DNA of 64,000 nt, taken from the NCBI RefSeq assembly GCF_018780565.1, contig NZ_JADMJN010000003.1, positions 1 to 64,000 of the forward strand, in the 5' to 3' direction. The position numbers were made by a program, and so were the translations under genes. The notes under the pieces were generated by a model. It had not been told where the DNA came from. It was given only the letters and a program-made list of their open reading frames with translations, and searched no databases. The stretch comes from Rhodoferax sp. (GTDB lineage Bacteria > Pseudomonadota > Gammaproteobacteria > Burkholderiales > Burkholderiaceae_C). Within the stretch, counting starts at the first letter, position 1, and every line of letters begins with the position of its first letter. Shown here piece after piece: positions 1 to 64,000 of this stretch.

Positions 1-25
1 ATCGTCAGGCTATTAAACCGGAAAG

Positions 26-55
26 CGCCCCATCAAGCGATGGGGCGTTTTTTTT
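26..55 (+). terminator. Rho-independent terminator
   Basis: A perfect 9-bp stem (CGCCCCATC pairing with GATGGGGCG) with a four-base AAGC loop is followed by eight T residues. The T run lies on the plus strand, so it ends a plus-strand transcript whose gene lies left of the window. The minus-strand gene beginning at 1008 runs towards it, so the two units converge here. Confidence 0.9.
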
Positions 56-84
56 CGTTTGCGATTTGAAGAAAAATTCGAACT

Positions 85-1008
85 TCAGATGTTATGAATC
101 AGAGTTCCGTCACGCGACGCAGCTCCAGACTTGATCAGTTCTGTCACGAGATATTCGATCCAAGCGGGAAAGTCAACTTCCGCGAAGTTCTGTTTGTAGA
201 TTGTTACGAAATAGGGCGTTGAAGTTGCCCAGGCGATGAGCGCCGAGAGTTCTATGTTTTGAAACTCAAGAAGTTTGAACTTGACCAGCACTTTGGCTGC
301 GTATCTGATATGTCTATCAGGCGCAACCATGAACCCATCCAGTCGTTTGCGCGCTGTATCAATGGACTTGGCGACGTCGGAAAATGGAGAGCCGTGGCCA
401 GGAATCACGATCTGAGGCGATAGCGATTCGATCAGATCAATGGTTTGTGCGACTTCGTGGAATGCGGCATCACCTTCCAACTCAGGAAAAACCACACCAA
501 ATCCCACTTCCCAGAGTGCATCAGCCGAAATCAGTGTTCGGGACCTTGGTTCAAACAAAATGACTGAGTGCGAGTCGTGTCCCGGGGCGGCGTGAACCTC
601 CCAATGGAGGTCTCCCAACGCCATCTCAGAGCCTGGTACGAGGACGGAGTCAAAGCCAAATTGAGGGCAAAGTTGACCTGTGGGCTCAAATGTCAGTGCG
701 ACGGGGTCCCAGTTACGTACGTACTCGGACAAACCGGGGGGGATCAAAGTTTGCAGAGCGGGGTATCTTTCTTGTAGCGCAGCGTTGCCGCCACAGTGGT
801 CACTGTGCAAGTGGGTGTTCACCAGCAAATCAAGTGACCGATCGGCCAGCGCAGAGTCAACCAGCGCAACGGTTTGCTCGGCATGAGTCGCGTACCCACT
901 GTCGATCAGTGCGCAAGACTGCTCCCCACAAATCAGAATATTGTTGGACGACAGCCAGCCACGCTCAAATACGGTAAGTCCAGGCGGGAGCGATGGCCGG
1001 TTAGCCAC
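85..1008 (-). CDS. MBL-fold metallo-hydrolase
   Basis: A 307-residue protein of the metallo-beta-lactamase fold. The metal-binding HxHxDH motif is seen as HLHSDH at residues 66-71, with further likely ligands in APGHDSHS (His144), SADALW (Asp163) and a late PGHGSPF. This is the glyoxalase II/lactonase-like branch; such enzymes hydrolyse thioesters, lactones or similar esters with two zinc or iron ions. The exact substrate cannot be read from the sequence. No signal peptide is visible, so it is probably cytoplasmic. It lies 20 nt downstream of fadD on the same strand and is probably the last gene of the FFLEELY-fadD operon, which suggests a substrate connected with acyl-CoA metabolism (inference). 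Confidence 0.88.
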   Translation of the reverse strand: MANRPSLPPGLTVFERGWLSSNNILICGEQSCALIDSGYATHAEQTVALVDSALADRSLDLLVNTHLHSDHCGGNAALQERYPALQTLIPPGLSEYVRNWDPVALTFEPTGQLCPQFGFDSVLVPGSEMALGDLHWEVHAAPGHDSHSVILFEPRSRTLISADALWEVGFGVVFPELEGDAAFHEVAQTIDLIESLSPQIVIPGHGSPFSDVAKSIDTARKRLDGFMVAPDRHIRYAAKVLVKFKLLEFQNIELSALIAWATSTPYFVTIYKQNFAEVDFPAWIEYLVTELIKSGAASRDGTLIHNI

Positions 1009-1028
1009 GGTAGCTCCCGGCAGGTGAC

Positions 1029-2714
1029 TTAAGCTTCGACACGCAGTTCGCGGCGCAGAATTTTGCCCACATTCGACTTAGGCAAATCGTCACGGAACTC
1101 GATATGTCTTGGGCGTTTGTAGCCGGTCAAATGCTGCTGGCAGTACTTGGCGACATCTTCTTCGGTCAGGTGTGGGTCATCGCGCACAACGAAAACCTTG
1201 ATGGCTTCACCTTGTTTTTCATCGGGAACGCCAATGACTGCGCATTCGACAACACCGTTGCACAGGGAAATGACATTCTCCAGCTCACTGGGGAAGACGT
1301 TAAAACCACTGACCAGAATCATGTCCTTCTTGCGGTCGACAATCTTCGTGTATCCGCGTGCATCCATGATGCCTACGTCACCGGTGCGCATGAAACCATC
1401 CGCCGTGAAGGCGTGCCTGTTTTCTTCGGGCTGTTTGTAATAACCCGTCATGACATTGGGGCCGCGAATGCAGATCTCGCCGGACTGGCCTTGGGGCAGG
1501 GAATGTCCGTCGTCGTCTTTGATGGCAATGTCAATACTGGGCAGTGGCAATCCAATGGTGCCTGAAAATTCCTTGGTAAGAACCGGATTGTTGGTGCCGA
1601 TGGCACAAGTCTCGCTCATGCCCCAGCCCTCGACCATCGGACATCCCGTCGCTTCCAGCCAGTGTTTGGCGGTACCCGCCGATGCAGCCATGCCGCCAGC
1701 CTGTGAAACACACAGGTGAGAGAAGTCAACGGTTTTAAAGTCCGGGTGCTGCAACAGCGCATTGAACAAGGTATTCACGGCTGGTAGCAAATGGAATGGT
1801 CGTTTCTTGAGCGTTTTGATGAACCCACCGATATCACGCGGGTTGGGTATCAGGGTAAGGTGTGCGCCCCAGCGGATAGCCAGAAGCGACACTGTCAGCG
1901 CAAAGATGTGATACAGCGGCAGTGCTGCAATGGTGTTGGTTTTGCTGACATCACCGATGCGCGTCAGTGCCGGCGTGAACCAGGACTCAGCCTGCAAAAC
2001 GGCGGCCACGATATTGCGATGAGTGAGTACTGCGCCCTTGCTTAGGCCCGTTGTGCCGCCGGTGTACTGAAGAAATGCAATCGAATCCAGCGTGCTGGGT
2101 GCCGACTTGAAGGGTTTGGATGAGCCCTCTGCGAGGGCCTGCCTGAAAGAGATTGCGGTCCTTCCGCCGGTCAGAATCAACTTGTAGGGGGGGACGATCC
2201 GCGCCACGTGCCTGACCGCGAAGCTGATCCATCGCCCATACAGTGAGCCCAGCAAATCGCCCATGGATGCAACGACAACATGCTTGACCTGGGTGTTGTC
2301 AATGACCTCGGCCAGTGTCGCGGCAAAGTTTTCCAGAACGACAATGGCCGTAGCGCCCGAGTCTTTCAACTGGTGCTCCAACTCACGCGCGGTGTAGAGC
2401 GGATTCACATTCACACAGGTGTAACCAGCGCGCAGGATTGCAGCCATGGTCACAGGGAATTGGGGTACGTTGGGCAGCATGATCGCCACCCGGGCGCCGG
2501 GCTCTAGCCCTTTGCTTTGAAGCCAGGCGCCAAAGGTCGCCGACAGCTTGTCAAGTTGACCGTAGGTCATCCAGCTTTCCATGCAGACCGAGACAGGTTT
2601 GGCGGCATTCTTCTGGAAGGACTCCTCCAGCAAATGCGTCAACGAGCGGTATTGTTCGGGATTGATCTCGGCGGGAACGCCTTCGGGGTAACTCTTGAGC
2701 CAGATTTTTTCCAT
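1029..2714 (-). CDS. fadD: Long-chain-fatty-acid--CoA ligase
   Basis: A 561-residue acyl-CoA synthetase of the adenylate-forming (ANL) superfamily, the normal length for FadD. It activates fatty acids with ATP and CoA through an acyl-AMP intermediate. The P-loop-like motif YTGGTTGLSKGA lies at 217-228, a second AMP-binding region WGMSET further on, the hinge motif YTKIVDRKKDMI and a C-terminal catalytic lysine region KSNVGKILRREL. The ATG at 2714 is preceded by an AAGGAG-like ribosome site. It is the middle gene of a minus-strand operon: the FFLEELY protein stops 21 nt upstream and the MBL hydrolase begins 20 nt downstream. Cytoplasmic or membrane-associated; feeds beta-oxidation. Confidence 0.95.
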   Translation of the reverse strand: MEKIWLKSYPEGVPAEINPEQYRSLTHLLEESFQKNAAKPVSVCMESWMTYGQLDKLSATFGAWLQSKGLEPGARVAIMLPNVPQFPVTMAAILRAGYTCVNVNPLYTARELEHQLKDSGATAIVVLENFAATLAEVIDNTQVKHVVVASMGDLLGSLYGRWISFAVRHVARIVPPYKLILTGGRTAISFRQALAEGSSKPFKSAPSTLDSIAFLQYTGGTTGLSKGAVLTHRNIVAAVLQAESWFTPALTRIGDVSKTNTIAALPLYHIFALTVSLLAIRWGAHLTLIPNPRDIGGFIKTLKKRPFHLLPAVNTLFNALLQHPDFKTVDFSHLCVSQAGGMAASAGTAKHWLEATGCPMVEGWGMSETCAIGTNNPVLTKEFSGTIGLPLPSIDIAIKDDDGHSLPQGQSGEICIRGPNVMTGYYKQPEENRHAFTADGFMRTGDVGIMDARGYTKIVDRKKDMILVSGFNVFPSELENVISLCNGVVECAVIGVPDEKQGEAIKVFVVRDDPHLTEEDVAKYCQQHLTGYKRPRHIEFRDDLPKSNVGKILRRELRVEA

Positions 2715-2735
2715 GGAAACTCCTTGTCTTTGTGA

Positions 2736-3503
2736 CTATTGTGCCCGCGCATTGCCTGCCGGGGCTATCGGGGGTTCTCCCAGTATTTGAGCCAGGTTGG
2801 TCTCGCAGGCGACAGAGTTTCCTTCGAAAAGCAGCGCGATCAAGGCCCGTTCACGCGCCTGCACCGTTGACAGAAAATAGGTGGCCCCATCGCCCTTGCG
2901 CCCCATCGCGGCAAACGTGTCAAAGCCGGACTCCAGGAATCGCTGCAAGGCTCCCAGTCCCGCCAGGTTGGCCGGACTGCGCATCATCTTCAACATCAAG
3001 CGCAAACCCGGCATGCGAGTGAGTCGATCCAACTCATGGCCAACGCTCATCACGGTTTCTACCTGGGTCTGGCGATCTGCGCGGCGGTCTACTTCTCGCC
3101 ACGCTGCCACATAGCGGGCCACCTCATGGCCCTTGCCGCTGTTCAGCCAGCATTGACCCATGGCCAGATCAAGTTCTTCCGTCAGGCGGTGCAAGCGAGC
3201 TAGCGATACCGCCGTCTGGACCACCTGCTCCGGAAATATGCGTTCCAGTGCCCCTGCGATACGTGCAAACTGGGCATCGCGGCTCGAATAGTCCTTCTCG
3301 CTGTACAGCTCCTCCAGAAAAAAGAGTGCCGCTGGCTTGTACTGGCTTGAGCCAAGCATGTCGGCGTAAGTGCCCTTGAATCGCCGTGCCTGGAAATGCT
3401 TGACCTCGCTCACGGCCTGGGCCAGTCCGGGCGTTGCTGCAGCAGTTTTGCGAAGCGTCATAACCCGCTCCACTGCATCTCGAATAATTGTTTTAGCGTC
3501 CAT
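2736..3503 (-). CDS. FFLEELY motif protein, function unknown
   Basis: A 255-residue, largely helical protein carrying the sequence FFLEELYSEKDYSSRD near residue 60, which matches the name-giving motif of the family that databases call FFLEELY motif protein (from memory). No catalytic motif, signal peptide or membrane segment is apparent. The family role is not known to me. It is the first gene of a three-gene minus-strand unit with fadD and an MBL hydrolase, so a role in fatty-acid uptake or activation is a reasonable guess from context only. The ATG at 3503 faces the Tat-protein gene at 3572 across a short divergent promoter region. Confidence 0.8.
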   Translation of the reverse strand: MDAKTIIRDAVERVMTLRKTAAATPGLAQAVSEVKHFQARRFKGTYADMLGSSQYKPAALFFLEELYSEKDYSSRDAQFARIAGALERIFPEQVVQTAVSLARLHRLTEELDLAMGQCWLNSGKGHEVARYVAAWREVDRRADRQTQVETVMSVGHELDRLTRMPGLRLMLKMMRSPANLAGLGALQRFLESGFDTFAAMGRKGDGATYFLSTVQARERALIALLFEGNSVACETNLAQILGEPPIAPAGNARAQ

Positions 3504-3571
3504 ATAAACCCCAAGTCTATCTAGGTGCGGCGCCCTACAGATGGTGTGCAGTTGCGTGCGATATTCTCAAG

Positions 3572-4078
3572 ATGCAAAGAAGAACACTGCTCAAATTGGG
3601 CGCCACGTCCATTGCCGTGCTGATCGTGGCTGGTGGCGCCAGCACCTTGTTGCAACCTGGTCTGCAGCAAGGCAAGTTGACAGCCGCTGGCCGGGCATTG
3701 TTTTCCAGTGTGGCGAGCGCCATCTTGCAGGGCACGCTTCCGGCGGCCGCCACCGAGAAGCAGTTGGCCCTCGCTGGCATGCTGCAACGCATCGACGCCA
3801 TGGTGCAGGCATTTCCGCCGCACGTACAGGCCGAACTATCTCAATTGCTGGGCCTGCTGGCCACGGGCCTTGGCCGACGCACATTGGCCGGGCTGGCTAC
3901 GGACTGGCCTGACGCCAGCATTGGGGCGGTGCAAGAGGCCCTGCAGTCCATGCGCATGTCGCGTCTGGCGCTGCGCCAGCAAAGCTACCACGCACTACAC
4001 GACATCGTGGGCGCAGCTTACTTTTCGGATGCCAGTACCTGGTCTGTGCTGGGCTATCCCGGCCCCGTCACCATCTAA
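3572..4078 (+). CDS. Twin-arginine signal protein, likely GMC dehydrogenase small subunit
   Basis: A 168-residue protein starting with the Tat-type leader MQRRTLLKLG followed by a hydrophobic stretch of about 17 residues, so export in folded form is expected. The rest is helical and alanine/leucine rich, without cysteines for cofactor binding. In three-subunit membrane sugar and alcohol dehydrogenases a small Tat protein carries the flavin GMC subunit across the membrane. The arrangement here, directly upstream (19 nt) of a GMC oxidoreductase gene, fits that role (inference). No cytochrome c subunit gene follows. Alternative: an unrelated Tat-exported protein. Confidence 0.75.
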   Translation: MQRRTLLKLGATSIAVLIVAGGASTLLQPGLQQGKLTAAGRALFSSVASAILQGTLPAAATEKQLALAGMLQRIDAMVQAFPPHVQAELSQLLGLLATGLGRRTLAGLATDWPDASIGAVQEALQSMRMSRLALRQQSYHALHDIVGAAYFSDASTWSVLGYPGPVTI

Positions 4079-4097
4079 ATCGAAAACGAGTCATTTC

Positions 4098-5717
4098 ATG
4101 AGCAGTTTGCAGGATCCGATCCGCGAGGGATTGAAACGTGGCTGGAAGGTGTTGGGCGGTGCCCATGGTGTGCTTCCCGAAAAAATCACTTGTGATGTTG
4201 CCATCATTGGCTCGGGCGCCGGGGCCGGCATCACCGCTGAACTGCTCACACGGGCCGGCTTGAAGGTTGTCATGGTCGAAGAAGGGCCGCTGAAAAGCAG
4301 CACCGATTTCAATCAGAAAGAGGCCGAAGCCTACCCCTCGCTGTACCAGGAAAGCGCCGGTCGCAAGACCGAAGACAAAGCCATCACCATCCTGCAGGGG
4401 CGATGCGTAGGCGGCTCCACCACGGTTAACTGGACCAGCTCGTTCAGGACGCCCGCCAGTACCTTGAACTACTGGCAGCAGCACTTTGGACTGAGCGACT
4501 ACACCAGCGATGCCCTTGCACCTTACTTTCAGCAAGCTGAAACACGGCTCAACATTGGCACCTGGCTGACGCCCCCGAACGAAAACAACGATCTGCTGCG
4601 CCGTGGCGCGGCCAAGCTGGGCATCCCGGCAGCAGCCATTTCGCGCAACGTCAAGGGCTGCTGGAACTTGGGTTCCTGCGGCATGGGCTGCCCGACCAAC
4701 GCCAAGCAATCGATGCTGGTCACCACCATCCCCGCCGCGCTGGATCTGGGCGCAACTTTGCTGGTGGAAACGCGGGCCCAGACTTTCGAGCTGGCCAATG
4801 GGCGCGTGCAATCAGTGAAGTGTGTGGCCGTAAAACCCAATGGGGCCTCCGTGGAGGCTGTCTCGTCAGCTACAACAATCGTAGCAGAGCACTTTGTGCT
4901 GTCAGCTGGCGCCATCAACTCGGCAGCCTTGCTGCTGCGTTCGCATGCTCCTGACCCGCATGGTCGCCTGGGCACACGTACCTTTTTGCATCCAGTGGTC
5001 ATGTCAGCGGCCATCATGGAGCAAAGGGTGCAGGCCTGGGCCGGGGCGCCGCAAACCATCTACACCGACCACTTCATGGACACCCAGCCCATTGACGGAC
5101 CGATCGGTTTCAAGCTCGAAGCGCCGCCGCTGCATCCGGTCATCTTTGCCTCCACTGTGTCGGGTTACGGGCAGGCACAGGCGGATTTGCTGGCCAAGTT
5201 TCCTCACACCCATGTGCTGCTGGCCCTGTTGCGTGACGGTTTTCACGAGCAGGCCGCTGGCGGACGAGTCAAGCTGCGCGCCGATGGCTCGGCCTTGCTG
5301 GACTACCCGCTGACCGACTTTGTCATGGAGGGCGCGCGCCGTGCCTTGCTGGCCATGATGGAAATCCAGTTTGCCGCAGGTGCCCGCCAGGTCTTGCCCC
5401 TGCATGAAATGGCACGCCCGTACACCGGCTGGACCGAGGCCAAGCAAGCTGTCGATGCGCTGCCCATGAAACCCTTGCTGACCAAGGTCGTCAGTGCGCA
5501 TGTGATGGGCGGTTGCGGCATGGCCGGCAGCGAAAAGCTTGGCGTTACACGCCCCAACGGCTTGCACTGGCAGTTGGACAACCTGTCGATTCACGACGGC
5601 TCCATTTTTCCGACCAGTATTGGCGCCAATCCGCAGCTGTCGATCTACGGCACGGTGAACCGTTTGGCGCAAGGGCTGGCCCAGCGCCTGTCGGGCAAGG
5701 CGCTCACCCTGGCCTGA
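4098..5717 (+). CDS. GMC family oxidoreductase (FAD-dependent)
   Basis: A 539-residue flavoprotein. The ADP-binding GSGAGAG motif lies about 30 residues from the chosen ATG, and GRCVGGSTTVNW, LSAGAINSAALL and the C-terminal SIFPTSIGANPQLSIYGT are characteristic GMC signatures. A cysteine-containing stretch (GCWNLGSCGMGCPTNAK) resembles the ferredoxin-like cysteine region of bacterial long-chain alcohol oxidases and sugar dehydrogenases. It oxidises an alcohol or sugar; the substrate is not predictable. The open frame extends further upstream, but the ATG at 4098 sits 19 nt after the Tat protein and leaves a normal N terminus. Its own N terminus has no signal peptide, so export would depend on the Tat partner. 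Confidence 0.88.
   Translation: MSSLQDPIREGLKRGWKVLGGAHGVLPEKITCDVAIIGSGAGAGITAELLTRAGLKVVMVEEGPLKSSTDFNQKEAEAYPSLYQESAGRKTEDKAITILQGRCVGGSTTVNWTSSFRTPASTLNYWQQHFGLSDYTSDALAPYFQQAETRLNIGTWLTPPNENNDLLRRGAAKLGIPAAAISRNVKGCWNLGSCGMGCPTNAKQSMLVTTIPAALDLGATLLVETRAQTFELANGRVQSVKCVAVKPNGASVEAVSSATTIVAEHFVLSAGAINSAALLLRSHAPDPHGRLGTRTFLHPVVMSAAIMEQRVQAWAGAPQTIYTDHFMDTQPIDGPIGFKLEAPPLHPVIFASTVSGYGQAQADLLAKFPHTHVLLALLRDGFHEQAAGGRVKLRADGSALLDYPLTDFVMEGARRALLAMMEIQFAAGARQVLPLHEMARPYTGWTEAKQAVDALPMKPLLTKVVSAHVMGGCGMAGSEKLGVTRPNGLHWQLDNLSIHDGSIFPTSIGANPQLSIYGTVNRLAQGLAQRLSGKALTLA
4869..4911 (+). repeat. Palindromic mini-element, copy inside GMC gene (weak)
   Basis: GCTAC and GTAGC arms enclose seven bases, followed by 21 nt and TGGC, the spacing seen in the clearer copies at 35219 and 58041. 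It is read in frame and codes for the stretch SATTIVAEHFVLSAG. Weak copy: the tail is also explained by normal GMC sequence. Confidence 0.4.
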
Positions 5718-5782
5718 CGCCTGCGGCACAAGCCGGAAAACACGGTCATGCTAGAGTGCGGCAGTTCGCCCCACACACTTCT

Positions 5783-6442
5783 ATGACCGCCTCACGCCAA
5801 GCCGCAATTCAGGAAAAAACACTCTCTACCTTGAGCCCGGCTTTACGCAGCCTGGCGCAGCGTGGCACGCTGCGCAGCTACGCCAAGAACACCATCATCG
5901 TGTCCGAAGGCGATGCCGGCGACACCCTGTTTGTGCTGACCAAGGGCCATGTTCGCGTGTTCGCATCCGATCTTGATGGCCGGGAAATCACCTTTGGCCA
6001 TATCCATGCAGGCGACTATTTTGGCGAAATGTCACTGGATGGTGGACCCCGTTCGGCCTCGGTCGTGACACTTGAGTCCTGCACCTGCGCCGTGGTGACC
6101 CGCGCCGCCGTGCGCGATCATCTGGACCAGGAGCCCGGCTTTGCGATGGACCTCGTGGCCCAGGTCATCCGGCGCGCCCGCAACGCCACGGAATCTGCCC
6201 GCAGCATGGCGCTGATGGATGTGTACGGGCGCGTGTCGGTCCTGCTGGAGAGTTACGGCGGTCCGGGCAGCCCGGAGCAGCCGGTTGAAATCACCGCCAT
6301 CACCCACCAGGACATCGCCAGCCGAGTCGGCGCCTCCCGCGAGATGGTGAGTCGTTTGCTGAAAGATCTTGAAAAAGGTGGCTATATCCAGCTCGGTATC
6401 AAGCGCCTGACGCTGCTCAGCAAGCTACCGGCGAACTGGTAG
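5783..6442 (+). CDS. Crp/Fnr family transcriptional regulator
   Basis: A 219-residue regulator. Residues about 20-130 form a cyclic-nucleotide-binding-like beta barrel (GDAGDTLFVLTKGHVRVF, GDYFGEMSLDGGPRSASV), and the C terminus carries a winged helix-turn-helix (THQDIASRVGASREMVSRLL). No Fnr-type cysteine cluster is present, so oxygen sensing through an iron-sulfur centre is unlikely; a cAMP-like ligand is possible. A much longer frame exists upstream but overlaps the GMC gene; the ATG at 5783 gives the standard length. It follows the GMC gene by 65 nt and may control it (inference). Confidence 0.9.
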   Translation: MTASRQAAIQEKTLSTLSPALRSLAQRGTLRSYAKNTIIVSEGDAGDTLFVLTKGHVRVFASDLDGREITFGHIHAGDYFGEMSLDGGPRSASVVTLESCTCAVVTRAAVRDHLDQEPGFAMDLVAQVIRRARNATESARSMALMDVYGRVSVLLESYGGPGSPEQPVEITAITHQDIASRVGASREMVSRLLKDLEKGGYIQLGIKRLTLLSKLPANW

Positions 6443-6457
6443 GCGCGCCCTCGCTTT

Positions 6458-8356
6458 TTACAGCGCGTTGAAGACCTTGCGGGTGATTTGCGGCGCTGCA
6501 TCACTGGTGCCCACCAAACGCGCCACACCGCCGCTGCGCGTGCTCGCCGCCTTCAAGCCCAGCAGTATCGGGTTTTCATCACTGCAAGCCTGCATGTCCG
6601 GCACCTTGACGATGCCCGGCCGCTCGGGTCGCGTGGCATCGGGGTCTGGCTTGCGCGGCGAATAGTGTGCCCAGGTCGAGCCCGTTACACGCACGCCGCC
6701 CACCGAGATGGTTTTGGCCCCTGTGGCAATGCTGTTGAAACTACCGCTGCGCCGAATGGGCGAAGGGTTGTCCGGGTGATCCACAAACGAGCCCGGGTTG
6801 CCACTGGTGTCATACCAGCGGTCTTCAAAGTGCGATTGCTCGGCACCTGTTTGCACCCCGATGATCTGGTCATCCCGCTCCACATAGGCGTCTACCGTTA
6901 CCTTGCCTGCCTGGGTGTTGCTGATCGTCACCTGCCACACGCCGCTGGGCGCGGTGGCCGTCTTCTTGTCAAAGGCCAATGTCGGGGCCACGGCGATCAA
7001 GGCACAGGTGCCGTGGGCACCGATCGCCACACGCTGTGGATAAATCAGTGCACACAGGGGCTTGCCATCCGCTGTGTTCCAGGTGCCAGACTCGCCCCAT
7101 TTGAGGGGCGGCAGGCTGGGTTGCCCCGGTGGCGTCAGTTGCACGGCAATGCCTTGCGCCCCGGCAGGGAGCCACAGTTCCAGAAAATTTTGAGTCAAAT
7201 CGGCCGCTTGCCCCCGCCAATCAAGTGTAATTTGCTCACCTTTTGATAGCGTTGTGTTGGCATGCGTGCGGCTCTGGTAGCTGTTGCTGGCGGGCAGAAC
7301 GATTTGCAGGTGCCCGGCTTTCAGGGTGATGAGCTGGTCCATCGCCGCCTCCAGCACCGAGCTGCCGTCATGTGGCCCGGCCAGCGTGCCCCAACTCAGG
7401 TTCACGGCCACTTTGGCCTTGGCGGTGCAGCGTGCCAGGATGAACATCAGGCCGTCCATGATGTGCACATTCATCGAGCCGCCCGAGGTGTCCAGCACCG
7501 TGTCCCAGTCCAGCTGTACGGCCACGATATCGCAGCGGCTGGCCTCGTCGTCCGCCTGGGCCCAACTGGGTGGCGCATCGGGGTGGGGCGGCGCGCCCGC
7601 TATCTGGGCCAGCACTGTGCGTGGGCCGCAGGCAATGTCCAGCACATGGGTGCCGTGGTTCACGCGCTTGTTCAGTTCCATGCCCATCTTGAAATGGGTG
7701 TACACCGCCGTCTCGTCCACCAGGCCGCCATAGGTGTTGTTCTGCATGGCCTGGTCGATGTCGGCCGCCGTCAGCGCATGGCCGTAGTTCAGGTCAGTGG
7801 GCGTCTGGCCCACGCCCTTGTGGTCTTGCCGCCAAAAGTGCTGGATGCGTGTCTTGCCCTTGCGCAGGAAATTGGCCTGTGCAAAAGCCAGGCCACCGTC
7901 AATCAGGCCCATCACCTTGCCATCCAGCAAGGCCGGCGGCTTGGCCTGGCTGGATGTGGTGGGCGCGGTCGGGTCGTCGGCATGGTGGCCAGCGGGCAGC
8001 CCCAACTCAAAGCGCTGCACCAGTGCGTGCAAACTGCCCCCGGGCTGGATGTGCTTGAAGAAAGCCGGTCGCACCCGTGCCGTGCAATAACGCAGCCCGG
8101 TAGGTGCGGTGGCTGAGGTGTACACCGGTGGCACATACAGCCACACGGGTGAGGCTGCCGCCAGCAACTGCGCTACGCTGACGCCGGGCGCCAGCTCGAC
8201 CAGCAGCGGCAGCCACTTGGGCGGCTTGCTCAGCCCATAGCCGGCAAAGTTGTCGGCTTCGGCCCAGATCAGGTAGGGGTCAAAACCTGCGGTGGCGCCT
8301 GGTACGGCCCAGTTGATGCCGGTAAAGCCCCCTTGGGGCAGAGGAGTCCAGTGCAT
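6458..8356 (-). CDS. S8 (subtilisin-like) serine peptidase
   Basis: A 632-residue protein with a complete subtilase triad: Asp153 in GLIDGG, His234 in NHGTHV and Ser618 in GTSDAAP. The Asp motif DGG replaces the usual D-T/S-G and the catalytic serine lies only 15 residues from the C terminus. An insert of roughly 350 residues separates His and Ser. No signal peptide is seen, so it may act inside the cell or need another route. The first 145 residues match no domain I recognise. It is the last gene of a three-gene minus operon after the cyclase and the haloperoxidase-like enzyme (9 nt from the latter), which suggests a joint function of unknown nature. Confidence 0.85.
   Translation of the reverse strand: MHWTPLPQGGFTGINWAVPGATAGFDPYLIWAEADNFAGYGLSKPPKWLPLLVELAPGVSVAQLLAAASPVWLYVPPVYTSATAPTGLRYCTARVRPAFFKHIQPGGSLHALVQRFELGLPAGHHADDPTAPTTSSQAKPPALLDGKVMGLIDGGLAFAQANFLRKGKTRIQHFWRQDHKGVGQTPTDLNYGHALTAADIDQAMQNNTYGGLVDETAVYTHFKMGMELNKRVNHGTHVLDIACGPRTVLAQIAGAPPHPDAPPSWAQADDEASRCDIVAVQLDWDTVLDTSGGSMNVHIMDGLMFILARCTAKAKVAVNLSWGTLAGPHDGSSVLEAAMDQLITLKAGHLQIVLPASNSYQSRTHANTTLSKGEQITLDWRGQAADLTQNFLELWLPAGAQGIAVQLTPPGQPSLPPLKWGESGTWNTADGKPLCALIYPQRVAIGAHGTCALIAVAPTLAFDKKTATAPSGVWQVTISNTQAGKVTVDAYVERDDQIIGVQTGAEQSHFEDRWYDTSGNPGSFVDHPDNPSPIRRSGSFNSIATGAKTISVGGVRVTGSTWAHYSPRKPDPDATRPERPGIVKVPDMQACSDENPILLGLKAASTRSGGVARLVGTSDAAPQITRKVFNAL
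7234..7277 (+). repeat. Palindromic mini-element, possible diverged copy
   Basis: GCT, an A/T-rich spacer and ATAGC, followed by 19 nt and GGCTCTGG. It resembles the element family but the spacer is two bases shorter than the usual 21. It lies inside the subtilase gene in the antisense direction. Confidence 0.35.
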
Positions 8357-8365
8357 GGTGGCGCC

Positions 8366-9445
8366 TTATTGGAGGGGAGCCCATTCCGCAGCGGCTTGGG
8401 TCCACATGAAATTCAGCAAGGGCGAGGCGGCGACCGCATGGCTGCCGGCCATCAGTTCGTAGTAGCCGCTCTGGTTGTCGGCCATGGAGACCCGTGGGTC
8501 AAAGTCGATCACATGGCCCTTGGCATCGTGGAACTTGCGGCCATCAAAGCCGCGCTCGTGCAGCTTGGCGGTGGTGCAGCGTGCCACCATGAAATCGGCC
8601 AGCACCGTGCCCAGCAGGCGCCCCACCGCGCTGTCTACCGGGTAGTGCAGGCCGGCGACTGTGCGGTTGACGGCAATGCGCGCGGCCAGCCGCTCCAATT
8701 GCTCGCGGTACTTGCCGCCGTGCGGCAACAGCGATTGCAGCAGTGCGCAAGTCAGATAGGCTTCGGTGGCGTGGCCGCTGGGCCAGCTGGCGTGGCCGGG
8801 TGTGGGGATCATCGGCTGGATTTGGGGTGACAGATCGACCGGACGCTGGCAGGCAAAACCGTGCTTGAAGCGCATCTCGACGTGCGTCGCCAAGGACATG
8901 GCCAGGTCCAGCAGCTCCAGCGTGTATTTGTGGCGGTGCGCCGTCAAGCCGATGATGGAGGCCCAGAAGGCGCCCCCGCCATTGACTTGCGCCAGAATTT
9001 CAGCGCCCCGGTCCTCGCGCAGCTCGGCATAGTTGGCCACCAGGTCCAACTGCTGCTTGAAGATTTTCTCGGTGGGGCGCACCAGCCGCGCCAGCGCCAG
9101 GTCTTTGAGCGGCTTCTTGCCCAGGTCCACAAAGCCCAGTGTCATCGAGGTTTTGGCCTGGTTGACGTTGAAATGCAGGCCGGACAACAACTCCAGCTCG
9201 CACACCGCCATGCGCGGACCGACGGCCCAGTCGGCCAGGCGTTCGGCTTTGTCCAGCGGCGTGGGCAGGGTGGCGGGGAGGGTAGCGCCCTGGAAGGGGC
9301 CTACCAGGGCAGCGCGGTTTGTGGACAGGGCATGCGCTTCTACGGCCGGGTCCATGGCGTACCCGCCGCTATACCCGCCGCTATACCCGCCGCTATACCC
9401 GCCGCTATACCCACCGCTATACCCACCGCTATACCCACCGCTCAT
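8366..9445 (-). CDS. Vanadium-haloperoxidase/PAP2-like enzyme with N-terminal SGGY repeats
   Basis: A 359-residue protein with the full vanadate/phosphate-binding signature of the PAP2 and vanadium haloperoxidase superfamily: Lys194-x6-Arg201-Pro202, PSGH at 222-225, and Arg261-x5-His267-x3-Asp271. It could act as a haloperoxidase or a phosphatase; the long helical region before the signature favours the haloperoxidase group. Residues 2-29 are seven perfect SGGY repeats, which is not a signal peptide and is unusual for the family. An AAGGA ribosome site lies eight bases before the ATG. It lies between a cyclase gene (26 nt upstream) and a subtilase gene (9 nt downstream). Confidence 0.82.
   Translation of the reverse strand: MSGGYSGGYSGGYSGGYSGGYSGGYSGGYAMDPAVEAHALSTNRAALVGPFQGATLPATLPTPLDKAERLADWAVGPRMAVCELELLSGLHFNVNQAKTSMTLGFVDLGKKPLKDLALARLVRPTEKIFKQQLDLVANYAELREDRGAEILAQVNGGGAFWASIIGLTAHRHKYTLELLDLAMSLATHVEMRFKHGFACQRPVDLSPQIQPMIPTPGHASWPSGHATEAYLTCALLQSLLPHGGKYREQLERLAARIAVNRTVAGLHYPVDSAVGRLLGTVLADFMVARCTTAKLHERGFDGRKFHDAKGHVIDFDPRVSMADNQSGYYELMAGSHAVAASPLLNFMWTQAAAEWAPLQ
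9360..9443 (-). repeat. Seven 12-bp tandem repeats coding SGGY
   Basis: Seven head-to-tail 12-bp units (plus-strand TACCCGCCGCTA or TACCCACCGCTA) start every 12 bases from 9360. Four units have CGCC and the three nearest the start codon have CACC, so copies cluster by variant as expected for recent expansion. They encode residues 2-29 of the haloperoxidase-like protein and stay in frame with any copy-number change. Confidence 0.95.
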
Positions 9446-9471
9446 ATCATTTTCCTTTTAAATTGTTGAAA

Positions 9472-11319
9472 CTAATTTTCCGCGAGATTCAATGCGCGCA
9501 ACGCGATCACGCAACGTTGTCGCGTGACGCTGCTAGCGCTTCCAATCGCAAGATAGCTTGCAATTGTCAGTCCTGGTGTTTCTTGTAACAGAGAGTTCAA
9601 CGTGGTACGCGCCTCGCCTACCAATCCGGCTTCTACTTGCGCAGTGAGAAGTACTCGCAAGGTTGGAGCGTGATGTCGATTTGCTCTCAAGGATTGCCGA
9701 GCAAATGCAATTGCCTGAGCCTGTTCATTGACCGTCAATAGTGCCGCCGACAAAAGCATGTCGAAGTAGTATTTAAGTGGGTCAATAGGCGATAGTGCAT
9801 TGGCATACTCAACCTCAACAACCGCGTCTCTTGGCGCACCCCACATAGTGGAAAGAACGCTCTTGAATAACCATGCCATTGGTTCGCTTGGGTTTGAAGC
9901 CATTGATTGCTGAAGTCTTTGATTTGCTAGTTCTATGTTCCCGAGCAATTGACAATGTGCATGTCCTTCAATGGCAAGCGTTAGTGCGTTGCCCGGTTCA
10001 ATGTCGAGCGCTCGTTTAGTTTGATCAAGAGCCAACTGGGTGTCTTTTCCAGGCGCATCGCTCAACCCCCGGATGACCCGCATGATGTGCCACTTGGCTA
10101 GCCAAGCCCTCGGGGTTGCGATGCGGCCATGCCGTTCTATCAATGCTTCCAGGGTCAAGCGGCTGCGGTCGAAGTCGCGTACAGACGAACGATGCATCAT
10201 TGAAATACCGCCCAGCAGCAGAGAACTGCTGTCCAGTCGTGGCATCGGCTGCACCAGGGCTTGCTGAACCTCCGCATCGAGTAGCGCGCGCGATGTTGCT
10301 GCAGCAATCCCATTGAGTAGTTCGCTCTGGGTCTGCAATAAATCAAATGTCTCCCCTGACACACGATCAGCCCAGATGATTTCGTTGTTGCGTGTGTCCG
10401 CCAGCTCCGCCATGATCAAAATCTTGCCGCCGCTGGCGATGTAGCTGCCCGACAGCACGAACGAGGCATCCAGCCGCGACTCGACTTCTGGCATGGCGCC
10501 GGCTCGTCCCCGGAATGCGGTGGTGGACAGGCGTGAGATGACGCGAAGGTCCGGGCTACGCGAAAGTTGCCCAATGACACCATCGGCAATCAGCTCGCCA
10601 ATCACAAAATGCTCAGGCTCGTTGCTGCGCGCTTCAAACGGAATCACGGCAATGGTGGGCCGGAAGTCTGGTGCCAAAGTCTTGTTCGACGGTATCACCG
10701 GCGCATGCCCCACCGGCCCCACCCGGTAGGTGCGCACCGGTTCTTTGACGTGCTTGAGGTGGCATTCGCCCAGGTCTTCAATGTCGGCGTCCAGTGCTGC
10801 GGTCAAGCCGTCGCGCAGATCGGCGGACACCACCAGCTCGTCCGGGCCGGCGAGGGAACACAGGCGGGCGGTCAGGTTGACATCGCTGCCATAAATATCA
10901 TGCTGGTCGCTGACGAACTCCGCCACGTGCGCGCCCATGCGCAGGTGCATTTTTCGCTCGGAGGCAATGCCTTGGTTGGCCTGCTGGCTATAGCCCTGCA
11001 ACTCAAAAGCGGCTTTGGAGCAGCCCTGCGCGCTGGCAAACTCCAGCATCAGGCCGTCGCCCAGGCTTTTGACAATGCGCCCGCCATGCTGCGGCAGGAT
11101 GTGGTGCTCGGCCTGTGCCACCAGCTCGCGCCAGCGCTGCACAAAGTCGTCTTCGTCCAGCTCCATCAAGCGCACCGACTCCACCACGTCCATCACCATC
11201 AGCACTTTGGTGTGCCGGGGCTGGAAGTTGGGCAGGTCCGTCGCAGGGGGCGTCATTGCATCTTGATTGATTGGGACAACCTTCCATTCTGGCGGAAGTA
11301 TTGGCAGGCGGTGTGACAC
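9472..11319 (-). CDS. Class III adenylate/guanylate cyclase with TolB-like and TPR-type regions
   Basis: A 615-residue multidomain protein. Residues about 37-190 form a class III nucleotide cyclase domain: metal-binding Asp44 in MVMDVVES and Asp88 in KSLGDGLMLEF, and the later DVNLTARLCSLAGPDELVVS. Residues about 225-350 (AVIPFEARSNEPEHFVIGE) resemble the TolB/FlgO-like N-terminal fold often fused to cyclases. The remaining 250 residues are helical repeats of TPR type. No membrane segment is seen. The GTG at 11319 is the longest start, but no good ribosome site supports it; an ATG at 11256 is an alternative. First gene of the operon with the haloperoxidase and subtilase, suggesting cyclic-nucleotide signalling tied to those enzymes. 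Confidence 0.85.
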   Translation of the reverse strand: MSHRLPILPPEWKVVPINQDAMTPPATDLPNFQPRHTKVLMVMDVVESVRLMELDEDDFVQRWRELVAQAEHHILPQHGGRIVKSLGDGLMLEFASAQGCSKAAFELQGYSQQANQGIASERKMHLRMGAHVAEFVSDQHDIYGSDVNLTARLCSLAGPDELVVSADLRDGLTAALDADIEDLGECHLKHVKEPVRTYRVGPVGHAPVIPSNKTLAPDFRPTIAVIPFEARSNEPEHFVIGELIADGVIGQLSRSPDLRVISRLSTTAFRGRAGAMPEVESRLDASFVLSGSYIASGGKILIMAELADTRNNEIIWADRVSGETFDLLQTQSELLNGIAAATSRALLDAEVQQALVQPMPRLDSSSLLLGGISMMHRSSVRDFDRSRLTLEALIERHGRIATPRAWLAKWHIMRVIRGLSDAPGKDTQLALDQTKRALDIEPGNALTLAIEGHAHCQLLGNIELANQRLQQSMASNPSEPMAWLFKSVLSTMWGAPRDAVVEVEYANALSPIDPLKYYFDMLLSAALLTVNEQAQAIAFARQSLRANRHHAPTLRVLLTAQVEAGLVGEARTTLNSLLQETPGLTIASYLAIGSASSVTRQRCVIALRALNLAEN

Positions 11320-11399
11320 TCATGCATCAGTATGCGCATCGATCTCCACACTGTTGTATCAACGCTGAAAAAAGCCCTTGCACAGCCCGTCTTGCGCAG

Positions 11400-12338
11400 T
11401 CAGTTGGCGGCAGCTTTGTACAAGCTGAAATTCGCGCAGGCGCCATAAAGAACGCCCGTTGAAACCAGGCCTATGGCCACGCATTCCACCATGCTGATAC
11501 CGTCCCCGGCAATCCAGCGGCCGAACAAGAGGGCCAGGATCGGCACGCAAGCCACCACCATGCTAAAGCGCTGGCTGCCCATTCTCACAACGATAAAACC
11601 CAGCAGTGCCACAAACAAAGCGCCAGCCCCCACACCTTGATACAGCACCTGAATGATCAACTCGGGCACCGGTGTGTCCATGATTCTGCTTTGCAGGGGC
11701 GAGGCCATATACCAGGGCACCACCACCAAGCCTGAATACACCGCAACCATCGCCGCGCCTTGCATTGGCGGCACCTGATTTTTTTGAATGTACACAAGGT
11801 AGATAGCGCCAAACGCAGAAGCACAGAGAAAAAGCAGGTCGCCCAACACTGTTTGTGGCGTGAACGCTGCGCCGCTGGAATTTAGCAACAGCACGACGGC
11901 GCCCAGCGCTATCAGTGCCAAGCTGGTCAACTGAATTCGCGATGGTGGCTGCCGGTAGAACAACCACGCCCACACCGCCACCCATACCGAAATAAAGCCA
12001 GGCCCCAAGGCCGATGCGTGGGCCGCCGGCGCAAACTGCAGGCCGATAACGGTTGTCAGGTGGGTGCCCCAGCCCTGGAAAAATGCCAGAAGAAAACCCA
12101 CGACCAGCAGGCGGCGCGACATCTCGCGCAGATGCATCAAGAAATAAGGCAAAAGGATGAGCCCGCCGATGCCGCAGCGCATCAGGATCAAGTCATAAGG
12201 GGTCAGCGTCTTGGTGACCGCTAGTCGGGTCACTGCGGGCGAGCTGGCCACAAGCAGGATGAAGGCGACCAGGGCCAGGTGGGTCTGCCAGCCGCTCGTG
12301 GCTGGGTTGGGGGCGGCGGTTGAAGAGTATGTGCGCAT
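11400..12338 (-). CDS. EamA/DMT family transporter
   Basis: About 312 residues with ten predicted hydrophobic helices arranged as two EamA repeats (drug/metabolite transporter superfamily). A membrane exporter of small metabolites; substrate unknown. The frame opens at 12404, but the ATG at 12338 (MRTYSSTAAP) is preceded by AAGG at good spacing and gives a normal cytoplasmic N terminus before the first helix, so it is preferred. It is 80 nt upstream of the cyclase gene on the same strand and divergent from the repeat-protein gene at 12471. Confidence 0.85.
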   Translation of the reverse strand: MRTYSSTAAPNPATSGWQTHLALVAFILLVASSPAVTRLAVTKTLTPYDLILMRCGIGGLILLPYFLMHLREMSRRLLVVGFLLAFFQGWGTHLTTVIGLQFAPAAHASALGPGFISVWVAVWAWLFYRQPPSRIQLTSLALIALGAVVLLLNSSGAAFTPQTVLGDLLFLCASAFGAIYLVYIQKNQVPPMQGAAMVAVYSGLVVVPWYMASPLQSRIMDTPVPELIIQVLYQGVGAGALFVALLGFIVVRMGSQRFSMVVACVPILALLFGRWIAGDGISMVECVAIGLVSTGVLYGACANFSLYKAAAN

Positions 12339-12470
12339 GGTGCCTTGGCCGATGGTCAGCCCGCAGTGTACCCATGCAAGGTGCGCAAGCGCTGTGCCAG
12401 ACATCGTCTGCTATATTCAGCGCGGTTGTCCGCTCGGGCGACCATCATTCAACAATGACAGGAGCATGCA

Positions 12471-12668
12471 ATGCAAAAAGTACAGACCGGTGACAAGGCA
12501 ATTTCCCCCGCAATCGCGGCCAACACACAGACGAAGGTCGTGCAAATGGGCGCTGGCGGATTTGTGACGCCAGCCGTCAAGGCGCATGTGCAGAAGAAGG
12601 TTGTGCAAATGGGTTCTGGCTTTGTGTCGCCCACTGTCAGGGCACATCTGCAAAAGAACGCGGGTTGA
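12471..12668 (+). CDS. 65-residue protein of three tandem repeats, unknown function
   Basis: A small basic protein made almost wholly of three repeats. Copy 1 (bases 12477-12533, 19 residues) starts KVQTGDKAISP; copy 2 (12534-12596, 21 residues) starts KVVQMGAGGFVTP; copy 3 (12597-12656, 20 residues) starts KVVQMGSGFVSP. The pattern is K-V-V-Q-M-G-x-G-F-V-x-P-x-V-x-A-H-x-Q-K. A clear AGGAG ribosome site lies ahead of the ATG, so it is very likely translated. No signal peptide, cysteine or membrane segment. It is followed after 28 nt by a larger gene, probably the same transcript. It could be a precursor peptide, a small binding protein or an antigen-like repeat protein; no family is recognised. 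Confidence 0.72.
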   Translation: MQKVQTGDKAISPAIAANTQTKVVQMGAGGFVTPAVKAHVQKKVVQMGSGFVSPTVRAHLQKNAG

Positions 12669-12696
12669 TTTTGCTTTGATGGGAGGCCAATAGCCT

Positions 12697-13479
12697 ATGC
12701 AGCCGGATACACCAAGCGATGATGACGTAACGGTAACGTTTCACCGGGTCTATCCGGCCGCAATCCCCCCGATGCGGGCGGACAAATCGGCCATGGGTAT
12801 CATGCCCACCATGGCGTTTCGCCATTGTGAGCCGATGCGCATGGCGTCTTCATTTGGTTGGTACATATTCCCGCCTGAGGACATCTTTTTGAAGTGGAAC
12901 GGGGCGGACGTTTTTTTCAAGCAGGATGACGAATGGGTGCCGCTGTCCAAAGCTTACCTGCCAGGGTTTGCGGAATATTGGGACGCGAATGCGCCCGAAG
13001 AGATGCAGGGTTTGGCCCCGCCATTTCTGTCTTGCCTTCCGGTGCGGGGCATTGTGCAGATTTGGTCAGGCTTGCTTTGCGGCACGCGTCCTGGCTGGAG
13101 TGTGCTGGTGCGACCGGTCGCCAATGTCCGTGGCAGCCATCTTTATTCGTGTTCTGAAGGTTTGGTGGAGTCGGACTCTTTCCATCCATTCCCGCTATTC
13201 ACCAACATCCAGTTGATCGCCACCGATGTGCCGATCGAAATTCCAAAGGGCGTGCCCCTGTTTCAAATTCAACCCTTGATGCGCGGCACCTATGGCGATG
13301 CCGCGCACCGCTATGAGGACCGTGAAGGAATGGGTCTCCTGGCCAACGGTGAACCCGCCATGTCCGAAGCCGATTGGGCGGGCTACCGCAAGACGATTCG
13401 GGTTGAGGTGGACGACGCGCCTGCCGAGTCGGGGCAATACACGGCTGCAACCCGTAAGCGCACGAAGCACGAGGATTAA
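12697..13479 (+). CDS. Uncharacterised protein, possibly DUF6065 family
   Basis: A 260-residue soluble protein with no signal peptide. Conserved-looking stretches are FGWYIFPPEDIFLKWNG near residue 50, FTNIQLIATDVPIEIPKG and PLFQIQPLMRG. These remind me of the DUF6065 family, but this is from memory and no biochemical role is known. A GGGAGG ribosome site lies 10 bases before the ATG. It is 28 nt downstream of the three-repeat small protein and followed by a terminator, so the two form a two-gene unit. Context suggests that it acts on or with the small protein (inference). Confidence 0.65.
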   Translation: MQPDTPSDDDVTVTFHRVYPAAIPPMRADKSAMGIMPTMAFRHCEPMRMASSFGWYIFPPEDIFLKWNGADVFFKQDDEWVPLSKAYLPGFAEYWDANAPEEMQGLAPPFLSCLPVRGIVQIWSGLLCGTRPGWSVLVRPVANVRGSHLYSCSEGLVESDSFHPFPLFTNIQLIATDVPIEIPKGVPLFQIQPLMRGTYGDAAHRYEDREGMGLLANGEPAMSEADWAGYRKTIRVEVDDAPAESGQYTAATRKRTKHED

Positions 13480-13503
13480 GCGCGGGCTCGTGCCCCGCTT
13501 TTT
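13478..13503 (+). terminator. Probable Rho-independent terminator
   Basis: A GC-rich hairpin (AAGCG, one bulged C, GGG pairing with CCC and CGCTT) right at the stop of the preceding gene is followed by five T residues. It would end the two-gene unit 12471-13479. Confidence 0.55.
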
Positions 13504-13537
13504 GCCGGGAACCCGGTCGCCGCCCCCTCCCCAGGTG

Positions 13538-13639
13538 TCATCGCTTGAACAACAGGTCTTCGGGTAGTGTGGCCTTGGCTGGCAGATCGCTCAGACCTTG
13601 AACTTGCGCATACAGCGGTGTGAAATCCGGCGCAGTCAT
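13538..13639 (-). CDS. Possible 33-residue ORF coupled to hppD
   Basis: The ATG at 13639 overlaps the hppD stop codon (ATGA arrangement), and the frame continues for 33 codons to a TGA. The peptide begins MTAPDFTPLYAQVQGL and ends LLFKR; it is not low-complexity. The overlap would allow translational coupling. It has no recognised family and could equally be a remnant of a longer gene or chance. Confidence 0.35.
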   Translation of the reverse strand: MTAPDFTPLYAQVQGLSDLPAKATLPEDLLFKR

Positions 13640-14727
13640 GCCGTCAGCGCACCGCGGCGTATCTGGTCCAGCTCCATGGTCTCGAACAGGGCCTTGAAGT
13701 TGCCCTCGCCAAAGCCTTCGTTGCCCTTGCGCTGAATGAACTCAAAGAAGATGGGGCCGAGCTGGTTCTCGCTGAAAATTTGCAGCAGCAGTTCGCCCGG
13801 TTTGCCATCGAGCAGGATGTTGCGTTGCTGCAGCGCGGTCACGTCTTCGCCATGGTTGGGGATGCGCTTGTCCAGCAACTCGTAATAGGTGTCGCTGGTG
13901 CTCAGCAGTTTGACACCACTCATCTGCAGGGCGTCCACGGTGTCCAACAAGTTGCTGGAGCCCAGCGCGATGTGCTGGATGCCTTCGCCGTGGTAACGGT
14001 CCAGGTATTCCTGAATCTGCCCCGGCTTGTCGTTGCCCTCTTCATTGATGGGGATGCGGATTTTGCCGCAAGGGCTGGTCATGGCCTTGCTTTTGACGCC
14101 GGTGCTCTGGCCTTCCAGATCGAAGTAGCGCACCTCGCGAAAGTTGAACAGACGCATATAAAAATCAGCCCACTCGGCCATGCGGCCGCGGTGCACGTTG
14201 TGGGTGAGGTGATCGATGTAGGTCAAGCCGTGGCCGACCGGGTTCAAGGCCTCTGACGCCTCAATGCCGGGCAGGGCTTCGAAGTCCACGTCGAAGAAGC
14301 CGATGTTGCCAATGTCGCCCTCTTTGGCGCCATTCTTGCCGCGCCAACGGTCCACCAGATAGATCAGCGAATCGCCAATGCCCTTGATGGCCGGGATGTT
14401 GAGCTCGCCCGGGCCCACCTTGCCTGCATAGCCAAAGGCACCCAGGTCCAGCGCGCGTTCATACGCGGCCTTGACGTCCTGCACGCGAAAGGCGATAGCG
14501 CAAATGCTGGGTCCGTGCAGGCGCGCAAAGCGCTGGGCAAACGAGTCCGGCTCGGCGTTGATGAGGAAGTTGATGCCGCCCTGTCGGTACAGGGTGACGT
14601 TTTTGTGCCGGTGTCTGGCCACGGGCCTGAAGCCCATGCGTTCAAACAGGGCGCCCATGGCGGCGGGGTCGGGGGCGGCGTATTCGATGAACTCAAAGCC
14701 ATCGGTTCCCATCGGGTTGTCCCACAT
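13636..14727 (-). CDS. hppD: 4-hydroxyphenylpyruvate dioxygenase
   Basis: A 363-residue non-haem iron dioxygenase of tyrosine catabolism, converting 4-hydroxyphenylpyruvate to homogentisate. Two vicinal-oxygen-chelate halves are visible. The iron ligands are the His in DHLTHNVHRG, the His in GIQHIALGS and the Glu in GELLLQIFSEN. The helix FFEFIQRKGNEGFGEGNFKAL near the C terminus is typical. Length is normal. The N terminus MWDNPMGTDG is typical of beta-proteobacterial homologues. No homogentisate dioxygenase is adjacent. An inverted repeat at 14752-14781 lies just upstream and may be its operator. Confidence 0.95.
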   Translation of the reverse strand: MWDNPMGTDGFEFIEYAAPDPAAMGALFERMGFRPVARHRHKNVTLYRQGGINFLINAEPDSFAQRFARLHGPSICAIAFRVQDVKAAYERALDLGAFGYAGKVGPGELNIPAIKGIGDSLIYLVDRWRGKNGAKEGDIGNIGFFDVDFEALPGIEASEALNPVGHGLTYIDHLTHNVHRGRMAEWADFYMRLFNFREVRYFDLEGQSTGVKSKAMTSPCGKIRIPINEEGNDKPGQIQEYLDRYHGEGIQHIALGSSNLLDTVDALQMSGVKLLSTSDTYYELLDKRIPNHGEDVTALQQRNILLDGKPGELLLQIFSENQLGPIFFEFIQRKGNEGFGEGNFKALFETMELDQIRRGALTA

Positions 14728-14751
14728 GTCGTTTGTCTCCAGTTGGGTGGC

Positions 14752-14781
14752 ACATAATGTGAGTGTGCGCTTGCATTATGT
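14752..14781. promoter_or_regulatory. Inverted repeat upstream of hppD, candidate operator
   Basis: Perfect 8-bp arms ACATAATG and CATTATGT are separated by 14 bases, giving a centre-to-centre distance of 22 bp (two helical turns). It lies 25 bp upstream of the hppD start codon, in the region where a promoter or repressor site is expected. No regulator gene of the Lrp or LysR type is adjacent. Confidence 0.5.
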
Positions 14782-14929
14782 TATGGGTATGCTGTTCAAG
14801 CATTCCAGCGTTCAAGATGGCCGAGCCAGCGTTGTTTTGGCGCGTGTGAAAGCGACGATGGCATTGCCTTTGTAAGTTAATGTTGGGATTGGGTGGCTTC
14901 ACCTAGGGAAAACCCTTATAGTTGGAGTC

Positions 14930-15664
14930 ATGATTGAAACCAAAGCTTTGATCAAGGCATCGCTGGACGCTGGCAAGGGGCTGTTGCGCCCGCCAGCGGA
15001 AGATGACCCGTCGTCTGCGAAGTCGAAGGTGCCGCCGGTTCTGGTGCCAATCCGTTCTCTGGGGGCGAACCATCGCGAGCGCATCGCCCTGCATTTGCTG
15101 GCTCTGGATGTGCACGATCGCTACCTGCGCTTTGGCTTTGCGGCGACTGATGAGCAAATTCAGCGTTATGTCGACGGCCTGAACTTCGAGCGCGACGAAA
15201 TCTTTGGTATTTACAACCGGCGCCTGGAGCTGATTGCCATGGCGCATCTGGCTTTTGAACCGGACAGCACCGTGGCGGATGCCTGCGCCGAGTTTGGTGT
15301 TTCCGTATCCAAATCGGCTCGCGGGCGGGGCTATGGTGCCCGCCTGTTTGACCGGGCTGCGATGCACGCGCGCAATGAGGGCGTGCACCGCATGTTGATC
15401 CACGCCCTGAGCGAAAACACCGCCATGTTGAAAATTGCCCGAAATGCCGGGGCCAAGGTGGAGCGGGACGGGTCTGAGTCTGAGGCGCTTTTGCATCTGC
15501 CACCGGCGACATTGGATACCCGATTGTCGGAGCTGGTGGCTGAGCACATGGCGCAGACCGATTACCAGATCAAGGTTCAGGTCAAGCAGTTTTGGGATGT
15601 GATGGCCGAGGTACAAGCCATCCGCCGTGATGCGCAGGACGCGCAACAGATCAGCCCCAAATAA
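14930..15664 (+). CDS. GNAT family N-acetyltransferase
   Basis: A 244-residue protein with a GNAT fold between about residues 40 and 190. The acetyl-CoA-binding motif is VSVSKSARGRGYGARLFDRA, matching the Q/R-x-x-G-x-G/A loop. The substrate is unknown. The flanking N-terminal 40 and C-terminal 50 residues are additional. It is the first gene of the plus-strand block leading into corC and lnt, with an 87-nt gap before corC. Confidence 0.8.
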   Translation: MIETKALIKASLDAGKGLLRPPAEDDPSSAKSKVPPVLVPIRSLGANHRERIALHLLALDVHDRYLRFGFAATDEQIQRYVDGLNFERDEIFGIYNRRLELIAMAHLAFEPDSTVADACAEFGVSVSKSARGRGYGARLFDRAAMHARNEGVHRMLIHALSENTAMLKIARNAGAKVERDGSESEALLHLPPATLDTRLSELVAEHMAQTDYQIKVQVKQFWDVMAEVQAIRRDAQDAQQISPK

Positions 15665-15751
15665 CACCGTTCAGCGGGCCGACATCCGCCGGTCATGGCG
15701 ATCCGCTATCCTAGAGGGTCGTAAACAACTGCATGTCCTGCTTACCTGGCT

Positions 15752-16621
15752 GTGTCAGACACCCAACCCGCGCGACTTCCTGACAGGGAAGACAAGCGCA
15801 CGTTCCTGCAAAAACTGGCGGAGTTTCTTCATCCCGGGCCCGATTCCGCGGCTGAGTTGATTGAAACCCTGGCCGAGGCCGAAGAAAACAACATCATTGG
15901 CGCCGAATCGCGCGTCATGCTCGAAGGTGTGATCCGCATGGCGGACATGACCGCCGGCGAAGTGATGGTGCCCGCCACGCGCATGGACATGGTCAATATT
16001 GGGGACTCCTACGATGTGTTGATGCATGGCGTGATCGACACGGCGCATTCCCGCTTCCCGGTGTACGAGGGTGAGCGCGAGAACATCATTGGCATCCTGA
16101 TGGCCAAGGACCTGCTCAAGCTCCAGCGCGCGCCGGAGCTCAATATCCGGGCCCTGCTGCGCCCCGCTGTTTTTATTCCCGAGACCAAGGGACTGAACGA
16201 TTTGCTGCGCGATTTTCGCGGCAACCGCAACCACCAGGCCATCGTGATCGACGAATTTGGCCGTGTGGCGGGGCTCATCACGATTGAGGATGTGCTGGAG
16301 CAAATCGTCGGCGAGATCGAGGATGAGTTTGACATTGACGAAGACGAGGGCGATATCTTTGGGCTGGCGGACCGCACTTACCGCGTCAGCGGGGATACCT
16401 CCATTGACCGGGTCAACGATGTGTTCTGCGTCAAGCTGTCCGCCGCGGACCCCGAGGATGAGTTTGACACCATCGGAGGCCTGATTGCCCATGAGATGGG
16501 GCACGTACCCAAGCGTGGCGAGCGCCACACCATTGCGGGGCTGGACTTTGTGGTGCTGCACACCAAGGGCGGTGCCGTGAAATGGTTCAAGGTTTCACCG
16601 GCGGCCGATGAGGCTGTTTGA
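15752..16621 (+). CDS. corC: CBS-domain protein of the CorC/YbeX family
   Basis: A 289-residue cytoplasmic protein with two CBS domains (about residues 60-190, starting AGEVMVPATRMDMV) and a C-terminal CorC_HlyC transporter-associated domain. The family is linked to magnesium/cobalt efflux and to rRNA and ribosome quality functions in Escherichia coli. The GTG at 15752 gives the typical N terminus MSDTQPARLPDRED. The gene overlaps the start of lnt by 14 nt; the corC-lnt pair is a conserved proteobacterial arrangement, so the two are probably co-translated. Confidence 0.9.
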   Translation: MSDTQPARLPDREDKRTFLQKLAEFLHPGPDSAAELIETLAEAEENNIIGAESRVMLEGVIRMADMTAGEVMVPATRMDMVNIGDSYDVLMHGVIDTAHSRFPVYEGERENIIGILMAKDLLKLQRAPELNIRALLRPAVFIPETKGLNDLLRDFRGNRNHQAIVIDEFGRVAGLITIEDVLEQIVGEIEDEFDIDEDEGDIFGLADRTYRVSGDTSIDRVNDVFCVKLSAADPEDEFDTIGGLIAHEMGHVPKRGERHTIAGLDFVVLHTKGGAVKWFKVSPAADEAV

Positions 16622-18200
16622 GGGGGCGTCCTGGTGGCGCGCTGCGCTGGCCCTGCTGGCGGGTTGCGCGCAGGCGGCCAGTATGGCCTGGCCTTTTGAG
16701 GCGCTGAATTTTTCTTTTTTCTGGGGTGGCTTGAACGCGGGCCAATCGGTCTGGTGGCTCCAACTGTTGGCTTTGGGTTTGCTGGCATGGCTGCTGACCC
16801 CAAGCCGCGGACGCACTGGCGGCGCGCGACTCGCCGTCGGGTATGGCTGGTTGTTCGCTACCGCCTGGTTGGCGGGCAGCTTCTGGTGGACCTTTATCGC
16901 CATGCATACCTATGGCGGATTGCCGGCCTTGCTGGCCGTAGTGGCCGTGTTGGCACTGGCTGGCTTGCTGGCCTTGTTCTATGCCGCAGCTTGTGGGGCT
17001 TTTGTGGCGCTGGCCCCTGAAAACAAAATACTTTCTGCTATTGTTTTTGCGGCATTCTGGTTGCTGGCCGAGCTGGCGCGTGGCACCTGGTTGACCGGCT
17101 TTGGCTGGGGTGCTGCCGGGTATGCCCATGTGGATGGCGTGCTGGCGGCTTACGCGCCGTGGCTGGGCCTGTATGGTTTGTGTGCGCTGGCGGCGTGGCT
17201 TGCGATGACCCTGGCGGGCCTGGCAAAGGGGGCGTCCTGGCCTGAGCGACTGGCGGGCCTGGCCGTCGCTTTGCTGGTACTGAGCCTGCCGCCGGTGTAC
17301 CGCATGCTGGCCCCGGACATGACGACATCCAGCGGTCGTCTCGGCGTTGCGCTCTTGCAGGGCAACATTCCCCAGGACGAGAAGTTCGAAACCGGCACCG
17401 GCGTGCCATTGGCCTTGCGCTGGTATGCCGAGCAACTGCAGGGCAGCAGCGCATCGCTGGTGATTGCGCCCGAAACGGCGATTCCGGTATTGCCGCAACA
17501 GCTGCCCCCCGAGTATTGGGATGGGCTGCAGGCGCGCTTTGCCAAAGGGCCGCAGGCAGCCTTGATTGGCACCCCCCTGGGCAACCATGAGCAGGGCTAC
17601 ACCAACTCGGTCGTGGGCCTGAAGCCGGGGCTGGCGCAGCCCTGGCGTTACGACAAGCACCATCTGGTGCCGTTTGGCGAATTCATCCCGCCGATGTTTC
17701 GCTGGTTCACCGAGATGATGAACATTCCCTTGGGGGACTTCAACCGTGGTGCCCTGGTGCAGCCGCCGTTTGAGTGGCAGGGGCAGAGGCTGTCTCCCAA
17801 CATCTGCTACGAGGATTTGTTTGGCGAGGAACTGGGCCCGTACTTTGGCGACCCGGCGCAGGCGCCGACTGTCTTTGTCAATGTCAGCAACCTGGCGTGG
17901 TTCGGCAAGGGGCTGGCGCTGGATCAGCACTTGCAGATTGCCCGCATGCGGGCCCGGGAGTTTGCGCGGCCCTTCCTGATGGCGACCAACACCGGTGCGA
18001 CGGCCATCGTGGATCACCGGGGTGTTGTCGCAGCGACGCTGCCGCGCGATACCCGCGGTGTTCTGGTGGGCGAGGTGGAGGGCCGAAACGGCGTTACGCC
18101 CTATGCCTGGTGGGTGTCGCGCTTCGGCCTGTGGCCATTCTGGATCGCTGCTCTGGGCCTGGTGTTGATAGCGGCGCGCCGCGGTTTGCGAAAACGCTAG
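16608..18200 (+). CDS. lnt: Apolipoprotein N-acyltransferase
   Basis: A 530-residue inner-membrane enzyme that transfers an acyl chain from phospholipid to the N-terminal cysteine of lipoproteins, the last step of lipoprotein maturation. Six hydrophobic segments occupy the first 220 residues; a carbon-nitrogen hydrolase domain follows with the catalytic triad Glu289 (IAPETAIP), Lys350 (DKHHLVPFGEF) and Cys400 (NICYEDLFGEEL). A last membrane helix is at the C terminus. A palindromic mini-element lies within the membrane part (17011-17052). The start overlaps corC. Confidence 0.95.
   Translation: MRLFEGASWWRAALALLAGCAQAASMAWPFEALNFSFFWGGLNAGQSVWWLQLLALGLLAWLLTPSRGRTGGARLAVGYGWLFATAWLAGSFWWTFIAMHTYGGLPALLAVVAVLALAGLLALFYAAACGAFVALAPENKILSAIVFAAFWLLAELARGTWLTGFGWGAAGYAHVDGVLAAYAPWLGLYGLCALAAWLAMTLAGLAKGASWPERLAGLAVALLVLSLPPVYRMLAPDMTTSSGRLGVALLQGNIPQDEKFETGTGVPLALRWYAEQLQGSSASLVIAPETAIPVLPQQLPPEYWDGLQARFAKGPQAALIGTPLGNHEQGYTNSVVGLKPGLAQPWRYDKHHLVPFGEFIPPMFRWFTEMMNIPLGDFNRGALVQPPFEWQGQRLSPNICYEDLFGEELGPYFGDPAQAPTVFVNVSNLAWFGKGLALDQHLQIARMRAREFARPFLMATNTGATAIVDHRGVVAATLPRDTRGVLVGEVEGRNGVTPYAWWVSRFGLWPFWIAALGLVLIAARRGLRKR
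17011..17052 (-). repeat. Palindromic mini-element inside lnt
   Basis: Read on the minus strand: an A-rich left part, ATAGC, exactly 21 nt, then GGCCA. This is the same layout as the copies at 35219 and 58041. It is translated in sense through lnt as part of ENKILSAIVFAAFW. Confidence 0.5.
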
Positions 18201-18335
18201 GTCACGGTCCAGTCCCGGCCTTAGGCTGCGGCCCTGGAACCCCCGTAAAATCAATGTTTTACACGACAGTGTCACAAGCCAGTGCCGTGTTTGTTTCCGA
18301 ACCCCAGGGCGCAGCCCGTCCAAGCACCCCAATTC

Positions 18336-19241
18336 ATGTTGACCTTTCAGCAAATCATTTTGAAACTGCAGTCCTACTGGGATGCCCAGGGTTGCGCGTT
18401 ATTGCAGCCTTATGACATGGAGGTCGGCGCCGGTACTTCGCATACCGCTACATTTTTGAGAGCGCTTGGGCCGGAGCCCTGGAAGGCTGCCTACGTGCAG
18501 CCGAGCCGCCGCCCAAAAGACGGCCGTTATGGCGAGAACCCCAACCGCCTGCAGCACTACTATCAGTATCAAGTGGTGCTCAAACCCGCGCCAGCCAACA
18601 TCCTGGAGTTGTACCTGGGCTCGCTCGAAGCGCTGGGCTTTGACCTGAAAAAAAACGACATCCGCTTTGTGGAAGACGACTGGGAAAACCCCACGCTGGG
18701 CGCCTGGGGGCTGGGCTGGGAGGTCTGGCTCAATGGCATGGAGGTGACGCAGTTCACCTACTTCCAGCAGGTGGGCGGCATTGATTGCCGGCCGATCACC
18801 GGCGAGATCACATACGGCCTGGAGCGCCTGGCGATGTACCTGCAGGGCGTGGACAACGTCTACAACCTGCAGTGGACCGACACCATGAGTTATGGCGATG
18901 TGTACCTGCAGAATGAAAAAGAGCAGTCGGCCTACAACTTTGAGCACAGCGATGCCGATTTTCTGTTCACTGCCTTCGCCGCGCATGAGAAGCAGGCCAA
19001 GCACCTGATTGACGTGCAGTTGGCCCTGCCCGCTTACGAGCAGGTGCTGAAATGCGCGCACAGCTTCAACCTGCTGGACGCACGTGGCGCAATCTCGGTG
19101 ACCGAGCGCGCGGCCTACATTGGCCGCATCCGCAATCTGGCACGCGCGGTGGCGCAAAGTTATTTTGAGAGCCGTGAACGCCTGGGCTTCCCGATGGCGC
19201 CGCGCGAGTGGGTGGCACAGATGACGAAGAAGGCCGCGTAA
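18336..19241 (+). CDS. glyQ: Glycine--tRNA ligase alpha subunit
   Basis: A 301-residue subunit of the tetrameric class II glycyl-tRNA synthetase; it holds the catalytic site that charges tRNA-Gly. The start [20 protein letters not shown] and the stretches [18 protein letters not shown] and [19 protein letters not shown] are near-invariant in GlyQ. The frame opens 54 nt earlier, but the ATG at 18336 gives the family N terminus. It is followed by glyS after 21 nt. Confidence 0.97.
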
Positions 19242-19262
19242 TCGCCAGGCGAGAGAATAAAA

Positions 19263-21503
19263 ATGACTACCAAAAACCTTCTTGTTGAATTGTTCGTGGA
19301 AGAGCTGCCGCCCAAGGCGCTCAAGAAACTTGGCGATGCGTTTGCCAGTCAGCTGGCTGACCAGTTGCGCGCTCAGGGGTTGGCCACCGCGGAATCGGTG
19401 GTGACGGCTTATGCTTCGCCGCGCCGCCTCGCAGCTCATGTCACCCATGTCTGGCTCAAGGCGGCCGACAAGGCGGTGCAGCAAAAGCTCATGCCCGTGA
19501 GTGTCGGGCTCGACGCTGCTGGCAAGCCCACGCCTGCCCTGCTCAAGAAGCTGCAGGCACTGGGGGCTGATGTGACGGACCCGCTGGCTGCCGTGGCCGC
19601 ACTCAAGCGTGCACCGGACGGCAAGGCCGAAGCCCTGTTTTACGACAGCCTGGTGACCGGCGCTTCGCTTGATACGGGGCTGCAAAAAGCGCTGGAAGAA
19701 GCGATTGCCAAGTTACCTATCCCCAAGGTCATGAGCTACCAGCTTGAGAGTGATTGCGACTTGCCGGGCTGGAGCAGTGTGAACTTTGTGCGTCCTGCTC
19801 ATGGTCTGGTCGCGCTGCACGGCAGCACCGTGGTGCCGGTGACGGCCCTGGGCCTGAAAGCAGGCAACAGCACGCAGGGACATCGCTTTGAGACCAAGGT
19901 GTCGCCAGTGGTGTTGAAGGATGCTGACAGCTACGCTGAAACGCTGGAGCGTGATGGCGCCGTGATTGCGGGCTTTGACCAACGCCGTTTCGAAATCGTC
20001 AAACAACTGGCGGGGGCCGCCGAAAAGCTGGGCCCCAGCTACCAGGTGCTGATGGATGAAGACCTGCTGAGCGAAGTGACGGGGCTGGTCGAACGCCCCA
20101 ATGTGCTGGTGTGCGAGTTTGAGGCTCAGTTCCTGGAAGTGCCGCAGGAGTGCCTGATCCTCACCATGAAGGCCAACCAGAAGTACTTTCCCCTGCTGGA
20201 TGCGGCGGGCAAGCTGAGCAACAAGTTCCTGGTCGTCAGCAACATCAGCCCGGCGGATGCCAGCGCCGTGATTGGCGGCAATGAGCGCGTGGTGCGGCCC
20301 CGCCTGTCTGATGCCAAGTTCTTTTTTGACCAGGACCGCAAGAAGACCTTGGAGTCGCGGGTGGCGGGGCTGGACAAGGTGGTGTACCACAACAAGCTGG
20401 GCACGCAGGGCGAGCGCATGGAGCGTGTGCGCGCGATTGCACGGGCCATCGGACAGCAACTCGGTGGCGAGGTGCTGGCGAAGGCGGCAGATACCACTGC
20501 TCGCCTGGCCAAGACCGATCTGCTGACCGACATGGTGGGTGAATTCCCCGAGCTGCAGGGCATCATGGGTGGCTACTATGCGCGCCACGATGGTTTGAGT
20601 GAGGAGATTGCCTTTGCCATCGAAGACCATTACCGTCCGCGCTTTGCCGGTGATGATTTGCCGCGCAACAAGGTGGGGCTGGTGGTGGCACTGGCCGACA
20701 AGCTGGAAACGCTGGTGGGTATGTTCGGTATTGGCAACCTGCCGACCGGCGACAAGGACCCGTTTGCCCTGCGCCGTCACGCGCTGGGTGCCATTCGAAT
20801 GTTGATCGAAAAAGACTTGCCGCTTGACCTCGAACCGCTGTTGACTACTGCGTTCGAAGTGGTGAATAACGAGCCCATACAGAGAAATTGTTGGGATCGT
20901 CAGCAAGACAAGGCGCGTGAAGAGAAAGCACGGGTGGGTGGATTTTCTGTCGATGCATCCGGGTTTTCTCGACGTGTTTTTGATGATGCAACGGTCATTA
21001 ATTTATCCGTTTTCATCTACGACCGCCTTGCGGGCTCGCTTCGCGAGCAGGGCTACAGTGCGCAAGAAGTGGACGCGGTGCTGGCTTTGCAACCACAGCG
21101 TCTGGGCGAGGTGCCCAAGCGCCTCGCCGCCGTGCGCGCCTTTGCCGCGCTGCCCGAAGCCGCCGCGCTGGCGGCTGCCAACAAGCGCATCAGCAACATT
21201 CTCAAGAAGGCGCCAGAGGTGGATGCCCATGTCAGCGAGGTGCTGCTGAAAGAACCAGCAGAGATTGCGCTGCACGCGGCCATGAAGGATGTGGCGCCCA
21301 GGGCCAATGCGCAGTTCGAGGCGGGTGACTACACCGCTTCGCTGCAAACGCTGGCCGCGCTGCGTGCCCCGGTGGATGCCTTCTTCGACGGCGTCATGGT
21401 CAATGCCGAGGAGATGGACTTGCGCCTGAATCGCCAGGGCTTGCTCAAGAGCCTGCATGAGGCCATGAACCGGGTGGCTGATCTGTCCCGTCTGGCCACC
21501 TGA
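19263..21503 (+). CDS. glyS: Glycine--tRNA ligase beta subunit, with unusual insert
   Basis: A 746-residue beta subunit, longer than the usual about 690-720. It contributes tRNA recognition. N-terminal LLVELFVEELPPKALKKLG and C-terminal VMVNAEEMDLRLNRQGLLK are classic. Between RRHALGAIRMLIEKDLPLD and FIYDRLAGSLREQGYSA, homologues have a short linker, while here about 45-50 residues (roughly 535-583) are rich in charged residues and use rare codons such as AGA, ATA and TTA. The insert stays in frame. Operon with glyQ. Confidence 0.95.
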   Translation: MTTKNLLVELFVEELPPKALKKLGDAFASQLADQLRAQGLATAESVVTAYASPRRLAAHVTHVWLKAADKAVQQKLMPVSVGLDAAGKPTPALLKKLQALGADVTDPLAAVAALKRAPDGKAEALFYDSLVTGASLDTGLQKALEEAIAKLPIPKVMSYQLESDCDLPGWSSVNFVRPAHGLVALHGSTVVPVTALGLKAGNSTQGHRFETKVSPVVLKDADSYAETLERDGAVIAGFDQRRFEIVKQLAGAAEKLGPSYQVLMDEDLLSEVTGLVERPNVLVCEFEAQFLEVPQECLILTMKANQKYFPLLDAAGKLSNKFLVVSNISPADASAVIGGNERVVRPRLSDAKFFFDQDRKKTLESRVAGLDKVVYHNKLGTQGERMERVRAIARAIGQQLGGEVLAKAADTTARLAKTDLLTDMVGEFPELQGIMGGYYARHDGLSEEIAFAIEDHYRPRFAGDDLPRNKVGLVVALADKLETLVGMFGIGNLPTGDKDPFALRRHALGAIRMLIEKDLPLDLEPLLTTAFEVVNNEPIQRNCWDRQQDKAREEKARVGGFSVDASGFSRRVFDDATVINLSVFIYDRLAGSLREQGYSAQEVDAVLALQPQRLGEVPKRLAAVRAFAALPEAAALAAANKRISNILKKAPEVDAHVSEVLLKEPAEIALHAAMKDVAPRANAQFEAGDYTASLQTLAALRAPVDAFFDGVMVNAEEMDLRLNRQGLLKSLHEAMNRVADLSRLAT

Positions 21504-21515
21504 GGCCGCACACCG

Positions 21516-22265
21516 ATGATGGATTTTCGACTGGCCTGGCGCGGGCTCAAAACACGGTACCGGGACCAGGTGCATGAACTGCGGGCCATACGCGAAGCCT
21601 TGCGTGCCGGTGGCGTGGCGCTGGATGTGGGTTCCAACAAGGGCAGCTACATGTACTCCATGGCCCGCTGGTCCAGGGGTGCGCCGGTGGTGGCGTTTGA
21701 GCCGCAGCGCAAGCTGGCGGACTACCTGCGGGGCGCCTGCCAGCGCAGTGGTTTCTCCCATGTGACGATTGAAAACCTGGCCCTGTCAGACCAGTCTGGC
21801 GAACTCCAGCTGTATGTGCCGGGTGACTCCGATTCCCCGGGCGCTTCGCTGGAAGCCGGTATTGCGGGCAAGACGCCTTGCCACACCGAGACCGTGCAGG
21901 TCACCACGCTGGACGCCTATGTGGCCACCCGGCTGAAGCAGCCGGTGCGCGTCATCAAGATCGACGTGGAAGGGCATGAACTGGCCGTGGTGCGTGGCGC
22001 GCTGGAAACGATCCGGCGCGACCGCCCTCTGCTGGTGATTGAGTGCGAGAGCCGCCATTTGCCCAAAGGGCAGTCGGTGCGGGAGTTTTTATCCTTCGTC
22101 GAGTCGCTGGGTTATGCGGCCAGTCTGGCGGTGCCGGGCGCGAGCGAAATACCGGCCGCGCAGTTTCGCAGCGAACTCCACCAAAAGCAGGTGGGTGAGC
22201 GCTTCTGGGATGCCAAGGATTACTACAACAACTTTATTTTCAGGCCTACTGGAACTGCAGCATGA
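21516..22265 (+). CDS. FkbM family methyltransferase
   Basis: A 249-residue S-adenosylmethionine-dependent methyltransferase. The SAM-binding motif is ALDVGSNKGSYMYSM around residue 35, followed by VVAFEPQRKLADYL and the FkbM-typical DVEGHELAVVRGALETI near 150. FkbM enzymes O-methylate sugars or polyketides; the neighbours gmhB and plsC hint at a cell-envelope substrate (inference). It starts 12 nt after glyS and overlaps gmhB by 4 nt (ATGA-type), so it is in the same transcript. Confidence 0.85.
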   Translation: MMDFRLAWRGLKTRYRDQVHELRAIREALRAGGVALDVGSNKGSYMYSMARWSRGAPVVAFEPQRKLADYLRGACQRSGFSHVTIENLALSDQSGELQLYVPGDSDSPGASLEAGIAGKTPCHTETVQVTTLDAYVATRLKQPVRVIKIDVEGHELAVVRGALETIRRDRPLLVIECESRHLPKGQSVREFLSFVESLGYAASLAVPGASEIPAAQFRSELHQKQVGERFWDAKDYYNNFIFRPTGTAA

Positions 22266-22822
22266 AGCTTGTCATTCTCGATCGCGACGGCACCATCAAT
22301 GAAGACAGTGCCGAATTCGTCAAATCCCCTGATGAGTGGGCGCCTTTGCCCGGTGCGCTGGAGGCGATTGCCCGCCTGAACCATGCCGGTTGGCACGTGG
22401 TCATTGCGTCCAACCAGTCGGGTTTGGGGCGCGGCCTGTTTGATGTCTCCACCCTCAATGCGATGCACGCCAAGATGAGCAAGATGCTGGCCGCTGTGGG
22501 CGGGCGGGTGGATGCCATCTTCTATTGTCCTCACGCACCCGATGAAGGTTGCCGCTGCCGCAAGCCCGAACCCGGGCTGTTCGAGCAGATTGGCGAGCGC
22601 TACGGGGTAGACCTGCGCGGCTTGCCTACCGTGGGTGACACGGCGCGCGACGTGCTGGCTGGCGCGGCTGCGGGCTGCGAGCCCCATCTGGTGCTAACCG
22701 GCAAGGGCGCGGCTTACCGGGGACGCAGCTTGCCCGACACATTTCCCAAAGACACGCGGGTGCATGAGGATCTGGGCGCTTTTGCCGATTTTCTGATTGC
22801 CCGGGAAGCCGTGGCAGCGTGA
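22262..22822 (+). CDS. gmhB: D-glycero-beta-D-manno-heptose 1,7-bisphosphate 7-phosphatase
   Basis: A 186-residue HAD-superfamily phosphatase of the lipopolysaccharide heptose pathway. The nucleophile and acid are Asp7 and Asp9 in LDRDGTIN. The zinc-binding loop CPHAPDEGCRCRKPEPGL is specific for GmhB and histidinol-phosphatase relatives. The final motif VGDTARDVLAG holds the metal aspartates. Start and stop overlap neighbours by 4 nt on both sides, so it is translationally coupled. Confidence 0.92.
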   Translation: MKLVILDRDGTINEDSAEFVKSPDEWAPLPGALEAIARLNHAGWHVVIASNQSGLGRGLFDVSTLNAMHAKMSKMLAAVGGRVDAIFYCPHAPDEGCRCRKPEPGLFEQIGERYGVDLRGLPTVGDTARDVLAGAAAGCEPHLVLTGKGAAYRGRSLPDTFPKDTRVHEDLGAFADFLIAREAVAA

Positions 22823-23556
22823 TGGCTCTGATTCGTTCGATCCTGCACATGGCCTGGATGCTGATCACGGTGGTTCCGTGGGGCCTGGCGCTGGTGGTGA
22901 TCTCTCTGTGGGTGAAGCGAACGCCTTTGTGGTGGTTTGCCGTGAACTGGTTCCGGCTGGTGGTTTGGGGCAATCGCGTCATTCTCGGTATCCAGGTGCG
23001 GGTCAGTGGGTTGGAGAATTTGCCGGTGGGTGAAACCAGTCCGGCGGTTTTGCTGTCCAAGCACCAGTCCACGCTGGAGACCTTGCTGTTGCCAACCTTG
23101 ATGCCGCACCCGCTGGCCTATGTGTTCAAGCGCGAGTTGCTGCGCATTCCATTCTTCGGCTGGTCGATGGCGCGGCTGGACATGATTCACATCGACCGCG
23201 ACTCGCGGGCCAAGGCCCTGAAGCAGGTGGTGGCGCAGGGCAAGGCCTTGCTGGCCCAGGGGGTCTGGATCATCCTGTTCCCGGAGGGCACGCGCATGGC
23301 CCGTGGTGAAAAAGGCACTTACCAGACGGCGGGCACCCGGCTGGCGGTGGAAGCCGGTGCGCCGGTGATCCCGATCGCGGTGTCTTCGGGCAAGTGCTGG
23401 CCGCGCAAGGGTTTTGTCAAATACCCCGGGGTGGTGGATGTGTCCATCGGCAAACCCATTCCCAGCGTGGGGCGCGAACCCAAAGAGCTGATGCGCGAGG
23501 TGGATGCCTGGATTGAGGCCGAGATGCGTCGCATCGATCCCGAGGCATACCAGTAG
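22819..23556 (+). CDS. plsC: 1-acyl-sn-glycerol-3-phosphate acyltransferase
   Basis: A 245-residue membrane-associated acyltransferase that makes phosphatidic acid from lysophosphatidate. An N-terminal hydrophobic segment is at about 10-30. The catalytic motif is His81-x4-Glu86 (KHQSTLETL), with Glu where the textbook motif has Asp, as I recall is common in this lineage. The substrate motif FPEGTR is at 153-158. It overlaps gmhB by 4 nt and is followed by the YgjP-like gene after 10 nt. Confidence 0.92.
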   Translation: MMALIRSILHMAWMLITVVPWGLALVVISLWVKRTPLWWFAVNWFRLVVWGNRVILGIQVRVSGLENLPVGETSPAVLLSKHQSTLETLLLPTLMPHPLAYVFKRELLRIPFFGWSMARLDMIHIDRDSRAKALKQVVAQGKALLAQGVWIILFPEGTRMARGEKGTYQTAGTRLAVEAGAPVIPIAVSSGKCWPRKGFVKYPGVVDVSIGKPIPSVGREPKELMREVDAWIEAEMRRIDPEAYQ

Positions 23557-23566
23557 GCCGCACATC

Positions 23567-24463
23567 ATGCACCCGCTACTTCGGTACACCCTCGATCTTT
23601 TCGAGCCGTATCATGCTCCAGCCCCCGTTCCCAAAACGCTGAAAGCTCCTGAAACAATAGCAAAAGAGCCGCGCCAAGTGGAGGGCCGCCTGGCGGAGCT
23701 GATTGCTCCCGCATCATTTCGGCATCCCCGTGCCAACCGGGAGTCGCGTTTGTGTGATGCCCTCGTGGCCTATGAATTCAAGCGCGGCAAACGGCGCACG
23801 ATTGGCTTTTCAGTGGGGCCGGATGGTCTGGTGGTGCGCGCGCCCAAGTGGGTGTCGCTGACGGAAGTGGAGGCGGCCTTGCAGGAAAAGTCGCTCTGGA
23901 TCATTCGCAAGCTCGGTGAGACACGTGAACGCCATGAGCGTCTGGTGTCCAACCGCATTGAATGGCGCGACGGCACCCACATTCCTTTTCTGGGCGAGTC
24001 CGTTACCGTGGTACTTGATCCGCGGCACGCTTTCGGTGCGGCTGGTGCAGAGCTCAGGAACGACTTGGCCTTGCCGACCCTGCAGGTGGGTCTGCCGCAT
24101 GCGGCCACGCCGGAGCAGATTCGCGATGCGGTGCAGGCCTGGCTGATGCGCCAGGCTCGGCAGGTTTTCATGGAGCGGCTGGATCACTTTGCGCCGCAAC
24201 TGCAGGTGCAGTGGCGCAAGCTGTCCCTCAGCAATGCGGGCACCCGTTGGGGCAGTGCCCGCATTGACGGTTCCATCCGGCTCAATTGGCGGCTGATTCA
24301 TTACAGGCCGGCCGTCATCGACTACGTGGTGGCGCATGAACTGAGCCATCTGCGGGTGATGGACCACAGCCCGCGCTTCTGGGATACGGTGCGCTCGGTG
24401 GTGCCGGATTACGCCGTGTTGCGTGAACAGCTCAAGGATGAGTCTGTGCCGCGCTGGCAATAG
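23567..24463 (+). CDS. YgjP-like (M48/DUF45) zinc metallopeptidase
   Basis: A 298-residue protein. The zinc-binding motif HELSH lies at 257-261, followed by MDHSPRFW with the third ligand, all typical of the YgjP/WLM-related DUF45 family. The function of the family is unclear; peptidase activity is inferred from the motif. The ATG at 23567 is chosen over an earlier start that would overlap plsC. The first 50 residues contain a palindromic mini-element in frame (23645-23692), making this segment lineage-specific. Confidence 0.85.
   Translation: MHPLLRYTLDLFEPYHAPAPVPKTLKAPETIAKEPRQVEGRLAELIAPASFRHPRANRESRLCDALVAYEFKRGKRRTIGFSVGPDGLVVRAPKWVSLTEVEAALQEKSLWIIRKLGETRERHERLVSNRIEWRDGTHIPFLGESVTVVLDPRHAFGAAGAELRNDLALPTLQVGLPHAATPEQIRDAVQAWLMRQARQVFMERLDHFAPQLQVQWRKLSLSNAGTRWGSARIDGSIRLNWRLIHYRPAVIDYVVAHELSHLRVMDHSPRFWDTVRSVVPDYAVLREQLKDESVPRWQ
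23645..23692 (+). repeat. Palindromic mini-element inside the YgjP-like gene
   Basis: GCTCC, an A-rich spacer, ATAGC, exactly 21 nt, then GGGCC. It is translated in frame as part of APETIAKEPRQVEGRLAE, a segment before the conserved domain. Confidence 0.6.
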
Positions 24464-24477
24464 CAGCGCCTGTCTTC

Positions 24478-25722
24478 ATGGACCTGAACTATCCGACGCT
24501 CACCAGTCTGGCGCTGGCGCTGGGCCTGGGCTTGCTGATTGGTCTGGAGCGGGAACGCCGCAAAGGCAGCGGCCCGTCGCGCCACTTCGCGGGGATTCGC
24601 ACCTTCTCCCTGGTGTCGCTGGCAGGTGCCATGGCGCAATCCCTTCAGCAGCCCTGGATCACGGTGGCGGGGGCGGTGCTGGTGGCCACGCTGGCCGCGA
24701 TTTCACATGCGAAAGACCGATCCAAAGACCCCGGCGTCACCACCGAAATGGCGCTGTTCGTCACCTTTTTGCTGGGCGTGCTCGCGGTGGAGCAGCAGGC
24801 CATCGCTGCGGCGGGCGGCGTGGTGGTGGCGGGCTTGCTGGCTGCGCGAGAGCCCTTGCAACGCTTTTCCACCCGCACCCTGTCGGAGCAGGAACTGCGC
24901 GATGCGCTGGTGCTGGCGGGCTCCGCGCTGATCATTCTTCCGCTGGCCCCCAACCTGCCGCTGGCCTGGTTGGGAGGCGTGAATCCGCGAACCGTCTGGC
25001 TGCTGGTGGTGCTCATCATGGGCATGCAGGCGGTGGGCCATGTCGCCCTGCGTTTGTTTGGCACGCGGCTGGGCCTGCCCTTGTCGGGGCTGGTGGCGGG
25101 CTTTGTGTCCAGTACCGCCACGGTTGCCGCCATGGGGGCACGTGCTCGCCAGCATCCGGACATGCGCGTGGCCTGCATCGCCGGGGCCTGGTTTTCGACC
25201 GTCTCCACATCCGTGCAGATCGGCTTGATCGCGCTGGTGCTTCAACCGGCGGCACTTCGAAGTCTGGGACCTGCTCTGGGGTGTGCATTGGGCGCTGCCA
25301 TGCTGCTTGGCCTGCTGGCCTTGTGGCGCAGCAATGCGTCCACGCAGGACGGGGATGTGCAAGGGCGTGCCTTCAGTTTGCTGCAGTCCATCGGACTGGC
25401 CTTGCTGCTCTCCGCCATCACAGCCGGGGTAAGCTGGGCCCAGCAAGCGTGGGGCGCTGTCGCAGGCTATGCCGCCGTGGCCCTGGCCGGCTTTGCCGAC
25501 ATGCATGCGCCAGCAGCGGCCGTCATCACCCTGTATGGGCGGGGCGAGGCCAACGCCGACACCGTTTTGATGGCTGTGTTGCTGGCTTTTTCCACCAACT
25601 CCTTGAGCAAGATCGTCGCTGCTTATGTGGCGGGCGGCGTCCGGTTTGGCACGCCGGTCTCGCTGGGCTTGCTCGTCGTGGCGGCTGCGGCCTGGCTGCC
25701 CTGGGCGCTGGCCAAAATGTAA
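24478..25722 (+). CDS. MgtC/SapB family membrane protein with DUF4010
   Basis: A 414-residue integral membrane protein. The N-terminal MgtC/SapB-type part shows GLGLLIGLERERR and FAGIRTFSLVSLAGA; the C-terminal two thirds match the DUF4010 arrangement of repeated hydrophobic helices (about ten in all). The role is uncertain; magnesium-related or small-molecule transport has been suggested for relatives. It starts 14 nt after the YgjP-like gene. Its stop codon touches the stop codon of the convergent PEP-CTERM gene with no base between. Confidence 0.85.
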   Translation: MDLNYPTLTSLALALGLGLLIGLERERRKGSGPSRHFAGIRTFSLVSLAGAMAQSLQQPWITVAGAVLVATLAAISHAKDRSKDPGVTTEMALFVTFLLGVLAVEQQAIAAAGGVVVAGLLAAREPLQRFSTRTLSEQELRDALVLAGSALIILPLAPNLPLAWLGGVNPRTVWLLVVLIMGMQAVGHVALRLFGTRLGLPLSGLVAGFVSSTATVAAMGARARQHPDMRVACIAGAWFSTVSTSVQIGLIALVLQPAALRSLGPALGCALGAAMLLGLLALWRSNASTQDGDVQGRAFSLLQSIGLALLLSAITAGVSWAQQAWGAVAGYAAVALAGFADMHAPAAAVITLYGRGEANADTVLMAVLLAFSTNSLSKIVAAYVAGGVRFGTPVSLGLLVVAAAAWLPWALAKM

Positions 25723-26571
25723 TCAGCCCTGTTGGGCTTTGCGGCGGCGCTGAGCACCCAGCAGACCTGCGCCCAGCAACACCAGCGCTGCCGAGGCGGG
25801 CTCAGGCACTTTGCTCACCGGTGGGTCCAGTGTGATGATGTCGTTGGCGCAATCCATGGTCCATTGCACGTCGAATGACTTGGTGGGGTTGTCGCCTGAC
25901 CAGTAGTTGCCAAAGGCGCTGACTGGAATCTCAGCCTCGTAAAACCAGTGGCTGCCGCCCAGCACGCCCATGGCGCCCGAAATTTGCGTCCACGCCACCT
26001 TGGCATTGCCGACGTCGGCGCCGGTATTCACATGTGTGACATAGGGGGAAGGATTCTGGCTGTTGGCGAGTACACCGGGGGATGACCACAGTCCCTTGGC
26101 CCAATTGGCATTGGTGGTGCTGACGATATCGCCCTGTTTCAGGGTCGCCGACCTGTCTTTGGTCAGCACGCCAAACTCCCAGCTGCCATCACGACCGAAA
26201 TCAATGGCAAAGTCGCCCCGCCCATACGAGTTGCTGCCGGTGGCCGTGTTGGGGTTGTGACCCGTGACCATGCCGAGGAAGAGGGACATGACGCCCTGGG
26301 TGTTCTTGCCCCAGGTCAGGTACATGGCTTCGGCGTCATACGCCTGCCCGCCCCAGCCGGGGCTCAGGTAGCCACTGTTGGCATTGTTCTGGTCTTCAAC
26401 CACGTACAGGATGCCGGCGTTCTGTGTGGGCGTCCAGCCCGCGACGGTGCCATTGGCCTGGATGCCCCAGTCGGCCATGTTCCCGTCTGCGACGATGGGC
26501 GCGGCCTGTGCGGCGCAGGCGATCAGTGCGGCACTGAGGGCCAGGATCAAGTGTGGGAGACGAAATTTCAT
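25723..26571 (-). CDS. PEP-CTERM sorting domain protein
   Basis: A 282-residue exported protein. An N-terminal signal peptide (LILALSAALIACAAQA, cleaved about residue 23) and a C-terminal VPEPASAALVLLGAGLL followed by RRR define a PEP-CTERM substrate, which is processed by an exosortase and linked to extracellular polymer or biofilm. The mature part is rich in Gly, Asn, Trp and Ser with several Y/W repeats; it resembles surface proteins without known activity. No exosortase gene is in the window. Single-gene unit with 277 nt upstream. Confidence 0.9.
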   Translation of the reverse strand: MKFRLPHLILALSAALIACAAQAAPIVADGNMADWGIQANGTVAGWTPTQNAGILYVVEDQNNANSGYLSPGWGGQAYDAEAMYLTWGKNTQGVMSLFLGMVTGHNPNTATGSNSYGRGDFAIDFGRDGSWEFGVLTKDRSATLKQGDIVSTTNANWAKGLWSSPGVLANSQNPSPYVTHVNTGADVGNAKVAWTQISGAMGVLGGSHWFYEAEIPVSAFGNYWSGDNPTKSFDVQWTMDCANDIITLDPPVSKVPEPASAALVLLGAGLLGAQRRRKAQQG

Positions 26572-26848
26572 GGCGATGTGGCTGTGGTCTGTAAGTGAAG
26601 GCCCGATCCTAGAAGTCCGGGCCCTCTTTCCAGAGGAACTAGTTCACACATCGCGCCGGGCTTGTGGCATCTGCCTGCAAATGTGCCAGTTTGTGCATTT
26701 GTTCACAGCGCGTCGCTTGACCGATGAGTTTTCAGCGCTAAAGTCGTGCTCATGTCGGTGCCAAGGCGAACACCCTGGGCAAGCAAAGCGCCAGTGGGAG
26801 TGAACGTGGCGCTACCGGCGCCATATTCTCTGGTTTCAGCCTGCTGCC
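26572..26848. other. Intergenic region, no gene seen
   Basis: It holds the upstream region of the PEP-CTERM gene and the tail after the MBL gene. A 10-bp palindrome GAACTAGTTC lies at 26636-26645. Overlapping open frames here lack ribosome sites and family signs. No terminator hairpin with a T run is visible. Confidence 0.5.
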
Positions 26849-27904
26849 TCAGTAGGCGTGAAACCGATACACACCATCTCCACCCTGTGTCCGCTGCAGC
26901 AGGCCCTCGAACCAGAGCGCATGCAGATGGGCGATCGACTCCCCCATGGCAAAGGTGGTCTGGTGCAGATCCAGTGGGCGCTTGAACAGCACCGGCAACA
27001 TGTCGGCGGCACTACCGGGGGTGGCGGTGCAGGCCTCCAGCACCTCGGCCAGGCGATCACGGTGGTGGTCATGCAACTGCTGGATGCGCTCATGCAGGCC
27101 GGTGAAAGGCTTGCCGTGGGCGGGCAGGGTGAGGGTCTGGGCGTCGAGCGCACGGAACTTGTCGATCGAGTCCAGGAACTGCTTGAGCGCGTTGGCCTCG
27201 GGCTCCTGGTCGTACACGCTGACGTTGGTGGAGATGCGCGGCAGCATCATGTCGCCGCCAATCAGTACCTTGATTTCCGCGCAATACAGCGAGATGTGCT
27301 CAGGGGCGTGGCCGTGGCCACTGATGCACAGCCACTGACGTCCGCCAATGGTGAGGGAGTCGCCATCCATCATGCGCCGGTGCTGGCGGGGCACCGAGGG
27401 CACCAGGGTTGTGAAATAGCTGGAGCGCCCTTTGAGCTTTGCCACGGTGACGGGGTCGTTCAGACCGTGTGACGCAAAGAATTCGGCCGTCGCCTCAGCG
27501 CTGGCCACGGCAGGGCCCAGGGTGCCATTGCGCGCCACCTGGTAGTCGGTGGCGCTGATCCACAGGCGCACGTTCCAGCGTTCGCACAGCCAGTGGGCCA
27601 GCCCGATGTGATCGGGATGCATGTGGGTCACGATCACGCGCAGGATGGGCAGGCCTTCGAGCTGATGGGCAAACACCTGCTCCCATTGCGCCTTGGCCTC
27701 GTCGGCGCTGATGCAGCAGTCCACGATGCTCCAGCCGGGCTGGCCGTCGATCTCGTCACGCAGCAGCCACAGGTTGATATGGTTCAGGGCAAACGGCAAA
27801 GCCATGCGTATCCACCTGACGCCGGGCACCACCGTGAGGGCCTCGCCGGAGGATGGCAGCGTGTCACCCAGGGGGTAATGCAGTCGTTTTTCGAGTTCGT
27901 TCAA
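26849..27904 (-). CDS. MBL-fold metallo-hydrolase, LiuR-linked
   Basis: A 351-residue metallo-beta-lactamase-fold protein with the metal motif THMHPDHIGLAHWL about residue 113, and further His/Asp ligands in SGHGHAPEH and LIGGDMMLP. The C-terminal 90 residues are helical, as in the lactonase/beta-lactamase-related branch found beside acyl-CoA genes. It is divergent from the MerR regulator; the palindrome at 27929-27950 lies between them, 25 bp upstream of this start, so common control by that regulator is likely. Substrate unknown; an acyl-CoA or acyl thioester is a guess from context. Confidence 0.88.
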   Translation of the reverse strand: MNELEKRLHYPLGDTLPSSGEALTVVPGVRWIRMALPFALNHINLWLLRDEIDGQPGWSIVDCCISADEAKAQWEQVFAHQLEGLPILRVIVTHMHPDHIGLAHWLCERWNVRLWISATDYQVARNGTLGPAVASAEATAEFFASHGLNDPVTVAKLKGRSSYFTTLVPSVPRQHRRMMDGDSLTIGGRQWLCISGHGHAPEHISLYCAEIKVLIGGDMMLPRISTNVSVYDQEPEANALKQFLDSIDKFRALDAQTLTLPAHGKPFTGLHERIQQLHDHHRDRLAEVLEACTATPGSAADMLPVLFKRPLDLHQTTFAMGESIAHLHALWFEGLLQRTQGGDGVYRFHAY

Positions 27905-27928
27905 AGGGGCTCCTGATTTGCGACATAA

Positions 27929-27950
27929 TTGACGTTTACGTAAACGTCAA
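27929..27950. promoter_or_regulatory. Perfect 22-bp palindrome, candidate LiuR operator
   Basis: The half-site TTGACGTTTAC is followed directly by its exact reverse complement. It lies in the 113-bp divergent region between the MBL gene and the MerR gene. MerR-family LiuR regulators of branched-chain amino acid breakdown bind similar TTGACGT-type palindromes (from memory), and the left half also looks like a -35 hexamer. Confidence 0.8.
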
Positions 27951-28017
27951 CTTGAAATTTGAAGGCATTGTAGGCGCGGGTGTTGTTCTTGGCAGTCACC
28001 TTTGTCCACCTCAATTT

Positions 28018-28458
28018 ATGGCTATCACCTACAGCATCAGCGACCTGGCGCGGGAGTTTGACCTGACCACCCGGGCCATGCGCTTTTACGAAGACATGGG
28101 CCTGTTGCAGCCGGAGCGTTCCGGCCCTGGTGGGCGCAATCGCGTCTACAGCGGGCGTGACCGCACGCGCCTGAAGCTCACCCTGCGCGCCAAGCGCCTG
28201 GGCTTGAGCCTGACCGAGGCCAAGGAAATCATCGACATGTACGACAGCCCGCGCGATACCGGTGCGCAGCTGGAGAAATTCCTGGCGGTGCTTGGCCTTC
28301 ACCAGAAGCAGCTGGAAGACCAGATGGCGGACCTGCAGGCGAACCTGGATGAGCTCAAGGTACATCAGCGAGAGGCCCGGGCATTGCTGGCCAAAAGCGT
28401 GGTCAAGCGTGCGGCCAAGAGCAGTGCCGCCAAAGGAAGGAAGAATCATGCTGCCTGA
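28018..28458 (+). CDS. liuR: MerR family regulator, LiuR-like
   Basis: A 146-residue regulator. The N-terminal winged helix reads YSISDLAREFDLTTRAMRFYEDMGLLQP, followed by a long coiled coil about residues 80-125 and a lysine-rich tail. No metal-binding cysteines are present, unlike heavy-metal MerR proteins. Gene order (thioesterase, isovaleryl-CoA dehydrogenase, thiolase, methylcrotonyl-CoA carboxylase) matches LiuR of the leucine/isovalerate regulon. The ATG at 28018 is chosen over an earlier start crossing the operator. The next gene overlaps by 11 nt. Confidence 0.88.
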   Translation: MAITYSISDLAREFDLTTRAMRFYEDMGLLQPERSGPGGRNRVYSGRDRTRLKLTLRAKRLGLSLTEAKEIIDMYDSPRDTGAQLEKFLAVLGLHQKQLEDQMADLQANLDELKVHQREARALLAKSVVKRAAKSSAAKGRKNHAA

Positions 28459-28879
28459 CACCCACTTTGCACGCATCCAGAAAAGCTTTGAGCGCCAGGG
28501 CCTGATGATGCATTGGGGCGCGCGACTGTTGCGGGTCGAACCAGGCCTGTGCGAGGTGGCCCTGCCTTATTCCGACAAGGTCACGCAACAGCAGGCGGGC
28601 TTTCATGGCGGCGCTGTGGGTGCGCTGGCCGATATCGCTGGCGGCTATGCCGCACTGACCATGGTGGCCGAGGGCATGGAGGTGGTCAGCGTGGAATACA
28701 AGATCAATTTTCTGGCGGCGTTCCAGGGTGGCGAGCTGCGCGCCACGGGGCGCGTCGTGAAAGCAGGACGCCGGGTGATCGTGAGCACGGCCGATGTCGT
28801 GCACGTGGCCGCCGATGGCAAAGAGAGCCCGTGCGCCGTCATGCAGCAAACGCTGATGCCAGTCCCTCAAACCTATTGA
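28448..28879 (+). CDS. PaaI family hotdog thioesterase
   Basis: A 143-residue hotdog-fold acyl-CoA thioesterase. The family motif is [22 protein letters not shown] around residues 48-67, with the GG and Asp that position the thioester. It probably releases CoA from a short or aromatic acyl-CoA, a safety valve for the neighbouring catabolic pathway (inference). It overlaps liuR by 11 nt and precedes the dehydrogenase gene by 41 nt. Confidence 0.87.
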
Positions 28880-28920
28880 AAACCCAATCTGTTGACGTCA
28901 TACCAATCAAAGGAGCGATC

Positions 28921-30102
28921 ATGAACAATATGCCTGGACTGAACTTCCAACTTGGGGAAGATATTGACGCCCTGCGTGATGCCGTGCGTGAATTCGCGCA
29001 GGCCGAGATCGCACCGCGTGCAGCAGAGATTGACCGCAATGACCAGTTTCCCATGGACCTGTGGCGCAAGATGGGCGATCTCGGCGTCCTGGGTATCACG
29101 GTGGGCGAAGAGTATGGCGGCGCCAACATGGGCTACCTGGCCCACATGATTGCGATGGAAGAAATTTCGCGCGCCTCGGCGTCCGTGGGGCTGAGCTACG
29201 GTGCCCACAGCAACCTGTGCGTGAACCAGATCAAGCGCAACGGCACACCCGAGCAGCGGCAAAAATACCTGCCCAAACTGATCAGCGGCGAGCATGTGGG
29301 TGCCCTGGCCATGAGCGAGCCGGGTGCGGGCAGCGATGTCCTCTCGATGAAGCTCAAGGCCGAAGACAAGGGCGGCTACTACCTGCTCAACGGCAGCAAA
29401 TTTTGGATCACCAACGGCCCCGATGCCGATACCCTGGTGGTCTATGCCAAGAGCGAGCCCGAGTTGGGTGCGCGCGGCGTGACCGCGTTCCTGATTGAAA
29501 AAGGCATGAAAGGTTTTTCGATTGCGCAAAAGCTCGACAAGCTGGGTATGCGGGGCTCACACACCGGCGAACTGGTGTTCAACAACGTCGAGGTGCCGGT
29601 GCAGAACATTCTGGGTGGCCTGAACCAGGGCGCCAAGGTGCTGATGAGCGGGCTGGATTACGAACGCGCCGTGTTGACCGGTGGGCCGCTGGGCATCATG
29701 CAGGCGGTGATGGACAACGTGATTCCCTACATCCACGACCGCAAGCAGTTTGGCCAGAGCATTGGCGAATTCCAGTTGATCCAGGGCAAGGTGGCCGATA
29801 TGTACACCGTGCTGCAGGCCGGGCGCTCCTTTGCCTACACCGTGGCCAAGAACCTGGACTTGCTGGGCGCCGAGCACGTGCGGCAGGTGCGCAAGGACTG
29901 TGCCTCGGTCATTTTGTGGACAGCCGAGAAAGCCACCTGGATGGCCGGTGAGGGCGTGCAGATTTTTGGCGGCAACGGCTACATCAACGACTACCCGCTG
30001 GGCCGCCTGTGGCGCGATGCCAAACTTTACGAGATCGGCGCCGGTACCAGCGAGATCCGTCGGATGCTGATCGGACGGGAGTTGTTTGCCGAAACCTGCT
30101 GA
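28921..30102 (+). CDS. ivd: Isovaleryl-CoA dehydrogenase
   Basis: A 393-residue FAD-dependent acyl-CoA dehydrogenase that oxidises isovaleryl-CoA to 3-methylcrotonyl-CoA in leucine breakdown. The family motifs are [11 protein letters not shown] and [18 protein letters not shown]. The catalytic base is Glu248 in [12 protein letters not shown], the position that marks isovaleryl-CoA dehydrogenases rather than other members, where it lies near the C terminus. The start ATG has a GGAG ribosome site. It is also called liuA. Confidence 0.95.
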
Positions 30103-30132
30103 CGAGCGGCCTTGCAGGCGAAAATACCCTTT

Positions 30133-30792
30133 ATGACCACCTCTATTCAAGATCTCTTCACCCACAACCGTGCCTGGGCCGCGCAGATGGAGCGCGAGCG
30201 CCCGGGCTTCTTTACCAACCTGAAAAGCCAGCAGCACCCCAAGTACATGTGGATCGGCTGCTCCGACAGCCGGGTGCCGGCGAACCAGATCACCGGGCTG
30301 GAGCCGGGTGAGGTGTTTGTGCACCGCAACGTGGCCAATGTGGTGGTGCACTCGGACCTGAACGCCTTGTCCACCATTCAGTTCGCGGTGGAGCGCCTGA
30401 AGGTCGAGCATGTGATGGTGGTCGGTCACTACGGCTGCTCGGGCGTGCAGGCTGCGCTGGAAGGCGCGCGCATTGGCCTGGCGGACAACTGGCTGCGCCA
30501 TATCCAGGATGTGCGGGACCGGCACCGTGGGCTGCTGGACGCCATTCCCGAGCACGCCCGGCATGACGCACTGGTGGAACTCAATGTGATTGAGCAGGTG
30601 ATCAACGTGGCGCAAAGCACCGTGCTGCAGGACGCCTGGGGGCGCGGCCAGAATGTGACACTGCATGGCTGGGTTTATGGCGTGCATGACGGCTTGCTAC
30701 AGGATTTGCTGCTGACGGTGGCGGCCACAGAAGGGCTGGACTCTCTGTACAAGGCCGCTATTGCGGGTATAGCCCACGCCAAACGTGCCTAG
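30133..30792 (+). CDS. can: Beta-class carbonic anhydrase
   Basis: A 219-residue zinc enzyme interconverting CO2 and bicarbonate. The zinc ligands are Cys43, His99 and Cys102, with the Asp45-Arg47 dyad in GCSDSR. The ATG at 30133 gives the usual N terminus. Its position inside the leucine catabolic cluster may supply bicarbonate for methylcrotonyl-CoA carboxylase (inference). The C-terminal codons include a GCTAT...ATAGC palindrome. Confidence 0.95.
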   Translation: MTTSIQDLFTHNRAWAAQMERERPGFFTNLKSQQHPKYMWIGCSDSRVPANQITGLEPGEVFVHRNVANVVVHSDLNALSTIQFAVERLKVEHVMVVGHYGCSGVQAALEGARIGLADNWLRHIQDVRDRHRGLLDAIPEHARHDALVELNVIEQVINVAQSTVLQDAWGRGQNVTLHGWVYGVHDGLLQDLLLTVAATEGLDSLYKAAIAGIAHAKRA

Positions 30793-30826
30793 TCAGCTAT
30801 AAAAATACGAGCAACTCATTCGCACC

Positions 30827-32668
30827 ATGTTTCCACAACGCCTTGATTCCACCCTCGCCTACGACATCGCCAAAGCCATGATGGATGGCTTTAACCGCCA
30901 CTACCGGCTGTTTCGGACCGAGTCGGCGCGCGCCAAGCACCGGTTCGAGACGGCCGACTGGCACGGCCAGCAGCGTGCCCAGCGCGAGCGCATCGAGTTT
31001 TACGATTTGCGGGTGCGGGAGTGCTCCAACCGGCTGGAGCGCGAGTTCAAGGCGGGCGAGCAGCCCATGGACATCTGGCAGCAGGTCAAACTGCATTACA
31101 TCGGCTTGCTGGTCAATCACCACCAGCCGGAACTGGCGGAGACCTTTTTCAACTCGGTCACCTGCAAAATTCTGCACCGCACCCATTTCCATAACGACTT
31201 CATCTTTGTACGTCCGGCGGCCAGCACGGAATACATTGAGAACGACGAATCCGAGATCCGTCCCACGTTCAGCGCCTACTACCCGACCCGTGAAAGCATG
31301 CACGCGGTGCTGGTGCAGGTGGTGAAAGACTTCGATCTGCGCCGCGACTTCGAGGATCTGGAGCGCGATTGCGGCTTTGTGGTCAGTGCCATGCAGGCGG
31401 CTCTGGGCGACGCCAAGCTGCGGGCCAACTTTCAGTTTCAGGTGCTGACCAGCCTGTTCTTTCGCAACAAGGGCGCCTACGTCGTGGGCAAGCTGATCAA
31501 CGGCTTCAATGAATTTCCGTTTGCCCTGCCGATCTTGCACACCGGTGCGAATGACAAGCTGGCCATTGATGCAGCCCTGTTTGGCGAAGATGACCTGTTG
31601 ATGCTGTTCAGCTTTGCGCGTGCCTACTTCATGGTCGACATGGAAATTCCGTCGGCCTATGTGCAATTCCTGCGCAGCATGATGCCGCGCAAGCCACGCA
31701 ATGAAATCTACAACGCCCTGGGCCTGGCCAAGCAGGGCAAGACCCTGTTTTACCGCGACTTCCTGCATCACCTGCGCCACTCTACCGACAAGTTCCGCAT
31801 TGCGCCCGGTATCAAGGGCATGGTCATGCTGGTGTTTGACCTGCCTTCGTTTCCCTATGTGTTCAAGGTCATCAAGGACTACTACCCACCGCAAAAGGAC
31901 ACGACACGCGAGCAGATCAAGGGCAAGTACCTGCTGGTGAAGCAGCATGACCGGGTGGGGCGCATGGCCGATACCCTGGAGTACAGCGAGGTGGCGTTTC
32001 CACGCGAGCGCTTTGATGACGAATTGATCGCCGAGATCGAGAAGTTCGCTCCCAGCCAGCTGGAGATCAGCGACCGGGACGGTGACGGCCATATGGAAGT
32101 CATCATCAAGCACGTCTATATCGAGCGCCGCATGATTCCGCTCAACATCTACCTGCAGGAAGCGTTTGATGCGGGCGGTGCCGACTCTGGTAACCAGAGT
32201 GCCGCGGCAGTGCGGGCGCGCGAGCAGATCGAGCGTGGCGTTGTCGAGTACGGCAATGCCATCAAGGACCTGGTGGCGGCCAATATTTTTCCAGGCGACA
32301 TGCTGTGGAAAAACTTCGGCATCACGCGCCATGGCAAGGTCGTGTTCTACGACTACGACGAGATCGAATACATCACCGACTGCAACTTCCGCAAGGTGCC
32401 GGCACCGCGCAATGAGGAAGACGAAATGTCGGGCGAGGTCTGGTACAACGTGGGCCCCAAGGATGTTTTCCCTGAAACCTTTGGCCCCTTTTTGCTGGGC
32501 AACCCGGCGGTTCGCACCATCTTCATGAAACACCATGCCGACTTGCTGGATGCGGCTTTCTGGCAGGGGCACAAGGACCGCATCCAGGCTGGACATGTGC
32601 TCGACGTCTTCCCCTACGACCGCGAGCGGCGCTTTTCACCGGCCCATCGCCAGAACGACCAGTTTTGA
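30827..32668 (+). CDS. aceK: Isocitrate dehydrogenase kinase/phosphatase
   Basis: A 613-residue bifunctional enzyme that switches isocitrate dehydrogenase between TCA and glyoxylate use. The ATP-binding region [21 protein letters not shown] and the catalytic loop [27 protein letters not shown] are clear, and length is close to the usual 580-610. Normally linked to aceBA; here it sits between carbonic anhydrase and thiolase. The acetyl-CoA output of leucine breakdown makes control of the glyoxylate shunt sensible at this place (inference). Confidence 0.95.
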
Positions 32669-32704
32669 GCTGAACCACTTTTTTTCTTCTCCAAGGAGTT
32701 TGAT

Positions 32705-33886
32705 ATGTCCGACGCAATCGTTATCGTGGGTGCCGCCCGCACCCCCATGGGTGGGTTTCAGGGTGATTTTTCTTCGCTTGCCGCGCATGACCTGGGCGGT
32801 GCTGCCATCAAGGCCGCCGTTGAGCGTGCCGGTATCGCCCCCGAGCAGGTGAATGAAGTCCTGTTCGGCAACTGTTTGATGGCGGGTCAGGGCCAGGCGC
32901 CGGCACGTCAGGCTGCATTCAAGGGCGGTTTGCCCATCAGCGCGGGCGCCGTCACCTTGTCCAAGATGTGCGGCTCCGGCATGCGTGCGGCCATGTTCGC
33001 CCATGACATGCTGCTGGCCGGCAGCGCCGATGTGCTGGTGGCCGGGGGCATGGAGAGCATGACCAATGCGCCTTACCTGCTGCCCAAGGCGCGTGGCGGC
33101 TACCGCATTGGCCACGACCGCATTTTTGACCACATGATGCTCGACGGTCTGGAAGACGCCTACGAGGCCGGCCGCTCCATGGGCACCTTTGGCGAAGACT
33201 GTGCCGCCAAGTACAGCTTCTCCCGCGAGCAACAGGATAATTTCGCGATAGCCAGCGTGCAGCGGGCACAGGCGGCGACGAAATCCGGCGCATTTGCAGC
33301 GGAGATCACGCCTGTGACGGTCAAGGGCCGCTCCGGTGACACGGTGATCTCGGTGGACGAAGGTCCGGGCAAGGTCAAGCTGGAAAAAATCCCCACGCTC
33401 AAGCCGGCCTTCAAGAAAGACGGCACCATCACCGCCGCCAGCAGTTCCAGCATCAACGACGGCGCCGCGGCGCTGGTCATGATGCGGGCCTCGACCGCCG
33501 CCAAGCTCGGCTGCAAGCCGCTGGCGCGCATCGTCAGCCACGCCGTGCATGCGCAGGAGCCGAACTGGTTCGCCACCGCCCCGGTGGGCGCGGTGAACAA
33601 GGCACTGGCCAAGGCCGGCTGGAGCGTGAAAGACGTGGACCTGTGGGAAGTCAACGAGGCCTTTGCCGTGGTGCCGATGGCGCTGATGCACGACCTGGGG
33701 TTGAGCCATGACATCGTCAACGTCAATGGCGGCGCCTGCGCCCTGGGCCACCCGATTGGCGCGAGCGGTGCGCGCATCATGGTCACGCTGATGTACGCCA
33801 TGCAGGCGCGCGGCCTGAAAAAAGGCGTGGCGACCTTGTGCATTGGCGGTGGAGAGGGAACTGCCGTGGCCATCGAAATGCTGTGA
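32705..33886 (+). CDS. Acetyl-CoA C-acetyltransferase (thiolase)
   Basis: A 393-residue thiolase. The nucleophilic cysteine lies in KMCGSGMRAAM about residue 89, the His in GGACALGHPIGASGAR and the second cysteine in TLCIGGGEGTAVAIEML. It condenses or cleaves acetoacetyl-CoA; in this cluster it would split the acetoacetyl-CoA arising from HMG-CoA lyase product. atoB/phaA-like names are both possible. A strong AAGGAG ribosome site precedes the ATG. Follows aceK by 36 nt. Confidence 0.92.
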   Translation: MSDAIVIVGAARTPMGGFQGDFSSLAAHDLGGAAIKAAVERAGIAPEQVNEVLFGNCLMAGQGQAPARQAAFKGGLPISAGAVTLSKMCGSGMRAAMFAHDMLLAGSADVLVAGGMESMTNAPYLLPKARGGYRIGHDRIFDHMMLDGLEDAYEAGRSMGTFGEDCAAKYSFSREQQDNFAIASVQRAQAATKSGAFAAEITPVTVKGRSGDTVISVDEGPGKVKLEKIPTLKPAFKKDGTITAASSSSINDGAAALVMMRASTAAKLGCKPLARIVSHAVHAQEPNWFATAPVGAVNKALAKAGWSVKDVDLWEVNEAFAVVPMALMHDLGLSHDIVNVNGGACALGHPIGASGARIMVTLMYAMQARGLKKGVATLCIGGGEGTAVAIEML

Positions 33887-33975
33887 GGTAGGTGCCGCTG
33901 ACCTTGAGGCGGCTCAGGGCGCCCTGATGGCTTGCATCGGTGATGACTGGAAATCCAATATAACGAGGAGACAAG

Positions 33976-35214
33976 ATGACCCCCTTCTTTCGTACCCTGG
34001 TATCCGTTGCAGCGCTGGCCCTGGCCACTGGCGCATCCGCACAAGCGCGTGACGATGCGCTGCTGGCGGCCACGACCGCCGAGCAGGCTGCCGCCGTCAA
34101 AACACTGGAAAAGCTGGTGAACATCGAAACCGGCACCGGCAATGCCGAGGGCCTGTCAGCCTTGGCACAACACCTGGAACTGGAACTCAAGGGCCTTGGT
34201 GCGACGGTCACGCGCCATAAGGCCGAAGGCGCTGCGGTGGGAGACAACCTGGTGGGCCGTCTTCAGGGCAAGGGCGGCAAGAATATTTTGTTGATGGCGC
34301 ACATGGACACCGTGTACGCCAGGGGTGCGCTGGAGAAGGCGCCGTTCCGCATCGATGGCAACCGTGCGTTTGGTCCCGGCATTGCCGACGACAAGGGTGG
34401 CATCACGGTGATCCTGCACACGCTGAAAGTGCTCAAGGCGCGGGGCTTTGACGGTTTTGGCACCATCAGCGTGCTGTTCAATACCGATGAGGAGCGCGGC
34501 TCCATTGGCTCGCGCGAGTTGATTCGCCGCCTCGCCCGGCAGCATGACTATGTGATGTCCTTTGAGCCCACTGTTGCCATGAAGGAGCTGGTAATTCTGG
34601 GGACATCCGGCACGGTGGGCGTGGAGGTCAAGATCAAGGGGCGGGCCTCTCACGCAGGGGCGGCACCGGAGCTGGGGGTCAACGCCCTGACGGAAGCCGC
34701 CGATCTGATCCTGCGTACGCAAGACATTGACAACAAGACGACCGGACTTCGTTTCAACTGGACACTGGCCAAGGCTGGCAATGTGTCCAACATCATTCCC
34801 GATGAGGCGGTGATTCAGGCCGATATGCGCTATGTCACCACTGTTGATTTCGATGCGGCGATTCGCAAGCTGGAGGCGGCGGTCGCGAAAAAGCGTCTGG
34901 CGGATACGCAGATCGACATCAAGGTAGGGCATGGCATGCCTGCGTTCAATGCCGGACCTGCGGGCCGCAAACTGGTGGACAAAGCCGTTGGCATCTACAA
35001 GGAATTGGGTGCCGAACTCGCCACGGTGGATCGCACGGGCGGTGGCACCGACGCGGCCTGGGCAGCCCAGGATGGCACACCGGTGATCGAATCCATGGGG
35101 CTGCCGGGCTGGAACTTTCACAGCAACCAGGCCGAGTTTGTGATGATCGACGCGATTCCACGGCGCCTGTACCTGGCTAGCCGCATGGTCATGGATCTGG
35201 CGCAGGGGCGTTAA
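33976..35214 (+). CDS. Exported M20 family peptidase (glutamate carboxypeptidase type)
   Basis: A 412-residue metallopeptidase with a signal peptide (FRTLVSVAALALATGASAQA, cleaved about residue 24). Zinc ligands and catalytic residues appear in MAHMDTVY, GPGIADDKGGI, NTDEERGS and the final SMGLPGWNFHSN. This layout matches CPG2-like carboxypeptidases that release C-terminal glutamate. A separate promoter with AGGAG precedes the start. Probably periplasmic; the link with the catabolic cluster is unclear. Confidence 0.88.
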   Translation: MTPFFRTLVSVAALALATGASAQARDDALLAATTAEQAAAVKTLEKLVNIETGTGNAEGLSALAQHLELELKGLGATVTRHKAEGAAVGDNLVGRLQGKGGKNILLMAHMDTVYARGALEKAPFRIDGNRAFGPGIADDKGGITVILHTLKVLKARGFDGFGTISVLFNTDEERGSIGSRELIRRLARQHDYVMSFEPTVAMKELVILGTSGTVGVEVKIKGRASHAGAAPELGVNALTEAADLILRTQDIDNKTTGLRFNWTLAKAGNVSNIIPDEAVIQADMRYVTTVDFDAAIRKLEAAVAKKRLADTQIDIKVGHGMPAFNAGPAGRKLVDKAVGIYKELGAELATVDRTGGGTDAAWAAQDGTPVIESMGLPGWNFHSNQAEFVMIDAIPRRLYLASRMVMDLAQGR

Positions 35215-35218
35215 TGCC

Positions 35219-35266
35219 GCTATTTTTTTTGATAGCTTATTGCGCATATTTGTAGACGGCTGGAGG
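35219..35266 (+). repeat. Palindromic mini-element supplying a ribosome binding site
   Basis: GCTAT and ATAGC arms with an eight-base T-rich loop, then exactly 21 nt, then GGCTGGAGG. The last GGAGG lies five bases before the TTG start of the acyl-CoA dehydrogenase gene and would act as its Shine-Dalgarno sequence. Best copy of the family in the window. Confidence 0.8.
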
Positions 35267-35271
35267 CCAAT

Positions 35272-36402
35272 TTGTTACTGAATCAAGACCAGGAAATGAT
35301 CCGCGATGCGGTGCGCGACTTTGCGCAGGAGCAACTCTGGCCACATGCCGCCCGCTGGGACAAGGAGCACCACTTTCCGCATGAGGCGCACCAGGGACTG
35401 GCTGCCTTGGGCGCCTACGGCATTTGCGTGCCAGAGGAATTTGGCGGCGCCCATATGGACTACCTGACGGTGGCACTGGTGCTGGAGGAAATCGCCGCTG
35501 GCGACGGCGGTACCAGCACCGCCATCAGTGTGACCAACTGCCCCGTCAATGCCATCCTGATGCGCTATGGCAATGCCCAGCAGAAAAAGCAATGGCTGAC
35601 GCCACTGGCGCAGGGAAAGATGCTGGGCGCGTTCTGCCTGACCGAACCGCATGTGGGTTCAGACGCCTCAAGCCTGCGCACCACCGCCGTGAAGGAGGGT
35701 GATGGCTATGTGATCAATGGCGTCAAGCAGTTCATCACCAGTGGCAAAAACGGTCATGTGGCCATCGTCATTGCCGTCACCGACAAGGGCGCAGGCAAAA
35801 AGGGCATGAGTGCGTTTCTGGTGCCTACCAACGCGCCAGGCTACGTGGTGGCACGTCTTGAAGACAAGCTGGGTCAGCACAGCAGCGATACGGCACAAAT
35901 CAATTTTGACAACTGTCGCATCCCGGTCGAGAACCTGATCGGTCAGGAAGGCGAGGGCTACAAGATTGCCCTGGGCGCACTGGAGGGTGGGCGAATCGGG
36001 ATTGCCGCGCAAAGCGTGGGCATGGCGCGCAGCGCCTTTGAATCTGCACTGGCTTATGCCAAGCAGCGCGAGAGCTTTGGCACGGCCATCTTCAACCACC
36101 AGGCGGTCGGCTTTCGGCTGGCCGAATGTGCCACCCAGTTGGAAGCAGCGCGTCAGCTCATCTGGCATGCCGCTGCGCTGCGCGATGCCGGGCGGCCGTG
36201 TCTGAAGGAGGCCGCCATGGCCAAGTTGTTTGCCAGCGAGATGGCCGAGAAGGTGTGCAGCGCCGCCATCCAGACCCTGGGCGGCTACGGCTATGTGAGC
36301 GATTTTCCGGTGGAGCGCATCTACCGCGATGTGCGCGTGTGCCAGATTTACGAAGGCACCAGCGATGTGCAGAAAATCATCATCCAGCGAGCGCTGGCCT
36401 GA
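35272..36402 (+). CDS. Acyl-CoA dehydrogenase
   Basis: A 376-residue FAD-dependent acyl-CoA dehydrogenase of the short/medium-chain type. Motifs: CLTEPHVGSDAS, QFITSGKNGHVAIVIAVTD, and the catalytic Glu361 in CQIYEGTSDVQ, the position used by butyryl- and medium-chain enzymes rather than isovaleryl-CoA dehydrogenase. The start codon is TTG at 35272, with GGAGG of the adjacent mini-element as ribosome site. The stop codon abuts the stop of the convergent gene. Confidence 0.92.
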   Translation: MLLNQDQEMIRDAVRDFAQEQLWPHAARWDKEHHFPHEAHQGLAALGAYGICVPEEFGGAHMDYLTVALVLEEIAAGDGGTSTAISVTNCPVNAILMRYGNAQQKKQWLTPLAQGKMLGAFCLTEPHVGSDASSLRTTAVKEGDGYVINGVKQFITSGKNGHVAIVIAVTDKGAGKKGMSAFLVPTNAPGYVVARLEDKLGQHSSDTAQINFDNCRIPVENLIGQEGEGYKIALGALEGGRIGIAAQSVGMARSAFESALAYAKQRESFGTAIFNHQAVGFRLAECATQLEAARQLIWHAAALRDAGRPCLKEAAMAKLFASEMAEKVCSAAIQTLGGYGYVSDFPVERIYRDVRVCQIYEGTSDVQKIIIQRALA

Positions 36403-37527
36403 CTAGCGATTCGCGTTGCGGTCGTATAGGGTGTCGGTGGAGACCCTGACGCGAATCAGGTTGGCCGCGACGGTGGCGGCGATGGCGTTGCTGGCCGATG
36501 AGGTATCCCTGCGGGATGGATGCGTTAACGGGTCACCATTTTTGTTGGTGATGGCCGCCACGATGGGTGCGTTGGCCGTGGCGCCGCGCTGGATCACGAT
36601 GGCCACTTCGCCGCTCGCCAGCCGGACGTAACAGCCTGGCGGGTAAATGCCGAATTCCTTGATCACCAGCGCCGCCAGCGGATCGCCGCCACTTTGCGTG
36701 AACAGGTCGCGCGCGGCCTTGTGCGCAGGCTGGGGTGCCCGCCCGGCGCGCGGACTGTGTTTGGCCGTGAAGGAGTCGACAAAGCGAAGCAGGCGAGACA
36801 TCTCGCTGGGCGCCGCCAAGCCCAGGGGATAGCCCGTGCCACCCAGTTGTTCGTGGTGCTGCTCCACCGCGCTGAGCCAGTCCTCGTCGACCAGTCCGGC
36901 ATCACGCAAAAGCCTGCCGCTGGCAAAGGGGTGCTCGATGATGGCGGTACGCTCGGACTCGTTCGGCCGGCTGCCCCGGATGGCCAGGTGGCCCTGCAGC
37001 TCCAGCATGGAGAGGTTCATCGTCAGCGCCGCACCCAGAGTGCTGCGGCGCTTGTCTTCGGACCATCCCAGCCGACGCGTCAACAGGCTGCACAGGGCTG
37101 CGGCGTGCAGGGAGTGCACGATGCCGTAATTCGCCATCCTTGAATGATCGTGGCGCAGGATCAGAAAGATCAGCAAGTCAATATTGCCGTCCGCCAAGGC
37201 TGCAATCGGCTCAATGACTTCTTCCACCCGCTGCAGAAACATCGGTTCGGTCGGTCCTCTGAGCAAGGTGCCCAGGCGCGCTTCCAGGCCGGCCCAGCGC
37301 GTGGTCATGTTCTCTATCTTGGGAGGTTCGGCCCGGCTGCTTGCGCCGCTGGCTTCTGCCGCATCGACATACATGCCGCGTGCCAGCAGGGCTTCTACCG
37401 CCCGGTCGTCCGCCAGAACGTGGCCCTTGGCGAGCAGCAGGGACCCATTGCCGTCACGCACGCCCCACGGCAGCGTGACCCCGGAATGCAGTGCGTGACT
37501 GACCTGGGCGAGCGGGATCAACTTCAT
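36403..37527 (-). CDS. Degenerate HD-GYP domain protein
   Basis: A 374-residue soluble protein related to HD-GYP cyclic-di-GMP phosphodiesterases. The later half of the fold is kept (EHPFASGRLL, QHHEQLGGTGYPLGL), but the metal-binding HD pair is replaced: where LHDIGK is expected the sequence reads ALTMNLSMLEL. The ADVFDA segment is also changed to VDSFTAK. Catalysis is therefore doubtful; binding or regulatory function is more likely. The N-terminal 100 residues resemble the HD-related leader of such proteins. Single gene, convergent with the acyl-CoA dehydrogenase gene. Confidence 0.82.
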   Translation of the reverse strand: MKLIPLAQVSHALHSGVTLPWGVRDGNGSLLLAKGHVLADDRAVEALLARGMYVDAAEASGASSRAEPPKIENMTTRWAGLEARLGTLLRGPTEPMFLQRVEEVIEPIAALADGNIDLLIFLILRHDHSRMANYGIVHSLHAAALCSLLTRRLGWSEDKRRSTLGAALTMNLSMLELQGHLAIRGSRPNESERTAIIEHPFASGRLLRDAGLVDEDWLSAVEQHHEQLGGTGYPLGLAAPSEMSRLLRFVDSFTAKHSPRAGRAPQPAHKAARDLFTQSGGDPLAALVIKEFGIYPPGCYVRLASGEVAIVIQRGATANAPIVAAITNKNGDPLTHPSRRDTSSASNAIAATVAANLIRVRVSTDTLYDRNANR

Positions 37528-37727
37528 TCGGGTCTATATCTCCAAAACGGGTACCCCCTGTATTACCATGGCAGTCTTTGCTGCAATTGAGTCGCATTGT
37601 AGGGAGTTAAGTGCCCTGCAAGACCAACCTTCATGCTAGCGTAAACCCTAGACTTTGCGGTCGCTCAAGGCGGCGCAAACGTCGCCGTTTTGTAACAAAA
37701 CCAGTGCAGCCGGAGGCTGAACCAACT

Positions 37728-38387
37728 ATGGAATTCGAGGCGGTCCTGTTTGACTGTGATGGCGTGCTGGTGGACAGTGAGCCCATCACCAACGGTGTCT
37801 TGCGTGATCTGCTGGAAGAGAGCGGCTGGTCCATGACGACTGCTGAGTGCATGCGCTTCTTTATCGGCAAGGCCGTCCGTGACGAACGAGCCACCATCGA
37901 GGCGCGTACCGGGCAACCCCTGACGGAGGAGTGGATGCAGCGCTTTTATGCGCGGCGCAACCTGGCGCTGGAGGCGCGCCTCGATGTCATCTCCGGCGCC
38001 CATGCCGCCGTGGAGGCTGCGCACAGGCACACCGGCCAGCGTATCGCCTGCGCTTCTGGCGCCGACCGTTTCAAGGTTGAAATGCAATTGGCCAAGGTGG
38101 GGCTGATGGACTACTTCGAGGGCCGCATTTTCAGTGGCCATGAGATGCCTCGCTCCAAACCCGCGCCCGATGTGTACCTGGCCGCAGCGCAGCATCTGCA
38201 GACTCCGGCGCAGCGTTGTCTGGTGATCGAGGACTCGCCCATCGGGGTTGTCGCTGGTGTCGCGGCGGGCGCTACCGTGTGGGCCTATTGCCCTCTGCCC
38301 GAGCAGGGCGCTACGCTGCGCCAGGCGGGGGCCAGCCACCTGTTTGCCGACATGGCCGAGTTGCCGCAGCTGCTGGCGAAGCGCTGA
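37728..38387 (+). CDS. HAD family hydrolase, beta-phosphoglucomutase-like
   Basis: A 219-residue HAD hydrolase with the nucleophile pair Asp9 and Asp11 in LFDCDGVLVDSEP, a cap domain, a lysine in MPRSKPAPDVYL and the metal site VIEDSPIGVVAG. This is the phosphatase/phosphoglucomutase-like subgroup acting on small phosphorylated sugars; substrate not known. The ATG at 37728 has GGAGG eleven bases ahead; an upstream frame is arginine-rich and looks untranslated. Confidence 0.87.
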   Translation: MEFEAVLFDCDGVLVDSEPITNGVLRDLLEESGWSMTTAECMRFFIGKAVRDERATIEARTGQPLTEEWMQRFYARRNLALEARLDVISGAHAAVEAAHRHTGQRIACASGADRFKVEMQLAKVGLMDYFEGRIFSGHEMPRSKPAPDVYLAAAQHLQTPAQRCLVIEDSPIGVVAGVAAGATVWAYCPLPEQGATLRQAGASHLFADMAELPQLLAKR

Positions 38388-38411
38388 CGGGCAGCTCCGC
38401 CTGGATCGGCT

Positions 38412-39482
38412 CTACCCGCCTGCGAGGGGTGTGGCTGTGCGTCGGTACTCGGCGGGCGACTGCCCGGTCCAGCCCCGAAACGCGCGAATGAAACTCTTCT
38501 CGTTCTGAAAGCCCGCCGCCTGCGCCACCTGCTTGATCGGGCGCGAGCTTCGCAGCAGCACCTCGATCGCACGGGCCTTGCGCACTTCGTCTTTCAGGGT
38601 TTGCAGCAGGGCGCCTTCTTCCTTCAGTTGGCGGTGCAGTGTGCGCGGCGAAATGTGGAGCAGGGTGGACAGTTCCTGGGCATTGCGGGTCTGTTCGGGA
38701 TGGGTGGTCAGCACCTGGCGCACGCGTTGCACCAGCAGCCGGTCCCGCCGGTACTGCAACACGGTCAAGGGCAGGGCGCGCTGCAGCATCTGCTGCAATG
38801 CGTGTTCGTCGCGCCGCAGCGCCAGCGTCAGGTAGCGTGTGTCAAACCGGATGCAGGCAGCGGCGGCTCCGAAGCTGCTGGGGCCGGAAAACAGCACGTC
38901 ATACACATCGCGGTGTGGCGGTGCGGCGAAGGGAAACTGCGCCTGCTGTACCGGGATGCGCGAGTCCACCAGCCAGCAGGCCAGGCCATGGATGTTGCGC
39001 AGCATGGAAACCAGGCAAAATTCCCTCAGGAGGCCCAGGTCGCCGTGCTCGGCAATGGCGATGGTCGCGGTCGCGCCCGAGGTGCTCAGTGTCAATGAAA
39101 TATCGTCTGTCAGCAGGCTGTGGTGACGGCACCAGCGCTTGAGCGCAATGCCCAAGGTGGGTGCGCTGATCGAGGCGCGCGCCAGCATGCCGTAGCTGCC
39201 CCAGGGCAGGCGCCGTTTGAACCAGCCCAGCGCTTCGTCGTCCAGTTCCTGCATTGCCGTGCCCGAGATCAGTTCCATCTGCCAGGCGTTGATGCGAGCG
39301 CCGGGCATTTTTAACAATTCTGGCGTAATCTGTGCCTTTCTCAGCGCCGCCGACGGGTCTGCCCCATAGCGATGGTAGGCCTGCAATATGGCGTGCACAA
39401 AGGCCATGGGTGTAGCGGCAGGCGCAAGCCGTGGAGAAAGGTGGTCGTTGGCTGGCGCAAGCCTGGGGGCGCGGGATGGCAT
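38412..39482 (-). CDS. AraC family transcriptional regulator
   Basis: About 356 residues. An N-terminal Arabinose_bd/OruR-type ligand domain (from PMAFVHAILQAYHRYG) is followed by two helix-turn-helix motifs in the last 100 residues (TRNAQELSTLLHISPRTLHRQL, PIKQVAQAAGFQNEKSFIRAF). The frame can begin with TTG at 39518; the ATG at 39482 is preferred. It is divergent from the carboxylase gene mccB, and a palindrome at 39572-39589 lies between, so it may control the mcc genes. Confidence 0.88.
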   Translation of the reverse strand: MPSRAPRLAPANDHLSPRLAPAATPMAFVHAILQAYHRYGADPSAALRKAQITPELLKMPGARINAWQMELISGTAMQELDDEALGWFKRRLPWGSYGMLARASISAPTLGIALKRWCRHHSLLTDDISLTLSTSGATATIAIAEHGDLGLLREFCLVSMLRNIHGLACWLVDSRIPVQQAQFPFAAPPHRDVYDVLFSGPSSFGAAAACIRFDTRYLTLALRRDEHALQQMLQRALPLTVLQYRRDRLLVQRVRQVLTTHPEQTRNAQELSTLLHISPRTLHRQLKEEGALLQTLKDEVRKARAIEVLLRSSRPIKQVAQAAGFQNEKSFIRAFRGWTGQSPAEYRRTATPLAGG

Positions 39483-39571
39483 GTTGAGAACTATGCCTAA
39501 AAATGGCACGATTTGCAACCTGCGTGGCGTCTGACAGCAGGCCGAGGTTCACAATCCGTGATGAAATGAAG

Positions 39572-39589
39572 TTGCAGTCCAGACTGCAA
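39572..39589. promoter_or_regulatory. Palindrome upstream of mccB
   Basis: TTGCAGTC and GACTGCAA are perfect inverted 8-bp arms around two bases, 35 bp before the mccB start, in the divergent region with an AraC regulator. A protein-binding site is likely; the protein is not known. Confidence 0.55.
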
Positions 39590-39623
39590 AAAGACAAAAC
39601 TGCCAGAAAGAAGAGACCGCCGC

Positions 39624-41246
39624 ATGCCCATCCTTGAAAGCAAACTCAATCCCCGTTCAGCAGACTTTCAGGCCAATGCCCGGGCCATGCAGGCGCTGGT
39701 CGACGACCTCAATCTGAAGGTGTCGCAGGTCTCGCTGGGAGGGGGGGATGCGGCGCGTGCCAAGCACACCGCCCGTGGCAAGCTGCTGCCGCGCGACCGG
39801 GTGCAGATGCTGCTTGACCCCGGTACGCCTTTTCTGGAACTCTCCCCACTGGCCGCCCTGGGCCTGTACCCCGACCGCGATGGCACCGATAGCGCGCCTT
39901 GCGCCGGGGTGATCGCCGGCATCGGCCGCGTCAGCGGCGTGGACTGCATGATCGTGTGCAACGACGCCACGGTGAAGGGCGGCACCTACTACCCCATGAC
40001 GGTCAAGAAGCACTTGCGTGCCCAGGAAGTCGCGCAGCAGAACCGCTTGCCCTGTATTTACCTGGTGGACTCGGGTGGCGCCAACCTGCCCAATCAGGAT
40101 GAAGTGTTTCCTGATCGGGACCACTTTGGCCGCATCTTCTTCAACCAGGCCAATATGAGCGCCGAAGGCATCGCGCAGATCGCCGTGGTGATGGGCAGTT
40201 GCACCGCGGGTGGCGCCTATGTGCCCGCGATGAGTGACGAGGCCATCATCGTCAGGAACCAGGGCACGATTTTTCTGGGGGGGCCGCCACTGGTGAAGGC
40301 GGCCACGGGTGAGGTGGTGACAGCCGAAGACCTGGGCGGCGGCGATGTGCACACGCGCTTGTCCGGCGTGGCCGATCATCTGGCGCAAAACGACCTGCAC
40401 GCGCTGGCCCTGGCGCGCCAGGCCGTGAAGAACCTGAACGCCCAAAAAGCTCCCAACATTGCCACCCACGAGTCGGTGGTCCCCAGGTTTGCAGCGCAAG
40501 AGCTTTATGGCGTGATCCCTACCGACACGCGCAAGCCCTTTGATGTGCGCGAGATCATCGCCCGCATCGTGGACGGCAGCGAGTTCGATGAATTCAAGGC
40601 GCGTTACGGCACCACGCTGATCACCGGCTTTGCCCGGATCGAGGGCATGCCGGTGGGCATCATTGCCAACAATGGCATTCTGTTCAGCGAATCCGCCCTG
40701 AAGGGCGCCCACTTCATTGAGCTGTGCTGCCAGCGCAAGATTCCGCTGGTGTTTTTGCAAAATATCACCGGCTTCATGGTCGGACGCAAATACGAGAACG
40801 AAGGCATCGCGCGCAACGGCGCCAAGATGGTCACGGCCGTGGCCACCGCCCAGGTGCCCAAATTCACCATCATCATCGGCGGCAGTTTTGGTGCCGGCAA
40901 CTACGGCATGTGCGGCCGTGCTTACAGCCCGCGATTTCTGTGGATGTGGCCGAATGCACGCATCTCGGTCATGGGCGGCGAGCAGGCGGCCAGCGTGCTG
41001 GCCACGGTGCGCCGCGATGGTATCGAGGGCAAGGGTGGCGCCTGGAGCATGGAGGAAGAAGAAGCTTTCAAGGCGCCCATCCGCAACCAGTATGAAGAAC
41101 AGGGCCATCCCTATTTCGCCACAGCCCGCCTGTGGGATGACGGCATCATCGACCCGGCCGACACGCGGCGTGTGTTGGCCCTGGGTTTGAGCGCGTCACT
41201 CAACGCGCCGGTGCCGGATACCAAATTTGGCGTGTTCAGGATGTAA
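39624..41246 (+). CDS. mccB: Methylcrotonyl-CoA carboxylase beta (carboxyltransferase) subunit
   Basis: A 540-residue carboxyltransferase. Two crotonase-fold halves are seen; [31 protein letters not shown] is the hallmark stretch of the methylcrotonyl-CoA rather than propionyl-CoA type, along with [16 protein letters not shown] and [19 protein letters not shown]. It carboxylates 3-methylcrotonyl-CoA to 3-methylglutaconyl-CoA. Also named liuB. It precedes the biotin subunit by 16 nt; no enoyl-CoA hydratase gene lies between them. Confidence 0.94.
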
Positions 41247-41262
41247 TGGAGTAGTCACCCGC

Positions 41263-43287
<2,025 letters not shown>

Positions 43288-43324
43288 CGCCCGTCTGGCG
43301 TGCGACAAGGTAGGCTTGGTAGCC

Positions 43325-44245
43325 ATGAACATCACATTTTGCTGTACGAATACCAAGGCTGAACCCTGGCTGCAGGGGCTGCGAGCCGCATTGCCCGGCG
43401 CACACGTAGAGGAGTGGTCGCCAGGTGCGCCATCAGCGGACCATGCGGTGGTGTGGGCACCACCGCAGCAGTTCTTTGACGAGCAGTCGCAACTCCGCGG
43501 CGTCTTCAATATCGGCGCGGGCGTGGATGCGCTGCTGAAACTGCGCTTGCAAGCGCAGGCCAGCGTGGTGCGGCTCGACGATGCGGGCATGTCGGTGCAG
43601 ATGGCCGAGTATGTTTGCCATGCGGTGATTCGCCATTTTCGCGAATTCGATGGCTATGAGGCCGATGTGAAGACCGGCAAATGGTCGTATCGCAAACCCC
43701 GCAGCCGTGCTGATTTCCCGGTGGGCGTGATGGGGCTGGGCGTGTTGGGTGAGCGCGTGGCGCGGGCCCTGCGGGTGTTCGAGTTCCCGGTCAATGGCTG
43801 GAGCCGCAGCGCCAAGGCGGTGGAGGGCGTCCGGGGCTTTTCCGGCGCGGCCCAGTTCAACGATTTTCTGGCGGCCACCAAAGTGCTGGTGTGCCTGCTG
43901 CCGCTGACGCCCGACACCCGTGACATCATGCGCCGCGAGACGCTGTCACGGCTGCAGCACGGTGGCTATGTCATCAACGTGGCGCGCGGCGCGCATCTGG
44001 TCGAAGAAGACCTGCTGGCGCTGATTGACAGCGGGCATCTCTGCGGTGCCACGCTGGATGTGTTTCGCACCGAACCCTTGCCGGGCGGACATCCGTTCTG
44101 GCAGCATCCCCAAATCACGGTCACGCCCCACACCTCGGCACGCACCCTGCGTGAGGAAAGCATTGCGCAGATTGCGGGCAAAATTCTGGCCCTGGAGCAG
44201 GGACAAGCCATTGCGGGTAGGGTTGATACCCTGCGCGGCTACTGA
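43325..44245 (+). CDS. ghrA: Glyoxylate/hydroxypyruvate reductase A type dehydrogenase
   Basis: A 306-residue D-isomer-specific 2-hydroxyacid dehydrogenase. NAD(P)-binding GLGVLGERVA, substrate and catalytic residues in NVARGAHL, the Asp/Glu region LDVFRTEPLP and the His in TVTPHTSA are present. The short N-terminal half is typical of GhrA (YcdW), which reduces glyoxylate and hydroxypyruvate. It lies between mccA and the HMG-CoA lyase gene, an unusual place. Confidence 0.88.
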   Translation: MNITFCCTNTKAEPWLQGLRAALPGAHVEEWSPGAPSADHAVVWAPPQQFFDEQSQLRGVFNIGAGVDALLKLRLQAQASVVRLDDAGMSVQMAEYVCHAVIRHFREFDGYEADVKTGKWSYRKPRSRADFPVGVMGLGVLGERVARALRVFEFPVNGWSRSAKAVEGVRGFSGAAQFNDFLAATKVLVCLLPLTPDTRDIMRRETLSRLQHGGYVINVARGAHLVEEDLLALIDSGHLCGATLDVFRTEPLPGGHPFWQHPQITVTPHTSARTLREESIAQIAGKILALEQGQAIAGRVDTLRGY

Positions 44246-44280
44246 AGCTGGCCGCCCTGTCGATATTGAAGGAAATGAAG

Positions 44281-45189
44281 ATGAGCATCCCCTCCCGCGT
44301 CAAGATGGTTGAGGTAGGCCCGCGTGACGGCCTGCAAAATGAGAAGCAGCCTGTGCCCGCCGCCATCAAGGTCGAGTTGGTGCACCGCCTGCAGGATGCC
44401 GGACTGAAGGAGATCGAGGTCACCAGTTTCGTGTCGCCGAAATGGGTGCCGCAGATGGCCGACAACGCCGAGGTCATGGCCGGCCTAGTGCGTCGGGCGG
44501 GCGTGCGTTATTCGGTGCTCACGCCGAATCTGCAGGGCTTTGAGGCGGCGCTGAAATCGAAGCCCGACGAGATCGTGGTGTTCGCGGCAGCCAGTGAGGC
44601 CTTTAGCCAAAAGAACATCAACTGCTCGATCGCCGAGAGCATCGAGCGTTTTCGCCCTGTGGCCGAGGCGGCGCGCGCCCACAACATCCATGTGCGCGGT
44701 GCCATCTCCTGTGCGGTGGGCTGCCCCTATGAAGGCGAGATAGCCCCCGAGCGTGTGGCGATGGTGGCGCGCCTGCTCAAAGACATTGGGGTGCAGCACG
44801 TGGGGGTGGCCGACACCATTGGCGTGGGCACGCCGATCAAGGTGCAGCGCGCCATGGAGGCTGCCCTGAAGCATTACGACCTGGACGGTGTGTCGGGCCA
44901 TTTTCACGACACCTATGGCCAGGCCCTGTCCAACACGCTGGCCTGCCTGCAGATGGGGGTGTGGCAGTTTGATGCCTCGGTGGCCGGCCTGGGCGGCTGC
45001 CCTTATGCCAAGGGGGCGACCGGCAATGTGGCCACGGAAGACGTGGTGTACCTGCTGCACGGCATGGGCATTGACACCGGCATTGACCTGGACAAGCTGA
45101 TCGATGCCGGCAAGTTCATCAGTGATTTTCTGGAACGCAAGTCGGGCTCGCGCGTGGCCACGGCACTGCTCAACAAACGCATGGCTTGA
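44281..45189 (+). CDS. mvaB: Hydroxymethylglutaryl-CoA lyase
   Basis: A 302-residue TIM-barrel enzyme that cleaves HMG-CoA to acetyl-CoA and acetoacetate, the last step of leucine breakdown. VEVGPRDGLQNEK near the N terminus and the loop GGCPYAKGATGNVATED with the active-site cysteine are diagnostic. A GAAGGA ribosome site seven bases before the ATG at 44281 decides between three nearby starts. Also named liuE. The next gene starts 1 base after the stop codon. Confidence 0.95.
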   Translation: MSIPSRVKMVEVGPRDGLQNEKQPVPAAIKVELVHRLQDAGLKEIEVTSFVSPKWVPQMADNAEVMAGLVRRAGVRYSVLTPNLQGFEAALKSKPDEIVVFAAASEAFSQKNINCSIAESIERFRPVAEAARAHNIHVRGAISCAVGCPYEGEIAPERVAMVARLLKDIGVQHVGVADTIGVGTPIKVQRAMEAALKHYDLDGVSGHFHDTYGQALSNTLACLQMGVWQFDASVAGLGGCPYAKGATGNVATEDVVYLLHGMGIDTGIDLDKLIDAGKFISDFLERKSGSRVATALLNKRMA

Positions 45190-45190
45190 T

Positions 45191-45448
45191 ATGACACAGA
45201 CGCCCGTTGTTGAAGCCGTGCAAGATATTCCTGAAAGGATAGCGGCCCGAGCGCTGCTGGCGAGGGCCGCAGCCGAAAATGTGCCGTCGCCCTGCATTTC
45301 TGTGTGCCGGATGAGTGTAGCCAGCGGCCTGTGTGAAGGTTGTTACCGCACGCTTGATGAAATTCGCAGTTGGAGCAAGGCCGACGATGAAGTGCGGCGC
45401 ACCATCTGGAGCCGCATTGAGCGGCGCCTTGTCGAAAGTGCGCCATGA
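45191..45448 (+). CDS. DUF1289 domain protein
   Basis: An 85-residue protein. The DUF1289 pattern CISVCRMSVASGLCEGCYRT holds four cysteines that could bind a metal or iron-sulfur centre, followed by EIRSWS. The role is unknown. Directly follows mvaB and overlaps the isomerase gene by 4 nt. Residues 15-26 overlap a possible mini-element copy. Confidence 0.85.
   Translation: MTQTPVVEAVQDIPERIAARALLARAAAENVPSPCISVCRMSVASGLCEGCYRTLDEIRSWSKADDEVRRTIWSRIERRLVESAP
45227..45268 (+). repeat. Palindromic mini-element, possible copy
   Basis: ATAGC after an A-rich stretch, then 20 nt and GGGCC. The left arm is poor and the spacing one base short, so this is a tentative copy within the DUF1289 gene, translated in frame. 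Confidence 0.35.
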
Positions 45449-46086
45449 AACACATCACCTGTTACCTGGATTTCATTTCGCCCTACGCCTGCCTGGCGTT
45501 CGAGAAACTGCCCGAAGCGCTGATGGGGCACAGCTACAGTGTGACTTACAAGCCAGTCCTGTTTGCCGCCCTGCTCAAGCACCACGGGCAGTTGGGTCCG
45601 GCTGAAATTCCGGCCAAGCGGGATTGGACCTACCGCCAGGTCCTGTGGCTGGCGCACAGCCAGGGCGTCGATTTGCAACTGCCTGCGGCCCACCCCTTCA
45701 ATCCTCTCGCACTCCTGCGCCTGGCCGTGGCCTGCGAAGCGCGGGGGCTGCCCAACCGGTATGTCTGCGAAACCGTGTTTCGCCATGTCTGGCGCGGCGG
45801 GGCTGATGCCACGGATGCCGCACGCCTGCAAGCCCTGACGACACAGCTGTCACCCCAGCGGGATGTGAACTGTGACGAGGTCAAACAGCAGCTCAAAGCC
45901 CACACCGAAGAGGCTATTGCCGCGGGCGTGTTTGGTGTGCCCACCTTCGCGGTCGACGGCAAGCTGTTCTGGGGTTTTGATGCCTTGCCCATGCTGCGTG
46001 ACTACCTGCATGGCGATGCATGGTTTGAGGGGCCGCAGTGGGATGCGGCCTGTCAGCTACCCGCAGGCGTTCACCGCGCGAAATAG
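45445..46086 (+). CDS. 2-hydroxychromene-2-carboxylate isomerase family (DsbA-like)
   Basis: A 213-residue thioredoxin-fold protein of the DsbA/kappa glutathione transferase family. DFISPYACLAFEKLPEAL at the N terminus has Ser in place of the CxxC of thiol oxidases, and GVFGVPTFAVDGKLFWGFD near residue 165 is the cis-proline region. It probably acts on an aromatic or glutathione-linked substrate; the exact reaction is uncertain. It overlaps the DUF1289 gene by 4 nt. Confidence 0.85.
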   Translation: MKHITCYLDFISPYACLAFEKLPEALMGHSYSVTYKPVLFAALLKHHGQLGPAEIPAKRDWTYRQVLWLAHSQGVDLQLPAAHPFNPLALLRLAVACEARGLPNRYVCETVFRHVWRGGADATDAARLQALTTQLSPQRDVNCDEVKQQLKAHTEEAIAAGVFGVPTFAVDGKLFWGFDALPMLRDYLHGDAWFEGPQWDAACQLPAGVHRAK

Positions 46087-46256
46087 CCATTTATCACATT
46101 AAGAAATGCGGGTTAAGGGTTGCTCCCTAGATTGTCAGTGGCTAGTCAGTTTGCTGAAAGCTTCTGTTGGTTTCGCGTCAGAGCAGGGTCAGTGCAGTCT
46201 CTAAGAATACGACTCAGCTTCCATGTCGGAGGCATCAACCTTTTGGAGACATAAAT
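46087..46256. other. Upstream region of the MHS transporter gene, no gene seen
   Basis: 170 bases between the isomerase stop and the transporter start. An extended open frame runs through it but lacks a start with a ribosome site; the real start at 46257 has GGAG nine bases ahead. No hairpin or clear promoter pair could be fixed by eye. Confidence 0.4.
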
Positions 46257-47915
46257 ATGGCAACAGCAGCGGCCCCACGGCCAATGACCGCCGGAGAAAA
46301 GAAGGTTATCTTCGCCTCGTCCTTGGGTACCGTTTTCGAGTGGTACGACTTTTACCTTTACGGCTCACTCGCAGCCATTATTGCCAAGCAGTTTTTCAGC
46401 GGTCTCGATGAGGGTTCTGCCTTCATTTTCGCGCTGCTCGCGTTTGCAGCCGGCTTCATCGTGCGTCCCTTCGGTGCACTGGTGTTCGGTCGTCTGGGTG
46501 ACATGATCGGTCGCAAGTACACATTCCTGGTCACCATCGTGATCATGGGTCTGTCGACCTTTGTCGTTGGTGTCTTGCCCAACTACGCCACGATCGGCGT
46601 GGCCGCTCCCGTGATCCTGATCGCCCTGCGCATGTTGCAAGGCCTGGCACTGGGTGGTGAGTACGGTGGTGCTGCAACTTATGTGGCTGAGCACTCGCCC
46701 ATGGGCAAACGCGGTGCCTACACCTCATGGATTCAGACCACGGCCACACTCGGCCTGTTTCTGTCCCTGATGGTGATTCTGGGTACACGCACCTTGATTG
46801 GTGAGGCAGCCTTTGCCGATTGGGGCTGGCGCGTTCCGTTCATTGTTTCCATTCTGTTGTTGGCCGTGTCGGTCTACATCCGTTTGAGCATGAACGAGTC
46901 GCCTGCTTTTGCCAAGATGAAAGCTGAAGGCAAGACCTCCAAGGCGCCCCTGTCCGAATCTTTCGGTCAGTGGAAAAACCTGAAGATCGTGATTCTGGCC
47001 CTGATCGGCCTGACTGCCGGTCAAGCCGTGGTCTGGTATTCGGGTCAGTTCTATGCCCTGTTCTTCCTGACGCAAGCCCTGAAGGTCGACGGTGCAACTG
47101 CCAACATCATGGTGGCGATTTCCCTGATCATCGGCACACCGTTCTTCATCGTGTTTGGTGCATGGTCTGACAAGATTGGCCGCAAGCCCATCATCATGGC
47201 CGGCTGCCTGCTGGCTGTTGTGACTTACTTCCCGGTGTTCACTGCGCTGACCAAGGCTGCCAATCCTGATCTGGCCGCAGCCCAGGCCAAGAACAAGGTC
47301 ACCGTGACTTCGGACGACAAAGAGTGCTCCTTCCAGTTCAACCCGACGGGTACTGTCAAGTTCACCAGCTCATGCGATATCGCCAAGCAGGTGCTGGCAG
47401 GTTCTTCGGTGAGCTATGAAAATGCACCAGGTGCTGCAGGTGTACCCGCTGTGATCCAGATTGGCGAGACCAAGATCAACAGCTACTCGTCCAAAGGACT
47501 GCCAGCAGCCGAGGCCAAAGCCAAGGGTGATCAGTTCAAGAAGGAAGTTGCTGATGCTCTGAAAGCTGCCGGCTACCCCGCCAAGGCTGACATGGCCAAG
47601 TTTGACAAAGTGACCGTCGTCGCCATCCTGACTTACCTGGTGATCCTGGTGACCATGGTGTACGGCCCGATCGCCGCCATGCTTGTGGAAATGTTCCCGA
47701 CCCGCATCCGCTACACCTCCATGTCGCTGCCGTATCACATCGGCAATGGCTGGTTCGGTGGCTTGCTGCCAACCACAGCCTTCGCCATCGTGGCGCAGAC
47801 CGGTAACATGTACAACGGTTTGTGGTACCCCATCATCGTCGCCGGCATGACCTTTGTGGTCGGCATGATTTTTGTCAAAGAGACAAAAGATGTGGACATC
47901 TACGCCAACGACTAA
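46257..47915 (+). CDS. MFS transporter, metabolite:H+ symporter type, with large extra loop
   Basis: A 552-residue inner-membrane symporter. The motifs GTVFEWYDFYLYGSLA at the first helix, GRLGDMIGRKYTF and GAWSDKIGRKPII are typical of the MHS subfamily (carboxylate or osmolyte uptake). Usual members have about 430-450 residues; here an extra segment of about 120 residues (roughly 332-455), with two cysteines and lysine/alanine-rich sequence, lies between helices nine and ten and should face the periplasm. Strong terminator follows. Confidence 0.9.
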   Translation: MATAAAPRPMTAGEKKVIFASSLGTVFEWYDFYLYGSLAAIIAKQFFSGLDEGSAFIFALLAFAAGFIVRPFGALVFGRLGDMIGRKYTFLVTIVIMGLSTFVVGVLPNYATIGVAAPVILIALRMLQGLALGGEYGGAATYVAEHSPMGKRGAYTSWIQTTATLGLFLSLMVILGTRTLIGEAAFADWGWRVPFIVSILLLAVSVYIRLSMNESPAFAKMKAEGKTSKAPLSESFGQWKNLKIVILALIGLTAGQAVVWYSGQFYALFFLTQALKVDGATANIMVAISLIIGTPFFIVFGAWSDKIGRKPIIMAGCLLAVVTYFPVFTALTKAANPDLAAAQAKNKVTVTSDDKECSFQFNPTGTVKFTSSCDIAKQVLAGSSVSYENAPGAAGVPAVIQIGETKINSYSSKGLPAAEAKAKGDQFKKEVADALKAAGYPAKADMAKFDKVTVVAILTYLVILVTMVYGPIAAMLVEMFPTRIRYTSMSLPYHIGNGWFGGLLPTTAFAIVAQTGNMYNGLWYPIIVAGMTFVVGMIFVKETKDVDIYAND

Positions 47916-47965
47916 GCTTGGTCGTATGGGTTTGACGGGCCAAACCTGGCCCGGCTAACTACGGA

Positions 47966-47993
47966 AGGGCCCTCCCAGTGAGGGCCTTTTTTT
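47966..47993 (+). terminator. Rho-independent terminator
   Basis: A 7-bp GC-rich stem (GGCCCTC with GAGGGCC) and a five-base loop are followed by seven T residues, 50 nt after the transporter stop. Confidence 0.92.
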
Positions 47994-48032
47994 GCCCCAT
48001 CTTTTGGGGGCGCTTTTCAGAGAGATTGATAT

Positions 48033-48197
48033 ATGTGGAAAATTGCAGTGGGTTTTGCCGTCTTTGCGGGTTTGGCCTTGTTCATTTTGAGCAAGGGGGG
48101 TGATATCGACATGAGCGGAGAAAAGCACGGTGCTGAGGCGACCCACGCGCCGGCTGCTGCGACACCCGCCGCTGCCCCCGCCAGCGCTGCCAAATAG
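48033..48197 (+). CDS. 54-residue single-pass membrane protein
   Basis: A short frame from ATG 48033 to TAG 48195. Residues 1-20 (MWKIAVGFAVFAGLALFILS) form one hydrophobic segment, followed by a charged part and an Ala/Pro-rich tail (PAAATPAAAPASAAK). This is a typical small anchored or lipoprotein-like layout without a lipobox cysteine. A purine-rich AGAGAGA lies ahead of the start. No family known to me. Confidence 0.6.
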   Translation: MWKIAVGFAVFAGLALFILSKGGDIDMSGEKHGAEATHAPAAATPAAAPASAAK

Positions 48198-48280
48198 TAT
48201 TTGCGGGCGAGTGCCCACACGGGGCGGGCAAGGGTATATCCGCGTTGGCTGATGCTTGGTCAAGCCACTAGAATCCGCCC

Positions 48281-48748
48281 ATGAAATACGTAAAGACAGA
48301 AACGGGTCAGCAAGCCTTCAAGGTCCGCTCACCCCTGTTGTCGGCGCGCCAGCGTTCAGCCTTCATTCTTTTTGATGGCGTGAAGACGACTGCTCAGGTA
48401 CTTGCTGCCACGGCCGGTCTTGGCATCACGCCAGACGATATTGAGTATCTCGTTCAACAGGGCTTTCTGGTGGTGGCGCCCGACGCTGCGCCTGCGGTGA
48501 CGTCAGCCACCCTTGTTGTCGAATCGCCGGCAGCGCCTGTGAGCCAGCGTACCGCTCAGGAGCGCTACCGCGATGCCATGCCGATTGCGACCGAGTTGAC
48601 CGCCAGCCTGGGCTTGCGCGGGTTTCGTTTGAATCTTGCCGTGGAAGGTGCCAGCGGTTTTGACGACTTGCTGGCCTTGCTGCCCAAAATCAGGGACGCG
48701 GTTGGCGCCCCGGCTTGTGCCGCCCTGGAGCAGGCTCTCAAGGGATAG
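48281..48748 (+). CDS. Conserved hypothetical protein
   Basis: A 155-residue protein. The first half (GQQAFKVRSPLLSARQRSAF and a winged-helix-like GITPDDIEYLVQQGFLVV) resembles a small DNA-binding or regulatory fold; an Ala/Pro/Val linker about 70-90 leads to a helical C-terminal part. No signal peptide. Function not recognised. It precedes uvrA by 68 nt. Confidence 0.7.
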   Translation: MKYVKTETGQQAFKVRSPLLSARQRSAFILFDGVKTTAQVLAATAGLGITPDDIEYLVQQGFLVVAPDAAPAVTSATLVVESPAAPVSQRTAQERYRDAMPIATELTASLGLRGFRLNLAVEGASGFDDLLALLPKIRDAVGAPACAALEQALKG

Positions 48749-48816
48749 CCCCTTTTGGCGCGCTTGCGCGGCGAACTACCTAGAATGTCTGGCCCCCACA
48801 GGAAAGACATCACGCC

Positions 48817-51800
48817 ATGCCACAAGGTTTCATCCGCATTCGCGGCGCACGCCAGCACAATCTCAAGAACCTGGACCTCGACATCCGCACGGGTGAATTG
48901 ACGGTGGTCACCGGCCCCAGCGGTTCCGGTAAATCCAGTCTGGTGTTTGACACGCTGTTTGCCGAGGGGCAGCGGCGCTATGTGGAAACCTTCTCTGCCT
49001 ATGCGCGCCAGTTTCTGGACCGCATGGACAAGCCTGCCGTCGACAAGGTGGAGGGGGTGCCCCCGGCCATCGCGATTGACCAGACCAACCCGGTGCGCTC
49101 CTCGCGTTCCACCGTGGGCACCATGACCGAACTCAACGACCACTTGAAATTGTTGTTCGCGCGTGCCGGTCAGTTGTTCGACCGCGAAACAGCACAGCCG
49201 GTGCGTCACGACTCGGCAGAGACCATTTACACGCAATTGTGCGAGCGCAGTGCCGCGCATGAGGCTGCCGGTATGGGCGCGCGGCTGGCGGTCACTTTCC
49301 CGGTAGAGCTGCCAGGCAGCACGACGCCCGAGGAGATCGAGCAGTGGCTTTCAGTCAGCGGCTTCACGAAGGTGCAGGCACAACGCGAGGTCGCCAGCCC
49401 GACCGGACCGCGCAAGGTGCTGGATGTGGTGGCCGATCGCTTCCGGTTGAGCACCGCTGAGCGAGCGCGTGTGCTGGAAGCCATTGAGGTGGCGCTCAAA
49501 CACGGCAGTGGCCGCATGGCGGTGTATGCACTGGCTGAGGCCGCCGAGGCGACTGATGTCGTCTGGAAATTCTCCACCGGGCTGCATTGCCCGGAGAGTG
49601 ATGTGCGCTACGCTGAGCCCATCGCTTCCATGTTTTCCTTCAACTCGGCAGTGGGTGCCTGTGACACCTGCAGAGGCTTTGGGCGGGTCATCGGCGTGGA
49701 CTATGGACTGGTTATCCCGAACGACAAGCTGACGCTGCGCGCCGGTGCGGTCAAGCCGATGCAAACCCCGGCCTGGCAGGAGTGCCAGGACGATTTGATG
49801 CGCCATGCCGAAGCGGCGGGTATTCCCCGCGACACGCCTTGGTACAAACTTACGCCGGAGCAGCAGTACTGGGTGGTGAATGGCTCGCCCAACTGGAATG
49901 GCAAGTGGAACCAGCACTGGTTTGGCATCAAGCGTTTCTTCGAATATCTGGAAACCAAAGCCTACAAAATGCACATTCGGGTGCTGCTGTCCAAGTACCG
50001 CAGCTACACGCCTTGTGGCACCTGCAATGGCGCCCGGCTCAAGACCGAGAGTCTGCTGTGGCGTATCGGCAGCAAAGCGGATGCAGATGCCGTCCTGGAG
50101 CCGGGCAAGCGGTTCATGCCGGCTGGCGTGAAGTGGTCGCGTGAGCAGTTGGAGGCTTTACCGGGGCTGTGTTTGCATGATCTGATGCTGATGCCGATGG
50201 ATCGGCTTCGGCGGTTCTTCGATGGGCTGCAGTCCGGGCTTGGCCTGGCCGAGGCCCCAAACCCGGCGCCCCTGTCTGCGGGGCTCTCGGATGCGCAGTA
50301 CAAGACGCTCAAGCTTTTGTTTGAGGAAGTCGGCACGCGGCTGAAGTACCTGTGCGATGTGGGCATTGGCTACCTCACGCTGGACCGGCAAAGCCGTACC
50401 TTGTCGGGGGGGGAGGTGCAGCGCATCAACCTCACCACCGCCTTGGGGACGTCGCTGGTCAACACTTTGTTTGTGCTCGATGAGCCCAGCATCGGTCTGC
50501 ACCCGCGCGACATGCACCGCATTATTGTGGCGATGCAGCGTCTGCGGGATGCTGGCAATACCCTGGTGGTGGTGGAGCATGACCCGGCCGTGATGCTGGC
50601 CGCCGACCGCATGATCGACATGGGTCCCGGCCCGGGTGAACGCGGCGGGCAGATTGTGTTTGATGGTTCGACCGCAGACTTGCGCAACGCCGACACGCTG
50701 ACCGGCGCCTATCTGGGTGGGCGCAAGCAGGTCGGCATGGGCTTTCAGCGGCTGGTGGCCGAGAACACGCCTCGGCTGATTCTGGAAGGTGCGCGTGATC
50801 ACAACCTGAAGAACGTGTCGGTTGAATTTCCCCTGCAGCGCCTGGTGTGTGTAACCGGTGTCAGCGGTTCCGGTAAATCCACCTTGATTCAGGACATTCT
50901 TGCGCCTGCCTTGTTGCGCCACTTCGGCAAGTCGACCGAGGCGCCGGGCCTGCACGATCGCCTGCTGGGTGCAGATCAGCTCAGCGATGTGGTGTTCGTG
51001 GACCAGTCGCCAATTGGCAAAACAGCGCGTTCCAACCCGGTGAGCTATGTCGGTGCGTGGGATGCGATCCGCGAGATCTTTGCCAATGCACCCTTGTCGC
51101 GCCAGCGCAGCTACACCGCCTCCAAGTTCAGCGCCAACAGCGGTGATGGCCGTTGCGCCACGTGCGGGGGCTCCGGCTTTGAGCATGTGGAGATGCAGTT
51201 TCTGAGCGATGTCTACCTGCGCTGCCCGGACTGCAATGGCCAGCGTTTTCGCCCCGAAATACTGGAAGTCACGGTGGAGCGATTGGGCCAATTGCTCAAC
51301 GTGGCCAGCGTGCTGGACCTCACCGTCAGTGAAGCCGCCAGCCTGTTTGCTGGCGACCGCGACGTGATCCGTGCCCTACAGCCCATCGTGGATGTCGGGC
51401 TGGAGTATGTCAAGCTCGGCCAGCCTGTGCCCACGCTGTCTGGCGGTGAGGCGCAGCGCCTCAAGCTGGCCGGCTTCCTGGCAGATGCCGCCAAGAGTGC
51501 CACCGCCAGCCGCCAGGCCACGGCCAAACGCGGCTCATTGTTCATGTTTGACGAACCCACCACCGGCCTGCATTTCGACGACATTGCCAAGCTGATGCGC
51601 GCCATGCGCAAGCTGCTCGATGCCGGGCATTCCCTGATCGTCATTGAGCACAACCTGGATGTCATCCGCGCCAGTGACTGGCTGATTGACCTCGGCCCCG
51701 AAGGCGGTGACGCCGGTGGCGAGGTGGTGGCGGTGGGAACGCCGGACGATGTGCGTCAACACCCCAGCTCCCATACCGGCAAAGCCCTGCGCGATTACGA

Positions 51801-54657
51801 CCGTGCGCTGGGTTGGGGTGCGCTGGCGGTGCAGGAGCCGCAAGCCCATTGGGGCCAGTTGGCCATGGCCAAGCCGGCAACCGCCATCAGCAACGACATC
51901 CAGATCGTCAACGCCAGGGAACACAATCTGCAGTCGCTCAGTGTCAATATCCCGCGTGGCAAGTTCAGCGTCATCACGGGTGTGTCCGGCTCGGGCAAAT
52001 CCACACTGGCCTTTGACATCCTTTTCAACGAAGGACAGCGTCGCTACCTGGAGTCGCTCAATGCCTATGCCCGCAGCATCGTGCAGCCCGCGGGCCGACC
52101 CGAGGTCGACGCCGTGTATGGCATACCACCCACGGTGGCGATTGAGCAACGGTTGTCGCGCGGTGGCCGCAAGTCCACCGTGGGCACCACCACCGAGGTG
52201 TGGCATTTTCTGCGTCTGCTGTATGTCAAGCTCGGTACCCAGCACTGCATCCATGACGGCACGCCGGTGGCGCCGCAAACGCCCGACAGCATTGCCGCCC
52301 AGTTGCTGAAAAACTTCCGTGGGCAGCACATTGGCCTGCTGGCGCCGCTGGTGCTGAACCGCAAGGGCGTCTACACCGAGCTGGCCGATTGGGCGCGGCC
52401 GCGCGGCTTCACGCATCTGCGGGTCGATGGCAATTTTCTGCCCACCACCGGCTTTCCCCGTATTGACCGATTCAAGGAGCACACGATCGAGTTGCCAGTG
52501 GCCAGCCTCGACGTGTTGCCTGAGAAAGAGGCAGCCTTGCGCGAGGCCCTGGCTTTGGCGCTGACGCACGGCAAGGGCGTGGTTCACGTACTGAGCAACT
52601 TGGAGGGCTTGCGTGAGGCCATGCAGACCGGCGCGCCGACCGCTGCCATCGGCACCCTGCAGGCGTTTTCCACCAAGCGGGCTTGCCCGGTGTGCAGCAC
52701 CAGCTATGCCGAGCTGGATCCGCGTTTGTTCTCCTACAACAGCAAACACGGCTGGTGCCCGGACTGTGTGGGCACCGGCGTGCGTCTGACCAAGGAGCAG
52801 CGCAAGGTGTTCGATGATTCCGTGCGCGACGATGACAACAAAGGCCGCGAACAAACCTTTGCCGAACCCGAGGTGGAGGACCTGGTGGACACGGCCTGCC
52901 CCAGCTGCCAGGGTACCCGACTCAACGCCACCGCGCGGGCGGTCCGGTTCGGCCTGCAGTTTGCCGCTGCAGCCGGCCCGGACAATGATGCGCGGGAGGC
53001 GATCGACGGCATTGCCATCACCGAACTGGCCCGCATGAGTGTGACCGACATTCGTCAATGGGTCGGAACACTGCAGACCAGGGGCCGCATGAGTCAGCGC
53101 GAAACAGACATTGCCCGCGACCTGGTGCCTGAGATCAAAAGCCGCCTGGAGTTTCTGGAGCAAGTGGGGCTGGGCTATCTCACGCTGGATCGTGGTGCGC
53201 CCACGCTCAGCGGTGGCGAAGCCCAGCGCATCCGCCTGGCGGCCCAGTTGGGCAGCAACCTGCAAGGCGTGTGCTATGTGCTGGACGAGCCCACCATTGG
53301 CCTGCATCCGCGTGACAACCAGATTCTGCTGGACGCACTGCAGTCCCTGAGCGACAAGGGCAACACCCTGGTGGTGGTCGAGCACGACGAGGACACCATC
53401 CGTCATGCCGATCACATCATTGACATCGGGCCCAGCGCCGGCAAGCGTGGTGGCCGGCTGGTGGCAGAAGGCAAGGTCGCCGATATTGTGAAAGCGGGGG
53501 ATTCCCAGACCGGGCGTTACCTGCTGCATGCCATGAAGCATCCCTTGAAGCTGCGGCGTGCGGTTGACGCGACACAGGCCTCCGAGTCGGCGGCGCAGCA
53601 CTGGATCACTGTCAGCAGCGCCTCACTTCACAACCTGCATGAGGTCACCGCCCGCATTCCGCTGAGCCGTCTGGTGGCCGTCACGGGTGTTTCCGGTTCC
53701 GGCAAGTCCACCCTGGCGCGCGATGTGCTGCTGGCCAATGTGCAGGCCGCCGTCCAGAAGCGCAGTACTAAGGCTGGCCGGGATGCCCTGGCGGGCGGCG
53801 AGCAAATGCTGTGGACCGGCTGCAAGAATGTCACCGGTTTTGAATCCATCGATCGGGTGCTGGAAGTGGATCAGACACCGATTGGTAAAACCCCGCGCAG
53901 CTGCCCCGCCACCTACATCGGCTTCTGGGACATCATCCGCAAGCTGTTTGCCGACACTCTGGAGGCCAAGGCGCGTGGTTATGCCGCCAATCGCTTCAGT
54001 TTCAACACTGGCGAAGGCCGTTGCGCCAGTTGCGAAGGGCAGGGCATCCGCACCATCGCCATGAGCTTCCTGCCGGATGTGAAAGTGCTGTGCGAAGCCT
54101 GCAAGGGTGCGCGCTTCAATCCCGAAACCCTGGCGGTGACCTGGCGCGGCAAAAACATTGGCGACGTGCTGCAAATGGAGGTGGATGAGGCGGTGGACTT
54201 CTTTGCTGCCATGCCCAACATCGCCCACCCGGTGCAGTTGCTCAAGGACGTTGGTCTGGGTTACCTGACGCTGGGCCAGCCTTCCCCCACGCTCAGCGGA
54301 GGCGAAGCGCAGCGCATCAAACTGGTAACGGAGCTGAGCAAGGTGCGCGATGACATCACCCGGCGCGGCCAGAAGCCACCGCACACCCTCTACGTGCTGG
54401 ACGAGCCCACGGTGGGATTGCACATGGCCGACGTGGAAAAACTGATCAAGGTCTTGCACCGCCTGGTGGATGGCGGGCACAGCGTGGTGGTGATTGAGCA
54501 TGACCTGGACGTCATCGCCGAGGCCGATTGGGTGATTGACCTCGGACCCGATGGCGGTCAGGCCGGTGGTCGCGTGGTGGCTGCAACAACGCCGGAAGGC
54601 GTGGTGGCACTGCGTACGCACACCGGGCGTGCGCTGCAGGCGGTGCTGGCCCGATAG
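48817..54657 (+). CDS. uvrA: Tandem-fused UvrA excinuclease subunit
   Basis: A 1946-residue protein, about twice the usual 940, with four ABC ATPase sites: Walker A lysines at 39, 687, 1061 and 1630, and four LSGGE-type signatures (LSGGEVQRI, LSGGEAQRL, LSGGEAQRI twice). It therefore holds two complete UvrA-like halves (about 1-1010 and 1020-1946). Both halves keep the C-terminal zinc finger (GRCATCGGSG, GRCASCEGQG). The N-terminal zinc finger is intact in half two (CPVC and CPDC) but in half one the first CxxC reads CPES. It recognises DNA damage for UvrB. Double UvrA proteins occur in Burkholderiales (from memory). Probably a separate housekeeping UvrA also exists elsewhere. Confidence 0.93.
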   Translation: MPQGFIRIRGARQHNLKNLDLDIRTGELTVVTGPSGSGKSSLVFDTLFAEGQRRYVETFSAYARQFLDRMDKPAVDKVEGVPPAIAIDQTNPVRSSRSTVGTMTELNDHLKLLFARAGQLFDRETAQPVRHDSAETIYTQLCERSAAHEAAGMGARLAVTFPVELPGSTTPEEIEQWLSVSGFTKVQAQREVASPTGPRKVLDVVADRFRLSTAERARVLEAIEVALKHGSGRMAVYALAEAAEATDVVWKFSTGLHCPESDVRYAEPIASMFSFNSAVGACDTCRGFGRVIGVDYGLVIPNDKLTLRAGAVKPMQTPAWQECQDDLMRHAEAAGIPRDTPWYKLTPEQQYWVVNGSPNWNGKWNQHWFGIKRFFEYLETKAYKMHIRVLLSKYRSYTPCGTCNGARLKTESLLWRIGSKADADAVLEPGKRFMPAGVKWSREQLEALPGLCLHDLMLMPMDRLRRFFDGLQSGLGLAEAPNPAPLSAGLSDAQYKTLKLLFEEVGTRLKYLCDVGIGYLTLDRQSRTLSGGEVQRINLTTALGTSLVNTLFVLDEPSIGLHPRDMHRIIVAMQRLRDAGNTLVVVEHDPAVMLAADRMIDMGPGPGERGGQIVFDGSTADLRNADTLTGAYLGGRKQVGMGFQRLVAENTPRLILEGARDHNLKNVSVEFPLQRLVCVTGVSGSGKSTLIQDILAPALLRHFGKSTEAPGLHDRLLGADQLSDVVFVDQSPIGKTARSNPVSYVGAWDAIREIFANAPLSRQRSYTASKFSANSGDGRCATCGGSGFEHVEMQFLSDVYLRCPDCNGQRFRPEILEVTVERLGQLLNVASVLDLTVSEAASLFAGDRDVIRALQPIVDVGLEYVKLGQPVPTLSGGEAQRLKLAGFLADAAKSATASRQATAKRGSLFMFDEPTTGLHFDDIAKLMRAMRKLLDAGHSLIVIEHNLDVIRASDWLIDLGPEGGDAGGEVVAVGTPDDVRQHPSSHTGKALRDYDRALGWGALAVQEPQAHWGQLAMAKPATAISNDIQIVNAREHNLQSLSVNIPRGKFSVITGVSGSGKSTLAFDILFNEGQRRYLESLNAYARSIVQPAGRPEVDAVYGIPPTVAIEQRLSRGGRKSTVGTTTEVWHFLRLLYVKLGTQHCIHDGTPVAPQTPDSIAAQLLKNFRGQHIGLLAPLVLNRKGVYTELADWARPRGFTHLRVDGNFLPTTGFPRIDRFKEHTIELPVASLDVLPEKEAALREALALALTHGKGVVHVLSNLEGLREAMQTGAPTAAIGTLQAFSTKRACPVCSTSYAELDPRLFSYNSKHGWCPDCVGTGVRLTKEQRKVFDDSVRDDDNKGREQTFAEPEVEDLVDTACPSCQGTRLNATARAVRFGLQFAAAAGPDNDAREAIDGIAITELARMSVTDIRQWVGTLQTRGRMSQRETDIARDLVPEIKSRLEFLEQVGLGYLTLDRGAPTLSGGEAQRIRLAAQLGSNLQGVCYVLDEPTIGLHPRDNQILLDALQSLSDKGNTLVVVEHDEDTIRHADHIIDIGPSAGKRGGRLVAEGKVADIVKAGDSQTGRYLLHAMKHPLKLRRAVDATQASESAAQHWITVSSASLHNLHEVTARIPLSRLVAVTGVSGSGKSTLARDVLLANVQAAVQKRSTKAGRDALAGGEQMLWTGCKNVTGFESIDRVLEVDQTPIGKTPRSCPATYIGFWDIIRKLFADTLEAKARGYAANRFSFNTGEGRCASCEGQGIRTIAMSFLPDVKVLCEACKGARFNPETLAVTWRGKNIGDVLQMEVDEAVDFFAAMPNIAHPVQLLKDVGLGYLTLGQPSPTLSGGEAQRIKLVTELSKVRDDITRRGQKPPHTLYVLDEPTVGLHMADVEKLIKVLHRLVDGGHSVVVIEHDLDVIAEADWVIDLGPDGGQAGGRVVAATTPEGVVALRTHTGRALQAVLAR

Positions 54658-54699
54658 AGTGATTCGCGCTAAACTGCCTCAGGAGGGGGATGGCTTCGG

Positions 54700-55419
54700 A
54701 TGAAGGAAAAAATGAAAAGGCTCCTGTTCTGGCTGGTGTCGGGATTGCTCTGCGGGGGCGCAGCATGGGCTCAGGCCCCGGCGTTGAAACTGGTCGTTTT
54801 GCAGCCGCTCGACAGCCCCAAGGTGCTTGCCATCAAAGCCACCCTCGACCTTGCCTTCGCGCGATCGGGCATGCGTTACACCCTGGCCTACAACCCCGGT
54901 GAGCGGGCCATTGTGGCATTCAGGGATGGCAGCTTTGATGGTGACGCGAACCGCCTGAGCACGTTCAATCAGACTTTTCCCGACGCCATCCGTGTCGAGC
55001 CCCACCTCAATGGGGCGTTTTTTTACGCCATGAGTGCATCCAAAGCGGCCAAGCCGGTCTCCTGGGCTGATTTGTCGCGCTTCAGCGTGGCCTATGTTCG
55101 CGGTTACCGCGGCATCGAGATCCGGTTGGCCCAGGTGGCCGTGCGCGAACCCACCGATTCAGAGGATGCCTGTTTGAAAATGGCGGCGGGCAAAAGGGTG
55201 GACCTGTGTATTCTGGCGTCGGATCGTGTTGGCGAATGGCCACTGCAGGCGCAGTTTGGCGATCGATTGAATGGCACCCTGTTTGACCAGACCAAAGTAC
55301 ACGCCTGGATGGGCCCCCAACACAAAGAGGCGGCGGATCGCTTGACCAAGGTCTTGCGTGAGATGGATAAAACGGGTGAGCTGCAAAGAATCATGGCTTT
55401 GTACCGTCAGCCAGACTAG
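54700..55419 (+). CDS. Periplasmic substrate-binding-like protein
   Basis: A 239-residue protein with an N-terminal signal peptide (LLFWLVSGLLCGGAAWAQA) and a fold like amino-acid-binding proteins (SBP family 3): LVVLQPLDSPK at the start, a repeated lobe region RFSVAYVRGYRGIEIRLAQ and a C-terminal helix. It is shorter than normal binding proteins. It lies 41 nt before a histidine kinase gene, so it may be a ligand sensor for that kinase. A hairpin with a T run lies inside the coding region (54999-55024). Confidence 0.8.
   Translation: MKEKMKRLLFWLVSGLLCGGAAWAQAPALKLVVLQPLDSPKVLAIKATLDLAFARSGMRYTLAYNPGERAIVAFRDGSFDGDANRLSTFNQTFPDAIRVEPHLNGAFFYAMSASKAAKPVSWADLSRFSVAYVRGYRGIEIRLAQVAVREPTDSEDACLKMAAGKRVDLCILASDRVGEWPLQAQFGDRLNGTLFDQTKVHAWMGPQHKEAADRLTKVLREMDKTGELQRIMALYRQPD
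54999..55024 (+). terminator. Intragenic terminator-like hairpin
   Basis: GCCCCA pairs with TGGGGC around a six-base loop; G55017 and then seven T residues follow. It falls inside the binding-protein gene. The right arm and T run match the terminator at 26-55 closely. Termination inside a gene would be unusual; active translation would probably suppress it. Confidence 0.4.
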
Positions 55420-55460
55420 TACCCCGTACCGCATTCGTCACGCGCCCCTTGCATCACCCC

Positions 55461-56984
55461 ATGGCACTTTCCGGATTGATGAATCATGTTTGGCCGGGGT
55501 CTGTCAAGGCCAGGCTGGCCGCGATTTTCATGATTGCGACAACGACCTTGATGTGCGCCTTTGGCGGAGGATCCTATTACCTGACGCAACAGCGCTTGCA
55601 CCAGCAAAAGGAGGCCTTGAAAAGCCTGCTGCGCCAGCACCTGTCGCAGCCAGTGGCCAAGGCCTTGTGGGTGTTCGACCTGGATGGTTTGAATGCGGCG
55701 CTTGACGCCGAGCTGGGTGCCTCGGTGCTGGGCCTGGCGGTTTATGACGAACAAGGCAAACTTGTCTCGCAAAGAGGTGATCCCTTGCATTTTGTGCAGG
55801 GCGGTGTGGTGGGCAACGAAGAGGTGTTTTCATTCGACGTTCCACCGCAGAATGGCCGTGCGCTGGGCCGTATTCAGGTGAACTGGTCGGATGCCGAGTT
55901 GCGCAAGACACTGAGCGCAACGCTTTGGCTGGCGGTCGCGGAGGTCGTGGGCGCCAACCTGTTTCTGCTGGCCATTCTTTGGGTGGGTGTCGATAAACTT
56001 GTTTTTCAGCGAATCCTGTCATTGCAGCGGGCCTTGGACCATGCCGCGAGCCGTAGCGTGGCCGACGATATGACGGCGCTGCCGGTGACGCAAAAGGATG
56101 AGTTTGGCGCGATGTCCCGGAGCATCAACGCCATCACTGAGCGTCTGGGCGCTGAGCTGGATGCCGGGCGGGAGGCCGAGGAGGAGGCGCGTGCGGCCCT
56201 GTCCAATTTGCAGAGCGCCCAGGATGAGCTGGTCCGATCAGAAAAGATGGCCTCGCTGGGGCGCCTGGTAGCAGGCGTTTCACACGAACTCAACACCCCC
56301 ATTGGCAATATCGTGATGGTGGCGAGCACCCAGCAGGAAATCGCCGAGGAATTTGAGCGGACCATGGTTGCCGGGACAATGACACGCAGTGGCTTGACGG
56401 CCTATCTGTTGCAGTCAAGGGAAGGCGCGGAGTTGATGCTCAAAAGCGCCAACAAGGCCGCCGAGTTGATTCATAACTTCAAGCAAGTGGCGGTCGACCA
56501 GACCAGTGATCGCCTTCGGGAGTTCGACCTCGCCAGCCATATCGGTGAAGTGCTCTCCGTCCTGGGGCACCTGATAGCCAAAATGCCGCTGACCCTGTCT
56601 CTTGATCTGGAGCCAGGCATTGCGATGTACAGCTATCCCGGACCCATGGATCAGGTGCTGACCAACCTGGTCGTCAATGCCGTCAAGCATGGGTTTGATC
56701 AGGACCAGCCTGGCACCATTGCCATATCCGCGCAACGCCATGGTGAGTTGGCGCTCATTCAGGTTTCAGACAACGGCAAGGGGATCGATCCCCTGGACAT
56801 TGGCAAGATATTCGATCCGTTTTTTACAACCAAGATGGGGCAGGGCGGCACAGGTCTGGGGCTGCATATTTCGCACAACATGGTTTATGGGCCCCTGCGA
56901 GGTACCTTGTCGGTGGAAAGTACGCCGGGGCAGGGCACCACCTTCACGCTGGCGATACCGTGCCGACTGGCGCAAGTGTCCTGA
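55461..56984 (+). CDS. Membrane sensor histidine kinase
   Basis: A 507-residue sensor kinase. Membrane helix one is about 17-40, a periplasmic part of about 115 residues follows, then helix two, a HAMP-like segment, a coiled coil and the HisKA-like phosphoacceptor His275 in VAGVSHELNTPIGN. The ATPase boxes are NLVVNAVKHGF (N), DNGKGID (G1) and GQGGTGLGLHI (G2). The TTG at 55449 is possible but the ATG at 55461 is preferred. No response regulator gene is adjacent, so it is an orphan kinase here; the binding-protein gene upstream may sense its ligand. Confidence 0.88.
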   Translation: MALSGLMNHVWPGSVKARLAAIFMIATTTLMCAFGGGSYYLTQQRLHQQKEALKSLLRQHLSQPVAKALWVFDLDGLNAALDAELGASVLGLAVYDEQGKLVSQRGDPLHFVQGGVVGNEEVFSFDVPPQNGRALGRIQVNWSDAELRKTLSATLWLAVAEVVGANLFLLAILWVGVDKLVFQRILSLQRALDHAASRSVADDMTALPVTQKDEFGAMSRSINAITERLGAELDAGREAEEEARAALSNLQSAQDELVRSEKMASLGRLVAGVSHELNTPIGNIVMVASTQQEIAEEFERTMVAGTMTRSGLTAYLLQSREGAELMLKSANKAAELIHNFKQVAVDQTSDRLREFDLASHIGEVLSVLGHLIAKMPLTLSLDLEPGIAMYSYPGPMDQVLTNLVVNAVKHGFDQDQPGTIAISAQRHGELALIQVSDNGKGIDPLDIGKIFDPFFTTKMGQGGTGLGLHISHNMVYGPLRGTLSVESTPGQGTTFTLAIPCRLAQVS

Positions 56985-56989
56985 TTCGC

Positions 56990-57442
56990 CTATGTCTTCC
57001 TGATTCGACCGAACTTGAGTATGCGGGTCGCCAGAAGCGTTTCGGTCAAAAAGCACATCAGAGCCAGCAAAAAACAGCTGACCCCGGCCAGGAAGCAAAT
57101 CGTTGCTACGCGCAGAATTTGCATTTCAGTGGTTTCGCCAATGAACAGCGCCACGATGGTCAGGCCGATCAACAGGGCACAGAAGGTCAGCAACGCAATG
57201 CTGGCGTTCACCAGCCATCCCCTGCGGCGCAGTTGAGCGAGTTCATCGTAAGCCGGGTTCACGTCAGCCTGCGCCGCTGCGGTCTCAATGCGGTCTTCCA
57301 GAATCCGGGCCCGGTCAATGATGCGCGCCAGCCGTCCCGCGACCGTGCCAATCATGCCGGAGACGGCCGTCAGCAAGAAGACGGGGGCCACCGCGAGCTG
57401 GATGCCGTGGGTGACGGTGTCAAGATCAATGGCAAAAAACAT
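56990..57442 (-). CDS. DUF2721 membrane protein
   Basis: A 150-residue integral membrane protein with three hydrophobic segments. AVAPVFLLTAVSGMIGTVAGRLARIIDRAR is the DUF2721 hallmark, followed by a charged middle and two more helices. Function unknown. The ATG at 57442 has GGAG five bases ahead and is chosen over a longer start. Convergent with the histidine kinase gene. Confidence 0.85.
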   Translation of the reverse strand: MFFAIDLDTVTHGIQLAVAPVFLLTAVSGMIGTVAGRLARIIDRARILEDRIETAAAQADVNPAYDELAQLRRRGWLVNASIALLTFCALLIGLTIVALFIGETTEMQILRVATICFLAGVSCFLLALMCFLTETLLATRILKFGRIRKT

Positions 57443-57530
57443 GAAAACTCCAGGGGGCACAGCTCACGCGCTGCAGCCTGCATTGTCGTGCGGAACCGGT
57501 TCCGGCAAGCGGTGTCCCATGGGCCGGTGC

Positions 57531-58376
57531 CTAAGCTTTGCGAACCTGCAAAAGCGCAGCGGCGACTTCTGCGAAACCCGTGCCCCGCTCTGATGGGGTG
57601 ATATAGCGCGGGTGGTGGGTCAGTTCCGCCTCAAAGCGGCGGATGTTGGCCACCCCCACACTGTGGGGGAAGTGCTCGAACATCAACTGGTCGTTGGTGG
57701 AGTCGCCCACGTAAACCCAGCGCGTCAATTCGGTATCCAGATCGCGAGCAAACAGCTCGCGCACGATCCAGCGGGCACCTTCAAATTTGTTGTGGGCGCC
57801 GTACCAGCCGTTGATGTGAATGCTGCTGACCGTGGCGCTCATGCCCGCACGCTGCATCAGTGCCACCACCTGGGCAATCCGGGCCGGTGGCAGATGTGTG
57901 AATTCGCTGTGGTCGATGGCAATGTCAGTTTCGCGTCCGGATGAGTCTCTTGAGAGCCGGGCGCCCGGCACTTCGCGCAGCACCTGCGTTGCCACCTCCT
58001 GCATTCGCGCGAAGTTGGCCGCACGCGTGGCAGTATCCTGTTGATATAGTTTTGATAGCTCCCCAGGCATATTCCACGAAGGCTGAGGACTGTTTTTATT
58101 CAAGGAAAAGGCGACTGCACCGTTTTCCGCCACGATCGCATCGACCGGCCAGGGCGCAATGCCACGCGCCGCATCACCGCGTGCAAAGGGCTCGCTCCAG
58201 CCAATCGGGCGGCCGGTGATTGGGATCACATGCAGGCCCGAGCTCTTGAGTTGCCCCAGTGCCTGCAACGCATCCGGGGTGATGGCGCCCTCGGTGGTCA
58301 GCGTATCGTCGATGTCGGTGAACACGCCCACGATGTTGCGGCGGTCAGCGGCAGGCCACGAGGTCAGGGGCAGCAT
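57531..58376 (-). CDS. HAD-IIB family phosphatase
   Basis: A 281-residue HAD hydrolase of the Cof/mannosyl-3-phosphoglycerate or sucrose-phosphate phosphatase type. The nucleophile motif FTDIDDTLT carries Asp21 and Asp23, TGRP follows, and the metal site is VYVGDSTNDQLMFEHF. The substrate is not certain. A mini-element copy (58041-58090) adds the stretch PQPSWNMPGELSKLYQQ to the middle. It begins exactly where prfC ends, so the two are coupled. Confidence 0.85.
   Translation of the reverse strand: MLPLTSWPAADRRNIVGVFTDIDDTLTTEGAITPDALQALGQLKSSGLHVIPITGRPIGWSEPFARGDAARGIAPWPVDAIVAENGAVAFSLNKNSPQPSWNMPGELSKLYQQDTATRAANFARMQEVATQVLREVPGARLSRDSSGRETDIAIDHSEFTHLPPARIAQVVALMQRAGMSATVSSIHINGWYGAHNKFEGARWIVRELFARDLDTELTRWVYVGDSTNDQLMFEHFPHSVGVANIRRFEAELTHHPRYITPSERGTGFAEVAAALLQVRKA
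58041..58090 (+). repeat. Palindromic mini-element inside the HAD phosphatase gene
   Basis: ATAGC after a TTTTG stretch, exactly 21 nt with GCATATT in the middle, then GGCTGAGGA. Its tail matches the 35219 copy (GCATATT and GGCTGGAGG) base for base at the same spacing. It lies antisense to the gene and is translated in frame. Confidence 0.75.
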
Positions 58377-60008
58377 CTAGCCCGCTGACTGCAGCGCCAA
58401 GCCCGCATGCTCGCGCAGCGGATGGAAATGAATTTTGGGAAAGCGCTCCTGCGCCAGTCGCACGTCGTAGGGGCTGGTGCACAGATAGGCCAGTGTGTCG
58501 GCCGCATCGCGTGCCATGCGCATGGGGTAGGCGTCGCAGAAGGCTTTTAATTCCTGCGGCGTGTCGGCGGTAATCCAGCGCGCGCCGGTGTACTGGCTGC
58601 CCTCCAAACGGATGTCGGCGTCGTATTCGCCTTTGAGGCGGTGCTGCACCACTTCAAACTGCAACTGGCCGACGGCGCCCAGCAGCATGTTGCCGCCCAC
58701 CTCGGGGCGAAATACCTGGATGGCACCTTCTTCACCCAGTTGCGCCAGGCCTTGCTGCAGTTGCTTGGTACGCAAGGGGTTCTTCAGTACCACCGTCATG
58801 AACAGCTCGGGCGCAAAGAAAGGCAGGCCGGTGTACATCAGGTTCACGCTGCCGTCCGTGATGGTGTCGCCCAACTGCACTCCGCCGTGGGTGGTGAAGC
58901 CCACGATGTCGCCGGCATAGGCTTCTTCCACCGCTTCGCGGCGTTGGCTCATGAAGGTCACCACGCTGGTGGGACGCAGTTCTTTGCTGGTGCGCATGAC
59001 TTTGAGCTTCATGCCCGGCGTGTACTTGCCCGAGGCCATGCGCACAAAGGCAATGCGGTCGCGGTGGTTGGCGTCCATATTGGCCTGCACCTTGAACACC
59101 ACGCCGGAGAAAGCATCGTCTTCCGGCTGGATGACCTTGACCACGGGCTGGCGGTTGACGATGGCCGTGCTGGTGCGGGGCTGAGGGCTGGGGGCCAGAT
59201 CCACCAGCGCGTCCAGTACCTCCATCACGCCAAAGTTGTTCACGCCCGAACCAAAAAACACCGGTGTCTGCTTGCCGGCCAGAAAAGCGGCATGGTCCCA
59301 GGTGGGGGAGGCGCCGGTGGCCAGTTCCATGCTTTCCATGGCCGTGGTCCATTCGTGGCCAAAGCGCTTTTCCAGCGCTTGCGGGTCGCTCAGCGGCATG
59401 GACTCGAAATCCTGCGGGCGACGGTCCTTGCCGCCATCAAACACCGTCATCATCTGCGTACGCAGGTTCACGATACCGCCGAAAGTCTTGCCCTGGCCCA
59501 CGGGCCAGGTCATGGGCACGCAGGGCATGCCCAGCTCACGTTCGATCTCGTCCAGAATGTCCAGCGGCTCGCGCACCTCGCGGTCCATCTTGTTGACAAA
59601 GGTGATGATGGGCGTATCGCGTTGGCGGCACACCTCGATCAGACGGCGGGTCTGCGCCTCCACGCCGTTGGCCGCGTCAATCACCATCAGCGCTGAGTCC
59701 ACGGCAGTCAGGACGCGGTAGGTGTCCTCCGAGAAGTCCTTGTGTCCGGGCGTGTCCAGCAGGTTGATCACATGGTCGCGGTAAACCATCTGCATCACGG
59801 AGGACGCCACCGAAATGCCGCGCTGCTTCTCGATCTCCATCCAGTCGCTGGTGGCATGGCGCGTGGCCTTGCGTGCCTTGACCGAGCCGGCAATCTGGAT
59901 CGCGCCCGAAAACAGCAACAGCTTTTCGGTCAAGGTGGTCTTGCCTGCGTCAGGGTGGGAGATGATGGCAAAGGTGCGACGGCGCCTTGTTTCGGCTTGA
60001 TAAGACAT
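58377..60008 (-). CDS. prfC: Peptide chain release factor 3
   Basis: A 543-residue GTPase that removes RF1/RF2 from the ribosome. The P loop is HPDAGKTTLTEKLL, followed by QRGISVASSVMQM, DTPGHKDFSEDTYR and NKMD. The ATG at 60008 gives MSYQAETRRRRTFAIISHP, the family start; the frame continues upstream to 60194 but this would reach into the ahcY leader region. Divergent from the ahcY riboswitch. Followed without gap by the HAD gene. Confidence 0.95.
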   Translation of the reverse strand: MSYQAETRRRRTFAIISHPDAGKTTLTEKLLLFSGAIQIAGSVKARKATRHATSDWMEIEKQRGISVASSVMQMVYRDHVINLLDTPGHKDFSEDTYRVLTAVDSALMVIDAANGVEAQTRRLIEVCRQRDTPIITFVNKMDREVREPLDILDEIERELGMPCVPMTWPVGQGKTFGGIVNLRTQMMTVFDGGKDRRPQDFESMPLSDPQALEKRFGHEWTTAMESMELATGASPTWDHAAFLAGKQTPVFFGSGVNNFGVMEVLDALVDLAPSPQPRTSTAIVNRQPVVKVIQPEDDAFSGVVFKVQANMDANHRDRIAFVRMASGKYTPGMKLKVMRTSKELRPTSVVTFMSQRREAVEEAYAGDIVGFTTHGGVQLGDTITDGSVNLMYTGLPFFAPELFMTVVLKNPLRTKQLQQGLAQLGEEGAIQVFRPEVGGNMLLGAVGQLQFEVVQHRLKGEYDADIRLEGSQYTGARWITADTPQELKAFCDAYPMRMARDAADTLAYLCTSPYDVRLAQERFPKIHFHPLREHAGLALQSAG

Positions 60009-60105
60009 GAGTTTGAGCTGGATGCGACGGTTTAGCGCGTCTTCGGGGCGACGCTGGCGCGGGCCCATAGACAAGGAAAGTCTGGAAAAGGTAGAATTAT
60101 CGCCT

Positions 60106-60192
60106 TCCGAGGAGCGTTGCAGTTCACACAGGGTGAACGAGGCTCGGACCGCGTGGTCAGGACCAGTACCTGCCACCGCATCAACCGCGCTC
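60106..60192 (+). promoter_or_regulatory. SAH riboswitch (ahcY leader)
   Basis: The S-adenosylhomocysteine riboswitch fold is readable. P1 TCCGAG (60106-60111) pairs with CTCGGA (60143-60148). A hairpin GTTCAC (60122-60127) with GTGAAC (60133-60138) sits inside. A stem GTGG plus CAGG (bulged T) pairs with CCTG plus CCAC (60153-60176). A pseudoknot GAGCG (60112-60116) pairs with CGCTC (60188-60192). The GGAGCGTTGC core is the known consensus. It lies 85 bp before ahcY and should turn expression on when SAH builds up. Confidence 0.93.
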
Positions 60193-60276
60193 ACCCACTG
60201 CTCTGTGAGGTGAGTCTTTCCCCAAAGTTACTCCCGCACAGACAGTGGTTTTCAAAAATACTTTTTGGAGTTACCC

Positions 60277-61722
60277 ATGAGCGTGCTGAAACCCGTCAAA
60301 GATCAAGATTACGTCATTGCCGACCTGGCCCTGGCCCCCTGGGGTCGCAAAGAACTCAACATTGCCCAGACTGAAATGCCCGGTTTGATGGCGATTCGTG
60401 AAGAATTCGCCAAAGCGCAGCCGCTCAAGGGCGCGCGTATCACCGGCTCCCTGCACATGACCATTCAGACCGGCGTGCTGGTCGAGACCCTGCAGGCCTT
60501 GGGTGCGCAGGTGCGCTGGGCTTCGTGCAACATTTTTTCCACCCAGGACCACGCCGCCGCCGCCCTGGTGGCGGCCGGTACGCCTGTGTTTGCCTACAAA
60601 GGCGAAAACCTGGTGGACTATTGGGACTACACCCACCGCATCTTCGAATTCGGCCCCAAAGGCTCCAAGACCGAAGGCCCGAACATGATTCTGGACGATG
60701 GCGGCGATGCCACTTTGCTGATGCACCTGGGTGCCAAGGCCGAGAAAGACATCAAAGTCCTGTCCAAGCCTGGCAGCGAAGAAGAAATCTGCCTGTTCAA
60801 CAGCATCAAGGCCAAGCTCAAGGTCGACCCCACCTGGTACAGCCGCCGCCTGAAGAACATCATCGGCGTCACCGAAGAAACCACCACCGGCGTGATGCGT
60901 CTGGAAGAAATGTCGGCCAAGGGTACGCTGGCCTTCCGCGCCATCAACGTGAACGACTCGGTGACCAAGAGCAAGTTCGACAACCTGTACGGTTGCCGCG
61001 AGTCTTTGGTCGATGCCATCAAGCGCGCTACCGACGTGATGATCGCGGGCAAGGTTGCCGTGGTCGCCGGTTATGGCGACGTGGGCAAGGGTTCCGCGCA
61101 GGCCCTGCGCGCCTTGAGCGCCCAGGTCTGGGTCACCGAAATTGATCCTATCAACGCCCTGCAAGCGGCCATGGAAGGCTACAAGGTTGTCACCATGGAA
61201 TACGCAGCCGACAAGGCCGACATTTTCGTGACCGCCACCGGCAACAAGAACGTCATCAATTACAAGCACATGGAGGCCATGAAAGACCAGGCCATCGTTT
61301 GCAACATTGGTCACTTTGACAATGAAATCGACGTCGCCTCGCTGGAAAAACTGAAGTGGGAAGAGATCAAGCCTCAGGTGGATCACGTGATTTTCCCAGC
61401 CAAGGGCAAGAAGCCCGCGAAGCGCATCATTCTGCTGGCCAAGGGCCGTTTGGTGAACCTGGGTTGCGGTACTGGCCACCCCAGCTTTGTCATGTCGTCC
61501 AGCTTTGCGAACCAGACGATCGCCCAGATCGAGCTGTTCACCAAGCCCAAGGAATACAAAAATGGCAAGGTTTATGTGCTGCCCAAGCACCTGGACGAGA
61601 AGGTGGCGCGCTTGCACCTGAACAAGGTGGGCGCCATGTTGTCCGAATTGACCGCGGAGCAAGCTGCCTACCTTGGCGTGAACAAAGCTGGCCCGTACAA
61701 AAAGGACACCTACCGCTACTAA
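60277..61722 (+). CDS. ahcY: Adenosylhomocysteinase
   Basis: A 481-residue NAD-dependent enzyme that splits S-adenosylhomocysteine into homocysteine and adenosine, removing the inhibitor of methyl transfer. Motifs: [30 protein letters not shown], the NAD loop [15 protein letters not shown] and the C-terminal KKDTYRY. A TTGGAG ribosome site precedes the ATG. Controlled by the upstream riboswitch. Followed by tlyA after 13 nt. Confidence 0.97.
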
Positions 61723-61735
61723 GCGGTAACAACCG

Positions 61736-62593
61736 ATGCGTATAGACCAACTGCTGGTAGCCCGCGGCTTGGCGAGCACTCGCTCACAAGCGCAGCGGCT
61801 GATTGCCGACGGTGTGCAGTGGCATAAATTCAGCAGCGGCGGCGAGGAATGGAAAACCGTCACCAAAAACGGTGACGAAGTACCCGATGACGCCCCCGTG
61901 CGCTTGCTGAACGACGCCGAGGCACGTTACGTGTCCCGGGGTGGCCTGAAACTGGAGGCCGCCTTGAAACACGTCGGCTTGCCGGTGGCGGGCTTGGCCT
62001 GTCTGGATGTGGGGCAATCCACGGGTGGTTTCACCGATTGCCTGCTGAAGCACGGTGCCAGGTCCGTGGTTGGCGTGGATGTGGGCAGTGCCCAATTGCA
62101 CCCCAGTTTGCGCGCTGATCCGCGCGTGCTGTGTGTCGAAAAGGTCAATGCGCGCGCACTGACAGCTTCTGATTTGATAGCGGCTTACGAAGACAGTACC
62201 GGGGCTGATGGGCAATTCAGCCTCGAAGAAGGCGAGCCTGACGACGAAGGTGAAGGTGCTCAAACGTCCGAGTTTGCGCCCGAGTTCGACCTCATCGTGG
62301 CTGACCTGTCCTTCATCTCGCAAACCCTGGTGCTGCCGGCTCTGGTGCCTTTGCTCAAGATGGGCGGCACCTTGCTCACTCTGGTTAAGCCGCAGTTTGA
62401 ACTGCAGCCGGGCCAGGTGGGCAAAGGCGGCATCGTCAAAGACGCCGCTTACTTCCCGCTGATCGAGCAACGCCTGCGTGAAGCCTGTACCGACCTCGCA
62501 CTGACGGTGACCGACTGGTTCGATTCGCCCATCGAAGGCGGCGACGGCAACCGCGAATTTTTCATCTGCGCCCGCAGACTGGACCCAACATGA
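61736..62593 (+). CDS. tlyA: TlyA family rRNA 2'-O-methyltransferase
   Basis: A 285-residue protein with an N-terminal S4 RNA-binding domain (MRIDQLLVARGLASTRSQAQ) and an FtsJ-like methyltransferase domain (CLDVGQSTGGFTDCLL; VADLSFISQTLVLPAL). TlyA methylates ribosomal RNA and is also linked to hemolysin activity in the older name. A charged insert follows the mini-element at 62165-62210 (about residues 144-182, EEGEPDDEGEG). It overlaps metF by 4 nt. Confidence 0.9.
   Translation: MRIDQLLVARGLASTRSQAQRLIADGVQWHKFSSGGEEWKTVTKNGDEVPDDAPVRLLNDAEARYVSRGGLKLEAALKHVGLPVAGLACLDVGQSTGGFTDCLLKHGARSVVGVDVGSAQLHPSLRADPRVLCVEKVNARALTASDLIAAYEDSTGADGQFSLEEGEPDDEGEGAQTSEFAPEFDLIVADLSFISQTLVLPALVPLLKMGGTLLTLVKPQFELQPGQVGKGGIVKDAAYFPLIEQRLREACTDLALTVTDWFDSPIEGGDGNREFFICARRLDPT
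62165..62210 (+). repeat. Palindromic mini-element inside tlyA
   Basis: GCTT, a T-rich spacer, ATAGC, exactly 21 nt and GGCTGATGG. It shares the ATAGC-21-GGCTG layout with 35219 and 58041 and is read in frame through the tlyA insert (ASDLIAAYEDSTGADG). Confidence 0.65.
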
Positions 62594-63444
62594 CCGTGAC
62601 TTCTCACACCCCTGTCAGCATTGAATTCTTTCCGCCCAAGACCCCGGAAGGTGTAGAAAAGCTGCGCGCTGTGCGCCAGCAGTTGTACGCTCTCCAGCCC
62701 GAGTTTTGCTCGGTCACCTTTGGTGCCGGTGGTTCCACGCAGGAAGGCACGTTCTCCACCGTGCGTGAAATCCTGGCCGAAGGCGTGCCGGCTGCGTCCC
62801 ACTTTTCATGCGTGGGGGCCACCAAAGCCACGGTGCGGGAGCAATTGACCGAACTCAAGGCCATGGGTGTGAAACGCCTGGTCGCCTTGCGAGGCGATCT
62901 CCCCAGCGGCTACGGCGCTGGCGGCGAGTTCCAATACGCCAGCGATCTGGTAGCCTTTATCCGGACGGAGACCGGAGATGACTTCCAGATCGAAGTGGCC
63001 GCTTACCCCGAGATTCATCCGCAAGCCAAATCCCCTGCCGCAGACCTGCAGGCCTTCGCTGCCAAAGTCAGGGCTGGCGCCAATTCCGCCATCACCCAGT
63101 ACTTTTACAACGCCGACGCCTACTTTCGCTTTGTGGAGGAAGTCGATGCGATGGGGCTGGCTATTCCGGTCGTGCCTGGCATCATGCCCATCACCAGTTC
63201 CACCCAGCTCATGCGTTTCAGTGACGCCTGCGGTGCCGAAATTCCCCGCTGGATTCGCCTGCGCCTGCAGAGTTTGGGGGACGACATCGCCTCCATCAAA
63301 GCCTTCGGTCTGGATGTGGTCACTGATTTGTGCGAACAGCTTCGCGCCGGTGGCGCTCCCGGTCTGCATTTCTATGCCATGAACCAGAGCGTGGCGACGC
63401 TGGCAATCTGCAAACGACTCGGTTTGCCCGGCTCAGCGCGTTAA
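62590..63444 (+). CDS. metF: 5,10-methylenetetrahydrofolate reductase
   Basis: A 284-residue FAD enzyme of the methyl cycle that makes 5-methyltetrahydrofolate for methionine synthesis. SIEFFPPKTPEG at the N terminus, SVTFGAGGSTQEGT, LVALRGDLPSG and QYFYNADAYF are diagnostic. It overlaps tlyA by 4 nt and is the last gene of the ahcY-tlyA-metF operon, so it is also under the SAH riboswitch. Terminator follows. Confidence 0.96.
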   Translation: MTVTSHTPVSIEFFPPKTPEGVEKLRAVRQQLYALQPEFCSVTFGAGGSTQEGTFSTVREILAEGVPAASHFSCVGATKATVREQLTELKAMGVKRLVALRGDLPSGYGAGGEFQYASDLVAFIRTETGDDFQIEVAAYPEIHPQAKSPAADLQAFAAKVRAGANSAITQYFYNADAYFRFVEEVDAMGLAIPVVPGIMPITSSTQLMRFSDACGAEIPRWIRLRLQSLGDDIASIKAFGLDVVTDLCEQLRAGGAPGLHFYAMNQSVATLAICKRLGLPGSAR

Positions 63445-63530
63445 AACTTGGGGGCGGTTCAACCGCTCTTGCGCTGGGGAATTGAGTGTTGGTAAATACT
63501 CTTTCTACGAAGCTCAACGTACCCAGACGT

Positions 63531-63558
63531 AAAAAAGCCCGCCGAAGCGGGCTTTTTT
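63531..63558. terminator. Bidirectional Rho-independent terminator
   Basis: GCCCGC pairs with GCGGGC around CGAA; six A residues precede and six T residues follow, so it can act on both strands. It separates metF from the convergent PEP-CTERM gene. Confidence 0.92.
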
Positions 63559-63585
63559 GAGTGTAAAAAGAACCGACAGTTCTAA

Positions 63586-64000
63586 TTAGACCGATTTGCG
63601 GCGACGTGCTGCAGCCAGACCCAAGAGGCCCAAGCCAACCAGGGCGAGGGATTCTGGTTCAGGGATCGAGTTGCCATCAAAGGTAGCCACGCCTGTCGCG
63701 TTCAGTGGCGAGCCACCGGGGAAGCGAGTGAACGAGCTGGAGAACAGCAAGTCAGCACCGTCCAACATCGCATTCGTATTGATGTTGCCAGCTGCCAATC
63801 CACCTGTCACATCCAGCAATCCACCGCCTTGGAGCAATGCTGGGAAGAAGTTGGTGCCGGTCAGGGTAATCAGGCTGTTACCGATAGAGTGACCCACCAA
63901 AGACAACCACAGCACGCCGTCGCCCGTATTGGCGGCTGTCATGTTCAGCCCACCATTTGTCTCAGGTGTAGAGTCAACAAAAATTTGAACCACACCACCG
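63586..64000 (-). CDS. PEP-CTERM sorting domain protein (N terminus outside window)
   Basis: At least 138 codons open to the right edge; the true start lies beyond the window. The C terminus SIPEPESLALVGLGLLGLAA followed by RRRKS is a PEP-CTERM signal for exosortase processing. The visible part is rich in Gly, Asn, Thr and Leu, typical of such surface proteins. Function unknown. The GTG near 63993 is internal, not a real start. Confidence 0.88.
   Translation of the reverse strand, partial: GGVVQIFVDSTPETNGGLNMTAANTGDGVLWLSLVGHSIGNSLITLTGTNFFPALLQGGGLLDVTGGLAAGNINTNAMLDGADLLFSSSFTRFPGGSPLNATGVATFDGNSIPEPESLALVGLGLLGLAAARRRKSV

Follow-up and report, generated by a model that had tools for sequence, protein, structure and literature searches.

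The window, the 64,000-nucleotide stretch of Rhodoferax sp. DNA analysed here, contains three open reading frames that all lie on the minus strand and are separated by gaps of 26 and 9 nt (Table 1), just as the initial annotation had described. They encode a class III cyclase with a TPR alpha-solenoid (gene 1), a PAP2-fold enzyme (gene 2) and a subtilase (gene 3). A promoter scan gave nothing above chance, and CRP sites were not enriched upstream of the operon. The peptide array at the start of gene 2, the CRP-type gene just downstream and the conservation of the trio had all gone unseen in the initial annotation.

Table 1. Features of the three-gene operon and of the neighbouring CRP-type gene, in window coordinates
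Feature	Position	Strand	Remarks
Gene 1, regulator: class III cyclase + TolB-like domain + C-terminal TPR alpha-solenoid	9472..11319	-	615 aa; start GTG 11319 or ATG 11256
Cyclase catalytic domain, aa 35-201	10717..11217	-	metal Asp44/Asp88, K84, N148, R152; structure match to Ma1120-type adenylyl cyclases
TolB-like alpha/beta domain, aa 222-323	10351..10656	-	weak profile match and AF2 model
C-terminal part of TPR solenoid, aa 521-612, putative reader	9484..9759	-	co-variation with repeat unit
Gene 2, PAP2-fold enzyme with complete vanadate/phosphate pocket	8366..9445	-	359 aa; Pfam, alignment, structure
Tandem peptide array SGGY x7, aa 2-29 of gene 2	9359..9442	-	DNA is a 12-bp x 6.9 tandem repeat at 9360-9442; disordered in lone AF2 model
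Gene 3, subtilase	6458..8356	-	632 aa; triad D153/H234/S618, oxyanion N358, long insertion between His and Ser
CRP-type regulator gene (cNMP-binding + HTH), convergent with operon	5783..6442	+	listed ORF begins at TTG 5513

The gene 1 product matched the Pfam families Guanylate_cyc (2.5e-6) and TPR_19, both above their own cut-offs, which upholds the class III cyclase and the TPR part of the composition first proposed, and the TolB part received a weak match only. Its AF2 model (pLDDT 87.6) consists of a catalytic domain (residues 35–201), an alpha/beta domain (222–323) and an alpha-solenoid (333–612). The catalytic domain could be superposed on Ma1120-type adenylyl cyclases with Z of 24.9; the VIA-align matches listed for gene 1 concern the cyclase domain only, and TPR relatives are unranked there. 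Among 95 cyclase-type orthologs, a set without the six Phaeobacter loci of winged-helix (wHTH) type, the metal Asp44 and Asp88 were kept in all, K84 in 86, N148 in 93 and R152 in 94, and gene 1 thus has the two metal Asp and the transition-state Asn/Arg of class III cyclases. At the Phaeobacter loci, the output domain has been swapped from the cyclase to a wHTH of the Trans_reg_C type. A CRP-type gene adjoined the operon or lay within 5 kb of it at 49 of the 95 cyclase-type loci and 0 of 14 others, although these loci are related and not independent; about half of the cyclase-type loci were without a CRP gene within this distance. Since the catalytic residues are present and a CRP-type gene lies near half of the loci, the output of the module would be cAMP, or direct DNA binding at those loci where the winged helix stands in for the cyclase.

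Gene 2 matched the Pfam family PAP2 (2.4e-9) and carries the superfamily motifs KX6RP / PSGH / RX5HX3D. The pocket residues K194-R201-P202, G224-H225, R261-G265-H267 and D271 were invariant in 35 orthologs, confirming the complete vanadate-pocket signature noticed before, and some orthologs have Ala, Cys or Met in place of the Ser of PSGH. In the AF2 model (pLDDT 88.5), residues 1–31 were disordered. The nearest solved structures were soluble acid phosphatases (7f17, E 6e-23 by profile and 1e-6 by fold), whereas a bacterial vanadium iodoperoxidase scored only 5e-3 by fold. Acid phosphatases come before haloperoxidases in both sequence and fold, indicating that the gene 2 enzyme resembles the former more than the latter. 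The operon had been thought a possible oxidative module, in which gene 2 would be a vanadium haloperoxidase producing hypohalite. The complete vanadate-pocket residues agree with this, though they are common to acid phosphatases; with 7f17 far ahead of the iodoperoxidase by fold, the oxidative role was not borne out and we regard it as exceedingly improbable.

A Pfam S8 search of gene 3 returned no match; D153, H234, S618 and the oxyanion N358 were invariant in 20 orthologs and follow the subtilase (S8) order, so that the subtilisin-like protease with an intact triad was correctly recognized. Its closest solved relatives are the CspB germination proteases (profile E 6e-25), and in the window the protein stops near the catalytic Ser. 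No export signal was seen, as judged by eye, on any of the three proteins.

PAP2 relatives at E 1e-3 were present in 107 of 299 genomes of the family, many of them merely generic PAP2 and about 46 strong. In 40 wide Burkholderiaceae loci the cyclase and PAP2 genes were always adjacent, and the subtilase gene came next in 38, with order and strand fixed. The three genes are therefore regular and not rare neighbours in related genomes, and the part of the initial proposal that stands is a co-inherited, signalling-linked unit of undescribed composition; the defence and oxidative roles find no support. The range extends beyond Burkholderiaceae to further Beta- and Alphaproteobacteria: 80 organism-named loci widened it to Polaromonas, Hydrogenophaga, Ramlibacter, Paraburkholderia, Bradyrhizobium, Tardiphaga, Microvirga and others, and plasmid searches added Rhizobium and Phaeobacter, some of the plasmids being conjugative. 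Within the window's own genus, three genomes are without the module. Of 44 good Hydrogenophaga genomes, 39 carried it at one syntenic locus with shared flanks. Several loci derive from metagenome-assembled genomes, and raw counts overstate independence because the loci are related, a kinship that the disjoint-pair and held-out tests below partly address. A defence system or island was rejected, which disposes of the defence module suggested initially: PADLOC models gave no match beyond a marginal PycC (E 0.04), no member of the module was found on viral contigs, the locus is near-universal and syntenic in Hydrogenophaga, and in the window its flanks include lnt, glyQ and glyS.

Directly after the PAP2 start, 133 of 141 distinct orthologs carry a perfect tandem peptide array, and 59 different units are used. 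Over the 141 distinct cores, the median array had 29 aa and 8 copies. Most units have a period of 3 or 4 and are rich in Gly (SGGF and GGA, for instance), and non-typical units also occur (GTT, TSA, NSF, WVA and RASLWP; the WVA array, at locus L090, contains unresolved bases). Among control stretches, at most a few percent reached the array score, and the few ragged or absent arrays were those of L047, L057, L065, L069 and L070. Between neighbouring units, pS was 0.73, near saturation, and pN was 0.014, both being ascertained on near-perfect runs, i.e. runs chosen for their regularity. In most arrays the codons were scrambled and the residues identical; young arrays that are nearly DNA-identical also exist (the window's own, L128 and L131). 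Because synonymous sites are near saturated while the residues stay unchanged, these sequences indicate that selection acts on the peptide, maintaining its repetition. Recent slippage was rejected as the cause of the repeat in the majority of arrays, because their neighbouring units are unlike at most synonymous sites. An RNA-level role is unlikely on the same ground, and an Rfam search gave no match. Copy number varies in Phaeobacter, where strains whose cores are ~99% identical have 5 to 7 copies of NSF. Where one genome or bin has two modules, their units are unlike (SGGA and GGS in G714, SSH and TSA in G096, SGI and LTG in ND3_Bin_7).

The unit turns over quickly: it differed in 17 of 42 pairs with PAP2 cores of 90–100% identity and in 70 of 89 pairs at 80–90%, and even between enzymes 97% identical. 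The C-terminal part of gene 1, comprising the last ~90 residues of the TPR solenoid, turns over with the unit, while the rest of the operon stays alike. At every level of PAP-core identity, the tail was similar if the unit was shared and dissimilar if not (for instance, in the bin 0.80–0.85, tail identity was 0.81 for shared and 0.56 for unlike units, compared with 0.80 and 0.77 for the subtilase). In 25 disjoint nearest pairs, the residual identity of the tail was +0.02 for the same unit and −0.24 for different units (p=1.4e-5), and the subtilase did not co-vary with the unit in the disjoint-pair test (effect −0.009). Changes of the unit label on region trees were fewest for the TPR tail (61; TolB 65, TPRa+b 67, PAP2 45–140 68, subtilase 68, catalytic domain 71; minimum 51). 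The last 46 aa of the tail predicted the repeat period in 92 of 106 cases from relatives with <45% background identity, and regions outside the tail did so in 37–69.

For the held-out test, 47 further Hydrogenophaga loci were used, all with arrays, of which 18 were absent from the discovery set. Within the range of identity considered, each of the 13 nearest pairs differed in unit, this test containing no same-unit pairs, and in every one of them the tail had collapsed, with an identity of 0.41–0.70 at a background of 0.70–0.97. Among the 13 held-out sequences with a same-unit partner anywhere, the nearest TPR tail gave the exact unit for 11, and other regions gave it for 0, 0, 1, 1, 0, 1 and 2. 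The pair L111/L220 illustrates the pattern (catalytic domain 0.99, TolB 0.96, tail 0.49, PAP2 45–140 0.95, subtilase 0.96): L220 is a natural recombinant whose backbone resembles that of L111 and whose operon nt ~1200–2000 form a block of the L038/L103 kind. Recombination repeatedly ends just past the array. In the tails of different-unit pairs, pS and pN were both raised, indicating that the DNA was replaced by an old, diverged version; silent donor cassettes were found neither in the window's own genome nor in eight Hydrogenophaga genomes.

Because PAP2 45–140, equally near the array, ignores the unit, and because recombination ends just past the array, the simplest reading would be that mismatched combinations of tail and array are lost, i.e. 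that the two must fit. The same pattern might arise from linkage only, if a recombination-prone repeat dragged the adjacent 3′ end of the cyclase gene along without any recognition. The 3′ end of the reader and the 5′ end of the array are indeed adjacent on the DNA, so that joint exchange is easy and possibly part linkage, and the raised synonymous and nonsynonymous divergence of different-unit tails is what replaced DNA would leave. We nevertheless think linkage as the whole explanation very unlikely, since PAP2 45–140 on the other side of the array tracks the unit far less (68 vs 61 changes; 0/13 vs 11/13), the repeat period is still predicted at <45% background identity, and linkage leaves unexplained why the residues, and not the DNA, keep the repeat perfect.

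Two further explanations accept a cognate pair and assign it another purpose. The subtilase might cut the array into identical peptides of 3–6 residues, which the TPR receptor would then bind in the manner of RRNPPA quorum sensing, the units being pherotypes. The TPR receptor with an exchangeable N-terminal output domain, the subtilase in the operon, the identical copies, the co-varying receptor tail and the tandem pheromones known within one propeptide of RRNPPA systems (PMC11343458) all accord with this, but the subtilase does not track the unit, locus L245 has an ANT x7 array in a cyclase-PAP2 pair with no detectable subtilase, the three proteins have no visible export signal, and the array is carried on a folded enzyme; such a peptide signal is thus unlikely. 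A strict link between array and subtilase, hinted at by L069 and L070, was likewise ruled out by L245. Alternatively, the operon could be a toxin/restrainer or immunity-like unit, in which free PAP2 is harmful, the TPR-cyclase protein holds it by the array and diversification prevents cross-talk with incoming modules. The turnover of the cognate pair, the unlike units in G714, G096 and ND3_Bin_7 and the presence on conjugative plasmids speak for it; the near-universal, syntenic locus in Hydrogenophaga and the absence of a PADLOC family speak against it, and it leaves the subtilase and the conserved catalytic residues of the cyclase unexplained. We consider it quite unlikely.

Since an array can be present without a subtilase (L245) and the subtilase does not co-vary with it, the core pair consists of the regulator and the array-bearing PAP2. 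We propose that the trio is probably an intracellular signalling module that is complete in itself and brings its own lock and key, the TPR tail reading the PAP2 array. At its N-terminus, the PAP2-fold enzyme would display one short peptide many times over in a flexible array, to which, judging from co-variation and recombination, the C-terminal TPR solenoid of the regulator would bind sequence-specifically. A 90-aa reader could not contact all 8–17 units at once, and the identity of every unit would therefore call for multivalency or sliding. The many equal sites may gather at least two regulator molecules, and such clustering could switch on the class III cyclase, which works as a dimer, or in Phaeobacter the winged-helix version. 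The cAMP would then act via the CRP-type regulator often encoded next door. The lack of CRP-site enrichment upstream of the operon, the cyclase-type loci without a nearby CRP gene and the few ragged or missing arrays speak against the model. The subtilase would be an accessory, which might reset or trigger the module by cutting the tail or the complex. Reader and array seem to be swapped between strains as one cassette of ~400–900 bp, by which each strain would keep a matched, insulated pair. More tentatively, the array may be an identity code: an arbitrary short peptide, legible through its perfect repetition, could serve as the key of a signalling enzyme and be swapped together with its dedicated TPR reader as one cassette. 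Every strain would then have, at a fixed site on the chromosome, an insulated (self/non-self) channel private to it.

Should the recognition prove real, evolution has tried out TPR-peptide specificity well over 100 times, and the answers are known, each unit lying in one operon with its reader. Such a data set could be used to learn how peptides are read by solenoids and to design orthogonal pairs of binders; Proteobacteria would gain a peptide-addressed signalling switch, and the question arises what drives such rapid private coding. We know of no described system where selection keeps an array perfectly regular while its 3–7-residue unit freely changes and the reader follows. A literature search, with most subscription journals and preprints outside its scope, found no paper describing the trio and none coupling a strictly regular, freely chosen array to a co-exchanged TPR reader.

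Among known systems, the RRNPPA family of Bacillota (Rap/Phr, PlcR/PapR) likewise has a TPR receptor with an N-terminal output domain, as gene 1 does, beside a peptide that is possibly read, and a fast turnover of cognate pairs; some of its propeptides contain tandem pheromone copies (PMC11343458). On the other hand, the present module belongs to Proteobacteria, has as its output either a class III cyclase or an OmpR-type wHTH, together with a TolB-like domain, and carries its peptide as an array, with strict unit identity over 8–17 copies, on a folded PAP2 enzyme of 359 aa with no visible export signal. Because this is not a small secreted propeptide adjoining the receptor, the module is not an RRNPPA member; by analogy, it appears to work like a TPR receptor with its cognate peptide, or like exchangeable specificity cassettes, and is a member of neither. 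With the cNMP cyclase/peptidase conflict systems (Kaur et al. 2020, PMC7159879) it has in common the cNMP cyclase, the peptidase and diversifying components, but no MoxR-vWA or EAD partner was seen, and neither PAP2 nor haloperoxidase is mentioned in that work. Gene 1 shares its catalytic domain and residues with class III adenylyl cyclases (Ma1120, Rv1900c, CyaB) and differs in the fusion to a TolB-like domain and a TPR solenoid with a hypervariable tail. Gene 2 has the fold and the vanadate/phosphate pocket of soluble class A acid phosphatases (7f17, PhoN) and vanadium haloperoxidases, and adds an N-terminal region of its own (alpha/beta, aa 60–160) and the variable array. Gene 3 has the S8 core and the long insertion before Ser of the clostridial CspB-type germination proteases, whereas it is found in Proteobacteria, stops close to the catalytic Ser in the window and is a partner in a signalling operon. 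The component families are already known; the coupling of array and reader is not described in the papers covered by the search.

At seven related loci on Phaeobacter plasmids (L157-L162 and L164), the cyclase of gene 1 is replaced by a winged helix of OmpR/CadC type (Trans_reg_C), and the array at the N-terminus of the PAP2 protein is built of NSF units in 5-7 copies, the number differing among strains whose PAP2 cores are ~99% identical. On plasmid pW43B of Parasedimentitalea marina (L163), the winged-helix regulator is intact, while both the PAP2 gene and the subtilase gene are broken. Array units of six residues were observed at L059, L060, L061 and L067 (GIGRNG, RASLWP, GIGRTA and GGVGPY), where the N-terminal part of gene 1 showed no match to the cyclase profile or to the winged helix that was tested.

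Genes 1 and 2 are separated by about 2.7 kb at L089 and about 1.6 kb at L092, gaps that are possibly insertions. A cyclase-PAP2 pair at L245 bears an ANT x7 array, and no subtilase was detected in the 11 kb examined. The subtilase gene of L055 contains CCTGCA x18, encoding a Pro-Ala repeat close to the N-terminus and separate from the PAP2 array.

Additional open reading frame in the window
Positions	Feature	Profile match
12697-13479	ORF	DUF6065, partial

Distant PAP2 proteins from other families of the class (L250 and L251) bear two-residue arrays (SM x10; RNRNRNRNR), and one of the two is adjoined by a weakly related gene-1 protein. The array principle may predate the cyclase-PAP2-subtilase trio and extend beyond it.

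Follow-up and report, generated by a model that had tools for sequence, protein, structure and literature searches.

What does a small protein built almost entirely of tandem units do, and how is it connected to the larger protein encoded directly downstream? These questions are raised by a locus in the window, as the whole 64,000-nucleotide stretch of DNA that was analysed is called here. In the original prediction the two products were likened to precursor-and-processor systems. The coordinates, the gap between the two genes, the ribosome site and the terminator given there were all as described when the sequence was re-read. The features of the locus are as follows.

9472 to 11319, minus strand: regulator with a nucleotide-cyclase-like front, a common middle domain and TPRs (Pfam Guanylate_cyc, E 2.5e-6; TPR)
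11400 to 12404, minus strand: EamA-type transporter, divergent from the pair, likely an exporter (Pfam EamA, E 4.1e-20); the true start may lie further inside
12460 to 12464, plus strand: AGGAG ribosome-binding site upstream of the small repeat gene, 6 nt from its ATG (read from the sequence)
12471 to 12668, plus strand: 65-residue tandem-repeat protein of three units, presumed precursor or ligand (ORF, self-repeat test)
12477 to 12533, plus strand: unit 1, degenerate, KVQTGDKAISPAIAANTQT, also given as KVQTGDKAISPAIAANTQ (weak local alignment to units 2 and 3)
12534 to 12596, plus strand: unit 2, KVVQMGAGGFVTPAVKAHVQK (aligns to unit 3 with a one-residue gap)
12597 to 12656, plus strand: unit 3, KVVQMGSGFVSPTVRAHLQK (aligns to unit 2)
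12697 to 13479, plus strand: 260-residue DUF6065 protein, the partner, with a predicted dUTPase-like fold (Pfam E 1.7e-9, AlphaFold2, Foldseek, VIA)
13482 to 13498, plus strand: intrinsic terminator stem-loop followed by a T-run (consensus scan)

The two ORFs are separated by 28 nt; the second is preceded by GGGAGG, and a hairpin and T-run follow its stop codon. The self-alignment score of the repeat protein was 72, compared with 19.5 +/- 4.1 (maximum 40) for 500 shuffled sequences. The internal repeat that had been predicted is thus far above chance, and consists of two near-identical units (2 and 3) and a weaker one. Unit 1 is weak on its own, but both the unit and its register are supported by a 15-unit homologue in Polaromonas sp. 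A23. No family above its curated cut-off was found for the repeat protein in the Pfam, NCBIfam, PADLOC and PHROG scans, apart from chance-like low-complexity matches. The partner, previously placed only in a poorly known family, belongs to Pfam DUF6065 (PF19541), with a whole-protein score of 38.0 bits against a gathering cut-off of 26.6. Elsewhere in the window, a 359-residue ORF (8366-9445, minus strand) begins with approximately seven SGGY repeats, followed by a phosphatase-like part; as far as was seen, it is unrelated to the pair.

Distribution and constraint of the gene pair

The nearest relative of the window pair is that of Polaromonas sp. A23, in which the partner is 73% identical and the repeat protein has 15 units, compared with three in the window. 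In Rhizobium sp. WSM4643, a DUF6065 relative with 37% identity has an 83-residue repeat protein encoded 16 nt upstream, which differs in sequence and has the same build, with repeats of ...DDGKVHIANKSPAF... A profile scan of approximately 85,000 species genomes yielded 66 further DUF6065 relatives, which together with L009 and L028 gave 68 loci; these counts refer only to the DUF6065 branch selected by the scan motif G[WY][YF]xFPP. Sufficient upstream sequence was available for 66 of the 68 loci, although in some of them the array runs into masked bases, a frameshift or the end of a contig. A tandem-repeat ORF was present directly upstream of DUF6065 in 61 of these 66 loci. The five loci without an adjacent repeat ORF were from four Elioraea genomes and a Binatia metagenome-assembled genome, and in all four Elioraea genomes the repeat gene was located elsewhere in the genome. 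Repeat genes of the same unit type, apart from DUF6065, were observed in Elioraea loci L096, L100, L105, L113 and L122; in L096 (genome G938) the repeat gene adjoins the TPR regulator and not DUF6065. In the Candidatus Binatia genome (L093), no repeat gene was seen upstream of position 4992, where the upstream gene resembled, by eye, an Asp/Asn beta-hydroxylase type.

Co-occurrence was assessed in a sample of 150 genomes from the family around a Roseomonas metagenome-assembled genome. The repeat profile matched 31 genomes and the DUF6065 profile 51, with both present in 29 (Fisher p 6e-15, odds ratio 64, with no correction for shared ancestry). In the two genomes with only the repeat, the repeat sits at a contig end, which would cut the partner off. 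Many of the genomes with only DUF6065 hold a second paralogue, and most of the cases inspected had a small ORF of their own with 1 to approximately 19 units of the DAGRVRIGAGxxxLP type, which the first repeat profile had missed. Repeat homologues mostly lacking the partner would count against a dedicated pair; the co-occurrence check proposed in the original prediction gave the opposite picture, as nearly all repeat-bearing genomes also have DUF6065. A small peptide gene linked to a partner gene, as looked for in RiPP systems, was therefore found both in the adjacency of the two genes and in their co-occurrence. The repeat gene and the DUF6065 gene form one conserved functional unit, which is widespread in Proteobacteria.

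The number of units per array ranged from 1 (for example in L187) to approximately 19 (L179), so that the variation for which a check had been suggested proved to be wide. The median was four units in 39 automatically counted arrays, a count that misses one unit in L064 and L075. Very small single-unit ORFs were observed upstream of DUF6065 in L187 (approximately 30 residues), L174 and L190. Many loci encode a short N-terminal stretch ahead of the first unit, which is absent from the window protein, and the length of the linkers between units differs among species.

The ratio pN/pS between neighbouring units, delimited by period, was below 1 in all 26 arrays analysed, with a pooled value of 0.31. 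In L029, L069 and L072 the amino acids are kept although pS, at about 0.75-0.79, is close to saturation. Taken together, these values indicate that the units are translated and that selection acts on their peptide sequence. A chance repeat or a spurious ORF was ruled out by the shuffle test, the pN/pS values and the conserved layout.

Across the clade-specific unit types, a general core of V-x-h-G-x-x-(S/A)-P-x-[L/F] was recognised, where h is a hydrophobic residue. The conserved positions are hydrophobic, Gly and Pro, and no conserved Cys, Ser/Thr, Trp or Tyr was found in the unit alignment across loci. Positions of this kind resemble those of a binding motif rather than reactive ones, and the missing modifiable residues favour an alternative to a precursor, namely a docking array. 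The repeat protein would then be a multivalent scaffold, with every unit serving as a short linear motif for the binding of one DUF6065 barrel, or perhaps one trimer. Copy number would set how many partners are gathered; nothing would be modified, and the function would lie in the assembly itself, for example a body for storage, sensing or the clustering of enzymes. The unit types also follow the DUF6065 tree, as would suit such docking: with 'no-repeat' and 'unlinked' counted alongside the unit types there are 14 label classes, and these require 14 changes, the minimum plus one, against 33.8 after shuffling. Single-unit versions, however, make no array. A docking array is the main rival to the precursor reading, and we consider it rather unlikely.

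Predicted fold of the DUF6065 partner

An AlphaFold2 model of the partner, built from 57 sequences, had a mean pLDDT of 86.7. When this model was compared with the PDB by Foldseek, the best match had an E-value of 1.5e-5 and a probability of 1.00, and among the 50 matches listed all were dUTPases or dUTPase complexes. VIA-align comparison of the model with dUTPases gave Z scores of up to 11.8 over 127 residues (rmsd 4.0). DUF6065 is thus predicted to have a dUTPase-like beta-barrel fold. Profile-profile comparison with our own dUTPase alignment was co-linear but weak (E 0.003, probability 10%). In this weak alignment the catalytic Asp of motif III falls on E158, which is Glu in 53 of 57 rows, the Tyr position of motif III (GxIDxDY) is mostly Trp, and the motif IV Gln aligns to Q190. 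The same alignment revealed neither the phosphate-binding RSG of motif II, where the aligned stretch is P-x-A-N, nor the Gly-rich C-terminal motif V, where the C-terminus is GxYxxxxRKRR-like. No recognised catalytic set was present in the DUF6065 alignment.

As the predicted fold is dUTPase-like and the motifs are not kept, DUF6065 appears to be a repurposed dUTPase-fold protein and not a dUTPase; a working dUTPase was ruled out by the loss of the catalytic and phosphate motifs. A 2-oxoglutarate or cupin-type oxygenase was likewise discarded, because the alignment has no conserved His and the fold search gave dUTPases. dCTP deaminases gave no match in the DUF6065 profile comparison and were absent among the 50 fold matches listed, although kinship is still possible.

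Cys44, Gly54, Pro60, Asn143 and Gly155 are invariant in both the repeat-associated and the canonical DUF6065 proteins. F58-P59, Q121, W123 and R139 are invariant only in the repeat-associated branch, and Y248 is nearly so. Judged from the alignment, these branch-specific residues are candidate contacts for the repeat units, and they could form the binding surface that a docking array would need. dUTPase folds are reported to serve as protein-binding partners, for example the staphylococcal phage dUTPase with the Stl repressor, which also speaks for docking. The canonical DUF6065 genes sampled in other Pseudomonadota (L013-L027, L191-L198) appear solitary and lack a repeat protein, and no recurrent partner was seen in their sampled neighbourhoods. 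The basic function of the family may therefore be something else.

The pair from L042 was also folded as a single chain, with the two genes in frame and the stop codon replaced by Gln. No confident docking was observed in this low-confidence model, which was judged without coordinates or PAE, and the undocked units count against the docking array as a weak test. About two short strands per unit were assigned, at a repeat pLDDT of 37-60. Such strands might reflect stacking of the units into a small beta-solenoid-like body that has a role of its own, with DUF6065 as its chaperone or anchor. This structural reading sits poorly with the low pLDDT of the repeats, with copy numbers that fall to one unit and with linkers whose length varies among species, and we consider it very improbable.

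Regulator, transporter and other neighbouring genes

Related regulators were found near 29 of the 68 loci, at differing positions and in differing orientations; where both flanks exceeded 4.5 kb, 15 of 31 loci had one. Their front domains vary: nucleotide-cyclase-like fronts occur in the window and in Polaromonas, BTAD fronts in alphaproteobacteria, and CRP plus cyclase in L061. In genomes G937, G938, G940 and G942 just one homologue of the regulator is present genome-wide at E <= 1e-10, located approximately 1.2-2 kb from the repeat gene. This proximity also holds in Elioraea, although the repeat gene there is away from DUF6065. An EamA or MFS transporter was present near the pair in 16 further loci, often directly beside DUF6065. 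The transporter and the TPR regulator, which the original prediction had left unconnected, belong to the neighbourhood. The recurring transporters are left unexplained by a docking array.

The cyclase-like or cNMP-binding domains carried by some of these regulators are consistent with a regulatory switch, as is the predicted fold of the partner. A pocket kept from a dUTPase-like ancestry would sense a nucleotide or small molecule, the repeat protein would act as inhibitor or reporter, and the neighbouring regulator and transporter would be the output. Phage dUTPases have been described as signalling proteins. However, the RSG and motif V are missing from DUF6065, many of the regulators have BTAD and not cyclase fronts, and a switch would have no need of one unit in as many as 19 copies. 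This reading is therefore improbable, although less so than the structural one.

TldD-type proteases act in some RiPP pathways. In six loci (L031, L048, L073, L074, L081, L083) the upstream flank of the pair holds a gene that looks TldD-like by eye, which probably reflects a shared chromosomal location. The TldD-like, COX15-like, lipase and SinR-like neighbours in Acetobacteraceae were all read in this way, and none of them looks like part of the system. A phage or defence origin was rejected, as there was no phage relative and no PADLOC match for the four window proteins; the phage-side traces were one viral-contig relative and one weak PHROG match with no function assigned.

A distant DUF6065 gene was observed on pMl1 plasmids of Sinorhizobium medicae (L010:2845-6669, L011), where its sequence overlaps that of a TP-methylase gene (PF00590, E 2.4e-8) at the latter's 3' end. 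This distant DUF6065 and the window protein share approximately 26-33% identity, depending on how they are aligned. The neighbourhood also encodes an amidohydrolase, a class I methyltransferase and an S8 peptidase. A further product, a peptide of 104 residues, matches two RiPP-leader families, PF14407 and NF038399, in each case with a score under the curated cut-off. By sequence, this locus is probably a split-borosin-like RiPP cluster containing DUF6065, and it provides a lead that DUF6065 proteins may take part in ribosomal-peptide pathways.

The precursor reading and known systems

The explanation that we favour, with a confidence just short of even, is that the repeat protein is a precursor made of several units, that DUF6065 binds these units and modifies or releases them, and that the transporter exports the product. 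The small gene would give rise to a short protein of tandem units, each unit being a substrate or core segment. The dUTPase-like beta-barrel of DUF6065 would act on these units, and the adjacent EamA or MFS transporter would export the peptide product under the control of the TPR regulator, which may govern expression of the locus. In this proposal we infer the direct binding of the units, their release and any chemical change to them, as well as the export of the product and what it does.

The precursor reading is favoured because the genes are adjacent in 61 of 66 loci, four of the remaining five have the repeat elsewhere, and 29 of 31 repeat-bearing genomes have both. Copy numbers of 1 to approximately 19 resemble multi-core precursors, and the pN/pS values, the recurrent transporter and regulator and the S. 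medicae cluster point the same way. It is weakened because neither a known RiPP enzyme nor a protease or leader was seen in the window pair, because a conserved modifiable residue is missing from the unit and because DUF6065 lacks a recognised catalytic set. The tethered fold without confident docking, the canonical DUF6065 proteins without repeats, and the distance of the S. medicae homologue, whose peptide lies below curated cut-offs, weaken it further.

The likeness to precursor-and-processor systems was therefore only partly borne out: co-occurrence and variable repeat number agree with it, whereas the dUTPase-like partner and the lack of a conserved, commonly modified residue do not. To our knowledge, a dUTPase-like fold is not known from any precursor-processor system. 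The remark that no known modification enzyme is visible held in the Pfam and NCBIfam scans of the window pair, in which, as in the sampled neighbours, neither a known RiPP enzyme nor a recognition domain was found; no protease or leader was seen in the pair.

The pair was assigned to no known class, because it has no known RiPP enzyme and the dUTPase motifs are not kept. A literature search, most subscription papers being outside its scope, found no mention of DUF6065 and no printed KVRLGG, which leaves absence unproven; the pair looks like an apparently undescribed peptide-plus-partner system. A new class of peptide natural-product system, in which a dUTPase-fold protein lacking several of the usual dUTPase motifs chemically modifies or releases the units of a tandem-repeat precursor of highly variable length, is possible, if on the doubtful side. 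We know of no peptide-modifying enzyme with a dUTPase fold, and if DUF6065 modifies the units, ribosomal peptide chemistry would gain a new enzyme fold. If its role is confined to binding, the repeat protein would be a natural docking array, lengthened and shortened by evolution. DUF6065 now has a predicted fold, and the loci offer natural variation in copy number (1, 2, 3, 15 and about 19).

Borosins with separate methyltransferase and precursor are known (split, type IV; PMC8429565). The S. medicae DUF6065 cluster resembles them in its TP-methylase and leader-type peptide, both of which are absent from the window pair and, as far as was seen, from the other repeat loci. Canonical DUF6065 proteins belong to the same Pfam family; those sampled are solitary, whereas the repeat branch has its own invariants Q121, W123 and R139. 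DUF6065 is like dUTPases (PF00692) in its predicted fold, its weak co-linear profile match and the motif IV Gln at Q190, and differs in the replacement of the motif III Asp by Glu, the missing RSG and motif V and a length greater by approximately 100 residues. With the staphylococcal phage dUTPase and Stl the pair would share a dUTPase-fold protein as protein-binding partner; here there is no Stl-like repressor, phage or pathogenicity island, and the partner is a tandem-repeat peptide.

In multi-core RiPPs, a short gene beside a partner encodes several near-identical segments whose number varies by strain, with a transporter nearby. The window-type pair differs from these in having no recognised RiPP enzyme, leader or protease, a unit without a conserved reactive residue, and a partner of dUTPase-like predicted fold. 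It is like them in its short gene and partner, its variable number of near-identical segments and its nearby transporter, and may well function as multi-core ribosomal-peptide systems do.
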